Of a DNA stretch of 64,000 nucleotides, positions 1-64,000 are shown in pieces. The notes under the pieces are model-generated. The model was not told where the DNA came from and made no database searches. It worked only from the letters and a program-made list of their open reading frames with translations. The translations under genes and the position numbers were made by a program. The stretch is from Beroe forskalii (taxonomy: Eukaryota > Ctenophora > Nuda > Beroida > Beroidae). Position 1 is the stretch's first letter. Every line of letters starts with the position of its first letter. The stretch lies in contig WFMF01000162.1 in NCBI GenBank assembly GCA_011033025.1, positions 1 to 64,000 on the forward strand. The letters run 5' to 3'.

Positions 1-240
1 TTTTCCCCTTTTTTGGAAAATTTTGGTTTTTTTTCGACGGGGGCGAACCCCCCCAAAAACTAAAATTTTTGAAAATTTTAAAAAGGGGCCCCTTTTTTGG
101 GAAATAAGTTTTTTTTAAATTTTTTCCCCCCCACAATTAAATCCGTTTTGGGTAAACAACCCAGGGCCTTAAAATTTCAAGTCAACAACCCCGCCCCAAA
201 ACGTAAAAAAAAAAAAAAAAACTTTTCAACGTTTTTCCGT
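1..240. other. Homopolymer-rich, probably low-quality sequence
   Basis: Runs of C, T, G and A of 4 to 18 bases follow one another with almost no ordinary sequence between them, and no reading frame or repeat unit is recognisable until the 17-bp satellite emerges at about 240-300. Consensus sequence with stretched homopolymers looks like this at a poorly covered contig end or repeat boundary. A biological origin cannot be excluded. Confidence 0.5.
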
Positions 241-284
241 CAACAACGTTAAAACACCACGTCAAAACTGTCCACGTCAACAAT

Positions 285-1455
285 TACCGTTAACCTGTAC
301 CACGTCAACAACTGTACCACGTCAACAACTGTACCGTTAACAACTGTACCACGTTAACAACGCTGTACCGGTCACAAACAACTGTACCACGTTAACAACT
401 GTACCACGTTAACAACTGTACCACTTTAACAACTGTACCACGTCAACAACTGTGCCAGCAACTGTGCCGTTAACAACTGTACCACTTTAACAACTGTACC
501 ACGTCAACAACTGTACCGGCAGCGCTGTACCACTTGTACCTGTGCCACTTTAACAACTGTGCCGACCAACAACGCTGTACCGTTAACACTGTACCACCAG
601 CTGTACCCGTCAACAACTGTACCATTCCCAGCGTGTACCATTAACTGTACCACTTTAACAACTGTACCACGTTAACAACTGTACCACGTTAACAACGGTA
701 CCACGTTAACAACTGTACCACTTTAACAACTGTACCACGTTAACAACTGTACCACTTTAACAACTGTACCACGTTAACAACGGTACCACGTTAACAACTG
801 TACCACGTCAACAACTGTACCACGTTAACAACGGTACCACGTTAACAACTGTACCACGTTAACAACGGTACCACGTTAACAACTGTACCACGTCAACAAC
901 TGTACCAGCAACTGTACCACGTTAACAACTGTACCGTTAACAACGGGTTAACAACGTACCACGTTAACAACGGTACCACGTCAACAACTGTACCACGTCA
1001 ACAACTGTACCACGTCAACAACTGTACCACGTTAACAACGGTACCACGTTAACAACTGTACCACGTCAACAACTGTACCACGTCAACAACTGTACCACGT
1101 TAACAACTGTACCACGTTAACAACGGTACCACGTTAACAACTGTACCACGTTAACAACGGTACCACGTCAACAACTGTACCACGTCAACAACTGTACCAC
1201 GTCAACAACTGTACCACGTCAACAACTGTACCACGTTAACAACTGTACCACGTCAACAACTGTACCACGTTAACAACTGTACCACGTTAACAACGGTACC
1301 ACTTTAACAACGGTACCACTTTAACAACTGTACCACGTTAACAACGGTACCACTTTAACAACGGTACCTTATTAACAACGGTACCACTTTAACAACTGTA
1401 CCACGTTAACAACGGTACCTTATTAACAAGTAACAACGGTACCTTATTCACAACG
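285..1455. repeat. 17-bp satellite array, block 1
   Basis: Tandem copies of a 17-bp unit, consensus TGTACCACGTTAACAAC, run through this block. Common variants have GGTACC in place of TGTACC, or CACTTTAAC and CACGTCAAC in the second half. The unit carries GTTAAC and often GGTACC, so both halves are palindromic. The first 400 bases contain truncated units. Near 1360 the array shifts to the TTATTAAC variant that dominates block 2. Confidence 0.95.
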
Positions 1456-2120
1456 ATACAACACATTAAGCAAGACAACTTGAACACCAATAAAACGAAG
1501 AGAACTAATGGCGAGAGGGGCAGCATACGGTATGTGTCCCATATAACTCTGGCTGAGTGACGTCACAGATCTAAACGTCAATTTTTCTGTATACTAAACC
1601 TAAGTATAGCCCTAACCATATAATTGCGAGAGGGGCAGCATACGGTATGTGTCCCATATAACTCTGGCTGAGTGACGTCACAGATCTAAACGTCAATTTT
1701 TCTGTATACTAAACCTAAGTATAGCCCTAACCAAAACCATAACCTTAATCCTTATCCTAACCCTAACAAATCCTGACCCTAATCCTCACCCTAACCTTAA
1801 CCCTAAAAGCGCTAGGTGCGCTTAAAGTTAAATGTATTTTTCTGAGTGACGTCATTATCATAGATAATGAAGAGCCCAGAATTATATGGGACACTAGCCC
1901 AGCATACACCACTCCTTCATCTATGACGAACAGCGACGTATGCACATTCCACATACCAACGCAATGACGTTGACACCACTCGTAACCTAATCAAGCATTA
2001 CGAACAACGTTACGTGCATATACCCACATACCAAGTCTGTGTCGTCGACACCACCCACTTTTCAATCACATCTGCACTTCTAGAGTTCTTTTTCCAATCA
2101 CAGTACCTTTTTCACGTTAT
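1456..2120. repeat. Satellite spacer with 112-bp duplication and telomere-like repeats
   Basis: This non-satellite spacer lies between the two 17-bp arrays. A segment starting GCGAGAGGGGCAGCATACGG is present twice in tandem, near 1511-1620 and 1626-1733. It contains a TGACGTCA palindrome and ends in CCCTAACC. The second copy runs into degenerate CCCTAA-type repeats at about 1730-1807. The remainder (1840-2110) is repeated with small differences at 3650-3850, so the spacer is part of a larger duplicated unit. Confidence 0.85.
1725..1807 (-). repeat. Degenerate telomere-type (TTAGGG) repeats
   Basis: The + strand reads as variants of CCTAACCCTAA, CCTGACCCTAA and CCTTAACCCTAA. The minus strand is therefore a decayed TTAGGG tract of roughly a dozen units. 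A C-rich plus strand is the orientation expected at a left chromosome end. With satellite on both sides this is either subtelomeric or interstitial; the sequence does not decide which. Confidence 0.7.
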
Positions 2121-3556
2121 TACAACTGTACCACTTTAACAACGGTACCACTTTAACAACGGTACCTTATTAACAACGGTACCACGTTAACAACAGTACC
2201 ACGTTAACAACAGTACCACGTTAACAACCGTACCCCGTACCACATTAACAACGGTACCACGTTAACAACGGTACCACGCTAAAGACGGTACCACGTTAAC
2301 AACGGTACCACGTTAACAACGGTACCACATTAACAACGGTACCACATTAACAACGGTACCTTATTTACAACGGTACCTTATTAACAACGGTACCTTATTA
2401 ACAACTGTACCACGTTAACAACTGTACCATGTTAACAACTGTACCACGTTAACAACGGTACCACTTTAACAACGGTACCTTATTAACAACGGTACCTTAT
2501 TAACAACAGTACCTTATTAACAACGGTACCTTATTAACAACTGTACCACGTTAACAACGGTACCACTTTAACAACGGTACCTTATTAACAACGGTACCTT
2601 ATTAACAACGGTACCTTATTAACAACGGTACCTTATTAACAACTGTACCACGTTAACAACTGTACCACGTTAACAACTGTACCACGTTAACAACGGTATC
2701 TTATTAACAACGGTACCTTATTAACAACGGTACCTTATTAACAACGGTACCTTATTAACAACGGTACAATATTAACTACGGTACCTTATTAACAACGGTA
2801 CCTTATTAACAACGGTACCTTATTAACAACGGTACCTTATTAACAACGGTACCTTATTAACAACGGTACCTTATTAACAACGGTACCTTATTAACAACGG
2901 TACCTTATTAACAACGGTACCTTATTAACAACGGTACCTTATTAACAACGGTACCTTATTAACAACGGTACCTTATTAACAACGGTACAATATTAACTAC
3001 GGTACCTTATTAACAACGGTACCATGTTAACAACGGTGCCATGTTAACAACGGTATCTTATTAACAACGGTACCTTATTAACAACGGTACCTTATTAACA
3101 ACGGTACCTTATTAACAACGGTACAATATTAACTACGGTACCTTATTAACAACGGTACCATGTTAACAACGGTGCCATGTTAACAACGATACCACGTTAA
3201 CAACTGTACCACGTTAAAGACGGTACCACGTTAACAACGGTACCACGTTAACAACGGTACCACTTTAAGAACGGTACCACGTTAACAACGGTACCATGTT
3301 AACAACGGTACCTTGTTAACAACGGTACCTTATTAACAACGGTACCTTATTAACAACGGTACCTTATTAACAACTGTACCTTATTAACAACTGTACCTTA
3401 TTAACAACAGTACCTTATTAACAACTGTACCTTATTAACATCAGTACCTTATTAACAACTGTACCTTATTAACAACTGTACCTTATTAACAACAGTACCT
3501 TATTAACAACGGTACCTTATTAACAACGGTACCTTATTCACAACGGTACCTTATTC
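2121..3556. repeat. 17-bp satellite array, block 2
   Basis: Same 17-bp family as block 1, but here the GGTACCTTATTAACAAC variant predominates, mixed with CACGTTAAC and CATGTTAAC units. A string of several units containing an odd TACAATATTAACTACGG unit recurs (near 2762, 2986 and 3122), which indicates a higher-order repeat. The array ends in TTATTCACAACGATACAAC, the same terminal units as block 1, before the spacer sequence returns. Confidence 0.95.
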
Positions 3557-3850
3557 ACAACGATACAACGATGCAAGACAACTTGAACACCAATAAAACG
3601 AAGAGAACTAATGGCGAGAGGGGCAGCACACGTCCTTATATATGGTGGCTGACACCACTCCGTCATCTATGACGAACAGCGACGTATGCACATTCCACAT
3701 ACCAACGCAATGACGTTGACACCACTCTGCTCCCAATCAAGCATGACGAATAGCGTTACGTGCACATACCAAGTCTGAGACGTTGACACCACCCACTTTT
3801 CAATCACATCCGCACTTCTACAGTTCTTTCTCTTATCACCCGCGAATATC
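3557..3850. repeat. Second copy of the satellite spacer
   Basis: Sequence from CAAGACAACTTGAACACC onward matches the start of the first spacer (1463 on), then jumps to the part matching 1905-2100. It lacks the 112-bp duplication and the telomere-like tract. This shows that array plus spacer was duplicated as a unit of about 2.1 kb and that the second spacer carries an internal deletion, or the first an insertion. Confidence 0.85.
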
Positions 3851-4358
3851 CTATCCACTATCACTACGTCTCGCATTCCAATCACATTCACTTATTTTCG
3901 CGCGCTGCGCGCGCGCGCCACGTAGAAGCTTTATTGCAATAAAAAGCCATTCTCAGTACAGGGTTAACTTCTCCGCGCGTTACAACCAGTTTTACGGCAA
4001 CGTCACCTTTTCGTGGATTAAAGAGTCATTGCCACGACATGAGTTCAACCTCATAGATCCACGGCAAAACTATGTCTCATAATTAAGGGGCTCATTTAGC
4101 TAAACGTCTGTTACATATACTTATTAGACTTTAGCACTGGTCTACAAGAAGCCAAAATGATCTGCACCAGTGAGGCATTTAGGCAGGATGGAAGACAATT
4201 ATAGCGGGACTGGGGTCGGTTTCAATTGATGTAAGGTTCACGTTCACTTGTGAGCATTCAGAGCATACTATGTACTACGTCTATGTTATCGTGTAATATA
4301 TCATATCAAATACACACTGATGGTGATAAGAGTAACATGAAGCATTATTAATACTCAC
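3851..4358. other. Unassigned sequence
   Basis: No gene is recognised. A short CG-rich alternating run (CGCGCTGCGCGCGCGCG near 3899-3917) is followed by ordinary sequence. This is where the final, membrane-spanning exon of the SSR2 gene would be expected on the minus strand. I searched for a frame resembling the conserved DWAAF-type segment and found none. Confidence 0.5.
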
Positions 4359-5997
4359 AAGATGGGGACTGTATTTCCTTTGGTACTCAGTGACAGACAA
4401 GATGGGGTTGTTGTCGAGGAAACTGGAGTAGGATACCTGAAATAGGCCATTGAGGGCGCTGATTGGGCTTACATAGATCAAATATCATCAAACCTTATTG
4501 TTCCGATATGAACGAATGAACTTAATCACTTTTATTCTTTTAATAACGACAGAGACATACTTTATTATCAACCAATGATCTTATAACAACTCACAAGCTC
4601 GTCTCCAGCAGAATTCTTGTAGGTAATAAGAGCAGGGATGAAGTTGTGATTCCCTGAGACGAGAGGCTTCAACACAACGACATGGGTAGCGTTACCGCCA
4701 GCGGGAATCTGGTCAAAGGTAGCTTCCAGAGAACCACTGACAACCTCGAACTCGGCAGTGGAGAAACCTGCTGTGTCGTCTACCTGAGGAATACTAGCTG
4801 TTAGAAGGGAGTGGACACAGTTACCATCCATATAGTGCCCAGTGGAATTTTTTTGAAAAGTGGCTGGGAATCTGTAAATTAGAGTAAAAAGTGGCTTTTC
4901 AGCTGGTTTTGGCTTGTTTTCACTGAAATGACCAAAATTTAAAAGATAGGCTCGATTGCTGGCTGGAGAAACAATAGAAACGCGTAACAGCGTTTTTCAT
5001 TGAATATGGCAATGATTTTACAATGTTTATGATGACCATTTAGATAGTTTTTATTAAAAATTTTTGACCAAAGTCAAACACAAGGAAATATCGCGGCTGG
5101 TTTAGGAATGCGGTGGCTGGTTTGGGAATGCAGCTGGCTGGTTTGGGAATGTGATGGCTGGTTTGGGAATGCGGTGGGAATCCAGCGTCAGGATTCGGAT
5201 TTGACACCGGGAAAGGTCGATTATGGTATTCAAATGTATGAATTTCATGATTTTGAGTTGATCATTTATGAAACGTGTCCAGAAAAGCTTATTTCGTTCT
5301 AATTTAAGCTGATTTCGTTGGAATTTAAGCTTTTTTCAACTTCTTATTTGGAAATTTGACTGGGAATTAGATTCCCATATTCCCCATTTTGTGCCACTGG
5401 GATATAGTGTTTAAACAGTAAGCGTAAGGCACCTGCATCGTTACGCGTCGATCGAATGAACTGATCAAATGAAAAACGCACACAATCGCTCGCGCTTGCT
5501 GTTTTGTGCAGACATCATCGTAAAGGAGTGAAAACAGAAAAATTGCAACTTTTAATACCGATCACACAACGCTGCTCAGAAGACAAGGGTGACTAAGTGA
5601 TATCCACCATCCAGCTAGTCTAGCTAGCTAGTGATATCCAGCTAGTCTAGCTTGCTAGTGATATCTAGCTAGTCTAGCTAGCTAGTGTTATCTAGCTAGC
5701 TAGTGATATCTAGCTAGTTAGTGATATCTAGCTAGCTAGTGATATCTAGCTAGCTAGTGATATCTAGCTAGCTAGTGATATCTAGCTAGCTAGTGATATC
5801 TACCTAGTTAGTGATATCTAGCTAGTCATTACCTTAACATCGGAGGCTGGCTCGGTGCCTATGTTGTGGATAACGTAGTGCATCGTCAGGTGCTTGTCCT
5901 GGGCAATCACTTCGTTGAGGAAGTCTTTGGATGCCAGAATCACAGGACTCTCCTGGGCAGACACGGCCCCGAACAAGAACAGTGCAAAAACCAACAT
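4359..5997 (-). CDS. SSR2: Translocon-associated protein subunit beta (TRAP-beta), partial gene of three exons
   Basis: TRAP-beta is a single-pass ER membrane subunit of the complex that sits beside the Sec61 translocon. Three minus-strand exons are visible: 5997-5833 (55 codons), 4783-4595 (63 codons) and 4436-4359 (26 codons), all phase 0. Exon 1 starts at ATG 5997 with a hydrophobic signal peptide (MLVFALFLFGAVSAQ), then the family segment VILASKDFLNEVIAQDKHLT. Exon 2 carries the lumenal domain, with VSGSLEATFDQIPAG and the glycosylation-type NATH followed by VVVLKPL. Exon 3 ends in YQRKYSPHL, matching the family's RRFSPHF region. Donors are GTAATG, GTGAGT and GTGAGT; acceptors are CCTCAG and TTTCAG. 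The usual C-terminal transmembrane anchor (about 40 residues) is not found before the satellite, so the gene is truncated here or its last exon lies beyond the window. Identity is secure; function of this copy is uncertain. Confidence 0.88.
5095..5182. repeat. Short tandem repeat in SSR2 intron 1
   Basis: Four copies of a 21- to 23-bp unit with the core GGCTGGTTTGGGAATG lie in the 1.05-kb first intron of SSR2. They are imperfect and have no coding meaning that I can see. Confidence 0.75.
5607..5830. repeat. 18-bp GATATC/CTAGCTAG minisatellite beside the SSR2 exon 1 donor
   Basis: About a dozen units of TAGCTAGCTAGTGATATC and shortened forms run to within a few bases of the exon 1 donor at 5832. 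The tetranucleotide TAGC and hexamer GATATC are both palindromic. A related GTTAGTTAGTTAG run sits just upstream of the ATG (6014-6030 on the + strand). Confidence 0.85.
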
Positions 5998-6835
5998 CCT
6001 AGACAATTCCTCAGTTAGTTAGTTAGTTAGCGTGATAAATGCTATGGGAATTCAAAGGAATTTTCAAATGTTATTCATAACAAAATTGTAAACAAATCTT
6101 ACATACTGGTAGGCATGTTATTTTGGACAGTGATATGGCGAGTTTTTGATCATTTGATAGAGGTCTTGTCTTGTGAGAGAAACGATGCGACGCTCAGATA
6201 AATAGGAGTTGTCCGAATCGTGATGTTACCATTGTGTTGAAAAGGGACAGGGGAAGAGGTGCAAGTTTTGAGTTTCGGAAGGGGGAAGGAGCTGGGTAAA
6301 GATAATGATTAGAAAAAGGGACCTTTTTGAACAGTAAAATCAAGCAAACTACATCCATAGCTGAAAGAGTAAATGGGATAGAAGATTCTTTGTGCATTTA
6401 CAAATCAAGGAAACTCGTGCACTTTTTGGATTGAGCGAAATTATGTTTTTCATCATTTTTCTCTAATTTTACACAGCAGACAAAACGGACATGTCTGTTT
6501 CGCCTGGTTTATTTTTGCTTTAAAATTTAGAAGAAAGCCTATAGAAAGGAAATCGCAGACATTTCCATATTTTGCTTCAAAAAGAACAAAGCAGACAAAA
6601 CAAAGCAAGTTTGTCCACTCTCTCACGCTGTCCGTTAAGTTGCATTTTTGCTTTTAAAAACCAGACAAAATGGACGAAAGTTTAATTTTTGTTTGTTTTG
6701 ATACGTTTTATGATTTCCAGACAAAATTTTATGATTTCCACACAAAATACAGTTGCAGTGACATTCCCCTATGCAGTATGCATGTACCAATGAAGCACAT
6801 ACCAATAGGGGCAATATATAGGATAATATTGCCTA
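5998..6835. other. Upstream region of SSR2, no further gene seen
   Basis: AT-rich sequence. The bases just above 5997 should hold the SSR2 5' UTR and promoter on the minus strand. I could not identify a TATA box or other element with confidence. Several phrases resembling AGACAAAACGGAC recur (6478, 6590, 6662) but do not form an array. Confidence 0.4.
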
Positions 6836-7359
6836 GGGGCGGGGCCAAGTCCAATTTTGTCCAATTATGTCCAATTTTGTCCAATGATTTTTTGTCCAAT
6901 TCTCAAAAATGAGGTTAACTTTGGACAAAATTGGACAAAATTGGACATTTTTTGCTTCCAACTCTTAGGCTGTATAGCTTTGGATGAGTCCATCAAAATT
7001 ATAATTCCATAGTTAAATATACAATCCAACAATCCCTCTATTGAGTGTCAATATCATATATGACTATAGCCATGGTATCTTACTGTAGCTTATTTTCCCT
7101 TCGGAAATTAACTACTCAAGATATAGCCTATGTAGTGGAAGAACATCGGCAGGCAAAAAGTGGAAATGGAAGTAAAAATGAAAGTGGAAACAAAATAATG
7201 CTTGATTCCGTGATTGCTTGGTTACTGTCTGTTAGTACAGAGCTCATTACTCCGTTGGATGGACTATATTATAAGTGATTGCCACGGCATTCTGAACCAA
7301 TACTCTTTCCATCATAGAGGTCCATGACCTCTCTAGGACCTCTACACAGAATCATCGTC

Positions 7360-7715
7360 GATACTACAAGTTGAAGTAAGGACTAGCCAAATCAAGCCGA
7401 AACAACCCGAAGGCCGAAACCACCCCGAACCAATCCAAAAACCTCCCTGAAACAAGCCGAAATAAACTGAAACAAGCCGAAACAAGCAAATAAACCCAGA
7501 ACAAACGAAACAATCTGAAACTGTGCGAATCAACCAAATCAACCCGAATCAACCCGGGTTATGGTTCGGGTGGGGGTTGATTCACTTGTTTCGGGTTAAT
7601 TCGCTTGTTTCAGCTCGTTTTCGGATCATTTCGGCTACATTTGGGAAGTTTTGGGTTGGTTCGGGTGGTTTCGGTTAGTTCCGCTTGTTTCAGCTTGATT
7701 TGGCTTGAATCGACC
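7360..7715. repeat. Inverted low-complexity AACAAGCCGAAA repeats
   Basis: The left half is built from AAACAAGCCGAAA and related words on the + strand. The right half, after about 7555, is built from the complementary TTTCGGGTTGGTTCG words. The two halves could pair into a long irregular stem inside the larger foldback element. Open frames on the minus strand here (F/G/W-rich) are a by-product of this composition. Confidence 0.7.
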
Positions 7716-8079
7716 AGTTCCTGTTTTTAGTATCAACGACAGAATCATATGATCCACCGACAACGACACATCAGTGAAACTTCGACCTGGCTTCAGTGAT
7801 ACGTCAAAGTTCAAACTGGTAATTGGTATCACTTATATGTCTAACTTCAGAATTGTGTTGATGATAGCAAACGACCGGTTACCTAAACCTTGTTTCATAA
7901 ATCCGGTGACGGTTAGGGTTAGACAAAAAGGGCCAGTTAAACAGTTTTCGGTTACGGTTCGGTTATTCGGTTAACCTTCTGTTTGCCCTAATTCGGTTAC
8001 GGTTTTCGGTTACAGTTGGCAAAAAGTCCGGTCAACCAATATTTCAGTTACGGTTTTGGTTAAATAGTTACCAGCAGTT

Positions 8080-9440
8080 TCCTAGTCTGTGATACGTCTA
8101 ACGTCAGACTAGTATCAGGATACGTCTAACGTCCGAAGGGTGACACTTATATGTCTAACGTCAGAATGGTGTCAGTGAATGAGTGATATCCGATATGTCT
8201 AACGTGAACATACAGGTCTTGGTGATACATCAGACTGGTGTCGGTGATACGTCTAACTTCAGACAGGTATCATTGAAGCATTGACACGTCTTACTTCAGA
8301 CTGGTTTCAGTGATACGTCTAACTTCAAATTGGTGACAGTGACACGTCTAACATCAGACTGGTGTCAGCGATACGTCTTACTTCAGACTGGTGTTAGCGT
8401 CCTCTTATAGCAGTTAGACTGGTGTCGCGTCACGTCTGCCTGGAATCAGTGGTATATCAGACTGGTGTCAATGATGTGTTAGACTGCTGCTACTGCTAGT
8501 GATATTAAATCAGACTGGTGTCAGTGATACGCCAGACTGGTGTCAGTGATATTCCGGACTGGTGTCGCGATACATCAGACTGTTGTTGATATGCCGATAT
8601 GTCAGACTGGCGACAGTGATACGTCAAATTGGTGTCAGCAATCCGTAAGACTGGTGTCAGTGGTACATCATACTGGTGTCAGTGATACTCGGACTGGTCT
8701 CAGCAACACTTTAGACCGTTATTGATGATATGTCAGACTCGCGTCAGAAGATACGTCAATAGGTGATACGTCTAACTTCAGACTAGTGTCATTGACACGT
8801 CTTATTTCAGACTGATTTCAAACTGGTGACAGTGATGCGCCTAACATCTGACTGGTGTCAGCGATACATCTTACTTCAGACTGGTGTCAGTTATGCGGCT
8901 TACTTCAGACTGGTGTCGATGATATGTCTAACTGGAATCAGTGGTATGTCAGACTGGTGTCAATGATCTGTTAGACTGGTGTTAGTGATAAATCAGACTG
9001 GTGTCAATGATACGCCAAACTGGTGTCAGCAATCCGTCAGACTGGTGTCAAGGTACATCAGATTGGTGTCAGTGATTCTCCAGATAGGTTTCAATAATAC
9101 GTCAGACTGGTGTCAGTGATATGTAGGTCGTAGGACGGGTGTCAATGATATGTAGGACGGGTGTCGATGATAGTGATACGTCAGACAGGTGTCAGTGATG
9201 TGTCTAACGTCACACTAGTGTCATTGATACATCTAACGTCAGACTGGTGTCAGTGATACGTCTAAAATCAGAATGGTGTCTGTGCTCCATGTAACGTCAG
9301 ACTGGTGTCTCTAATTCATCTAACGTCATACTGAGAGACTGATGTCAGCGATACGTCAGACAGACTGAAGCCATTGTACGTCTGACTGAAGTGATATACG
9401 ACTGGTGTTACTGTTAGTGATACGTCATTGATACATCACT
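8080..9440. repeat. Degenerate minisatellite, core CAGACTGGTGTCAGTGATACGT
   Basis: About 45 imperfect units of roughly 20-32 bp share the words AGACTGGTGTCAGTGATACG and TCTAACTTCAGACTGG. Units vary in length and order, so this is an old array. It fills the right half of the 2.9-kb foldback element. Confidence 0.85.
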
Positions 9441-9786
9441 CGCCATGCTGCAATTTAATGTAATCCAGCAATCATTTCCAGTTCACCCATCTTTCCATTA
9501 TTCTAGTTTTGCCAGTTGGAGTTCTTGAGTATTGCCCAAATACGTACGTTTCCGTTTTGTCCCTGAAATCTGACAAGACCTTTTTATTGTGACATAAACT
9601 AGAGTACAATTTCATTTGTGGACTTTTAGAGTGAAATTTAGTTTCCAGAATTTTTTTTTAAAGTGAATATGTCCAATTTGTCTAATTTTGTCCAATTTTG
9701 TCCAATGATTTTTTGTCCAATTCCTAAAAATCAGGTTAACCTTGGACATAATTGGACAAAATTGGACTTGGCCCCGCCCCTGCCTA

Positions 9787-10370
9787 GTATAGTGGTGTGT
9801 GCTTCGACCTACAACTACACGATCTTAGTCTTAGTCTTAGTAAAACAGCCAGGGTCGGCTTAATAGACCAGCCCGGTGGCAGCCATGCTGAGCATGGAGA
9901 CTACCCCTAATACTTTTAGGGCCTGAAGGGGGTGTGAACTCCTGGGTGGTTTCAGGCCACCCGACTGCCGGGGGATATCTTGAGGCTGAGAGCAGCCAAC
10001 TGCGTTCCAGGACCTCTCTGGATCAGCGAGCTGCCAACGCCCGTGGCATCAATCAGACTGCAAAGCAAGATAAGGCTTGCCTGCAGATTAAGTCAATCTG
10101 CCGTGGCTATGGCTATGTACCTCCCTTCATCTAGATGAGTCACTGGGAGGACCCAGCGACAAAAAAGGTAAATAATGCCATTAAAAGTTTTTTCATTGAC
10201 ACAGACAAACAACTTCCATTTATCTATCTTATAATATCAGCTAAACATTTAAACATAATAGCTAATTTTAATGGTAGTCAGTCGACCATGCTCCTTGAAA
10301 AGTATTTAAAACTGCATAGGTGACATCATTAAATTAATGAATTCGGCACTTAAAAAAAAAAAAAAGAACA
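9787..10370 (+). repeat. GC-rich unidentified segment followed by an A-run
   Basis: From about 9850 to 10150 the base composition rises sharply against its AT-rich surroundings, then A-rich runs follow (ACAAAAAAGG near 10158, and A15 at 10350-10364). A GC-rich body with an A-rich tail suggests a SINE- or LINE-derived retroposon on the + strand, but no tRNA-like boxes or clear target duplication were found. Short frames here are not recognised. Confidence 0.3.
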
Positions 10371-10880
10371 TTTTTAGAAAATAACAAAATATACTAAAAC
10401 AAACTATAAATAAAAACAATATTTAATTAAATATCAAACCTTTGATTTATCATAATATGATGCAATTTGTGATTGTCCAATGCATCATGAACTGGCATGC
10501 AACTGAAACATCAACGATTTAGTAGGCTCATTAGTCGAGGATTGTCATGCCACAAAAAACTAACAAAGAGTATCTGAAAATTTAATGCCACAATTCATTG
10601 AATGCTATCGAATGTGATTCTGTTGGATTCTGATCATTTCAATATTCTCAGAATAAATAGATAGTGTTAACTACTGATCACATGCTATATCATAGATCTA
10701 ATAACATTTTATCTTAGCAGAATATCTGAAGGACTGCAGGTCCAAAATATCATCAAGAAGTTTAGTGGCAAATACTTCATGCACATTCACAACAATAAAA
10801 GGATCTTTTTATTTACCAGGGCTAGGCTTATCAATGGCAACGCTTTGTTAACAGTTTAAGTCTTGAGAACATCTTCCATA

Positions 10881-11848
10881 TTAATAATGATGGCAGGCTG
10901 ATGATTTGGTGGGAGGTTTTGGCAAACTATACATATACTGCTCCAAGAACCAATGATGTCCCAAATGCAAACTGAAATGTGATCACAAATCCCGCTACAA
11001 AGACACTGACAACACATGAAACAATTATGGCAAGAGAAGTGGCAAACCTTTCAGGATATTATCAGCATATTTTACAACAACAGCAACCAATAGACCACCA
11101 AATGCTTGCATGGCCACCACCCACCAAACCCACAAATTGTAGCCATGTAAGAAACCTTTCTCTTTCACCACATCCCCATCATTCCACCAAACTCCGAATA
11201 ACCCAACAACCACACCATAACCTGCAAGATGTATGTTCCTCATCCAAAGAGATATATCTGAACCTTTGAGAAGTTTTCAAAAATAGACCCTGCAAAACCA
11301 GATGAACAACATGATAGAAGTACGGCTATCAAACCAAGCAAAGGATTCTGCTCAACATCTGATGCAGTGGAGCTACTACTGCTTTGACTGAGCTGGAACA
11401 GCTGAAACACCAACAAACAACAAAACCAGAGCCATCCATTGGGGTACGAATTAGCTCTTTTCTAAGAAGGAACACAGAAAAATATGGCAGTGGTCATTAT
11501 TTTGAGCTGATAAGTTACCTGGAATACAGCTGCTTCTAAATTGCTTATTGCAACATACTGAAGATTGGCTGGTACAGATATCTTGACAGCATCTTTCCAT
11601 TGGATTACAGTATAATGATGAACATGTTTAAAAAGCCCACTTATTGATCCTTCATTCTTGAATATCACTGCAAAACACGCCAGCATCTTAAACAGTTCAG
11701 CAAGGACAACAGCTGTGGTTGCAAGATACATGTCACCAGGCAATGTTCGGGTATATCTTATGCTCAGGATGAGCATAGCATTTTGTATTGTTAAGACAAT
11801 CAGACTCAAATACTTTAAATTGATGGCACTGTCTTTGGAACCACTCAT
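10881..11848 (-). pseudogene. Broken intronless copy of an SLC35A-type UDP-sugar transporter
   Basis: The SLC35A2/A3 family moves UDP-galactose or UDP-GlcNAc into the Golgi lumen. On the minus strand from ATG 11848 the frame reads [20 protein letters not shown], then TRTLPGD and [20 protein letters not shown], matching the family's first helices. Compared with the family, about eight residues (the YTLQNN region) are missing before [10 protein letters not shown]. The frame then breaks after TTAIF (about 11470), passes stops near 11385, resumes as SSGFAG and [20 protein letters not shown] (11243 on) through [12 protein letters not shown], and shifts again near 11040 and 10930. No introns interrupt it. 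Several frameshifts and stops with intact flanking similarity make this a decayed retrocopy. Which paralogue it came from (A2 or A3) is unclear, and no terminal A-tail was recognised. Confidence 0.85.
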
Positions 11849-12065
11849 TTTCCTAGTTCTCTCTGGCATGAGATGCAACCTCAAATTTGATTGTATAAAT
11901 GTTGGTATAATGGTTAAATGTTGGTTAAATGTTGGTATGATAAAATTAAATACATATTATTAACAACTTCAAAGTTGGGGTGAAAACAGGAAATTACTCC
12001 AACATTGCAATAGATTTATTTTAACTGAATTTGAAGAATTGAAGGTTGTTATTGGGGATGTCACT

Positions 12066-12654
12066 GGGGGCCAACCCATAAACCCCAAAAATTTAACCCC
12101 CATTTACTTTTTCGATATCCACTTGGGGGTTTATGGTGGTTTAATTTTCCAGAAAAAGGTCGAAAATCTTCAATGAAAATTGGCAAATTTCAAAATAGGG
12201 CCAAAATCGTCAACAAAAATGGTACCATTTCAGAAAAAGGCTTGAAAATCGCCAACAAAAATGGTACCATTTCGAAAAGGGTCTAAGATTGTCAACAAAA
12301 ATGGTACCTATTTCAAAAAATGGCCGAAAATGGTACCATTTTAGGAAAGGTTCGAAACAGCAAACAGAAAATGGTACCATTTCAGAAAAGGCTTGAAAAT
12401 CGCTGAAAATGGTACCATTTCAGAAAAGGGCCGAAATTCATCAACAAAAAATGGTACCATTTCAAAAAAAGGCCAAAATCGTCAACAAAAATGGTACCAT
12501 TCCGTAAAATGCCAAAAAATCGTGAACAAAATCAGTCATAAAACAGCAAAATTTAACTAAATTAAGCCCCCATAAACCCCCATAAACCCCCCAAAAATTA
12601 ACCCCCCCATTTGCTATTTTTTCGATATCCACCGGGGTTTATGGGGTTGGCCCC
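12066..12654 (-). mobile_element. Short foldback element of GGTACC-centred repeats, copy 1
   Basis: The ends are inverted: the left begins GGGGGCCAACCCATAAACCCC and the right ends GGGGTTTATGGGGTTGGCCCC. TGTCACT flanks both sides (12059-12065 and 12655-12661), a 7-bp target duplication. The interior is about eight imperfect units of 35-45 bp, each centred on AATGGTACCATT. There is no coding capacity. A second copy lies in opposite orientation at 36029-36592. Confidence 0.85.
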
Positions 12655-12661
12655 TGTCACT

Positions 12662-14460
12662 GTCCAAATAAATATTTTTGGAGTTTCGGACAGGTTTTTG
12701 AGTTTATGAAGAAATAAAATAAACAAAAAATCAGTTAATTGCAGTTAACATCAAACTTTTTTATCATTATTTTTTCCCTCCCCATTGGCCTTTTTGTTAA
12801 TACAAAAAGGCAAATGAGAGGGTTGGCAGAGATCGTGGTCTGGGAGGGTGAGAAATAGAATATGTGTATATCAGGTCCAGTTTTGCAATACAACTACTGT
12901 AATTTCTGGAAAGTGCCCGGATTGCTCCTTATTAATATCAGTCGCGAAAATGTCCCTCCCTCCGTCCCTCCGTCCCCATGTCACATAAACCTTCAAAATA
13001 ACGAATTTCTTAATTCATGGAGCTGTCGGTTGTCAAAAGTATAAATCTTATAGGTTGATCTGGCCCATCCGTGTCGCATGCTCGAACTCCTAAATTATGA
13101 TAAGTTCTAAATCTAATTAGGCTGTTGAAGAATTTGTGTCTTAAAAAGTTAAAATCTTAGGTGTGAGTTGGGCGGTAGATTTGAGGAAAAGGCTTCGGTT
13201 TTGTTCTGGGTTTAGTACCAAAATGCAAAACTATTAGAGTTTCTGCTGGATTCGACTAAGTTTGAGAAATACTATTCGCTGTGAAAGACGAATATTGATT
13301 TCAGGAACAAGAGACAGCATTGAAACAGAAAACACAAGCACGAAATTTGAAAATCGGATAAAAAGTGATATCAACTTAGTATAAACATTCAAGAAAATAC
13401 ATCGCGTGAATAAACGGTGACACAATTTGATAAACGTAAACCAATTCAACAAAATGGCGCGAAATCTACAACGAACTGAGAACAACAACGAACGCCACAA
13501 GAAGAATTTTAGAAGAAATGGCACGCCAATTAGAAATTGTTCTCGTGGTCGCAGCACGCATACATCGAAACAGTATTTATACTCTTATTACTTTATAACG
13601 ACTGCGTTTTGTATTATCTATTATGATGCTAAGGTTACATCAAGCACCGCTGGGGAGGGAAATTAAGCGCCTGCATACGGCCTACGGAACATCAATAATT
13701 GTGTCGGTGCAGGCGCCAATTCTTGTTAAGCTTACAACAATAAAGACTGACAAAAGCGTTTCAAAGATCAGAAAGACAGTCAAAGACCTTTTCAATTTCC
13801 ATGCTGAACCTTGACATCATGTATCCTTCAGCTACACTCAAATGGACATTTATTAAAATGTATAATTTATTACTTGAAATGTTGAGAATTATTTTAGTAC
13901 AGTACTGAGGGAATGCATGATTTAATTGCTGGCCTTGCAAAGCAGCAGGAGTTGGGCACCTCCTATAAAAAACTGCATCCTGAAAATTAACCAGCTGGGG
14001 CCTTTAGGAATTGTTAGTTTTGTCTGAAGCTGTATCTTGCTGCTGCACCAAAATTCATTGATCAAATCCATACCCATTGTGTTGATAAATTTGAGGTGAA
14101 ATTGTGTCAAGTATTAAGAATCAGTTGAAGCTTTCCATTCATATTTTGCTAAGCCCCAGTTGGATCTTGCTTTTTCTTACCTTCCATTCATAATAAGTTT
14201 TCTCAGTCTGACCCTTTATCAAATTCACTAGATTTTACTTTTTAACAATGGTATGTTGTTCCACATTAAGAGGTTGATAATGTAATTTTATTATATTTTA
14301 TCTTGATTTAATAATAATAATAATGATAATTACAAACACATGAACACATTAAGTTAACTAACTTGAGGATGGTGCTTATCACTAAATGGAGGGTTTCTGA
14401 AGATGAGAAGTAATGTTTTAACATTATCCTGAAATTGGTAGTATACCTGCTAGTATAACG
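12662..14460. other. Mostly unassigned sequence with one small open frame
   Basis: AT-rich sequence with no gene I can name. An open frame from ATG 13454 to 13666 (+) gives a basic, asparagine-rich start (MARNLQRTENNNERHKKN) but has no recognised domain. Minus-strand sequence at 13930-14110 reads as glutamine-rich words broken by stops, possibly part of the decayed coding segment described at 14640-15095. Confidence in any of these as genes is low. Confidence 0.3.
13454..13666 (+). CDS. Small hypothetical open frame
   Basis: Seventy codons from ATG 13454, which has a CAAAATGG context. The first half is basic and polar (RTENNNERHKKNFRRN) and the second holds a short hydrophobic stretch (YLYSYYFITTAFCIIYY), then a stop. 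No family recognised. The G at +4 and A at -3 make the start plausible, but length and composition do not separate it from chance. Confidence 0.2.
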   Translation: MARNLQRTENNNERHKKNFRRNGTPIRNCSRGRSTHTSKQYLYSYYFITTAFCIIYYDAKVTSSTAGEGN

Positions 14461-14462
14461 TT

Positions 14463-14601
14463 GGCGTGTCGAACTCATAGATGCGTGGCTTTTCAATGCG
14501 TGGCGTAATCATGCGCGGCTTACTGCCTGTAATTAACAGGCTGTGAGCCGCACGATTATGCCGTGCATAGAAAAGCCGCGCACATATGAGTTCGACACGC
14601 C
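14463..14601. repeat. Long hairpin with arms of about 65 bp
   Basis: The left arm starts GGCGTGTCGAACTCATA and the right ends with its complement, TATGAGTTCGACACGCC. Pairing continues through GGCTTTTC/GAAAAGCC and GCCTGT/ACAGGC to a loop of AATTA. Composition is GC-richer than the flanks. It is either a small MITE or a transcribed hairpin. Confidence 0.85.
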
Positions 14602-14639
14602 CCTGTAACTGGTAGTATAACTCGTAGTAAAACTTGCAG

Positions 14640-15095
14640 TGTAACTGAAGGTACTTTTGATTTGAAGTCCACTTTTGGAATATTGAATATTTACTATTGG
14701 CAATCCCTTATTTTGTTCAAACTGTGAGCAATTAATTTCAACATGCTTCATTGTTTCAATGAATTTTGACTGGTCCTGCCTAAAAAAAGTAAGCATGTTT
14801 GGTTGTTTGTTTGAAGCAGTTAAGCATACTTTTTCTCACAACCTATTACCCATATGTGTGTGCAGACCACTTGATTGAAAAGGCCTTGATGAAGATGCGC
14901 CCAAATTGTGCTTTGACAGAATTTGTATAGATAGTTGAAGTGCGCAGAGGAAATTCGCATCTTTATCGAGGCCTTTAATAATAGAGCAGTCTAAAAAAGA
15001 ATGTGACAGTTTTAACACAGCAACTGCAGCTATATTTTGAAATTTCCCTTTAAAACAGACATTACATGACATTGCAGTACAGTCGCTGCATTGAA
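14640..15095 (-). pseudogene. Coding-like segments of an unrecognised gene
   Basis: Two minus-strand frames follow one another: 15093-14836, containing NIAAVAVLKLSHSFLDCSII and NFLCALQLSIQIL, and then, after a strong acceptor (CTTACTTTTTTTAG at about 14782), QDQSKFIETMKHVEINCSQF at 14781-14660. The amino-acid usage and the acceptor look like genuine exons. The first frame ends in a stop with only a weak donor before it, and the sequence toward 13930 is stop-ridden. It is either a decayed gene or two exons of one I do not recognise. Confidence 0.35.
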
Positions 15096-17920
15096 ACTGC
15101 CATGTTATTTCTCGTTCATTTCAATTAAATTGAAAAAGAGGTAAAGTACCGTTAATTGCTGCTCACAAACACAACCAAATTCTCTTGGGTTTTTGAAAAT
15201 TTTGGGTGTCTGTTTTGTCAGGTTTGTCCATTTTCTCGGAGCCTAGTTCTCTGATGGCTTGATGCCTGCCCTCAGCACAACCTAGCTGCTTCTTTATATA
15301 TGAACCAAGTGGAGGGAGTACATATTAATCAATTAATTAATTAATAAATCTAATATGCTCCTATATGTGAGCCCAATGTACAGAATCATAAGTTACCATA
15401 TTATTATTATTATTATTAAATCTAGACAGCATAAATAAATATACCATTGAGCCTCTTTACGTAGGCATAACATACCCTTAAGTTACCATAAAAGAACTAG
15501 AAACCAGATACTGAAACTTAGAAACTAGCACAAAGCACCAATACCCTAGTATTGGTGCTGTAAAATCTTATAATTGAATTGAATTAAATTTCTTTCATGG
15601 ATCCCGTCAAAGACTATGGTTGAGTTGTTAGAGAGTTCTGTGGCTTGACTACAAAGATGACTGTATTAGTTCTACAAAGAAGATTCTCCAAGCTGTAATT
15701 GTCTTTTTATACTATTTTGGTCCCATTTATCAGTCACTTTTTGTCCCAATTGTTCCAAATGACCTGAATTTATCTGTCTTAATTCACTTTTATGAGTTCC
15801 ATATTCCATTTGTCTCGTCCCATCTGTCCCCAATTATGTCCCTGCCCCTAATCACTTTTTTGAGTCTCATTTTCTCTGTCCCATTTGTCTCAAATCATTT
15901 TTCTGGAGTTAGGGATAATTGGAACAGTGGTACCCCCCCCCCCTTTTCAAATCATTTGAACACAAGTTTCACTACTTCATGAAATGAGAATGATTATAAT
16001 AATTAATTGTAAAATTTACTAGCACACAGCATCTCAGAGGTGGTGATATTTCTGTAACAAGAATTCCAAATTCAGAACAAAACAATGAAGTAAATGTTGG
16101 TATTCTTAAAATTTAATAACATTATAAAGAAGCTTGTGCATGTGGTGTGGGAAATTGTGGTATGGTACTACTTTGAGAAGGTGATAATTTCTCATCAACA
16201 GTTCAACTGGCATAGAATCAATAAAGTACAGACTCATCTATGTAAAAAATGCTCTGGTTACTCCACCTGCAAAGGTGTGCATAAGCGCGCAGCACTTCCC
16301 TAGGGAAGCGCGCCGCGCAATGCTCTACGGACGTTGCCCCGTCTATTTCTTCTGTGGAACGTTGCGCCGCGCGCGAGAGTAGGATAACATCCTACGACGC
16401 AATGCACGCGTGAACAAGGATATACATGTTTTGTAAATTCTGAGGAGGAACGACGGCGTGCCGCGCAAGCAGATTAGGCGCTGGTTAAGGCAAAGCCGTG
16501 CACGTAAGCATCTGATTAGATGAACTAAACACGTGAATCATCTGGATTTCGCAAGTCTTTTCAAAACTTGCTGCACTGTCTAGTGTCTCTATAGGTACCA
16601 TACCTATAAGGAGATTTATAGTTAATCTACTATTGATTAATAGTTGATTCATAGTTATTAGTTGAACGAATTTGGCTCTCAGCATTGATTTATTCTGAGT
16701 TTACAGTATTGAAAGGTCCTTAACAATCATATCCAATTTATTTTAATTTATAAAAATTAAATTCAATTGTCCAAAAAAAACGTGTATTTAATTTGCCCAA
16801 AGTCCCTATAATTTTCATCACATGTGCAATTCATTCATTACATGTGCACAAATAAAAATGTTTCTATTTTCTACTTAGCATCAATTTTTTTTGCAATGAG
16901 TTGCAAAATGAATCAAACTTAATTGAAATTAATTATGGCAAGGGAGGGCCATAGGGGCCATAAGAATTTTTGCAATTAGTGATCCATAACTTACTAGATT
17001 GTAACTGAATTACCTTTGAAACATGAAAATTTTGATGCTTGAAGTGTGAAGAAGAACTTCATATACTGGATACCTATTGCAAGTTTATAGGTGCTTCAGC
17101 GACTGATCCAAGTAAATTCAAAGTTTTTGACCAATTGCCAGAACTGGCCAATACTTATTGTATCGAGTTCAATTGTTGAACTGAATTGAAATTAATTTTT
17201 ACAGCTCAATAATTGTGTGTACAATTACAGTATAATTTTTTCAATTGGATATACAGGGTACAATGTACATTGCACAGTATACATAATGTATAGGGTGCAT
17301 ACTGTATATCATACAACAGGAATGGGATATAAAGGAGCATACCTTCATACTCTGAAATATTAAAAACAGTCTGATTCACAATAATACTGAAAGGTCTCAT
17401 TACAGGGCAAGACTATATCAATATATTTCTAGGTCAATGACCAAACTATAGTTGATAGCAAATATATGTATAAACATTAAACTGTAACTCTTATTCTATT
17501 TGAGGATGTTATTTACTAGTTATTTTTTACAACAACAGTTCCAGCACCAAGACAAATTAGGCCAAAGTTAGGACAAAGAAAACATCAGATGACAGCACCT
17601 AGGATATGTTGGGAATAATGTCTTCTGAGGAGGTGAGTGTTGACCCTAGTAGTTTTCTGATCACATGAATTTTAGGCATCTGATTCAAGAAGCAGTATAA
17701 TTGAAATAAGCAATAAGGCTAGAATTGCTATGGCTGATTGGGTATCTCTTGTAATTAAGGTGTTACTGTACCATCTGTCCCTAACTCTTAATAAAGTGAA
17801 TTAGGACAGGGGAAATTGTGACAAATGGGACAGGGACAATTGAGACAGATAGGATTCAAAAATGATGTTATAACTGTTCTTTAATCTAGTTATCCTAGTG
17901 TGATATTGATAAGAACCCAA
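15096..17920. other. Gene-poor sequence with two GTCCC-rich patches
   Basis: No supported gene. At 15715-15930 the + strand repeats TCCCATTTGTC/TGTCCC words. A complementary patch (GGGACAGGGACAATTGAGAC) lies at 17775-17855. Together they look like the two ends of an old inverted-repeat element about 2.1 kb apart, too diverged for limits to be set. Confidence 0.4.
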
Positions 17921-18860
17921 CTAATCATGACATGACAATTCACATCACCCATTCCCTGTTCCAACTAATCGTGATGTGATGTGTCATGTCATGAGTCATG
18001 TCATGATTAGTTAGAACCTAGGGAATGTATCCCCTGTTCAGAATAAAATCATAACTAATCGTGAGGTGACACATCAGGTCATGACCATTTTTTGATTTTG
18101 GGGTGTCAAAAGGGGAAAATCCCCGTGAAAAAAAGCAATAATTACCATATATTTGAAACAAAAACAAAGGCCAAAACCCGGGGGAAAGGCCCCAAAATTT
18201 TTTTTTTAAAAATACTTTAAAATATTAAATTTTATTGATTTGGGGAAAACAATATAAGTCCCAAACCAAAAATAAAAGACCGGGGGGACAACAACATATC
18301 AGATAAAAACAAAAAAGGGTGTCTTTGGTCGGTGTTTTCTCTGTTGCTGATCAGTAAACAGATATAATGAAAGGTTTACAGGGATATTCTTAAACACAGG
18401 GGGCAAAAATTTCCCGCCCCTTTTTCTGTTCTATATAATTTGGGCCCTCTTTAAATGTAGTTTTCATTTCATTTTTTTTATCTTTAATTTTTTAAAACGG
18501 TTATTAAAGTTGATGCTTGACATTACGCAGGGGAATAAAAAAAAGTATAATTTGGCTTTTAATTACCCTTTTTTAAATTTTTCAGAATCCATGAACCCAC
18601 TTGTTGTTTCTTTGTTCATCACTGGATCTCGCTCTGCTCATTGAAGTCCTTAGTCGGAATCTAGAAGAGGTGTGCACCAGATCATGACATGACATGTCAC
18701 GTCACATTTTGTTGGGATTTTCTTCCAAACAGGGGAGGCATCCCCTATTCTAACTAATCGTGACATGTGACTAATTGTGATGCATCACATCACAATTAGT
18801 TAGAACAGGGGATGTGTGATGTGATGCGTGATGTGATGTGTCGTGTCAGGATAAGTTGAG
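17921..18860. repeat. Palindrome-rich TGACATGACA/ACTAATCGTGA repeats around a noisy block
   Basis: Words such as ACTAATCGTGATGTGATGTG, TCATGTCATGATTAGTTAG and CAGGGGA recur in both orientations at 17925-18095 and 18675-18850. Between them (18100-18600) the sequence becomes homopolymer-rich (runs such as CCCCGTGAAAAAAA and TTTTTTTTTAAAAA), like the first 240 bases of the window. The pattern fits an inverted-repeat element whose interior may be a poorly resolved consensus. Confidence 0.5.
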
Positions 18861-20080
18861 GTCTAAGAATTGTCTTAAATTTACTGTCCATACTTTATAA
18901 TAGCTTCAAGCATATCTTCTTTGAATAAAAAATACAGTCATCTTTGTAAAAGTCAACCCACAGCTCCAACCATTGTCTTTGATGGGACCATGAAAAAAAA
19001 ATCCTTCATCAGAGAGCTAGGCAGATCCAAATAAAGCATAGGTATTAATTTTGATAGTACCCATGGACCTTCAAATATTCAGATATCATTAGCTGGTACT
19101 GAGCCAAATTATCATCTCTCACTTTCCTCTTCTCAATTCTTCAGATCAGTCATTGCTCATTGCCAAATGCCTCATGCTTAATAAAGAAGATTAAATGTTA
19201 CCCCGGTATCCTTTTGAGGCCAGTGTATTACACAGTGCCTGGGTAGTTTTTGCAGTGTATGACAGGATGCAAAGTACTTTAAATGCAGCACACCTTGTAA
19301 AATTACCCAGGCACAGTGTAATATGTCATGGTTTATCTGATTTAAATCCAATCAAAACTTGAACTCTGTCATGGCTCCTTCAGGTAGTGACATGTGGAAT
19401 GGCAGTAAGGCCCAATTTTGAACCACCCAAAAATAAGTGGTGTGGATGCATCATCAGATTTCAGGGCGTTTGAAATGTCAGAGGTAAGGATCCAGCAGTC
19501 ATCCTCTGATACCAGGGTTGCAGTAGCACCAAAAATTTAATTAGCGCTGATGAGTCAGTGATAGAGTAAACTTTGCACAATGCTGACGTGACCTTTTGGT
19601 GCACAAAAGCAGAGCAAGAGTTCATTTCATGTTATCAATGAATCCTGTTTTGCCATCATGGAGGGGCTGAAGATGATTCTGAGCCCTGAAGATGTTCACC
19701 TCAACATGGAAAGCTTCCTAACTGCTTTGGAGGTTTTTTTCCTGGAAATGTTGCTCTAGCTCTCCACTTAAACATTGCCTAAGTGGCAAAGGCATCCAGA
19801 TTTGGTTAGAGGATCTGTCTGAGACCCATTTGGACTAGTTGAAATTGGCATGGATACCCATACCACCAATGGTACAAGTTTTGAAAGAGAAACCTTCTTT
19901 GATTAGCAAAGTTGAGAATGAGCCTTAAAACCTAGCTGGACTTGGAAGCAACTCTGGGATTAACTCCAGATAGCAGATAGCAGGATTTCACCTGAACAGA
20001 GAAACCACCTCAAAGGATTGGTGTGTAGGTTTAAGAAATATTTTCCACTGGTCTCAAAGGGCATGGTTTGAAACCCACCA

Positions 20081-20204
20081 TGGTCACCAGTTAAAGTGCT
20101 TGGGACCTGGGAACGGGGGCCTGCCATAGGGCATAGATTCATTTGAATCTATGCCCTATGGTGGGCTCTTGTCCTCGGGTCCCAAGCACTTCAACTGGTG
20201 ACCA
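20081..20204. repeat. Near-perfect hairpin with arms of about 58 bp
   Basis: The left arm begins TGGTCACCAGTTAAAGTGCT and the right arm ends AGCACTTCAACTGGTGACCA. The stem closes on GGCATAGATTC and GAATCTATGCC with a loop of only four bases. The arms differ by a few mismatches. The short loop suggests a recently formed palindrome or a structured transcript. Confidence 0.9.
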
Positions 20205-20722
20205 TATTGCTTACACACAGAACTAAAGGCAGAGATCAAGAATCTGATATAAAGACAGAGATCATAGGTCCAGTCCCAGCTAACTTATTCACATCTGACA
20301 TTTACATTGTGGTTAGATCTTATGGAAAATAATGCAACAGAATAAGCAGATCCTATTTATTCTTGGTATAGTTCTCTTATTTCACATCATAGCTGCTGAA
20401 TTGCCCTCCTTTTGGAAGAACACCTTCACATGCCCCCCTTTTGCCCTATTTTTGAATCTTTCCCCCTCTTTCAAGCTTAGTCAAAATTTACCTACCTATA
20501 AAAGCTAGCAACCAAAACAAAATAGAAAAAATGGTCAACATAATTTCGAAAATTTACTTATATTAAGAACTATTTTGGATCAATTTTAAAAGATTTTCCC
20601 ATCATGCATTTTTCAAGTGGCATCCAAAAAGGGGGAAAAAAAGGTCGCCCATAAATTTCGATTGATCTCAATTGTCCTAGTTGTTCTAATTAATCTCAAT
20701 TGTCCTAGTTGTTCTAATTAAT

Positions 20723-20820
20723 TAATGGCAATCAATTTCGTCGTTCTACGACATCTTCAGGTCTCGAATTTAAATTCTAAACCTGAAGATTTCGTAGAAC
20801 GACGAAATTGATTGGCATTA
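20723..20820. repeat. 98-bp hairpin, arms of about 38 bp
   Basis: The left arm contains GGCAATCAATTTCGTCGTTC and the right arm its complement, GAACGACGAAATTGATTGGC. The arms have only a couple of mismatches and a loop of about 17 bases. Both outer edges are TAAT/ATTA. Size and pairing would suit either a miniature inverted-repeat transposon or a precursor of a small RNA. Confidence 0.85.
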
Positions 20821-21479
20821 AAGAACCGCATCGTTTAGATTTGTACCTGTACCATTGAGTCAAAAGAGAATAAATCAATTACTCATCAATAATTATACTT
20901 TAATTTGATCTTTATTTAAGAAACAATTGAGCCGCCTCTTGCATGCCATACCTATAGTTCATGTGATCAGGTCTCAGCTGAGGTCTCAGCTGGGGTCAAC
21001 ACTCACCTCATCAGTAAACATCATTTCTCTGATACTGTCTTCTGAAATTCTGATCCGTTTTTTGTCTTGACTGTTGGCTGTCGAAGTGTAGGTACCTATT
21101 TAAATAATTCCAGTATTCTCTTCTTGGCTCAGCAAAGTGAAATGACTAAGTTCTGAAATTCAAGAACTTACCCGTTTCACGTTGCCAAGCTTAGAAGACA
21201 ATACTGATACTATTCATTCTATATGCAGCTAATAGATAATTATATCCGTTTCCAGTTTAATTTACTCAGTACTCAGCCAGTTCATAAATCTGCTAAAGTT
21301 TTGACAGGTTCGGTATATTTCTAGGTTCAGTACAATTGGGCATCTTGGCTCAGTCAGAACCTCTCACGTAACTTCTCACCCTTATAACAGATTACACTAT
21401 TACGTTGTGTAAAAAGCACGTTTTTAGACTAGATTCGGTACCGTGTGTTTTATTGAAAATTTTTTAAGCACAAAAAAAT

Positions 21480-22325
21480 CGTGCAAAGTATGCCAATTGT
21501 GCCTAAATGGTTGGACCACATGCCTATCTCGGTACCTATCTGGTTAGTGGTAAGCAAAAATTTTGACCTAACCATGATGGCCATCCACCAATTAGGTACT
21601 GACCCTAAGTGGTTACTGGTCGGCCAAAATTGCCGTCAACCACCTGCCCAATTTCAATGGATTTTCATGCTCTTGAATAACATAATTTCATTATTATTTA
21701 TTTCTTATTATTTATTCTAATTCATATTGAAACTATGGATTGAAGCAGGAGTTTCAGTGAAATTATAAGGAAGAAAACATTAAACAATGATTTATATTGA
21801 GGGAGGTGTAAACTCCTTTTTAAAACTTATAAAAAATTGATCTAATGCTTTCACAAGGGTAGCCGTGTAACATCTTTATTCTCAATTCTTGTGTTTCATT
21901 TCATTATACATAAAATTCTGTGAAACGGAGTGTATTGTAGACGTGTATCTCTTGTGCAGCAATGGGTAGCAATTGTTGAAACCTGTTTTGTTCACCCCAG
22001 TGAGCTGCTTAATTTGATCAAAGGTCCCAGACGAATTATTGTAAAATCGGTGTTTTGTGTCGGTGTATTGTATTGACCCAATACTCAAATACAATATGAA
22101 CAATGCAATATGAACAATAAAAATGTAATGCTGTGACGTTTTGTACTTTTTCTGCAAAATTTTACATTTTTCCCACATTAAGCTACCTAAATTTGTAAAA
22201 TCTGGGACCAGTAAGGTCCCAAACTCTAACTGGTCGGTACTTAGGTGGACCCATTTAGTTAGTGCCCAGACCCTAACTGACCAGACCTCTTGGGTCACCC
22301 ACCTCTTAATAACTGTCATGTGATC
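21480..22325. repeat. Diverged inverted repeat around 0.6 kb of unique sequence
   Basis: Words at 21500-21660, such as CCACCAATTAGGTACTGACC and AAGTGGTTACTGGTC, are mirrored in complement at 22190-22315 (GACCAGTAAGGTCCC, ACTGGTCGGTACTTAGGTGG). The match is imperfect. Small open frames in this interval (for example 21481-21720) lie inside the arms and are not considered genes. Confidence 0.45.
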
Positions 22326-25300
22326 CAGCCACTTGTCACTTGTGTCCTGCTCTATAACAATATCAAATTTTTTGTCTAATCCAGAGTTTGAACTGAATGT
22401 ATACTCCTTGAAAACTTAGTCCATAAATCGAAGCTTCAAAGTCTGCTGGATGGCTCCATATATAGAGTATTTAGATTACAGGCACTGAATGCTTTACAAT
22501 AGCATTTAATTCAAGTATTCAATGCCTTTCATACGTCACAGACATTGTCAACGGTCATTAGGAGATTGCCTACCCATTCATTGTTCATTAGACCTCAGCA
22601 GTCAGCACATACATGACTACTGCTGAAATTCTTTGTTTTATAACAACGCTATTTCAACCTTTAAACGTTTGTAGAATGCCTTGTCTACTTCACTGTAGAA
22701 TAACTGTAATGATGTGCCAAGGTACTATGTACTGACATGCAAAAATTTTTGATAATGCCCAATCAAGATGATGTAGTGGTTAATAATATTGTGGGCTTAC
22801 AATTACAATTTGTAGATTTTTAGATGTTAGATCAATAGTCTAATAATCATTAATGGAAGAATGAAATAGGTAACAGCTTGATAACTGATCTAAAGCCAAA
22901 GGTGGAAGATAGGTACACTGCCATAATGGCACATTATACATTATCCAATCTACTGAATTGACAGAAACCTTTGTACAGCTGCTTATTCAAATTTCAACAA
23001 TTTTCACTGTTCCAACCAATTGGTAGTTCATATTGATGGCGAAATATTAGTACAACATATTATGATGGGCGCTGAAGACCTGAAAAAAATTCAGTTGCTT
23101 CATTGTTAAGATAAGATTGAACTGCTAAAATGTAGGAATATTTGGATTGAGCTGCAATATACTTGGAGTATTCAACTTATTCAATATTTTGTATGTTTTG
23201 GCAGGCTACACACATGCTGTCATCATTGTTGACAGCTTGTTTAACATGAGAGCTATTTGTGTAAGACTTGTGGTGTAAAGTTGCTAAACGGTAAGCAATT
23301 AAATACATCAAGTAGTCGGGTTGAATAGCATTTGCATTAGAAGGTATGTTGAACGTTTATCATATACCTAATTTCATAAGCTGACTACTTTACTCCTTTA
23401 CTAGTCATGGGTCTGTCGTCCAGCATTCATAGGTTCATAGATCAACACGTCATAGGACGTTTTGATTATAGAGTTGAATAGGAACCTTGCTGCACTGCTT
23501 TAATATAATAGAAATTTGATTGAAAAATCCGATTTTTGGTATTGGTAGATGGTCCTACTATCAAAAGCAGGTAGAAAACAATAATTGCATGGGCAATTGT
23601 ATGGTCAGTTAATAGACTGATGTTGTGTACATGATGCATTTCCTTGAATCTATAAAATAACTGAGTGATCTGGTATGAGATGTGTTTGAGCCAGCTGTAA
23701 AATGCTGTAACATGGTCCATCACTAGCCATTCCCATAACTAGAAGTCGTGATCTGTAGACATTTATGTAGAACTCTAAATGTCTAAGTGATGGGAGATAA
23801 TAGGAGTCTTTAACGAAAATACACTTTTCACCTTACTTCACATCCATCTTAAATTCGAAACTCTGCACTAGATGTTAGGATATTATATATAATGTTATTG
23901 TACATTATAAGTGGATATATCCCGTTACTCTAAGAAGAGAGGAAATAGAATATATTTGCTGCCCTCTCTTCTTAACGTTACTGATAACTACATACTGTAT
24001 AATTAGCATTCGTGAAGGGTTAGCTATAAGATAAAATATCGTTACGAGGTTAAATGTCTATTGCCTGCAGTCATGTGTTTAGCTTGCCAAGCCCAATATA
24101 GCAGTACTGGCATATTATATTCTATGTGTTCTTCCATCCGGTACTCAAGGGTTAAGCGTTTGTGTCATTGTTGGTTGGTTCTACTGGAATTTATATTGAT
24201 TTAAGTTCATCACACTTCACAGTCACCAATATCCTATCTACAATGCATTGACATCAAGATTCTTGTCCATTCGCATTGACATCTTGTCCATTTTCATGTC
24301 AATAGGATATTAGTATTTAAAGGTCTTATCATTTCTTCTTTTCTAAAAAGGCTAACTGTGTAAATTTAACTGACTTGACGTATTGAGTAGCTTCAATTTT
24401 ACTAATCTCAAAAATAAATATGTAATTGTTTAATTATAGCTAGGCATCTTTCAACTTTTCAAGTTCTGAACGATGTTAGGCCAATATAGATCTTCTGATC
24501 TTAAACAGTATTGATAAAATTGAAATTCTGTGATTTCTGTAACGACTCCATGCCTATTTTTAATAAACACGGATGACAGAGCTCGGAGGCATTCCTCATG
24601 TGTGATATCAAAAAAATGCCTCGTGCTGGGTCCTCAATTTCACATAGAGTAATTGATTAATAGTATATAACATTAATTTACTAAAATATCAATAACTCAT
24701 TCATAATATTATGTTCATAATATCATTATAGAGATTTTGGTGGGTGCTGTAAGATCTAATATTTGAAAACTCCTGATTTTGAGTAAGTTATTTTCATTGA
24801 TAGATAAATAAAGTGACTTAATAATGATACCTTAATGATATCTGGAGTCGATTGATGAGGCTTTATTCCGGTATAACTTCTGATGTATTTTAAACCGAGG
24901 TTTCTTGAAATTTTGATTGACACTTTTGCGACAAGATACATATGACTTCTGACCTAAGCACAATATTGTGTTGAATATCATTGCTTTTAAACGCAGTCTC
25001 ACCTTTATCTGGCGTACATGGTCTCCATATTACTCACAGCTCACTACATATTATACTACATCCTTTCTTATGAGCACTATGGTATCGCATTGCAATCAAT
25101 GGAGGGTATAGCAACACGTGCCTTTTCAACTGAGCTCCTAGTAAATTGTTTTTGTCACATGAAATCACACCGCCAATGGCAAGGCACAGAAAAGCCACGT
25201 GATGTCGCCTATACAACAATATGTAGGCACGTGCTGGAGTGCTGGTTCAACTGCTATAATTACCTCACAATGCATCTACACATAATACTATCGTATCATC

Positions 25301-26208
25301 TCCTATTAAACCGGCAGCAAAGACTATAGCCCTTGCTTTGGAGTGAATAAGAATTTAAACCATCAGGTAGTATGATATATTACTTTGTAATGATATTATA
25401 CATCCACATTGTGTAGCCGTAGGTCGGTGGGAGTAATAAACTTGTTAACCAGCTTTAGAGAACTCGGGATTGTTGATGAAGCTATGTGAATCAGCTCATA
25501 TTATATTAATATTCGCTACAAGCGGTAACACTATATAATGTACACAGCCCTCATGGAAATAAGCTACATTTGTTATTATATATTATGCCCTGTAGTCGTA
25601 TTAGGTCCAATTAACATAACAATGAGACCTAATTGACTTTGAAGGATTTCCATTGTGAATACGAAATCCTAATCGACTTTTGTATTTGATATGTTCTTGG
25701 TATTGTGCTAGGAATTGTGTACACGGTGTACCTTGTGTTGTGGTGTTCAAAGGGAGCATTTACACTCACTGGAATACATACCCTCAAGGAAATACCTACT
25801 GTAAAAGATATTTCTAAATTCTGATAAATGCGCTACTGTATTTGGTAAATATAAAATACAATCTATTTGAGACACTGAATTGAATTCTAAATGACCTAGC
25901 ACTCGAAATTGGGACAATAATTCCGTTTATGAAGAGACTTTTTACTATTTTAAGAAACTATAATGAAGGTCTTTCATTTCAATCAATAATCGTGATAAAT
26001 TGATTTAAAATGAAAATTTCAGCTAAACCCCTATTCCGCTGTAAACTTAAAATTAGCATTAGGAAACAGGCAGCGCCTGTCTCACATTATTCAACTACTT
26101 TGCAGGACATGCAATATGCATTTTGTAAAATTTCATCCCACTGTTAAACAGTTTCGTTTTAGTGCCTTTTATGCTATCATATCTTAATAATAATTTCGTA
26201 AGAGCACG
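22326..26208. other. AT-rich region without a supported gene
   Basis: Apart from the small hairpin at 23923-23981 no feature is supported. An open frame at 25018-25329 (+, 103 codons from ATG) has no recognisable domain and a codon mix like its non-coding surroundings. Three CACGTG motifs fall within about 120 bp there (25107, 25195, 25228). Confidence 0.4.
23923..23981. other. Pre-miRNA-sized hairpin
   Basis: CGTTACTCTAAGAAGAGAGG and CCCTCTCTTCTTAACGTTA pair over about 19 bases with one or two mismatches around a loop of about 19 bases. The length and mismatched stem are those of a small-RNA precursor, but a chance or MITE origin is equally possible from sequence alone. Confidence 0.35.
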
Positions 26209-26341
26209 TGAATAATGTTTGTGCTTCCGCACCGAATTAAATTTGAGCTTGCAAGGAATTATCAAGAGAAACGAAGGCTAAGCTGGGCTAAGTCGCGCCG
26301 TTGCTATGGATACCGATATTCTGCACGTGCAGATTATAATC
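26209..26341. repeat. Dispersed 133-bp repeat upstream of TRMT1, copy 1
   Basis: This block and 47014-47146 share about 87% of positions by eye, in the same orientation. They share CACGTGAATAATGTTTGTGC, then GAGCTTGC, then TAAGTCGCGCCGTTGCTATG and the palindromic CTGCACGTGCAG. It lies about 600 bp upstream of the TRMT1 start. It is a dispersed element or a shared regulatory block; no coding potential is apparent. Confidence 0.8.
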
Positions 26342-26930
26342 ACTTCTATGCGAGTGCTTTCTGATACGTTGTTGACTTCTGCGTTGTAGCGTTTAAAAGA
26401 ACGACCTGTTTGCTGTGTTTCATTTCAAATTCAAGATCCGAAGAAAGAGGACGGGTATGACTGGCATCGTGGAGGCTATTTCCGATAGCATCTCTTCATA
26501 AATCTTTGGCAGACGTCGGTCGATTTAAATTAATGCTGAGTTGATGGTAACGGAAAAAAAATTGAATTTAGAGCAATTTAAGATTGAACAGAAGCAAAAT
26601 CAAATTGAATCTAATTTGGGCATAGCACATTGCGATTTTGGAAGACAGCTCTTGACGTAAATCAATGCTTTAATTCAACGGTCAGTTTGAATACGATACT
26701 CGGTTTTAATTTTAAGATCATACATTCATACAATAGCAAGTTATAATAATCAAAACTTGCCCGGTCCAGCATTACTAAAAGTAACCAAAGAATAATGGCA
26801 AATTTGCTCCTTTATAAACTTTTTGAGAGCTTATTATTTGGTCCTGTATTATCTAGCAGGCCCAACGGGCTTTTCTAGTGCTTATATAATTCATTATGGT
26901 CCCACATACATAAAATTTGTTAGATAATAA
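26342..26930 (+). promoter_or_regulatory. Probable TRMT1 promoter and 5' UTR region
   Basis: This interval separates the dispersed repeat from the first ATG of TRMT1. It contains no open frame of note. A GCAGGCCCAACGGGCTTTTC phrase at 26856-26875 is shared with 47316-47335. No core promoter element is clear enough to name, so the assignment rests on position alone. Confidence 0.3.
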
Positions 26931-28694
26931 ATGCATTCTTTACTTCAAATATTCATAGGTAGTTATTCCATCATGGAGGAAGCAGAACCCGTCATTATCA
27001 AGGAAGGAAAAGCTGAAATATTGTTCACTAAAAAGAATGAAGTATTTTATAACAAAGTTCAAGAACTGAACCGGGATATCACAGTAACTGCTTTGACTTG
27101 TTTTGCAAAGCACATCCATGCCAAAGATCGTAAGATACTGAGGCGAGCTCACTATGAAAGTAACAGTGCAGCAAATAGCGATCAGACTAGTGAATCAATT
27201 AACGAGAATAACAGTGAAGCAAGCAGCGAAAACAGGGCTGATAAGAATAACCATATCCCTGGTTTGCGTGTTCTTGAAGCTTTGGGTGCTACTGGTCTGA
27301 GAAGTGTTAGGTTTAGTAAGGAATTAGGCCCTCTAGTAAGTCGTGTAACATGTAATGACATGTCAGAAGAAGCAGTTGCTGCTATGCAAAAGAATTTCAC
27401 TCTCAACGACTGCAAAAATATCACCCCATCAACATCGGATGCTTGTCTATTGATGCTCAGAGAAAAGAATGCGTTTGATGTCGTTGATATTGATCCCTAT
27501 GGAACCCCTTCCATATTCCTAGACTCCGCTGTGCAGTCAGTAAGATCTGGGGGCTTGCTGTGTGTCACAGCTACTGATCTTGCCGTTCTAGCTGGTAATC
27601 ACATCCAGGCTTGCTATGGTAAATATGGCAGTATCCCTTTGAAGAGGGTGTACAACCACGAGTTTGCTCTGAGAATACTGTTGTCTTGTATAGACAGCCA
27701 TGCTAACAGATATGGCAGATACATTAAACCACTCTTTAGCTACAAGGCTGACTTCTATGTGAGGGTGTTTGTTCAGGTCATTCAATCTCAGGGGGAGGTG
27801 CAAAAGACTTCCTCAAGGAGGAGCTATGTCTTTGACTGTGTGGGGTGTCACAGTTTCCATCTCCAGAAACTAGGGACTCACACAGCTGGGACTCAACAGG
27901 TCACACCTGGTAGAGGACCACCAGTTACCTCAGAGTGTTCCCAATGTGGCAAAGATTTCTACATTGGCGGTCCCATCTGGTCTGATCCCATGCACGACTC
28001 TGACTTCCTAAAGAACATGTTGAGCCATGTATCTTCTGGAGAAGGGGAGTATCTGGGCACTGCTAAGCGGATGACAGGAATGCTGACTGTGGCGCAGGAA
28101 GAGTTGCCAGATTGCCCCTTGTTTTATGAACTCAGCATGCTCAGCAAGACAATCCATGCCACATGCCCTCCTCTTGTCACCTTCCGGTCTGCTCTCCTCA
28201 ATGCTGGGTACCGTGTCTCACTGTCTCATGTATGTCCCAAATCTATCAAAACTAACGCCCCTCCTTCTTTTATATGGGACGTAATGAGGTGCTGGGGCAA
28301 GTTGAATCATGTGAAGCTCAGGGAACCAGAAACTGTCGCTGGTGCTTTGCTCCGGGTGGAGCCATCCACTGGGATAGACTTCACTGTCCACCCTCTAGCT
28401 GCTCTAGACAAGAATGTCCATCGCTTCCCTCCCAACCCCGAACCTAACTGGGGGCCCAAAGGCAGGGCAGGGAAACGGCTACCAGAGTCTGACAGTGAGA
28501 AAAGTGGTGATGAGAAACCAGCAAAGAAAAATCCTCGGAAAGATCTCAAGCAGTTCTCCTGCAAGAGATTTGAGATGAACCAGTGTGATAGGGGAGGAGA
28601 GTGCCGTTACTCTCATGAATCCAAAGATAGTGCCAAGGAGGAAAACGGGGCCTCGGCAACAATCAAACTTGAGCATGGTCCAACAGTTCTATAA
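26931..28694 (+). CDS. TRMT1: tRNA (guanine(26)-N2)-dimethyltransferase, intronless
   Basis: TRMT1/Trm1 methylates N2 of G26 in tRNAs using S-adenosylmethionine. One uninterrupted frame of 587 codons covers the family. NEVFYNKVQELNRDITV near the N terminus is a family hallmark. LGATGLRS at 118-125 is in the SAM-binding core, and DIDPYG at 186-191 is the catalytic motif. Cysteine pairs C303/C306 and C336/C339 form the zinc-ribbon-like insert. CPLFYEL, SLSHVCPKSIKTNAP and NPEPNWGP follow. A C-terminal CCCH finger (C544, C552, C558, H562; C-x7-C-x5-C-x3-H) matches animal TRMT1. Two starts are possible. ATG 26931 adds MHSLLQIFIGSYSI, which might help mitochondrial targeting. ATG 26973 has the better context (ATCATGG). 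A possible AATAAA signal follows at 28860. No introns are present. Confidence 0.96.
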   Translation: MHSLLQIFIGSYSIMEEAEPVIIKEGKAEILFTKKNEVFYNKVQELNRDITVTALTCFAKHIHAKDRKILRRAHYESNSAANSDQTSESINENNSEASSENRADKNNHIPGLRVLEALGATGLRSVRFSKELGPLVSRVTCNDMSEEAVAAMQKNFTLNDCKNITPSTSDACLLMLREKNAFDVVDIDPYGTPSIFLDSAVQSVRSGGLLCVTATDLAVLAGNHIQACYGKYGSIPLKRVYNHEFALRILLSCIDSHANRYGRYIKPLFSYKADFYVRVFVQVIQSQGEVQKTSSRRSYVFDCVGCHSFHLQKLGTHTAGTQQVTPGRGPPVTSECSQCGKDFYIGGPIWSDPMHDSDFLKNMLSHVSSGEGEYLGTAKRMTGMLTVAQEELPDCPLFYELSMLSKTIHATCPPLVTFRSALLNAGYRVSLSHVCPKSIKTNAPPSFIWDVMRCWGKLNHVKLREPETVAGALLRVEPSTGIDFTVHPLAALDKNVHRFPPNPEPNWGPKGRAGKRLPESDSEKSGDEKPAKKNPRKDLKQFSCKRFEMNQCDRGGECRYSHESKDSAKEENGASATIKLEHGPTVL

Positions 28695-28859
28695 AGAACC
28701 AGGTTGTATTTTTAAAATTTTTGCTTTTTTACTTTTACAGTTTTACTAATTTATTTGACGTAACTTAATCAATAGGTATTTCACCTTGGGATCAGATTGA
28801 TTTTAGTAAATTGCAAGTTTTATTTGCATTTTGTTTTTTATAAGTCGACCTTCAAAGTA

Positions 28860-28865
28860 AATAAA
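28860..28865 (+). terminator. Possible polyadenylation signal of TRMT1
   Basis: AATAAA occurs 166 bases after the TRMT1 stop, within AT-rich sequence and followed by TG-containing sequence. The position is reasonable for a short 3' UTR, but the hexamer is common in sequence of this composition. Confidence 0.45.
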
Positions 28866-31800
28866 ATATCCTGATTTTGAATGTGAGGTAATTTATATGA
28901 TATTATATTTTATAATATTATCTTTCATTCTAGATTAGCGCTGGTGTCGAATCACAGATTACTTCACAAATTATTCGCCAATTTTCGATGAGTACTTATG
29001 CTTGCCACGTAATATACATTGCATTTATTGGACATGCAAGTATGCAACGTCCATTCATCATGCTCTGAAATTGGGATAAACATAAATGCATGGTAAAATA
29101 AGTCTATATTTTGAATGCAGTAATCCGTGGCCTCTTTCATCGTACTTCAATATTGTGTAGCTTTGATTAATAATAACATTTATTCTGTATATGTTTTCTG
29201 ATGAAAATGGCTACCAATCATTATTGAAACGAAAACCTTCAAAATCCAATTTTTCGACTTGGTTTTAATATACTATATAAGGATGATGAAATATGAGAAT
29301 TTGATAACTGGACAGTAGTGCTCTGTGCGATCTTGATGCGCATTTTTGAATCCCTTGTTCCGTCGAGTAATTAATGTATAGTACGCTGTTTTGTTTGCTG
29401 TTAGACCTGTGTCTAGCGTTTGTAAGTTTTTACCATCCAGTGTTGGCTCGTGTTGCGTCTAGCTTTTACCCATGAGTCCTTGTGGTTCTAGGCTCCTAAG
29501 ATGCTTATATTGTGTCTAGATCTGACAGTTTACACAATATCACACCACTAACTAAGGAGTAGTAGTGGGTCACTACGTGACATGATAAGATATTGTTATA
29601 CGTCAGATCACCCGTCAATTCAATAAGCTGTGTGTTTGAGTTACACATTTACACCCTCTTCTTTTCAGTGTTTTATTGCCCGCCGTTTCAAAGGGTTATA
29701 TCTCTTCTGTAACTGAAAACTTTAAAATGGGTATAAGATACGTCATACGGTGTGCTCTTTTGTCGTGACCTCTTCAACTTTGCTGCTTTTTATTAATCCT
29801 TTTACCGAAATTTTGAGTTCCGAAACAAAATTCTTCAAGAGTTTGGAAACTAGGACATCAGCTTTCATAAACTAATAGAGTAATAGATATTACGAGTATC
29901 CTTTTCTGTGTTATATTCTGTGAATAGGTATAGAAATTAAGTTGTCTAGAAAACCCCAAATTCATTACCGGCTTAATGACTTAATGACTTTTTAATAAGT
30001 TTTTAATAGTGAATTACTTACTTACTTAGCTCAGGCCTCTATAACTCTAGAAGCGTCCAAGAAAGGACTTCATAGAAGACATACAAGAATATTGTCCAGT
30101 CTGTACATGTTCAGATGTTCTTTGTCGTATGAAGTTATTTGATAATGTGACGGAGAAAGCACTGCACGAACCATGCCGTATTCCATTGTTTACTTAAGGA
30201 AAATAATAAGGTCAACCAGTGGCAAACGTCTGGAATTCATGTATAGTCTTGTAAACAGTTATCAGTATGTGACACAGTACCTCCGTATAGATTATAGAAA
30301 CTTAAGAAAGTTTACTACATTGTTTTCCACGTTATTGTGCAATAATAATATCACTAATTGTGCCGTAGCAAGCGAAACATTCCCATTGTGAAGCTTTACT
30401 AGTTGTAGTTTTAGTGACACATTAGAAGCAGCCAGCACTGTTAGCACTACTTGCGGTGCCTGGAACGGAAAGCATGTTTTAGTTAGCATCGTTTGATTAT
30501 ACAGTAAGCTTGGTACTACGGGTTGCTTTTTAAAAAGTTAATAACGGCCGTTTAGACACCCTGTGATTGGCTCTTTTTGTTTATGATTAATATATGAAAT
30601 ATAAGACTTTTTATTTTCCGGCGACTCCCCTAACTGCTTTGTACAAAACTTGGGAACGTGTACGGTACAGTGTACACAAGATCACAGTAAAATGACCAAC
30701 TTCTTGGCTTGGGAACTTTACACGATTCAGCGCACAGGTTCATGGGATACAATCACTTAGTCTGTAACTCACGGTTATCACTTGGAACTTGAACTTTGAA
30801 CTGTGTAACTGCATGTTTCACCCTAGAGTCTCTCTTATATAAACTCATAATATAGACAAACACAAACCTACATCAATTATGATATCATCCACGCACAAAC
30901 AGTAGACAATTTGACGTCATCTATTCAGTGGTCTCAATCACGATGCTGACGTTACTCCGAACTGCTGATTTCAAATAATAGGGGTAGAAAAGTTAAGACA
31001 CAAGTGGGGAGTGACACTATCACTAGTCCGTCTAATCATGCTACGCGAAGCCAGGGTGTAGTGTGTTTAGACTTAGAGCCTTGAGAGTTGAGCAGCATAT
31101 ATTCTGCGAAACAAACAAAAGTAGGCGGCGGCGGCGTCATTTCCATGTCCTAGAACCGTAACTCAGTGACGTAATACCGCGTATGTATTATCATTGCGAT
31201 AAGTAGCACTAAGTAGTATATATTATATATGTGAGCCGCGTTCCGTATGTGACGTAGTGACGTAAGTTCGCATAGTTCCTGCACTAAATACCCACGCTCA
31301 GTTGGTATATATGATGATAATAACTCAATAATATTATGGATGTTTGGTGTGTATAATACCTCGGTCTGTGATGTACATTGTACGATGTATTTCCCCGTTT
31401 AAGATCTGATTATTGTGCGTTGTAGGTACCTACTATATAATATGATTCTAGCAATCTAGCTTCTTTCTTTTATTCTTCCTTCAGAGATATCTTTCTGTGC
31501 TCTTCATCATAGACACACCACTCTGCGAAGCTGTATTCTATACTTTCAAGCTCTTTCTCGCCTGGTACTATAAAGTACTTTGTAAGAACTTTGAATCGAT
31601 GGAATGAAATTCCACATGAAATAAGAAGTAGTGATAGCTCAGACAAATTTAAGTGTTTGCTTAATAAAAGAATAAAGAACACCTGTAGCTCATTGCAGGT
31701 ATAAAACCTGATAACGATATAGTAAATTACCTAAGAATTTATTTTATATATTATGTTTATTTTTTCTTAATTTTTAAGTCCTTAGTGACTTAAAGTTTTT

Positions 31801-33468
31801 TTTATTCATCTAGGTTATGTTGAATTGTGAATTAAATCATCTATACTGGTATATTAATGATACTGTGTTTTTGTTGTTGTGGTATTACACTCAGTTTTTT
31901 TTATAAGAAACTGTCTATGTTCATTGGTACTTATTTTCGAAAATTTAAGAAACTTAGCCTAGAATTTCGGAAAAATTAAGAAACTATTTTAACAATTAAA
32001 AGCCTAGAATTTTGAAATTTGTATAAAATCCTATTGCAACTGAAATTCTTTTTAACATTCCCTGGCTTTTGGGTGCGAAATCCCCATTTTTTTGATTTAG
32101 AACATTCCGAAACTAATCTAGTACTTCTATTGAACTTCTATTACAGTATTACACTGGATATGTGATAATTGATCATAATATAGAATAGAAATTTAGAAAA
32201 TGAATCTTTCATGATTTTTCGGTTTATTAAAGTAACACGCCAGATACTAAAGCACAAAACAGAAATTTAGAAATTGTTGTTGCGACAGGACACTATTACA
32301 GTTCCATATCTATTTCCAAAAGTTCCAAGCATTATAGGATTTAGATATTATCTAAATTTCAAACTTTCAAACTTTTTTGGAAGAACATTTGATGAAGATC
32401 CCTGAACATTATTGTATACAGCTGCACAAATCTTTTAAGATAGGTACATGCTTAAAAGTGTATAATTTAACTGAAAATATCAAAAGGTTCGATTCTAATC
32501 CTCAACTACAGTCTACACAGTAGGTTCCTATGTTGGAAATTTCGTAGACATTTTTCATACGGTATGTCGGTATGTAGAATTAAGAAACCGATTAAGAAAC
32601 TTTTAGGCTCAAAATCGTGAAAAAATAAGAAACTTGTAGCCTAGGATTTCAATAAGTTTCTTATAAAAAAAACTGAGTGTATTTCAGTTGCAACACTGAA
32701 GGTAATGTTCATTGGTACTTATTTTTTAACTTTTTAACTTAAACTTTTAACTCTTTTAAACTATTTAAACTATTTTTTAACAATAAATATGTTTTAAATC
32801 TGGCTAATAGAAATTCATATAAAACATTAGATTGCTAGATTGTTTTTTAAATTCCCCAAGTTTGGGTGCGAAATCTGCCCGGTTTTTTTGTGTTTCTAGA
32901 AAAAAAGTCCCCATATTTTCGTATACCTAGATTTATCATTTAAACACCGCGATTATAACCCATGAGCCAGTAGTTCAGGGCTTATTGACCAGCTCCTGGT
33001 CCCTGCTCCTGGCCCCCTGCTCCTCGGACTTCTGAACGAGTTCACACAATCCTGTATCCTTGTTGTTGAAATGATTATACCACGTGCCTATAATCTATAT
33101 TCCCTGGCCTTGTCTCAGGCTCTGCCAGGCCTCGTCTCAGGCTCTGCAGAGTGCAGTTACTTACCTGCCGCTCTGATGATTCCTGAATGTAAAATGAATT
33201 ACAATCAGAGCAGCCATCAGCCGTGGCTAACTGCTAGTCAGCGTAATATTTCTAAGTATTAATGTCATTGATCGTGATGCTAGTTCCACGTATTTATAAC
33301 ACAGAATTCAAAATATGATTGGATACATTCAGGCATTTAATTGGATCGTTTCCAATATAATAGCTGAGCACTACACAATATTATTAATGAAAATCGGAAT
33401 TAAATCCAGCTTTAGATCTATTCATTAGATTTCACGGTTTGTTCACGGACAGGTTATTACTCAATCCA
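28866..33468. other. Gene-poor region with several TGACGT motifs
   Basis: No supported gene. A full CRE-like palindrome (TGACGTCA) occurs near 30912, with further TGACGTA sites near 31167, 31248 and 31256 next to a GGCGGCGGCGGCG run at 31124. This would suit a promoter, but no gene start is evident next to it. From 31740 to 32920 the sequence is very AT-rich, and similar phrases (ATTAAGAAACTT, GTTCATTGGTACTTATTTT at 31920 and 32708) recur in it. Confidence 0.4.
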
Positions 33469-33476
33469 TTTCCCCC

Positions 33477-34757
33477 CAGGCATGGATCCAGCCCAGAATT
33501 TTTGGGGGCGTGCAAATTTATACAGCTCACTCGGCGCTGCTTCTCGGCACCTCGTTCGCACATAGGAAGTTTTTCAATATTTGAAGGATAATTAAAGTAT
33601 GTATAAGCAGGGTCTGGGATGGCAGCCCCTAGAGGCCAAAGGTCTAGAGTATAGCGAAATGGCAACTCTTTAGTGTTTGGGCATTGTTTTCAACTTAACA
33701 GCGCTGTTGTTGCGGTTGTGCGAAATTCAAATGAATATTACATTTAGAATAAAAAAAGCCGCAGGGGTCTGGGGACGGCAGCCCCCAGAAGCCAGAGGTC
33801 TGGAGTATAAAGAATGAGCAACTAAATAGTGTTTGGGCATTGTTGTCAACTTAACGACGCTCTTGTTGCTGTTGTATCAAATCTCAATAAATATAAAATC
33901 AAGAGCAGCAGGGGTCTGAGGGCGGCAGCCCCCAGAAGCCGGAGGTCTGAATTATAGAGAAATGGTAAGTCAATAGTGTTTGGGCATTATTTTCAACTAA
34001 ATAACAGCCAGAGGTCTGGAGTATAAAGATATAGCAACTAAATAGTGTTGGGCATTGTTGTCAACTTAACGACTCTCTTGTTGCTGTTGTACGAAATCTC
34101 AATAAATAAATAAAATGAAAAGAGCAGCAGGGGTCTGGGGGCGGCAGCCCCCGAAAGCCAGAGGTCTGAAGTATAGAGAAATGGTAAGTCAATAGTGTTT
34201 GGGCATAATTTTCAACTTAATAACAGCGCTGTTTTAGTCTCAAGCCTTCAAGGCAATTGGCATGAATATTATTTTTTGGATGGAGGCCGAAAAATCATGT
34301 GTAGTACACTTTGTACTACACAATCACCCTTGCACAACTAAATGACCCGTTTTAGCCCGTGAGCTATTTTTTCACTTTTCTATTATTAAAAAATTATTTT
34401 TAGTTCATGTAACCCTTTTGTTATGGTTCTGGGGGTGTGCTTTTTGTTAATGCGTAACGCATGGGCTCCATGACCCTCTGTTTTGTTTCTTTTCCTTTTT
34501 GCTAACTATAGAAATATGGTTGATCATAGTACAGCTACTCTGTACTGTTTTATGTACATAAAAATATCATTATCAGAGGTATTCAAATTTAGAATATGCT
34601 TCTAGAAGTAACGAATGAATGAAAGTTTTCCACTAAGTTTACTTTTGGCATCTTGAATTAAATCGCAAGCATCAAATTTTCAAAAATTGCACGCCCCCAT
34701 GCACGCCCCCAAATTTCTGATGGGGGCGTGCGCACGCCCCCGGTGGATCCATGCCTG
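33477..34757. mobile_element. Non-autonomous hAT-like element with internal CGGCAGCCCCC repeats
   Basis: The ends are inverted: the left begins CAGGCATGGATCCA and the right ends TGGATCCATGCCTG. TTTCCCCC flanks both (33469-33476 and 34758-34765), an 8-bp duplication. Eight-bp duplications and CAG-starting ends are typical of the hAT superfamily. The GGGGGCGTGC motif is also inverted near both ends. The interior holds four to five units of about 120-220 bp, each with GGGGTCTGGGGGCGGCAGCC or close variants. No transposase frame is visible. The element at 59839-61434 shares the internal unit. Confidence 0.85.
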
Positions 34758-34765
34758 TTTCCCCC

Positions 34766-36013
34766 TAAGAGGCTCCACCACAAACCTTATGGAAGTCATG
34801 TCTCTATAAGGATTATTGTTAAAGCGTTTATTGTACTTGACCCCTGACCCTCACCTGTGACTCTGTGAGTTCACCTTAGTGGCAGAAGTTCTATGATGCT
34901 TACTTTTTATGAGTTTTTGGTAATTTTTGCCCAATTGTAAAAATTGCCAAAGATTTTTTATTCCTAATTTTATTCAACACAATAGAATGCCTTGCTATTT
35001 GTACCATTTACCACCGAAGCACAAAGGGAAACTCTAGCTCCCCTCCTATTCATACATTCATGAAGTGTTACTCCGTCAACTGTGGTGTGGCTCATTAATT
35101 CTGTTCAGACGAATTTGAAAATTACTAGGAAAAACTCGCTGGCGATGGATGTCAACGCCCCCGAAAGCACTCACTGTCCCCCCATTCTCTTCGTGTAACA
35201 TCTAAATCTCTGCTGTAATCTCTAGTCCAGATAATAGAAGTGTGATCTCACTCCCCCCTCCTCCTCCTCCTTCTCTCACGTGCTGGGAGACACACCGCAT
35301 AGAATACAATGTAATGGTGTAATTCCTGTGTTATAGGTGTATCAGTGTTATGTGTAAGCGAGGGATGGATGAAACAAAGGGCACCCCTTTCTCACTCTCA
35401 GCAGGAGCGGTAGTACACAAACACGGACATGAAATGTATTAGGGAGGAGGGTGTGTACTGTGTGTGTTTGTTCGCACACACGCATACATACACACAACCC
35501 GGTGTAAAAACCTGTGTAAACCACTCACTCACACACAAACACACTTACACACTCACACACACACACACACATTTATAAATATAAATTATTAGAGCCACGA
35601 ATGAGCAAATGAAATATATGAATTGCTTTGTTGTGTCATAGAGCTTGGGGTCTATGTCTTCTCCATTGTTCTTGCATTGCCGTGCTTTTCCTCTTAAGTG
35701 CTTTATATTATACAACACGAGCGCCGAGTTTATTATTAGTTGTACAACCTTTATATATTAGGAGATTTGCTTGGAAATATACAATGGAGACATTTGTACT
35801 TTATATATTTCTATTGCTTCATGTTAGCTGACAGATTGTGACTTTCCGCTGTCCGCTGCCTGTGGTTCCTGTTCTAATGAAGATATAATGGCACAATGTC
35901 ACCGGGTAGCAGAACACACGGTATTCAGAGCTAGATATTCAACTGCCTTTGTTTCGTTTTGTGATATATCAAACAACATACGATTTGTATTATTACTTTA
36001 TTATTATCATCTC
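34766..36013. other. Unassigned sequence with a CA-rich microsatellite
   Basis: No gene is supported. A GT/CA-rich tract at about 35453-35570 ends in a perfect run of about nine CA units. The open frame at 35628-35831 is hydrophobic by AT-rich composition only. Confidence 0.5.
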
Positions 36014-36028
36014 GAGCTCAGCATTTTA

Positions 36029-36592
36029 GGGGTAACCCCATAAACCCCGGTGGATATCGAAAAAATGGCAAATGGGGGTTTAATTTTTGGGGGTTTATGG
36101 GGTTTATGGGGGCTTAATTTAGTTAAATTTTGCTGTTTAATGACTGATTTTGTTCACGATTTTGGCATTTTACGGAATGGTACCATTTTTTGTTGTGATT
36201 TTTGGCCTTTTTTTGAAATGATACCATTTTTGTTGAATTTCTTTTCTGAAATGGTACCATTTTTCAGCGATTTTCGTTTTTGAAATGGTACCATTTTCTG
36301 TTGTGCATTTTCAGATCCTAAAATGGCACCATTTTCGGCCATTTTTGAAAAGGTACCATTTTTGTTGAATCTTAGACCCTTTTTTGAAATGGTACCATTT
36401 TTTGTTGGCGATTTTCAAGGCTTTTCTGAAATGGTACCATTTTTTGTTGACGATTTTTGGCCCTATTTTGAAATGGTACCAATTTTCATATAAGATTTTC
36501 GACCTTTTTCTGGAAAATTAAACCCCATGTTCTGATGGATATCAAAAAAGGCAAATGGGGGTTAAATTTTTGGGGGTTTACGGGGTTTATGG
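36029..36592 (+). mobile_element. Short foldback element of GGTACC-centred repeats, copy 2
   Basis: This is the same family as 12066-12654 in the opposite orientation. The left end reads GGGTAACCCCATAAACCCC with CGGTGGATATCG. The right ends in GGGGTTTATGGG and lacks the GTTGGCCCC terminus. About eight units with AATGGTACCATTTTT fill the interior. The flanking direct repeat is the 15-bp GAGCTCAGCATTTTA (36014-36028 and 36593-36607), longer than the 7 bp at copy 1. Confidence 0.85.
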
Positions 36593-37599
36593 GAGCTCAG
36601 CATTTTATTATGCCACCAGCCATATAATATTATAATGCATTCCTCAGCATTGAGGTATTGTCAGGTATGTGACTTGTCTATGAGACACGCCATGGTCATC
36701 CTTGTCGGCAACTATACACACGTTCACCGTTGCAGCAGAGTCGCCACAACCTCTGCAGAATTGCGTCGTGGGTTTCGCTATATAATAATCTTACATTCTG
36801 ATCATATGTTATTAAGTTGTTAAGAATATGATCTGAGCTTCTAGGTGAGGTTCGTCGTACTGCTGATCCCGCTTAAGTCCCCAGTACTTGTAGCCTTTAA
36901 TGTGATCGAATTGTCTTGGTTATACTTCAGATTTAAGTTTCCCATCACCAATCAGTGAATCAAATTCATGCTTTGATAGTTATAACATTATATACTAATA
37001 TTTAAACAGCGTAACCGGCATCTGAATATCATGAACTCGACATTTATTCAAACACATTTTTGTAGTTTTCGCGTCGAATGCTCGCGCTTATGAGAGGCTC
37101 TGCTCTCTTTGAAGACTAAATTAACTTTTTGTTCGTTAAACAGTCAAACGCAATAAGTAACATTTTATGAAACTTATATGGTCTCAGTCCTCAGATGTTC
37201 AATTCGACTGGGAAAGTTCCAAAACGTTACAGTTCACGATAGGCAATCAAATTGCTTATTTCTTAATTTGTCATTTAACCCCCTCGATGTTATTTAGAAT
37301 TTGAGAACGTGTATTATGCACCTTCCAGGCGTGTTTATGCTATGTATTCAAAAACCTTATAGGCACCAGGGTACCGAGTGCAATAAATTATTGCGCACAG
37401 TAGTGCCGATAGTCGATATACGGATTTATTACGCACTGTAGGTCATGATAATTTATTATGGTGCAGTAGAACAGTGCGTAACAATTTATTTCACACAGGT
37501 GGGCAAACAGTACCTTCAAATCTTGATTTAAAACATTTCCTTGTGTTTGAAAATATAACCATTTTTACGGTGCATAATTCAGTTTAATAACCCGTAAAA

Positions 37600-37895
37600 A
37601 TTACTAAACTCAGCATTAAAAAACCTCGGCCTTCGGCCTCGGTTTTTCAATGCCATATTACACACTCGGGCCTTCGGCCCTCGTGTGTAATATTACGTTT
37701 AGTAACTTTTACTCGTTACTAAACCCTTCATTGTATAATGTATACAGTTTATCGTACAATGTACATTGCACAAGGGTTTAGTAACTTGGTAACGAGTAAA
37801 AAGTGCAAGCTGTGCTATAACACACGAGGGGCCGAAGTCCGATTACGTAATACGTTTTGCATTGAGACCAAGGCCGAGGTTTTAGTCGAAAGGTT
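37600..37895. repeat. Long inverted repeat with GGCCTTCGGCC hairpins
   Basis: The left arm (about 37600-37738) contains CTCGGCCTTCGGCCTCGG and CGGGCCTTCGGCCCTCG, then TTTAGTAACTTTTACTCG. The right arm (about 37770-37895) returns GGGTTTAGTAACTTGGTAAC, then CACGAGGGGCCGAAG and CAAGGCCGAGG in complement. The arms are imperfect and surround a short AT-rich centre. No ends or target duplication could be fixed. Confidence 0.6.
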
Positions 37896-38205
37896 TTGTA
37901 CTTTCCACGAGTTTGTAATTTCTACTGAATTGTGTTATGCAATATGCATCGACTTTATTAAATTAGGGCCTTTTCAAACACCAGGAAATATTTGCAATTA
38001 TAATTTGGGTATATAACTGGCACTACCATGCATGATAAATGGTTGTGCACTGTTCCAACTACATGCGATCGACTTCATTCGATCGACTGGTGTGTTTAAC
38101 ACAAAAATAGTTGATCTAGATCCTAGTAAGTAATAAGTAAATAACTATAATATTGCCTCATTAAACACGTCTTAGCATTTGTGGCCTGTGAAACACGTCA
38201 GTCGT

Positions 38206-38562
38206 TCAACAAATGGAATTGATCGATTGACCAATTCCATTCAATCGACCAATTCCATTCGATCGACCAATTCCATTCAATCGACCAATTCCATTCGATC
38301 GACCAATTCCATTCGATCGACCAATTCCATTCGATCGACCAATTCCATTCGATCGACCAATTCCATTCGATCGACCAATTCCATTCGATCGACCAATTCC
38401 ATTCGATCGACCAATTCCATTCGATCGACCAATTCCATTCGATCGACCAATTCCATTCGATCGACCAATTCCATTCGATCGACCAATTCCATTCGATCGA
38501 CCAATTCCATTCTATCGACAATTTCCATTCGATCGATCAATTCCATTCGATTGACCGATCGA
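38206..38562. repeat. 18-bp satellite, ATTCGATCGACCAATTCC
   Basis: About 19 nearly identical 18-bp units, most identical in the centre and variant at both edges (ATTCAATCG on the left, ATTCTATCG and ATTCGATTG on the right). Because 18 is divisible by three, three frames stay open across it and give artificial proteins (repeats of SIRSTN, SIEWNW and ELVDRM). Each unit holds a CGATCG site. Confidence 0.95.
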
Positions 38563-38613
38563 ACAGCTCAACAGTGTATAAATGGTTTCAAAACTTCAAA
38601 ATGCACTGCCTAA

Positions 38614-41600
38614 ACATGAGGAATAAGCGCATAATGTAAGTTTACATGCTTACATGATCGGGCTCGCTGTTACCATTATAAACCCTCTTTCTCTCACACC
38701 GTGAGCCCTGAATCAAATGATCATGTGTGTACGTATCCTATTTGATCTACGTTCGCAGGTGGCATTGTAATATAAACCCCTGCTAGGCCCTGTAATTATA
38801 GGGAGAGAAGGAGAGAGAGGGGGCCTGTGTGTTCCAGGACGCTTTGATAATATAACATATGTGGTGTGTGTTTGTATTATTATTTTCTTATTTAGTGTCA
38901 ACAACATGACTAATATACGTATACATCAGTGTTCCTTTCAAGCCTTTGTTATCATTATTGACGCATTGTTTTTCCTCTATGAGGTGTCTATGTGGTAAAT
39001 AGGAGTTGAGACCTTCCTATTAATTCTTCATTGTACTGTATACACCACATGGTTTGTTAACAATGATAGTAAGTGTGCTGCGTTTTTTTATATAGAATGA
39101 TTCATGTTTTGCCACTCAGAAGCAAAACCAGTCTTTGAGTCAATTAATCGAATCGTATTCGTGATCACCAACACAGAGGACTGAAAGCTCTCATCGATAT
39201 TTGGCGACCATCCAACTTACCAATGGATTAATACCATCGCAGGGTAGGACTCTGTAAAAGGAGTGTTTAGGTCAAACATCTCACTCGTACAGCACAGCTT
39301 ATAACTTTGAAATGCTGTGCACGTACGGACCACTCACACTCACAACGCATATACACACTCACGCACACACCTCACACACACACACACACACACACACGAA
39401 AGTACGAGGCATCCGACAATGTGATGTTCTTCAGAACGAGGCAGCGCCTCGTTCAATATGCACCATGGGACTACACGGCCCCCCTTAGGGGGGGGGGGGC
39501 AGGCCCCCTCTTGTTTTGAAAAGGTCCCCTAGAAAAATCTTAGGGGGGGGGGCTTGGCCCTACCTAGGATTTCCTCAAAAATTTGAACATCAAAATGAAG
39601 TGTAAAATCGAGTTCAAATAAACTAAACTCTGAAGTCCATGTCTTCAGAATCAAAGCCAACAGAAAACATGATTTTATTGGTGTTTCTATGCAAAATTAG
39701 GGCTTTCAAATGTTAAAATTCGCTTATGAAAATTAAGGCCCCTCTTAGTGTTCAAAAGCCCCCCCTAGAAAAAAATCTAGGGGGGGGGGCTTGGCATGAT
39801 ATGCACTAATAGTATGCATCTCATATACATAAGAAATTGCATGGGAACTGTTGAGATGCATATTAGTGAAGAATGGACGACGCGAGGTGCTGCCAAGTCG
39901 TATTATATGCACAATAGGTATTAAGTACTTAGGTATGCATCGAAACGATGCATATTGCTATATCATTAGGCGATCAGATGTTTCGAAATGCATAAAAACG
40001 CATGCTATGCGTGTGGAATGTGAGTGAATCCAATAATTACCTACTCGCTCTTATTTTTGTTGTTTTTTAGTGATAACGTTCTATTTCATTAACGTTACAG
40101 TTACTTGAACTAATTTTTATCAGCTATACTATCTCGAAAACGTTAATAAGTTAATATTGAACTCACCTCTACTGTGGGTAACACCACTTGACACCGCTAC
40201 TCAATCATCCGAAGGTGTACCTTCCCTGATGAGGTCTGCCTTAGGTCCGCGTTACTCGTTAGGGCCTAAGATGAATCGGTGTTCCTCCATACTACCGAAA
40301 TAACGCCATGTTATATTATACAGTTTAAGAGTTTAGATTCTTCCCTCTTTCGTGTTATCGTGTATCAAACCCTGGAATAGAAAATTGATCCTATGCAGTA
40401 TTTGTTATGTCATAATGTACCGGATTCCCATGTACAACTTGAAAGATAAAACTGTGGATTGTATCTCTATTTAATTTTTCATCTTTTATCTGATTGCACC
40501 TGGTTATAGCCCAGCTGTTTCACAGTAGATCACTGAAGGACTGAATGACTATAATACGTTACAGTAATATGCTAATGAAGTAATGATTTGGAAATTTATT
40601 GTAACGAAATAGCATGATATGATACACTTACAGAATATGTATAATATGCTGTCGGCACTCGTCAGTTTGTTTTCTTACAATCTTAAAAATTGGTAATCTC
40701 ACCGTATAACTGTATAATTTTTCCTCTAAAATCTAATTTTAGATTTGACTTGCCTTATGTAATCTAATAAAATGTTTGTGAACAGCTCTATGGGCGAATT
40801 TTTATCAATTATGCAATGCAAATAGTTAAAATATTGATGCCCATTCTGACTTTCTGAACGTACTTGCCTGGGCAATTAGCTGCACTATTTGCATATATTT
40901 AGTTATTTGGAATCGTAAGTTAGAATTACCTATAGCAATGTATGTCATATAGTTATCTGTCGTCGCTATCAATAATCGAATTTGTACTCGAATTCCTTTG
41001 CTGCCAATGCTCAGCTTTGTGCCCTTTCTATAATTTCTTAACTGCTTATTCAACATCTAGGAAATATTTTATAAAATAACTGGATCGCCGAATATCAACA
41101 GATAACGTGATAAGCTTTTAAAGTGCCTGAGCTGGCCTACTACTTAATCCCACGAACTTTTGAATTCTTCGAAACAGTCATTCACTGTTGACTTGTTGAG
41201 TTATCAGTCAATTGAGGTACCTATTCAATAATGGCTGTGTCAGGCATGGAAATTATAACAGTAGGTACACTGTAAAGTTGAAGTCGATATCAATGCACAC
41301 TTAGCACTTTAGGAGCTTGGAACGTGGCTAATCATGAAGTCTGGCTAATCATGAAGCCTGCCGTAACCCTCACAGTTTACACCTACAAGGCTGGCCATCA
41401 TGCGGCTTCATGTTTAAATTTGAATTTCCCAGTGAAATTTTAAGCGGCCATCTTTGCAACTCCTTCATAAGTTCACAATTTCACCGACAAACAGACAACA
41501 GTGCCTCAAGCCAAGACATACAATAAATTAAATCAAAAGAAATTATTTTGATTTCAATTTAGTAATTGAAAATCATTTCATTTATTATTCGGCTCCAAAT

Positions 41601-42359
41601 AAAAAGGATTGATGAACTTATGACTTTATGAAGGTTAGAATATAAGGATACAGTGATCAGCAGCGCCTACGTACCTTGATTTTATGTGCCTTTCATAACT
41701 CTATGTCTGTCCGTATCACGTGTCATTTGGAATATGCTGTTATTAACGAATAAGCATGCATCCTAAGCAGTATGAAAATATAGTTTGCCGTCAAGCAGTG
41801 TGATAAGACAGTCTGTTATCTACAAAGCACCATTCGCTGTTTGATAGTATCCAAACAGACGATAGTTCATTAATTCCAGTCTCGAGTATTGGTCTTTAGG
41901 ATACCACGTGACCCTTGTTCATTCCAGATTGGCTACTTAGCTCTTTATCCGTAAAATCCATCGTCTGAACACGTGACTGTACCACATGCTCCACCAAATT
42001 TATAGTAAACATCCTAGTACCAAATTCCAGCTATTCTTTATACGGCCTATTTAACCAAATTGGAAAATGTGGACAATATCAAATTTCACAATTTGTGATT
42101 TTTGTCAAATTTGGATGAGAGTAGAAGCGGGGGGGGGGGGTTGATAGTGGATTATACCGAATTTTGGTTCTTAGGGAGAATGAATATCTATTTTTGTTAC
42201 AAATTTTTCAAATTTCAAATATTCAAATTCTTACGATTTTTATACCCATTCTCCGATGATTAGCTATATCTTTAAAATTTTAATATTCTGGGATTGGGTC
42301 TAGTTGCTTTTATCCCCGAAAAATTAAGAAGCTTACTGTAAGATAGTGCATTGATTTAT
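38614..42359. other. Gene-poor region with a CA run and a C/G-tract inverted element
   Basis: A CA microsatellite of about 15 units lies at 39364-39396. Between 39478 and 39792 the sequence begins GGCCCCCCTTAGGGGG and ends CCTAG...CTAGGGGGGGGGCTTGG, with similar C- and G-tracts inverted inside, like a small MITE, though its limits are blurred by homopolymers. Flanking words ATATGCAC occur on both sides (39456 and 39801). From 39800 to 40015 several ATGCAT palindromes recur. No gene is supported. Confidence 0.45.
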
Positions 42360-42371
42360 AAGTTTATAACA

Positions 42372-43315
42372 TGATTCAGTTCAGTTTTATCATATTTTCG
42401 TTTGCGTTGAAAGTGCAGCTCGCTTATCAGCATCTTTTGTGATAAGTTTACTCATTACTGTATGTGCTATATTATACATGAGCTGCATACATGAGTAATA
42501 CAAGCAAACCGGAATTCAACCTTAGCGACCTATACAGAGTAGAAGATGATATGGACTCTGTTGTGAAATCAGTTATGAAACTTGGAGGTTGTGATTCTAT
42601 GTCTGATTTGGACAGAAGTTTACTGAAGCATGCAAATAAGGGCGCAATTGTTCACGTTGTCAGTGAGCTTATCAGGGTGGTTGACAGGAGTAGCAAGTTA
42701 CTGAAATCAGCCGCATGCACAATAAACGGTCTTCAATGTGATCAGATTGCCAGTCAGAAGAGGATGATGCAGACACAAGAAGAAAGAAGAGAGGAGAATG
42801 TGATAGCAGGTTTAAGAAAGTTTTCATCAGTCCAGACAGAACACCAGCTGAGCGTGAGGAGAGGAGGAAGCTGGTTTTGGCATTGAAGAACAAGATCAAC
42901 ACAGAGCCTCACATGTTTCACTATTTGAAAGATGGACAAGTTTGCAGTAGGGAACATTTACCACGTCACAAAGCTCATGGACAGCTTGACGACTCTCAAA
43001 GTGACGAAAGCCTGGAGTACGTGCCTACATCACAAGACCTGTCCCTGTTAGTTGAGCTTCAGCAAACCTTTGATAACTTTGAACGATCTATTGATCTGCG
43101 TTTAAAGAAGTGCAGCTAGAGGTCAGAGGAAACTGTGACTTTGTTAGGGTTTATTATGATAAGACTGTAAATTCCTGATCCCCACGGCCCAGTGCCCACA
43201 CGGAGGATCGCGATCGCATTGACATTGTTAATTGGTATTTTATTGATCGCATTGACATTGTTAATTGATATTTTACTGATCGCATTGACATTGTTAAAAA
43301 AAAGAAAAAAAAAAA
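42372..43315 (+). mobile_element. Retroposed insertion with target duplication and A-rich tail
   Basis: AAGTTTATAACA flanks the segment perfectly (42360-42371 and 43316-43327, the first bases of the right copy merging with the A-tail). Inside are about 119 bp of leader, an ORF1-like frame (see 42491-43119), three copies of a 30- to 34-bp repeat with TGATCGCATTGACATTGTTA (43213-43297), and a tail of A with a G near 43296-43317. This is the structure left by target-primed reverse transcription. No reverse transcriptase is encoded. Confidence 0.75.
42491..43119 (+). pseudogene. ORF1-like protein of a non-LTR retroelement, frameshifted
   Basis: From ATG 42491 the frame reads 131 codons. It starts polar (MSNTSKPEFNLSDLYRVEDD), then has a helix-rich part and the charged QTQEERREENVIAG. 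Near 42805-42815 the homologous reading moves to the next frame and continues as FKKVFISPDRTPAEREERRK, then KDGQV, and ends LRLKKCS with a stop at 43117-43119. The FKKVFI-PD-T-ER pattern and a following basic stretch recall ORF1-type proteins of LINE-like elements. The single frame change disrupts it unless an unseen splice or ribosomal shift applies. Assignment is by motif memory only. Confidence 0.45.
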
Positions 43316-43497
43316 AAGTTTATAACAAAAATATCTAGGAACCCCCCCTCATATCTATGTTCACTGCGATATAATATAATAGTATAATATGGTAGAGTAA
43401 CGAATTTTAGTTTTCATGATTAGACTTTCATTTTCAATCTTCACGTTATCCTCAAACATTAAACAACTTTCGCTTTAATGCCGTTTTTTCGAGTCAA

Positions 43498-45399
43498 ATG
43501 AAGTGGGTTTTTGCAACCCTATTGTTAACCATAGTCCCACCAACGTCTACCGAGACGCTATCTGAACTGGACTGTGCCAACGAAACAACACTCAGCAACG
43601 TTGGCGTTGATGCAGTGAAGGTGTTTAGTCTGGAACACAGGGCTGGCAGCTACAGTGACGATGAAGGTGCAGCCAATGACTTCCTCTGCTCTGTCGACGA
43701 AGACTTGCCTCATTCATGCAAGATCCTCATTAAATCGATGGAATTGTTACAAAAAGCAGAACTCTACATTGATGGAGTTCTACAAGGCAATGAAAGCGGT
43801 GTTTCCAGTAGATTAGAGATTGAGAAAGGGTTGAAAATCTTCAACTTCATCCTAGATTTTGAATCTCATAACAATTCCACTTTGTTTTGTGAGACTGTCA
43901 TCTCTGATCATCTGAGGTTAATCTCCAATCCCAAGTATATAAAGAGGGTGGATGAGCTCCACTCCGTGATGCTGAATACTTCCCAAACTGAAGTAACTGC
44001 TGGAAACCCCTACACGCTCAACTGTACGACTGATAATGAACGGGGACTGGCTTTCATGTATTGGCTTGAAAAAAGGAATGATGATCGTAACTGGTTAGAT
44101 TTGGAATGTACGAAAGAACGTGAGATGCTCTGCAACCAGACAGAAAACCCTCCCTCACAAATCATTACAATCCAAACAGATGCAGAGCTCGATGAAGAGA
44201 CAACCTACTCCTACTACTGCACGATCGACAATACTCACAGAAATCGGCCCAAGTCCAATGTTGTGAAAGTGCTCGTGAAACCTGCTGCCAAGCTTTGGCT
44301 GTATGGCGTCATCGGCGTAGCAGTGCTGGCAGCAGTGGCAATTGTGGTGTCATTGATCAGTGTGTATGTTGTGAAGGTCAGGAAGAAGTCCGTGATGAAA
44401 GCTGTGGTACTAAGCAGACACATGGCCGCTCTCACTCCTGTAAATGATATCGCTGCAGAGGAAGAAATCCTCTTAGCCACTAATATTGACTTTGATGAGA
44501 TCAATAGAATTAGGCAAAATATTGCATTGAAACATAGGGTTTGGTTGAGAGATCCACAGTCTATTTTGGAAAAAGAACAAATTGGCATGGGTAACTTTGG
44601 CATGGTTTTCTCTGGCACAATGCCCAATGAATATGGGATAATAACCAACGTAGCAATCAAGAAGATTAGAGAACAACGACTGAATGTTCGGGCATTGGAG
44701 GACTTTGAGAAAGAAATAAGCATGATGGCAGAAGTACACCACGAATACATTGTAGATTTGCTGGGAATCTGCCTAAGTCCTGACATTTGCATCATCACCG
44801 AACTCATGGAGCATGGACAGCTTGACTCGTACTTAGCAAAGTTAGCCCCGACTCCAGAAAACCGACTGGGAGGTATCCCCATCGGAATGTTAGCCAGAAT
44901 GTGCCAACAGCCATGCTCTGCCCTAGATTATCTGTCCGATAGAAACTTCGTTCACAGAGATGTCAGCGCTAGGAACTGCTTGGTTGGTACTGGTGGCCTG
45001 GTGAAACTCGCTGATTTCGGTCTGTCTCGGGACACCTCAGGAAGCAGTGCTAATTACTACATGAAGGTCGGGGAAATGGTTCCCGTGAAGTGGATGTCCC
45101 CTGAAGCCCTCCTCGGCAAATACACCTCGAGTAGTGACGTGTGGGCCTTCGGGGTGCTCTGCTGGGAGGTCTTCACTTTCGGGGGCCAGCCATTCGCCCA
45201 CCTCAGCAATGAGGAACTGGTAAAGAAGCTGTGTGGCAGTGAGGGAGTTGAGGGTGAGTGTCTCAGACTCCAGCGCCCCGAACTGTGCCCTGAGCCGTTG
45301 TGGGATGTCATTACCAAATGCTGGGCAGACGCCCCAGACGATAGGATAACCTTCTCTGCTCTGTGTGCTTACTTCTCTGATGCTTCCAAAGAGTTCTAA
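43498..45399 (+). CDS. Receptor tyrosine kinase with Ig-like ectodomain, intronless
   Basis: A single-exon 633-codon membrane receptor kinase. The first 20 residues are a signal peptide (MKWVFATLLLTIVPPTSTET). The ectodomain (to about 265) has spaced cysteines and N-glycosylation sites. The segment around 160-260 looks Ig-like (YTLNC ... YSYYC). A transmembrane helix (about 268-293, VIGVAVLAAVAIVVSLISVY) and a basic stop-transfer VRKKS follow. Kinase motifs are complete: IGMGNFGMV 362-370, VAIK with K388, alpha-C Glu near 406, HRDVSARN 486-493 with catalytic D488, DFG 506-508, a YY pair at 520-521 in the activation loop and PVKWMSPEAL at 529-538. The catalytic loop ARN form marks it as a receptor-type tyrosine kinase. 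There is almost no tail after the kinase domain. I cannot place it in a named vertebrate RTK family. It lies 182 bp downstream of the retroposed insertion. Confidence 0.93.
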   Translation: MKWVFATLLLTIVPPTSTETLSELDCANETTLSNVGVDAVKVFSLEHRAGSYSDDEGAANDFLCSVDEDLPHSCKILIKSMELLQKAELYIDGVLQGNESGVSSRLEIEKGLKIFNFILDFESHNNSTLFCETVISDHLRLISNPKYIKRVDELHSVMLNTSQTEVTAGNPYTLNCTTDNERGLAFMYWLEKRNDDRNWLDLECTKEREMLCNQTENPPSQIITIQTDAELDEETTYSYYCTIDNTHRNRPKSNVVKVLVKPAAKLWLYGVIGVAVLAAVAIVVSLISVYVVKVRKKSVMKAVVLSRHMAALTPVNDIAAEEEILLATNIDFDEINRIRQNIALKHRVWLRDPQSILEKEQIGMGNFGMVFSGTMPNEYGIITNVAIKKIREQRLNVRALEDFEKEISMMAEVHHEYIVDLLGICLSPDICIITELMEHGQLDSYLAKLAPTPENRLGGIPIGMLARMCQQPCSALDYLSDRNFVHRDVSARNCLVGTGGLVKLADFGLSRDTSGSSANYYMKVGEMVPVKWMSPEALLGKYTSSSDVWAFGVLCWEVFTFGGQPFAHLSNEELVKKLCGSEGVEGECLRLQRPELCPEPLWDVITKCWADAPDDRITFSALCAYFSDASKEF

Positions 45400-47013
45400 C
45401 CGGACTACGGGCATCATCATTTGTTTATTTGAACACTTACTTCATGGTAGTATTTTGTTATATAATGTAATTCTAACTGGTACTCTTCACTTTCTTAATT
45501 GATAATTTTCGCATGATGTGTTGGTATTTCTTTTCTCTGAGTTACTGAGTTATTAATGATGAGTTGTTCAGAAGATTTAATTTTCAGAGATAATTGGGAA
45601 CGCGATCTGGAGAAATTATGAATTAAGGTTAAATAATTGAATACTTGAAATACACTGAAAATTCATGAATAGAAAAATGTGGGTCAGGGAAAAGAACTGA
45701 TTTGACTGATCATTCTCTCACTAAATTACAATACGACAGTCTGGCGCTAGTTTTCTCAGACACCCCGAGATCTTTGATTCCTAGTGCTAAAAAATCGTGA
45801 AATTTAATTAACAAGGATCGACATAAATTAGTAAATTACTGATTATGAAGCTAATCAAAAAATGCTTTAAATACTAAAATATTATGTTTCATACTTCCAT
45901 GCCCTCGCACAAAGATTTATCGATTCGAGTTATAAAGCTATAAAATATGCCCCATTCTAAGCAATGATGATAATGATGTCACTCTTAACTGTCATGTATT
46001 GCGCTGTCATATAGTGTGTATTGTGAGGCTAGGTACATTGCTTCACGGCTTGGCTTGTTAATCCTATTGAAGTATTAATCAAGTGATTGCTTTGTTATGT
46101 GATAATGTATCGTTATAGAGTTATATGGTGTATGTTCCTTTGTTCTATTATAAATTCTTGTATTGATAGGTTCCCGCATTGTAAAGCCAACGTTCAGACT
46201 CTTGTTCAATTTCGGCTATGACTGAAAAGTCAATTCAATTCATTGCTTAAACTGAAAAGGCTGATTTTCAGGTTATTGTTAATTAGTGTGATAGGGGAGA
46301 ACGTCAGTTGTAATCAGGTTATTAGGTTTTTATGCATGAAAAATTAAAACGCAATTTGCTGTGGCAACACTTCTGTTCCGACATTCCAGAAATGAATGTC
46401 GGAACAGAATTGTGGAATTATGAGGAATTTACAGCTTCAATTAAAATAAAACATTTCTCTCACCTGCGTTTGAAAGGAGCCATAGCTTTGCATATGGATT
46501 ATTGAATTGAAAGCCACTTCCACTATGCCTACACAGCAGCTACACAGTATATCAATGTAAGATTGTTGTGAGATGGAGCGTTACTGTATAATGGATACTT
46601 TTTCTTAAGTTTTATCCCGAAAGATAGTCATAGCCTGTCACTTACATACATAGCATACCTGTTGTCTTTTAAATTATGTGAGTGAGTAGGTGATCTTCAG
46701 TGAATAAAAAATGTCAGCTACTATTCTATGGGATTTGTTATTCTGTGGGATTTGTTATTTATACATTTATGTGTGGACCACACACTGTTATCAGTATCAT
46801 ATAGAATAATAGATAAGTAAAAAGATAAGCCTATACTTTGTTCCCCAGATTCGTAAAAAATCATCAAACTTTGTTGAATGTGCCAAACAAGAGCTTTTCT
46901 ACTTTTCTTATCTTCCTGAAAACTTAAATAGTTCAATATGATGTAGAAAAGGTAAATTGATCTACTGTCATTTGATCTAATTTTGAGTAATCTTAATAAT
47001 AAAGTAAATTCAC
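45400..47013. other. AT-rich region downstream of the receptor kinase
   Basis: It includes the 3' UTR of the receptor kinase, but no convincing AATAAA lies close to the stop. One perfect 16-bp hairpin stands out (46371-46409). No gene supported. Confidence 0.4.
46371..46409. other. Perfect 16-bp hairpin
   Basis: TTCTGTTCCGACATTC and GAATGTCGGAACAGAA pair without mismatch around the seven-base loop CAGAAAT. It lies about 1 kb downstream of the kinase stop and might be part of its transcript or a tiny remnant element. Confidence 0.7.
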
Positions 47014-47146
47014 ACGTGAATAATGTTTGTGCGGGCGCACTCCATTAAAATAGAGCTTGCCAAGGAAATATCAAGAGAAAGAAAGGCTAAGCCGGGCTTA
47101 GTCGCGCCGTTGCTATGGATACAGATATTCTGCACGTGCAGATTAA
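47014..47146. repeat. Dispersed 133-bp repeat, copy 2
   Basis: Partner of 26209-26341 in the same orientation. CACGTGAATAATGTTTGTGC opens it, TCGCGCCGTTGCTATGGATA is identical in both, and CTGCACGTGCAGATTA closes it. Here it runs into CGCGCGCG instead of the sequence that follows copy 1. Confidence 0.8.
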
Positions 47147-47239
47147 TCGCGCGCGCGTTCTTTACGGTTTAATGCTGTTTTGATTTCGGAGCTTTATAAC
47201 TCTTGGTGTGATTAAAATTTTTTGATGCGGGAAAATAAT

Positions 47240-47614
47240 TTAGTTGATTTGAGTTGCGGGGTTTGAAATTAGCGAACGAGGTGCGGCGTAGCAGCGCCGA
47301 GTGAGCTCTGTGTATGCAGGCCCAACGGGCCTGCTATTTTCTAATAAATGCTTAAATGCAATTTCTGTCAGAGATGATTGGAGAGCACATACGGTGAATG
47401 TCTTAAGTCCTTCCAGTTCAGCAAGCCGTACAGCAAGGACATTCACCGTATTAAGGCATGCATTTAGGTACGCATTAACAATGTTAAGAAAGAACTGAAA
47501 CCGTAGAGCTCCGTACAGGGTTCGTTCTTCACCTTCTACTATTCTAGTATGAATGTTGCGATGTATGCTCCATCTTCCATCTTCCATTATAGCGTCATTA
47601 AAATCAGATTCCAT
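47240..47614 (-). CDS. Hypothetical protein of 124 residues
   Basis: The frame opens at ATG 47614 (MESDFNDAIMEDGRWSIHRN) and runs through a leucine- and alanine-rich middle (NIVNAYLNACLNTVNVLAVR) to RPVGPAYTELTRRCYAAP. No family recognised. A 12-bp inverted pair (ACGGTGAATGTC / GACATTCACCGT at 47392-47403 and 47439-47450) falls inside it. The last third is GC-rich and includes the GCAGGCCCAACGGGC phrase also found upstream of TRMT1, which suggests repeat-derived sequence. Possibly real, more likely fortuitous. Confidence 0.2.
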   Translation of the reverse strand: MESDFNDAIMEDGRWSIHRNIHTRIVEGEERTLYGALRFQFFLNIVNAYLNACLNTVNVLAVRLAELEGLKTFTVCALQSSLTEIAFKHLLENSRPVGPAYTELTRRCYAAPRSLISNPATQIN

Positions 47615-49034
47615 GCCATCAGAAATTTATAATATTTTCTTCTGTTATAAGTTTTTCTCGCTTCTGCTTAGAAAAGTGGTTCTGTATTGGTCCTCTAGGT
47701 ATTGACTACTATACTTATATAGTGCCCTGTAGTTGTGTAGTTGTCCTCATGGAGTTTTTGGGAAATCGGTGAACCTCCACTCTCCAGTATGACTAATTTG
47801 ATGACTAAATTATTAAATCCAACTCTCTTATTACTTTACTAGATGCTCATCATTCTTTGTTTATCAGCTTATTTATTAGATGAATATCTGGGCATCATGG
47901 TCTTCTATAAATCTGAAGATATAGCAGAGATTAATATCACAGGGCTTTTAAATTGTCAAATACGGTAATGAGTATTCACTATAATTTTCATTCCTCATGA
48001 TAATATCATGATTATGCCAATTGCCAGCTGACGCAATCTCAAAAGCAAAATTTATAAGCAAGTTTTGTTTTATTTAATTAGTTTTGCATTCTTCTCTGGG
48101 GAGCGTCTCTTCCTCTTCCACATCTATAAAAGTTTCTGTGGGAAATAAATCATTATTAAGTAATAACTCTTACTTTCTTAGTTTCTGTTGTACATTGAGC
48201 AACTGCTGACAAGATTGTGGACATAATATTGCTTTCTTGTAACTGATTCGCATAGGATTCCAATAATGATTCTATATTTATGCTGAATTTGTATTTTTCA
48301 TTTCCTTTTTCCCTTTTTTATTGAACTTAATAATTTCATGTTTTGAAGTAATAAACCTGTTATATAGCTATAATTTATATAGCTATACTGGAAATCAAAT
48401 TTATCTGTACAGTATGTATTTGTATACAGACCATGACTTCCCTCCAGTACAGTATTGTGACCCTGTAATGAAGACATGTACATTGTACTCATGTAACAGT
48501 TTGCTGTTAAAGATTTAAAGTGTATTTGACTATTTGTGGTTTAGATTTATCCCCTGTTTTTCAGTGCAGTCCCCTGTTACCGTACAGTAGAATTTGTAAT
48601 TTGTACAGTAGTATTAATTGTAACTTGGAGACTGTGAATGCTATTCTACCCGTTAAGAAGTCATACTTCCATCTGCCTACCACGGTTCAGAAGTGCTGTC
48701 AGTGCTCCACTTTCTTTGTGATCTGCCAAATGTCAAACATGATACCTACTGTATAATTATTTAATTAACGTAAAGATGATATTATATTAGACGTAAGGAT
48801 GAATTCGGGGTACAAGAAATGTAGCAGGCAGCATGTATTTAATATGATGTATGTATCTACTATCTATGTATTTAAGTATTTAAGATTAATGTATATTGTA
48901 TATTGTATAAATTGTGAATTGGAGAATGTCACGCTGCTCTGTATTTTAACCATGATATCCCCCTGCAGCTATAATGAAGTCATGTAACAGTTTAGGATGA
49001 TGTGAGTGTGTTTATAACATAATGACATGGTGCT

Positions 49035-49068
49035 ATGGAACACTTCTTCAATCGAAAACCGACAAAAG
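49035..49068 (+). CDS. Candidate alternative first exon of the channel gene
   Basis: ATG 49035 gives MEHFFNRKPTK and ends at a strong donor (AAAAG|GTAAGT) in phase 1. Exon 2 of the channel gene (51290) also needs phase 1, so the join would read through in frame. It competes with the ATG exon at 51215-51241. Only transcript data can tell whether either or both are used. Confidence 0.3.
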
Positions 49069-49847
49069 GTAAGTTTTCTTATGCTGTATAATATTTACAC
49101 TTGGAATAATTCGGTGATGATTTGCTATGTAAGCTTACGAGCGGAAGGTTGGATCAAATAAATGTTAAGGGAGGATGGAAGAAAATAATTTCTTATTACG
49201 AGCTTTGAAATTTAGAGCTTACATCTTCGGACCGTGCTACATCACTCCATGGAACTTTTAAGTAATATTCTGAACTACGATCTCCGTTCAAATATTGTTT
49301 TGATATTTCTGGATCTCAAAAACACAAAAATTCTACACAATAGGTATCACACAATCATGGAAGGGCACGTTGGTGAAATAATGAGATTTATCCCGAGTTC
49401 AATATGGAATATATTGTGAAATGCTGATTGTTTTCCCTCCCATTAGCGATTAATCTAAGTCTCGATTTCTCTTATATAATGTTTTCTTTTTCACAATAAC
49501 CGTGCACAAAATTTGTCACCCGTATAAGGCCTGATAATACAAGTACGTGGCATATTGAGATGAAGCAATTCTTCAAGATATATCACTTACCAGACCTCCA
49601 TAGTATCAATATCCATGCTACTTACTTGGATGATTGTACCTTGGATAATTATACAGTTATTGTACCTTGGATGATTAACGAACTCACACGTAAAGTCACA
49701 GATTTGAGAGCCACTATAGGTATTTATCATCACAGACATCATGAAATGTTGAAACGTGGCCGAATGGATTGAAACTCGTGATTCGGGCACCTCATGATGA
49801 CAATGAATTTATGACATGGGAATTTTAGTGTAAGGATCGCAGCAATC

Positions 49848-49883
49848 ACCTTTATCGCCTGACTCCGTTCAGGCGATAAAGGT
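49848..49883. other. Perfect 15-bp hairpin
   Basis: ACCTTTATCGCCTGA and TCAGGCGATAAAGGT pair perfectly around the loop CTCCGT. Isolated, in AT-rich sequence, with no neighbouring gene end that it would serve. Confidence 0.7.
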
Positions 49884-51214
49884 ATTCACAGTGCAACACA
49901 TTAATCATCTCTTTTTCACCTACAATTACAAATACACCATAATCAGAATCGCAAAGAGTGAGAACAAATATGAATATGCAGCAAAATGGTTTCTATGAAA
50001 ATTGCGTGGTCCACTTTGTAGCTACAGTCTTACAGTGATTTGATTCATCAACTAAACGGGAAATCAGTAAAAATTGGCCTAAATGATACTGGTCGTAAAT
50101 TTATTCATTTTGAGCGGTAGCGTGACGATTAGCGATTTAAAAGCCTGAAAGTGAATACCTAACATGCATTTTCACACCCCATGCAGTTGCAATATTACAT
50201 CATTATTACTTTATTATACGTTAACGTGAGAAATAACTTGTGAAAAATCCCCAAATTTCACCCACCAATATTCCGCACGCCAAGATTCCTGCTAGTAACA
50301 AACTATAGAGCACCTGTTGGTAAATCAATAGCTGCTGAAAATGAATATTCAGTTTGAACAACTTTTATCCTCCTACTTTCCTATGTATTTATGTATTTAT
50401 GTAAGTCTGTGTGTGTTGATTTTAAAATAAGCGAGTTTACAAACTTAACACCATTTTAACAACCTTCTGATAATTAGTTGTAGAAAGTAGCGGCAAAAAG
50501 AATAAGTTAATCATGAGATGTATGTATAAAAACAATTATTATTAATTATAAAAACTTAATTATTTAAACACTTATGATTAATTAAAACACTTGTATTATT
50601 AAACGTTGATGATGAATAAGGAATACATTACATTATGTGCATCGTCTGTTATGTACTCGTGCACGATTATTATAGCTTTTGAATACAATTCTTTATAATG
50701 AATAATCGTATTTTTACGTGCTGCTCCTACTCTCATACAAAGTTACAATGTACAGTGTGCAGTGTATGATATTGTATGTGTTTATTCGTCTCGAGTGTGG
50801 AGGTGTATCTATGCATGTGGTTGAATTTCCCATGGCTAATTAATCTATTGTGTGTGTTAATTTAAGAGCACTACGCCTCACCTGTGAGGTGCGTGTATTG
50901 AAATCTATTAATAGCTGAGTCCGATGTGTCTACCCTTCTTAGACACAGAAATCCATATCTTCACCTTCGCTTGGATTGGATTCAAGTACTATAGACTTAT
51001 AGACAATATTCATCCATGTCTACTTAAACTCAATTAAATCATTTATGGAGATTTAAGACAGCATCCTGTGAAAATTACAATTCTGCAGTGTACAAATGTT
51101 ATTAATAATGTGTAAATGTCGTGATGTGTGCCATTAACCATGAGGCCGAAGGCCGAATTGTTAATTGCACGATTGGATCGACTTACAATATCTAACCATT
51201 AGCTAAGCGCTTAG

Positions 51215-54200
51215 ATGGACCTAGACCACAAGATTTTGTTGGTAAGTGTACATCAGGGGAACAGTTAAATAATTGTTTCCTTGTCTCAGGCTACATAGAA
51301 CTATCGAAAGAGATTGAAAAGACTCAGAACAACCGGCACATCACAGATGAGAATATCAAGGTTCCTAACCACATAAGTAAAGCAGCATGTTATGTGGAGG
51401 ATGCGAGAGATGGAAGGTTGGTTTATTACTTTATTAACAACACTGCAAATAGGCGGTTATAATGTCCTCGTTGTCATGGCTCAGTTAATGAATTAATGTT
51501 GTTAATGATGTTGAACCGGCCGCCAAGTTTTTACGCACGGGATTCATACTGCAAAAACATATGTTATAATTTTCTCTGAATGATACCAAACTTGTGTACT
51601 GAACTGAGGAGTTGTTGTTTTTTTGGTTGAACAAATTATCTTCATGTGATTTTGGCTTTTATCGTGTCTTTCATACGCCAGGCTTGAACCTGAGGGCAGT
51701 AAAAGAACACTATCTCCTCAGGTTGGCAAACGGGAAAGGGAAAATGTCAGAAAAATCACGGAAGATCCAACTGTAAGTACAATATCAGTGTTTTTAACTT
51801 AATAATAGGCCTCCCTCCGGGGTTCCCTTGATATCAGTGAATCCATTTGCACTAGACCCCTCCCCTTACAATGTCTCATACAGATCAGAAAACAAATCTG
51901 TGGATCGTAGAGTTACAAGTTTCCTTCATTTTTTCATGCATATTATCCTAAGGCTATCATTTTGTTGCTTATAATGCATATAAACCTCGGCTTGCCTCGT
52001 TTAATATGCACTATAGTAGTAGAGTACATCTTAGTACTGCTCTATAGCTATAAACATTGTTTATCAAATAACACAGAAGCACAGAACGATTTCAGTAGAA
52101 CTTGACATCCAAACTTTTATTCGGCGAGTCGTGCCGTTTTTTCACAAATTTTATTTCATCGACTTCGCCTTGTACAATGTAGTTTCATATTTTGAATGCG
52201 ATAATACCTTCTTGTACGGCCAACTTACCTAATACCTACTTGTGTTAATTGACGGAATCTGGGGTTTATAACTTAACATTGAAGGAATTGGCGCCCAATA
52301 ATCAGATTTCCGGTATATTTTACAAATTACAAAATACAAGTAAATTAAATAACTTACAATAATATTTGCTGCGGAATGTGGATGAAAATATGAGAAATAC
52401 TGATAATGCGTGAAATACCTTTCAATAACAGCTCTGGAAACAATTAATTGATAACATGCTTAATAACATTGAATATAGTAATTCACGTTGTTGAACTATT
52501 GCAATGAACCAGGAGTAATAGAAGAGAGCTGTTGTGGGTTTCAATAAAATGACTTGACAGTCGGTTGAATCTCCTCTGATTGACATTGTACCACCCTGTC
52601 AAATAACCAAAATTACACTAAATGTTTATTAAATTTGCTGAATGTTTCACAATATGTCATCATCAGGAATAATCAGGAAAGTTTTTGTCGTCGAATGAGT
52701 AGGCCAGCAAAATTCAAATGGTAGCCTGACCAACACTGTGGAACCTTGGAACTTTAAAATCTTGGACTTAAATAACCAGCCAAAAGAGTTTCGTAGTGTT
52801 TAGCTTCTTGCATAGTGCCAAGCGAAGTAAATCATGATTTTAATTTACACAGCGCACAGCGCGCTTCTTCTGAGACTTAAGCCTCCTAACTGGATGCTCG
52901 GTTCACTTACCTGCCCATCTAATCCTGGTGTATTTCAGGTGTTTCTTCATACAGACACACGACTGGTGTCCATCTAATCCCGGTGTATTTCAGGTGTTTC
53001 TTCATACAGACCCACGACTGGTGTCCATCTAATCCCGGTGTATTTCAGGTGTTTCTTCATACAGACACACGACTGGTGTCCATCTAATCCCGGTGTATTT
53101 CAGGTGTTTCTTCATACAGACACACGACTGGTGTCCATCTAATCCCGGTGTATTTCAGGTGTTTCTTCATACAGACACACGACTGGTGTCCATCTAATCC
53201 CGGTGTATTTCAGGTGTTTCTTCATACAGAAGTACAGACACACGACTGGTGTCCATCTAATCCTGGTGTATTTCAGGTGTTTCTTCATACAGACACACGA
53301 CTGGTGTCCATCTAATCCCGGTGTATTTCAGGTGTTTCTTCATACAGACCCACGACTGGTGTCCATCTAATCCCGGTGTATTTCAGGTGTTTCTTCATAC
53401 AGACCCACGACTGGTGTCCATCTAATCCCGGTGTATTTCAGGTGTTTCTTCTTACAGACCCACGACTGGTGTCCATCTAATCCTGGTGTATTTCAGGTGT
53501 TTCTTCATACAGACATACGACTGGTGTCCATCTAATCCCGGTGTATTTCAGGTGTTTCTTCATACAGACCCACGACTGGTGTCCATCTAATCCCGGTGTA
53601 TTTCAGGTGTTTCTTCATACAGACCCACGACTGGTGTCCATCTAATCCCGGTGTATTTCAGGTGTTTCTTCTTACAGACCCACGACTGGTGTCCATCTAA
53701 TCCTGGTGTATTTCAGGTGTTTCTTCATACAGACATACGACTGGTGTCCATCTAATCCCGGTGTATTTCAGGTGTTTCTTCATACAGACACACGACTGGT
53801 GTCCATCTAATCCCGGTGTATTTCAGGTGTTTCTTCATACAGACACACGACTGGTGTCCATCTAATCCCGGTGTATTTCAGGTGTTTCTTCATACAGACA
53901 CGACTGGTGTCCATCTAATCCTGGTGTATTTCAGGTGTTTCTTCATACAGACACACGACTGGTGTCCATCTAATCCCGGTGTATTTCAGGTGTTTCTTCA
54001 TACAGACCCGACTGGTGTCCATCTAATCCCGGTGTATTTCAGGTGTTTCTTCATACAGACCCACGACGTCCATCTAATCCCGGTGTATTTCAGGTGTTTC
54101 TTCTTACAGACCCACGACTGGTGTCCATCTAATCCTGGTGTATTTCAGGTGTTTCTTCATACAGACATACGACTGGTGTCCATCTAATCCCGGTGTATTT

Positions 54201-57200
54201 CAGGTGTTTCTTCACAGACCCACGACTGGTGTCCATCGACGGTGTATTTCAGGTGTTTCTTCATACAGACCCACGACTGGTGTCCATCTAATCCCGGTGT
54301 ATTTCAGGTGTTTCTTCATACAGACCCACGACTGGTGTCCATCTAATCCTGGTGTATTTCAGGTGTTTCTTCATACAGACACACGACTGGTGTCCATCTA
54401 ATCCCGGTGTATTTCAGGTGTTTCTTCATACAGACACACGACTGGTGTCCATCTAATCCTGGTGTATTTCAGGTGTTTCTTCATACAGACATACGACTGG
54501 TGTCCATCTAATCCTGGTGTATTTCAGGTGTTTCTTCATACAGACATACGACTGGTGTCCATCTAATCCTGGTGTATTTCAGGTGTTTCTTCATACAGAC
54601 ACACGACTGGTGGGCTCGGTTCATATACCTGTCCATAGTCTTCCTTGCCATCCTGATCTTCTTCGAGCCGCCCTCCTCTGCAGCCATCACAGTTTGTGAC
54701 CAGAGATTGTTCGACTTCTCCATGGATAATGAAATTTGTAAAAACAAGAGTATTATTAAAGAATGGGAGGCGTGGACTCTATTTGTTGAATTTTTATTAA
54801 TTATGGTTAGTAGAAGCTTGATTTACACCTATACTTCAAGTGTTGGGTATCATTCGCTCAATACTTCATGAGTTCATAGAGTAATTTGCTGAAATTACTA
54901 AATTATCCAATTAGAACTTAGCACTTGTAAGATGCTTGTATGCTACGGTTCAATAGTCGATACTTGATAATTCTTTATTAAATGAATACATATAATAGCA
55001 ACGTGAACCGGGTATTAAACGCTATCCGGTATTATCTAACCATCTGCTAAATCATAAATGTCACAAAATCACATACGAACGCTAATATTTGAGTATATAT
55101 GAATCTATTTATAAATCGTTGTTAAAATCCGATGAAGATTTTCCACTATTTGCAGATTTTTGTTACTGATGTGTTTATGAAAGCCACGTATATGAAACCG
55201 AGTGTCTACTTTACGAAAAAATGGCATAAGTAAGTTTCAACATTTATCTTTCTAATAGATTATCTTTAAACTCAATTCATATCACTCAAATTACTCGTTA
55301 AAGTTCAGTTCACAATATACCCAATTAAGTATTATAAATAAACTTTCATTATAACTAAGTATTTAATGATGATTTGAAATTTCGATACGATAGACTAAGC
55401 TATTCTTCTATTCTTTTGCGTCCAAAACGAAGTATCTATGAACTATCTGGGCCGAGTTATGATACCGGAATACACGAATTGCATCCGCCATGTCTTGTGA
55501 AAGAGCGAAAATCAGTGTATTGCCATAGCTCTTTCCGGTGTATTGTATGCCATAATATGTTTATTAATAACAAGTCCTATAAAAACATAGCCATTACTGC
55601 TCCTTTGCGCCCAAAACGAAGACTCTACGAACTTCCTGGGCTGAGATATTAGAACTGCCTTTGCCATGTCTGGCAAATGACTGAAAATCAATTTATGGCC
55701 CATAACTTTGTTCCTGAGCGCTATGGGGCATATATCCGGAAAGAATTGTATAGAAACATGACCTTTGCGATTCTTTTGCTCCCAAAACGAAGTCTCTACG
55801 ACCTTCCTGGGCCGAGATACAAAAATTACATCCGTAATGTCTTGCGAATGACCAAAAAATTAGTTTTTCGCCAATTACTTTGTTCCTGAGCATTTAAGGG
55901 GCATATATTCAGGAAGAATTGTATAAAAACATGGACTTTGCAATTCTTTTTTGCCCAAAACGAAGTCTCTACGACCTTCCTGGGCCGAGATACAAAATTG
56001 CCTCTGAACTGTATATTGCACTTCACTGAACAAGTGGTTCTCGGCCCATAACTTTGTTCCTGAGCACTATGGGGCATATATCCAGAAAGAATAGTATAAA
56101 AACATGACCTTTGCCATTCTTTTGCGCCCAAAACGAAGTCTCTACGACCTTCCTGGGCCGAGATACAAAAATTACATCCGCCATGTCTTGCGAATGACCA
56201 AAAAATTAGTTTTTCGCCAATAACTTTGTTCCTGAGCATTTAAGGTCATAAATTCAGGAAGAATTGTATAAAAACATGGCCTTTGCGATTCTTTTGCACC
56301 CAAAACGAAGTCTCTACGACCTTCCTGAGCCGAGATACAGAAAATCAATAAGCGTATAACAGAAAAAAGGCGTGGCCGATTTGGGCCTGTTGCCAACAAA
56401 AATTTCGTTGGCAACAAGGCCCATTTATTTTTGATGGTCTTAATTACCAAAATCAGTCGAGAAAACGCTTTTAACAAAGAAATCTAACGACTGAGCTTTT
56501 TTGGGGGTTTGGTCTTTGACTACAAGAAAGCAAGAAATAGCAATCTGCTCCGCCTATAAAAGTCCTATGATTCGATATTTAGGAATACATAATATTTAGG
56601 AATACATTAAACACTCAACACACACATTCTCACATCCATATATCATTACACATTTTCTGTGTTATGTTAATGAGTGATTTGTGTTCATTAGCTCCCTAAA
56701 ATGCTGGGTATACCAGCCTCTAGACTTGATATATTATCATTATTATTGTATACACGTTCAGTGTCTTAGAGACTAGATACTAGATAATTTATAAATCATA
56801 TTCATTATTATGTGCTAGGTTAACTATGTGATAAAAGCTGTGTGTAATGTGATTACACACACACGCACACATACACACGTGTACATTATATATAAGCCTC
56901 GTATCACTCTGTAACATGATTAGTGTTGAAGTGCTAGCAGCACACATTGCTTTTACATGCAGCAATACTCAGCCTACTGCGAATATTATTATGATATGTG
57001 TTATCAACCCCGGAACGCGAGGTAGCGCTGCTGCTAGTTGTTTGTGCGCAGTTTTGAGAAACGCAGCAATTCTGCAACAATATTGCCCGATTTCATAGGC
57101 TAAACTTCAGATAGAGTAATTTTGAAGGTGGCCATTCGATAGAGCACAGCATAGGGAGTCCAGTGGTGAAGAGATCATTTGAATACGCCTTTTATGATCA

Positions 57201-60200
57201 ATAACACTTCGCGGCAGAAAACGATGTTTTCCAGTAGTGGCGTGTTCAACGATTCATTGTGAAGCTCAGGAACATGATATCGAAAATCTATGATCAACTA
57301 ACAATGTAGAATTTTATCCTCTATCGATTCTCGAAGGTCCCAAGTCTCTATCTTCAAAATGTGGATTTCTATAAAAGAAAACCATGAGATGGTGTAAAAA
57401 GTACATTACTGTCTACGAATGAGGTACCGCTGCTCTGTAGGTACCGCTGCTCCATTGCGCGCGTGATTCGACAGCGCAAATCAAGTTCCCAGTGTATTTC
57501 TGTATACTTGATCGTGCGTGTTTGGCCCGTTACCGATTTTGCATGGTTTCTCGCTATTCCTCTCCGGTTTAAGGAGGCCTGTTAGCCAGTTTAAATGAGA
57601 AAAATTTATAAGGTATGAAATTTGGGGATTTTTTTATAAATATCCTGTATTTTCATTCTCCCCACAAAGTTTTAAAATGACGTCATCATCATACGTTAAC
57701 ATGCGTAATATTCCCAAAGACCCACCTCATTGCCGGGCTTCACCAAACCCGGTTCCACCTAACGTTGGGCTTCACCAATGCGCCGGGATAACCCCGATAC
57801 AGGGGCTAACCCGGACCAGACTCACCTCATTGCAGGGCTTCACCTTACCAGGCTCCACCGAACCTTGGGCTTAATCAATGCCTTGGGATAACCCCGATAC
57901 AGGGGCTCACCCTCACCCTTACCTTGGGCTTCACCATACCACGCTCCACCGAACCTCGGGCTTCACTGATGTTCTGGGCTCACCCTCAAACATGGCATCA
58001 CCCATACCAGGCTCCCCCTTAGCTTGGGCTTCCTCACACTAACATAAGCTCCGCGTAGTACTAACGTGGGCTCCCGTACTAATTTAGGCTCCCCAATCCC
58101 CCACACTATTTGAGATCTCCATACAATTACAAACTCAGGCCCATACAAACTCGGGCCTCTATACAAACTCGGGCTCCACCACATTCTTGGGCTCAAATTA
58201 GGGCAGACTGGGAAAACACCGATTTTCAAAACATGGAAGCATAAGTGGAAACACTATTCCGAATCATAACCATCGACCAAAACCTAACTGTTTATGGTTA
58301 GGATAAGGTTTAGCCACGAATGTTAGGGTTGCAGTTGGGATGTAAGACAGAAATAGCGCTTCCACTTCTGTTACCACTTTTAAAAATCGATGTTCTTCAA
58401 TTTGACCAATTTAGTATGGGGGAATCAATATGGGGGAATTAATATGGGGATTGGGAATGGTCATGGGGGATTGGGGAGCCCAATTTATAGTATTGCATTG
58501 GGGATCCGAAGTTTGTATGGGGAGCCCAAATTAGTATGGGGGAGCCCAAATTAGTATGGGTGAGCCAAAATTAATACGGCTGAGCTCCAAGTCAATGGGG
58601 ACAGGGCCCAAGTTAATGTGGAGCCCAAATTAGTTGTATGGAGGACCCCAAATTAGTATGGGGAACCCAAATTAGTATGGGCGAGCCCGAGTTTATATAT
58701 GGGAAATTGGGGGAGCCAAGTTAATATGGGGGAGTACGAGTTAATACGGGGGAGGCAAATACAGGGATTATACATAGGTGGAGCCGGGCAATGAGGTGAG
58801 TCTAGTTTGGGCTAGTACCGTGTATACTGTATAATAGAGGTGAGCCCCGGAAAATCAGGCAATACCAAGATTTAGGGAAGCGCTGTTTTGGGAATGTCTG
58901 GTAAGAGGTAATCCCATGTGTAAGGGAAGCTTGGGTAATGGGTATGATATGGGTGTCGCTGTTAAGATCATATACGTGTTACCAGTCGATGTTATTTGAA
59001 TTTGAATGCCGGTATATCCCGTATTGTACACTGTACAGGGTGCGCCAAAGTCTTGACCCCTTTGCTTTGATCATTCGAAAAATACAGAGTGTCTGATTCT
59101 GTAAAAGTTTCTATAAATATAACCAAAGAATGGCGGATTCTGAGATTTTTAGGTTGCAATGACTAAAATTGAACCACTTTACATCCCATAAATCCGACCT
59201 AAAAATTGAAGATTTTTTGGCGTTTTACATCTAAATCGTGCCAAAATCAAAACAGAAATTTGGTCTACCGTGTGGTAAATCTAAAATGCCAAAAAAATTT
59301 AAAAAGTCGATACTATGGAATCCGCCTATTCTTTAGAATCTCAGAATCCTGCTAGTTTAGAGAAACTTTACAGAATCGAAATATCTGATGTATTTTCGAA
59401 TGATCAAAAAAACAAAAAGGTCAAAACTTTGGCGCACTATAGAAGATTAATGTGCCAAAATGCCATATGTAGAATTAATTGATAAATTGACACATTGAAT
59501 TTGGTGTCAATAAATAAATACATTGTCAACAATACTTGCTGTAAATTACGATACAGCAGTTGGTGTCAATCATGATTGGCGTCAACTATACTTGGTGTCA
59601 ACTTACTATACTTTGTGTCAACTATAGTTCAAGTAAACATTGAACATTTATTCTGGTGTCAACCACACTTTTCGCTGTTGTCAACTATGCTTTTTTTTAT
59701 TTCTTCCGATTGATCATACATCCAATTGACGGGTTTTAATTAATATAACACCTTTTAATTATAATTTAGTAATTGGGTATTGGGTTCGTGTCGGTGTACC
59801 TATTTAGTATTTACGCTAGACTTTGTGTCGGTACCTACCAGTGGTCGACCGGGGGCGGGATCTCAGCCGGGGCCGGGGATGGCGATTCAGGCCGGGGCCG
59901 GGGCCGGGGAAGATTTTAGAAATTTGACCGGGACCGGGGCCGGGGAACCATCAATTTAGCCGGGGCCGGGGATTGATGACTAAAGTTAGATAAAGAAAAT
60001 TGGGGCCAGAGTACTTTTCACACAAGAAATGGAATACAAAATGGAATACAAGGTTAGGTATTCAATACACCTTTAAGCTAAATCACTGAAATTCAATGAT
60101 ATGCAGGGGTATGGGGGCGGCAGCCCCCAGATACCAGACGACCTGAGCAAATAGAATAATCGCCTCTTTAGTATTGCAACTCAATTTCTCGTATTTTTCA

Positions 60201-63200
60201 ATCGAATCTGGTCGAAGCAACATCAAGACTGTCACCGGCTGTCACTGAAATTCAATGATATGCAGGGGTCTGGGGGCGGCAGCCCCAAGAAGCCAGACGA
60301 CCTGAGCAAATAGAATAAACGCTTCGTTAGTATTTAAACTCAATTTCTCGTGTTTTTCAAACGAATCTGGTCAAAGCAATATCAAGACCGTCACTAAAAT
60401 TTAAGGATATGCAGGGGTCTGGGGGCGGCAGCCCCCAGAAGCCAGACGACCTGTGCAAATAGAATAATCGCCTCTTTAGTATTTAAACTCAATTTTTTCG
60501 TATTTTTCAAACGAATCTGGTAGAAGCAAAATCAAGACTGTTACTGAAATTCAATGATATGCAGGGGTCTGGGGCGGCTATAAACAGAAGCCAGACCTGA
60601 GCAAATAGAATAAACGCCTCTTTAATATTTTAACTCAATTCTCGTATTTTTCAAACGAATTTGGCCGAAGCAAAATCAAGACTGCACTGAAATTCAATGA
60701 TATGCAGGTTCTGGAGGCGGCTAGCCCCAGATGACCTGTACAAATAAAACAGTCGCCTTTATAGCATTTGAACTCTATTTTTGTATTTTTTAACATGTCT
60801 GGTCCTGGAAAAAGATCAAGAGTGTTGTGGAACCTTATTAATGTGTCGAGTGCCCTGTGGGCGACAACCTCCAGAAACCAAACGTTTAATAATGCTGATA
60901 AAATAGATGCCTCAAATAGTATTTAGCCTTTTTGAAAACAGTATTTTCGTCTATTTTCAACGTGTTTACATGTCTCGTAGACGCAAAAGTAACATGAAAA
61001 TTAAACTTCGATGATAGATGTGGGTCTGGGGTGGTGGTTAGTGGTCGATAGATAGCTACATCAGCTCAATTCAATTTTCCCTTCAATTTCAAGTAATTAA
61101 AATGTAGGTGAGTACACGTCTTGAGCGACCTATTCAGAATTTAAATGTCCTAAGCATAAGCAATATCATTGGATGGAAAAATTTATTGTCCCGTTTCATG
61201 TCAAATTAGGAAATTATATTATGGAATTCACAAATTTTCATCTGAAAAGGTAAATATTAAATCCCCGGCCAATTCCCCGGTAAAATCACGATTTTAGGCC
61301 GGGGCCGGGGTTAAAAATTTCGGCCGGGGCCGGGACCGGGGCCGGGGCCCCGGTCTCTTCCTCAATTTTGGCCGGGGCCGGGAAGAGCCGGGGACAGTGA
61401 TTTTGGCCGGGGCCGGGGCCCCGGTCGACCCCTGGTACCTACGTGGTTGGCATTCGTATCTGTGTATAGGGTACCTTATTGTGTTCAAATCATCTTTAGA
61501 TGATTTGCAATACGAGTTGTTCTGCCATCGCTTATGGGTATCTAGAGTACCAAGGCTTAGATAATATAGTCAGAACTGTATTATCGTAGCCTTGGTAATC
61601 TCGATACCCATAATCATGTACCCCTTCACACGTGCCCAATTACAAAACACACAAAAGATGCAGATCCTATACACACAATGACACAGCGCCCATAAACACA
61701 TTTAAAAGCATTTCTAGATTGTAATCAAAATATTGAATGAATACTCAAGCTTCAGCCATCTTCATTTACTATAGTTAGTCACTATAGTTTAGTCAAAATG
61801 TTATTTTGCAGGTACCAAAATAGTACATCAGTTAAATGTCTATACTATACAGGGATTACTGAACTAGTACACAGCATGATTTAATCAAAAAATTTACGTG
61901 TAAAAGTTGAAAGGAAGGCTAAAGCTATGCAAAATAGGTAACGGGAAAAGCTCACGCACGAGCTATAGTACACAGAAATAAACTGGGAACTTGATTTGCG
62001 CTGTCGAATCACGCGCGCAATGGAGCAGCGGTACCTACAGAGCAGCGGTACCTCATTCGTAGACAGTAATGTACTTTTTTACACCATCTCATGGTTTCTT
62101 TTTATAGAAATCCACATTTGTGAAGATAGAGACTTGGGACCTTCGAGAATCGATAGAGGATAAAATTCTACATTGTTAGTTGATCATAGATTTTCGATAT
62201 CATGTTCCTGAGCTCCACAATGAATCGTTGAACACGCCACTACTGGAAAACCTCGTTTTCTGCCGCGAGGTGTTATTGATCATAACTTCTGACATGAAAG
62301 GCGTATTCAAATGATCTCTTCACCACTGAACTCCTATGCTGTGCTCTATCGAATGGCCACCTTCAAAATTACTCTATCTGAAGTTCAGCCTATGAAATCG
62401 GGCAATATTGTTGCAGAATTGCTGCGTTTCGCAAAACTGCGCACAAACAACTAGCAGCAGCGCTACCTCGCGTTCCGGGGTTGTTATAGGAGCTATAAAT
62501 AGTGTCAGCATTGAATAATGTACACACAACTTGTTAATAAATACTGTAACGACAAATGGAAATAACGTAGTCTTTCTCACATATATTACAATATGTTCGA
62601 TAACTGAATTCCTCAAAGTATGTACGACATGTAGGATTCATAAGATAGGGAAAACTGATATAATATACGCTTAGAGCATGGCTGGGAATGCGCTAATAGA
62701 AATTATTGCACGAGGAGTAGACGAGTGCAATAATTTGTATTGTCGCACGAGGAGCAGGCCGAGTGCGACAATACCAAATTATTGCACGAGGCGAAGCCGA
62801 GTGCAATAATTTTATTAGCGTCATGACCATTTGCCATGCTCTTAGTGTATTAGCCAATGTGAGGAGTGCAATATTACTTATTATTGCACGCCTACAAGTA
62901 CCCTCAAAATTGGCTAATAGCGATTAGTTCAAGCTAGACTCGTCATGAGACAATGAATAATTATTTTTGGTAGCAATTATGATGCCTAATCAATCATTCC
63001 CCCCAGGGTTGCAACGTTTTTTATTTTATTGTTTTCAATCGACTGGATCATCTTCACCTGTACCTACTACGCGCTGGATCAAAAGGGGGTAAGTAGTATT
63101 CTCACTTGTACCCAACTAGACCAATTTAAATTCTTAGGCAGTAAGCACTTTGCCTTTGATTGGTAAAAGTTACCCAAGCCTAGAAAGGTCTATACACCAT

Positions 63201-64000
63201 ATGTCTCCCTCAGAAACCCTATCGTAAACCCTCATGAATGATTTACTGTTGTTTCATCAGGGAGGTGTTTATTAATAATCGAGGTGTTCAAGGGAGCATT
63301 AGATAAATCTAATGCCCCCTTGGACACTTTACTTCACCTCTAACAAAGTAACAAGGAATGCCCCCTCTTCTAACAAAGTAACAAGGAATGCCCCTCTTCT
63401 AACAAAGTAACAAGGAATGCCCCCTCTTCTAACAAAGTAACAAGGAATGCCCCCTCTTCTAACAAAGTAACAAGGAATGCCCCCTCTTCTAACAAAGTAA
63501 CAAGGAATACCCCCTCTTCTAACAAAGTAACAAGGAATGCCCCCCTTCTAACAAAGTAACAAGGAATGCCCCCTCTTCTAACAAAGTAACAAGGAATTCC
63601 CCCTCTTCCCTTCTAACAAAGTAACAAGGAATGCCCCCTCTTCTAACAAAGTAACAAGGAATGCCCCATCTTCTAACAAAGTAACAAGTGATGCCCCTCT
63701 TCTAAAGTTCTAACAAAGTAACAAGGAATGCCCCCTCTTCTAACAAAGTAACAAGGAATGCCCCCTCTTCACTTCTAACAAAGTAACAAGGAATGCCCCC
63801 TCTTCTTACAAAGTAACAAGGAATGCCCCCTCTTCTAACAAAGTAACAAGGAATGCCCCTCTTCCCTTCTAACAAAATAACAAGTTGTACTCCTCTAACT
63901 CCCCCTTAATTTCAGCTGAGGTTCAGCAGGCCGTTCCGTCCGATCCTGCTCCTCACGCGTTACCGTGAGTTACGGCGTATCCTGGAGACGCTGACCGACA
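51215..64000 (+). CDS. Two-pore-channel-like cation channel, first seven exons
   Basis: TPC proteins are endolysosomal cation channels with two six-helix repeats. Exons: 51215-51241 (starts at ATG, TAG just before it), 51290-51416, 51682-51772, 54599-54805, 55156-55229, 63007-63088 and 63916 to the window end. Phases agree at every join (1, 2, 0, 0, 2, 0). Exon 2 holds SKAACYVEDARDGR, like the family's N-terminal AA-Y-EDA motif. Exon 4 gives WWARFIYLSIVFLAILIFFE and PPSSAAIT, matching S1 and the E-PPS turn, then S2. Exon 5 is S2-S3, exon 6 is S3 (ATFFILLFSIDWIIFTCTYY) and exon 7 is the S4 segment LRFSRPFRPILLLTRYRELR. Its arginines and RELRRIL follow the TPC pattern better than that of classical calcium channels. 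Donors are GTAAGT-like except GTTGGT at 51417 and GTTAGT at 54806. The introns are full of repeats. The rest of the gene lies outside. Confidence 0.75.
52917..54612 (+). repeat. 55-bp minisatellite derived from the exon 4 splice acceptor
   Basis: About 31 units of 55 bp (some 50-66) each run ACACACGACTGGTGTCCATC, then TAATCCCGGTGTATTTCAG, then GTGTTTCTTCATACAG. The last unit passes straight into exon 4 at 54599. The GACTGGTG of the unit is the exon's own start, and TCCAT is found 19 bases further into the exon, so the unit equals the acceptor plus exon start with 19 bp removed. A diverged undeleted copy of that exon start lies at the other edge (52888-52918). Variation is mostly single bases (CACACG, CCCACG, CATACG). 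Confidence 0.95.
55385..56345 (+). repeat. Satellite of about 180 bp in the channel gene's fifth intron
   Basis: Five to six units share CCCAAAACGAAGTCTCTACG, ACCTTCCTGGGCCGAGATAC, then CATAACTTTGTTCCTGAGC and AGAATTGTATAAAAACATG. Unit length is about 160-190 bp. Open frames across it on either strand arise from the repeat and are not genes. Confidence 0.9.
56346..57004. other. Intron sequence, no gene
   Basis: A small hairpin (GTTGCCAAC ... GTTGGCAAC near 56388-56415) and a CA-rich patch at 56855-56880 are the only features. TTAT at 57001-57004 is the left target duplication of the next element. Confidence 0.5.
57710..58830. repeat. Inner palindromic GGGCTTCACC / GGGAGCCCAAATTAG repeats
   Basis: The left half (57710-58215) is C-rich with GGGCTTCACC, GGCTCCACCGAACC and ACTAACGTGGGCTCCC words. 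The right half (58390-58930) answers in complement with GGGGAGCCCAAATTAGTATG words. Specific matches include CCACCTCATTGCCGGGCTTC at the left edge against GGAGCCGGGCAATGAGGTG near the right. The whole could fold into a long irregular stem. Confidence 0.75.
59036..59442. mobile_element. MITE of about 400 bp, possibly Tc1/mariner-type
   Basis: The left end reads CAGGGTGCGCCAAAGTCTTGACC after a TA. The right end reads GGTCAAAACTTTGGCGCAC and is followed by TATAG. Pairing continues inward (GATCATTCGAAAAATACAG against its complement, GAATGGCGGATTCTGAG against a diverged complement), so most of the element is one stem. TA at both borders would suit a Tc1/mariner relative. Confidence 0.7.
59839..61434. 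mobile_element. Non-autonomous hAT-like element with GGCCGGGG repeats
   Basis: The ends are inverted: CAGTGGTCGACCGGGG on the left, CCCCGGTCGACCCCTG on the right. GTACCTAC flanks both (59831-59838, 61435-61442), an 8-bp duplication as in hAT elements. Near each end are clusters of GGCCGGGGCCGGGG (59862-59970 and 61260-61425). The interior has five units of about 150 bp with GCAGGGGTCTGGGGGCGGCA and GAAGCCAGACGACCTG, the same core unit as the element at 33477-34757. No transposase is present. Confidence 0.88.
62674..62841. mobile_element. 168-bp MITE with TTA target duplication
   Basis: GAGCATGGC and GCCATGCTC form the ends, and TTA lies on both sides (62671-62673, 62842-62844), the duplication expected of PIF/Harbinger relatives. 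Inside, CGCTAATA and TATTAGCG pair, followed by three hairpins of the pattern TTATTGCACGAGG ... CGAGTGCAATAA (the middle one with TTGTCGCACG). Confidence 0.75.
63349..63890. repeat. 30-bp minisatellite just upstream of channel exon 7
   Basis: About 18 units of TCTAACAAAGTAACAAGGAA followed by TGCCCCCTCT run to about 25 bases before the exon 7 acceptor. Several units carry small insertions (CCCTTCTAAC). The C/T-rich part of each unit reads like a polypyrimidine tract on the coding strand. Confidence 0.95.

Follow-up and report, generated by a model that had tools for sequence, protein, structure and literature searches.

How does a gene come to carry a long row of splice acceptors in front of a single exon, and what would direct splicing to the last of them? 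The question is raised by a tandem array that fills the end of intron 3 of a gene in Beroe forskalii. The gene lies in a stretch of 64,000 nucleotides of contig WFMF01000162.1, referred to below as the window. Exons, splice sites and array features are all given on its forward (+) strand, counted from its first letter, and a slash within a sequence marks a splice site.

Judged by its translation, the host gene is a two-pore-channel-like ion-channel gene. The N-terminal concatenation of 250 residues matches the Pfam family Ion_trans (PF00520, 4e-10). With a concatenation of exon translations of 720 residues, the three best matches in the PDB are two pore channels 3, 2 and 2 (1.7e-14, 1e-11 and 1e-11), and T-type calcium channels come next, from 2.5e-10. 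An Ion_trans domain and a two-pore channel (TPC) as the best match among solved structures, which together mark a TPC gene, are both present. The 250-residue part alone gives a weak match to TPC1 (0.018). Exon 4 alone has no match in Pfam, and a PDB search with an early, partly wrong protein model (51290-51455 plus exon 4) returned no match.

A second, related gene is located on contig C316 of the same genome and was found both with exon 4 alone and with a partly wrong model of exons 2-4. Exons 1-4 were placed by piecewise alignment of the window gene with this paralogue. Exon 1 (49035..49068, MEHFFNRKPTK, donor AAG/GTAAGT) is based on the alignment and on the boundary contexts, and exon 2 (51290..51416, donor AAG/GTTGGT) on the alignment and the reading frame. 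Exon 3 (51722..51772, 51 nt, donor ACT/GTAAGT) is absent from the original prediction; its translation RLANGKGKMSEKSRKIQL matches RLNNGKGSMSETSKRIQL of the paralogue (E 1.2e-4). Exon 4 (54583..54805, 223 nt) ends at the donor ATG/GTTAGT. With these boundaries exons 1-4 join in phase and form one open frame. Intron 3 (51773..54582) is 2810 nt long, and the array makes up its 3' 59% (52915-54582). Two candidate features were discarded on the way to this model. The stretch 51290-51455 (ending in NNTANRR) had been considered as a single exon joined to exon 4, but the paralogue alignment ends exon 2 at 51416 and separates exon 3. The stretch 51241-51289 had been considered as a 49-nt intron, by which short introns would be normal here; it was rejected because exon 1 joins straight to 51290 in phase.

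The intron between exons 2 and 3 (51417-51721, 305 nt) is present in the window gene and absent from the paralogue. The short direct repeat AGGTTGG stands at both of its ends. No further copy of this intron was found in the genome, and comparison with the neighbouring exons gave no similarity (best local match 7 bases). It may have been gained in the window gene or lost in the paralogue.

The position of the exon 4 acceptor decides how the array is read. In the paralogue the exon starts CAG/G TTT TTC TTC ATC CAA ACA CAC, and the corresponding stretch of the window is CAG/G TGT TTC TTC ATA CAG ACA CAC. The encoded FFIQTH is identical, and the FFIQ stretch differs by two synonymous changes (ATA for ATC and CAG for CAA). 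The original prediction had taken TTTCTTCATACAG as the acceptor and 54599 as the first base of the exon. That segment is pyrimidine-rich and ends in CAG, and an exon starting at 54599 would read ACA CAC GAC, which is the correct exon frame. The paralogue, however, codes for F-F-I-Q at this place with CAA, so that no AG exists there and TTTCTTCATACAG is read as coding sequence. Furthermore, exon 3 ends in phase 2, and its junction to 54599 leads to a stop 12 codons on, within exon 4, whereas a start at 54583 keeps the frame open. An acceptor at TTTCTTCATACAG is therefore highly improbable. By homology and frame, the acceptor is inferred to be GTATTTCAG/GTG, 16 nt upstream of the predicted one. 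The putative 3' splice region TCCATCTAATCCTGGTGTATTTCAG (54558..54582) is homologous to CAG/GTTTTTCTTC of the paralogue. An in-frame microexon of 39 nt per unit, which had been built on the acceptor TTTCTTCATACAG, was dropped.

TRF describes the array as a 55-bp minisatellite with 31.0 copies and 95% matches (52915..54612). The copies stand head to tail and the unit lies within the 10-100 bp that define a minisatellite. Each unit pairs the final 25 nt of intron 3 with the opening 30 nt of exon 4. The real boundary itself forms the last unit, which continues straight into exon 4 without a break, as had been predicted from the sequence. The predicted join of the units to TCCAT, a sequence situated 19 bases further into the exon, is likewise found, at a GGTG-TCCAT junction; a small deletion affects this junction in one unit. 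The spacing between successive TTTCAG/GTG sites is 55 bp in 25 of 30 cases and 49, 51, 53, 53 and 63 bp in the others. Two four-unit blocks of 220 bp (53348-53567 and 53568-53787) are adjacent and identical, which indicates that duplication of several units at once contributed to the growth of the array.

The decoy stretch, which opens with the first decoy exon start and closes where the exon part of the last decoy ends (52939..54557), contains 30 decoy acceptors TTTCAG/GTG, with exon starts from 52939 to 54528. The row of decoys noticed at the outset is thus real, but its size of about 31 has to be corrected: 31 is the number of all TTTCAG/GTG sites, 30 decoys and the real one. Over positions -25 to +6, eight of the 30 decoys match the real site exactly, 21 depart from it by one base and one is broken. 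CTAAT, which we take to be a branch-site-like motif, lies within the 25 nt that end intron 3, and 29 of the 30 decoys have kept it. By sequence, the decoys reproduce the real 3' splice region almost completely, as GTATTTCAG/GTG with CTAAT upstream. From -12 to +12, 26 of 30 are identical to it, and the site itself therefore gives no reason for choosing the last one. The unit boundaries all read TTTCAGGTG (31/31), with AG/GT at each.

Further repeats are found in the same gene. In intron 6, a second minisatellite (63339-63884; TRF) consists of 17.6 copies of the 30-bp unit TCTAACAAAGTAACAAGGAATGCCCCCTCT and stops some 30 nt short of the acceptor of the following exon, which starts at 63916. The branch-site-like TCTAAC is part of the 30-bp unit, and a further TCTAAC (63894-63899) lies 16 nt before the acceptor end of that exon. 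A 24-base probe matched this minisatellite alone (13 of 13 matches). Going by its sequence, what is repeated here may be a branch-point region. Intron 5 contains a 173-bp tandem repeat of 4.3 copies (55604-56345). Elsewhere in the window, an open frame of 659 codons (43420-45399) is receptor-tyrosine-kinase-like, with a transmembrane stretch and the motifs HRDVSARN and DFG recognized by eye.

The left edge of the array preserves a trace of its origin. A diverged exon start that had escaped the deletion had been predicted here, and 52895..52913 indeed corresponds to the 19 bases that the units lack, positions 31-49 of exon 4 (16/19 identical). This remnant stands in register ahead of the first unit. 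Across the window (127,964 positions, both strands), the exon itself is the only other place where a 19-mer attains 15/19 or more against these bases. When the whole of exon 4 was used as the query, the left-edge match was equalled by 4 of 1214 other window stretches; when the exon part absent from the units was used, none of the 1214 equalled it. When 52815-52918 is aligned with the real boundary, the score is 42, compared with a maximum of 31 in 2000 shuffles, and this score comes mostly from the 19-bp match and the adjoining bases. The part 52815-52895 alone has no significant similarity to the boundary (551 of 2000 shuffles scored as high), and homology upstream of ~52889 is only suggestive. 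The remnant points to an ancestral unit of ~74 bp that lost 19 bp. It supports the loss that the original prediction had proposed, with the order of duplication and deletion being deduced from the present arrangement.

Did the boundary give rise to the array, or did a repeat bring the boundary? If a dispersed repeat or transposable element had invaded the boundary and the exon had taken on its sequence, related copies could be found elsewhere, and such copies had been named beforehand as the finding that would speak against a duplicated boundary. In the 216-Mb genome, probes for the unit match this array only, which lies on the contig labelled C206. An exact 27-base probe gave at least 11 matches, a 165-base probe at least 14 and a 25-base probe with up to 3 mismatches at least 31, and all matches of each probe (11/11, 14/14 and 31/31) fall in the array. 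For the intron to the left of the array (51773-52914), there is one weak match (C1002, 79% over 67 bases), which covers 51952-52018 and not the array edge. In addition, the paralogue has the exon part of the unit as coding sequence, and this part is therefore taken to be older than the array. A tandem-repeat scan of the corresponding intron in the paralogue (338 nt) showed no array there. Invasion by a repeat is accordingly hardly credible, and the comparison supports the direction from boundary to array, as the original prediction had held.

Use of the decoys would as a rule be harmful to the product. Translated through to the real donor, with no further splicing, each of the 30 TTTCAG decoys leads to a stop codon, and insertion of one to six units gave a stop in all six trials. 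The units also carry a secondary AG, ATACAG, which is the acceptor of the original prediction. Its use would give a stop codon in 30 cases out of 31. The one that keeps the frame open belongs to the last decoy unit (54538..54543); an exon start at 54544 would add 13 residues. On paper, misuse of the array is thus not always harmful. The AG at 54543 might even serve an alternative isoform, in which the channel would gain 13 residues ahead of its first membrane segment. This is the sole open frame among the secondary AGs, but one in 31 can easily arise by chance and the paralogue has no such insertion, which makes a functional isoform very unlikely.

The array is probably a tolerated, passive minisatellite that arose from the boundary of the two-pore-channel-like gene. 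The stretch across the junction of intron 3 with exon 4 would have been duplicated in tandem, probably between two CCAT motifs. From a first duplicated unit of ~74 bp, one copy would have been shortened by 19 bp, and the 55-bp unit so produced would then have been amplified to 31 copies, partly in blocks of four. Exon 4 would be defined from its own donor at 54806, and the nearest acceptor (54582) would be favoured for this reason. Occasional use of a nearby decoy would presumably give longer exons with premature stops, and these transcripts would be degraded. We infer that this choice of acceptor and the degradation allow the array to be tolerated.

The same premature stops could also make the array an expression control. 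If decoys were used to a substantial extent, the yield of channel protein would fall and the copy number would tune expression. All 30 decoys lead to premature stops, and 29 of them are at most one base from the real site over -25 to +6. The array gives no evidence of selection, however, five of the 30 acceptor spacings deviate from 55, and the branch-site motif is lost in one decoy. Tuning by copy number is therefore an unlikely alternative. A broader version regards the array as a live splicing element, since its boundaries read AG/GT and the 30 decoys give a premature stop unless the transcript is spliced again. Here the copy number would set the amount of productive mRNA through ~30 competing acceptors, possibly with re-splicing of several units, and the AG before 54544 could add a channel longer by 13 residues. 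This version is doubtful to the same degree.

The AG/GT at every unit boundary makes stepwise splicing conceivable. The boundary CAG/GTGTTT would serve as acceptor and donor, each unit would be a GT...AG segment, and the array would be removed step by step, ending at the real exon. The correct mRNA would result whichever decoy was used first; all 31 boundaries read TTTCAGGTG, and CTAAT is kept in 29 of 30 decoys. The donor, on the other hand, is poor. GTGTTT has T at +4 and +5, and T occurs at neither position in any of 14 placed donors of the window gene and its paralogue, a set that was placed base by base, partly by looking for good donors, and that covers some of the later introns of both genes. 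The donor rebuilt after a first step would be ACT/GTGTTT, which is weak. The unit is also short: at 55 nt it compares with 118 nt for the shortest placed intron (n=14) and with 132 nt for the shortest estimated Cpn60_TCP1 intron (n=26), the latter by an estimate that can miss very short introns. For that estimate 41 of 45 match rows were entered; the four omitted rows were two isolated matches and two that ran nearly full length in a single frame. Judged by these sequence features, removal of the array unit by unit looks unlikely, and such a mechanism is given less weight than an effect of copy number on expression. The passive minisatellite is the preferred explanation.

Whatever its effect, the locus places ~30 near-identical 3' splice regions before one exon and thereby offers a natural experiment on acceptor choice without local discrimination. 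The array could separate the influence of the distance to the upstream donor from that of the distance to the downstream donor. A minisatellite seeded by the gene's own boundary also represents a step towards intron growth.

Parts of this arrangement have counterparts in known systems. The human interferon-induced gene 6-16 (IFI6/G1P3) reportedly contains a minisatellite that supplies several splice donors (Nucleic Acids Res 1995;23:1854). As in the present array, one of the gene's splice sites is included in the units; there it is the donor, here the acceptor. In the potato RdRp gene, a tandem duplication across an intron-exon boundary made a new intron (Ma, Lan and Niu 2016, PMC4974935). The duplicated segment likewise comprises the 3' side of an intron and the 5' side of the next exon, with a putative branch site, tract and 3' splice site. 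The potato duplication recruited a GTAAG donor from the upstream exon, whereas the array consists of 31 copies of a short unit that has no strong donor. The same article also describes multi-copy AGGT repeats in fission yeast that are spanned by introns (PMC4974935). These resemble the array in being tandem units that carry AGGT and lie within an intron. They have an exonic source and few copies, whereas the source of the array straddles an existing boundary. No acceptor-bearing array of this size is evident in the literature surveyed, seen in part and with most subscription journals outside its coverage. Boundary duplication, AGGT repeats and a donor minisatellite are thus already known, and what is new here is an acceptor-bearing array of 31 copies.
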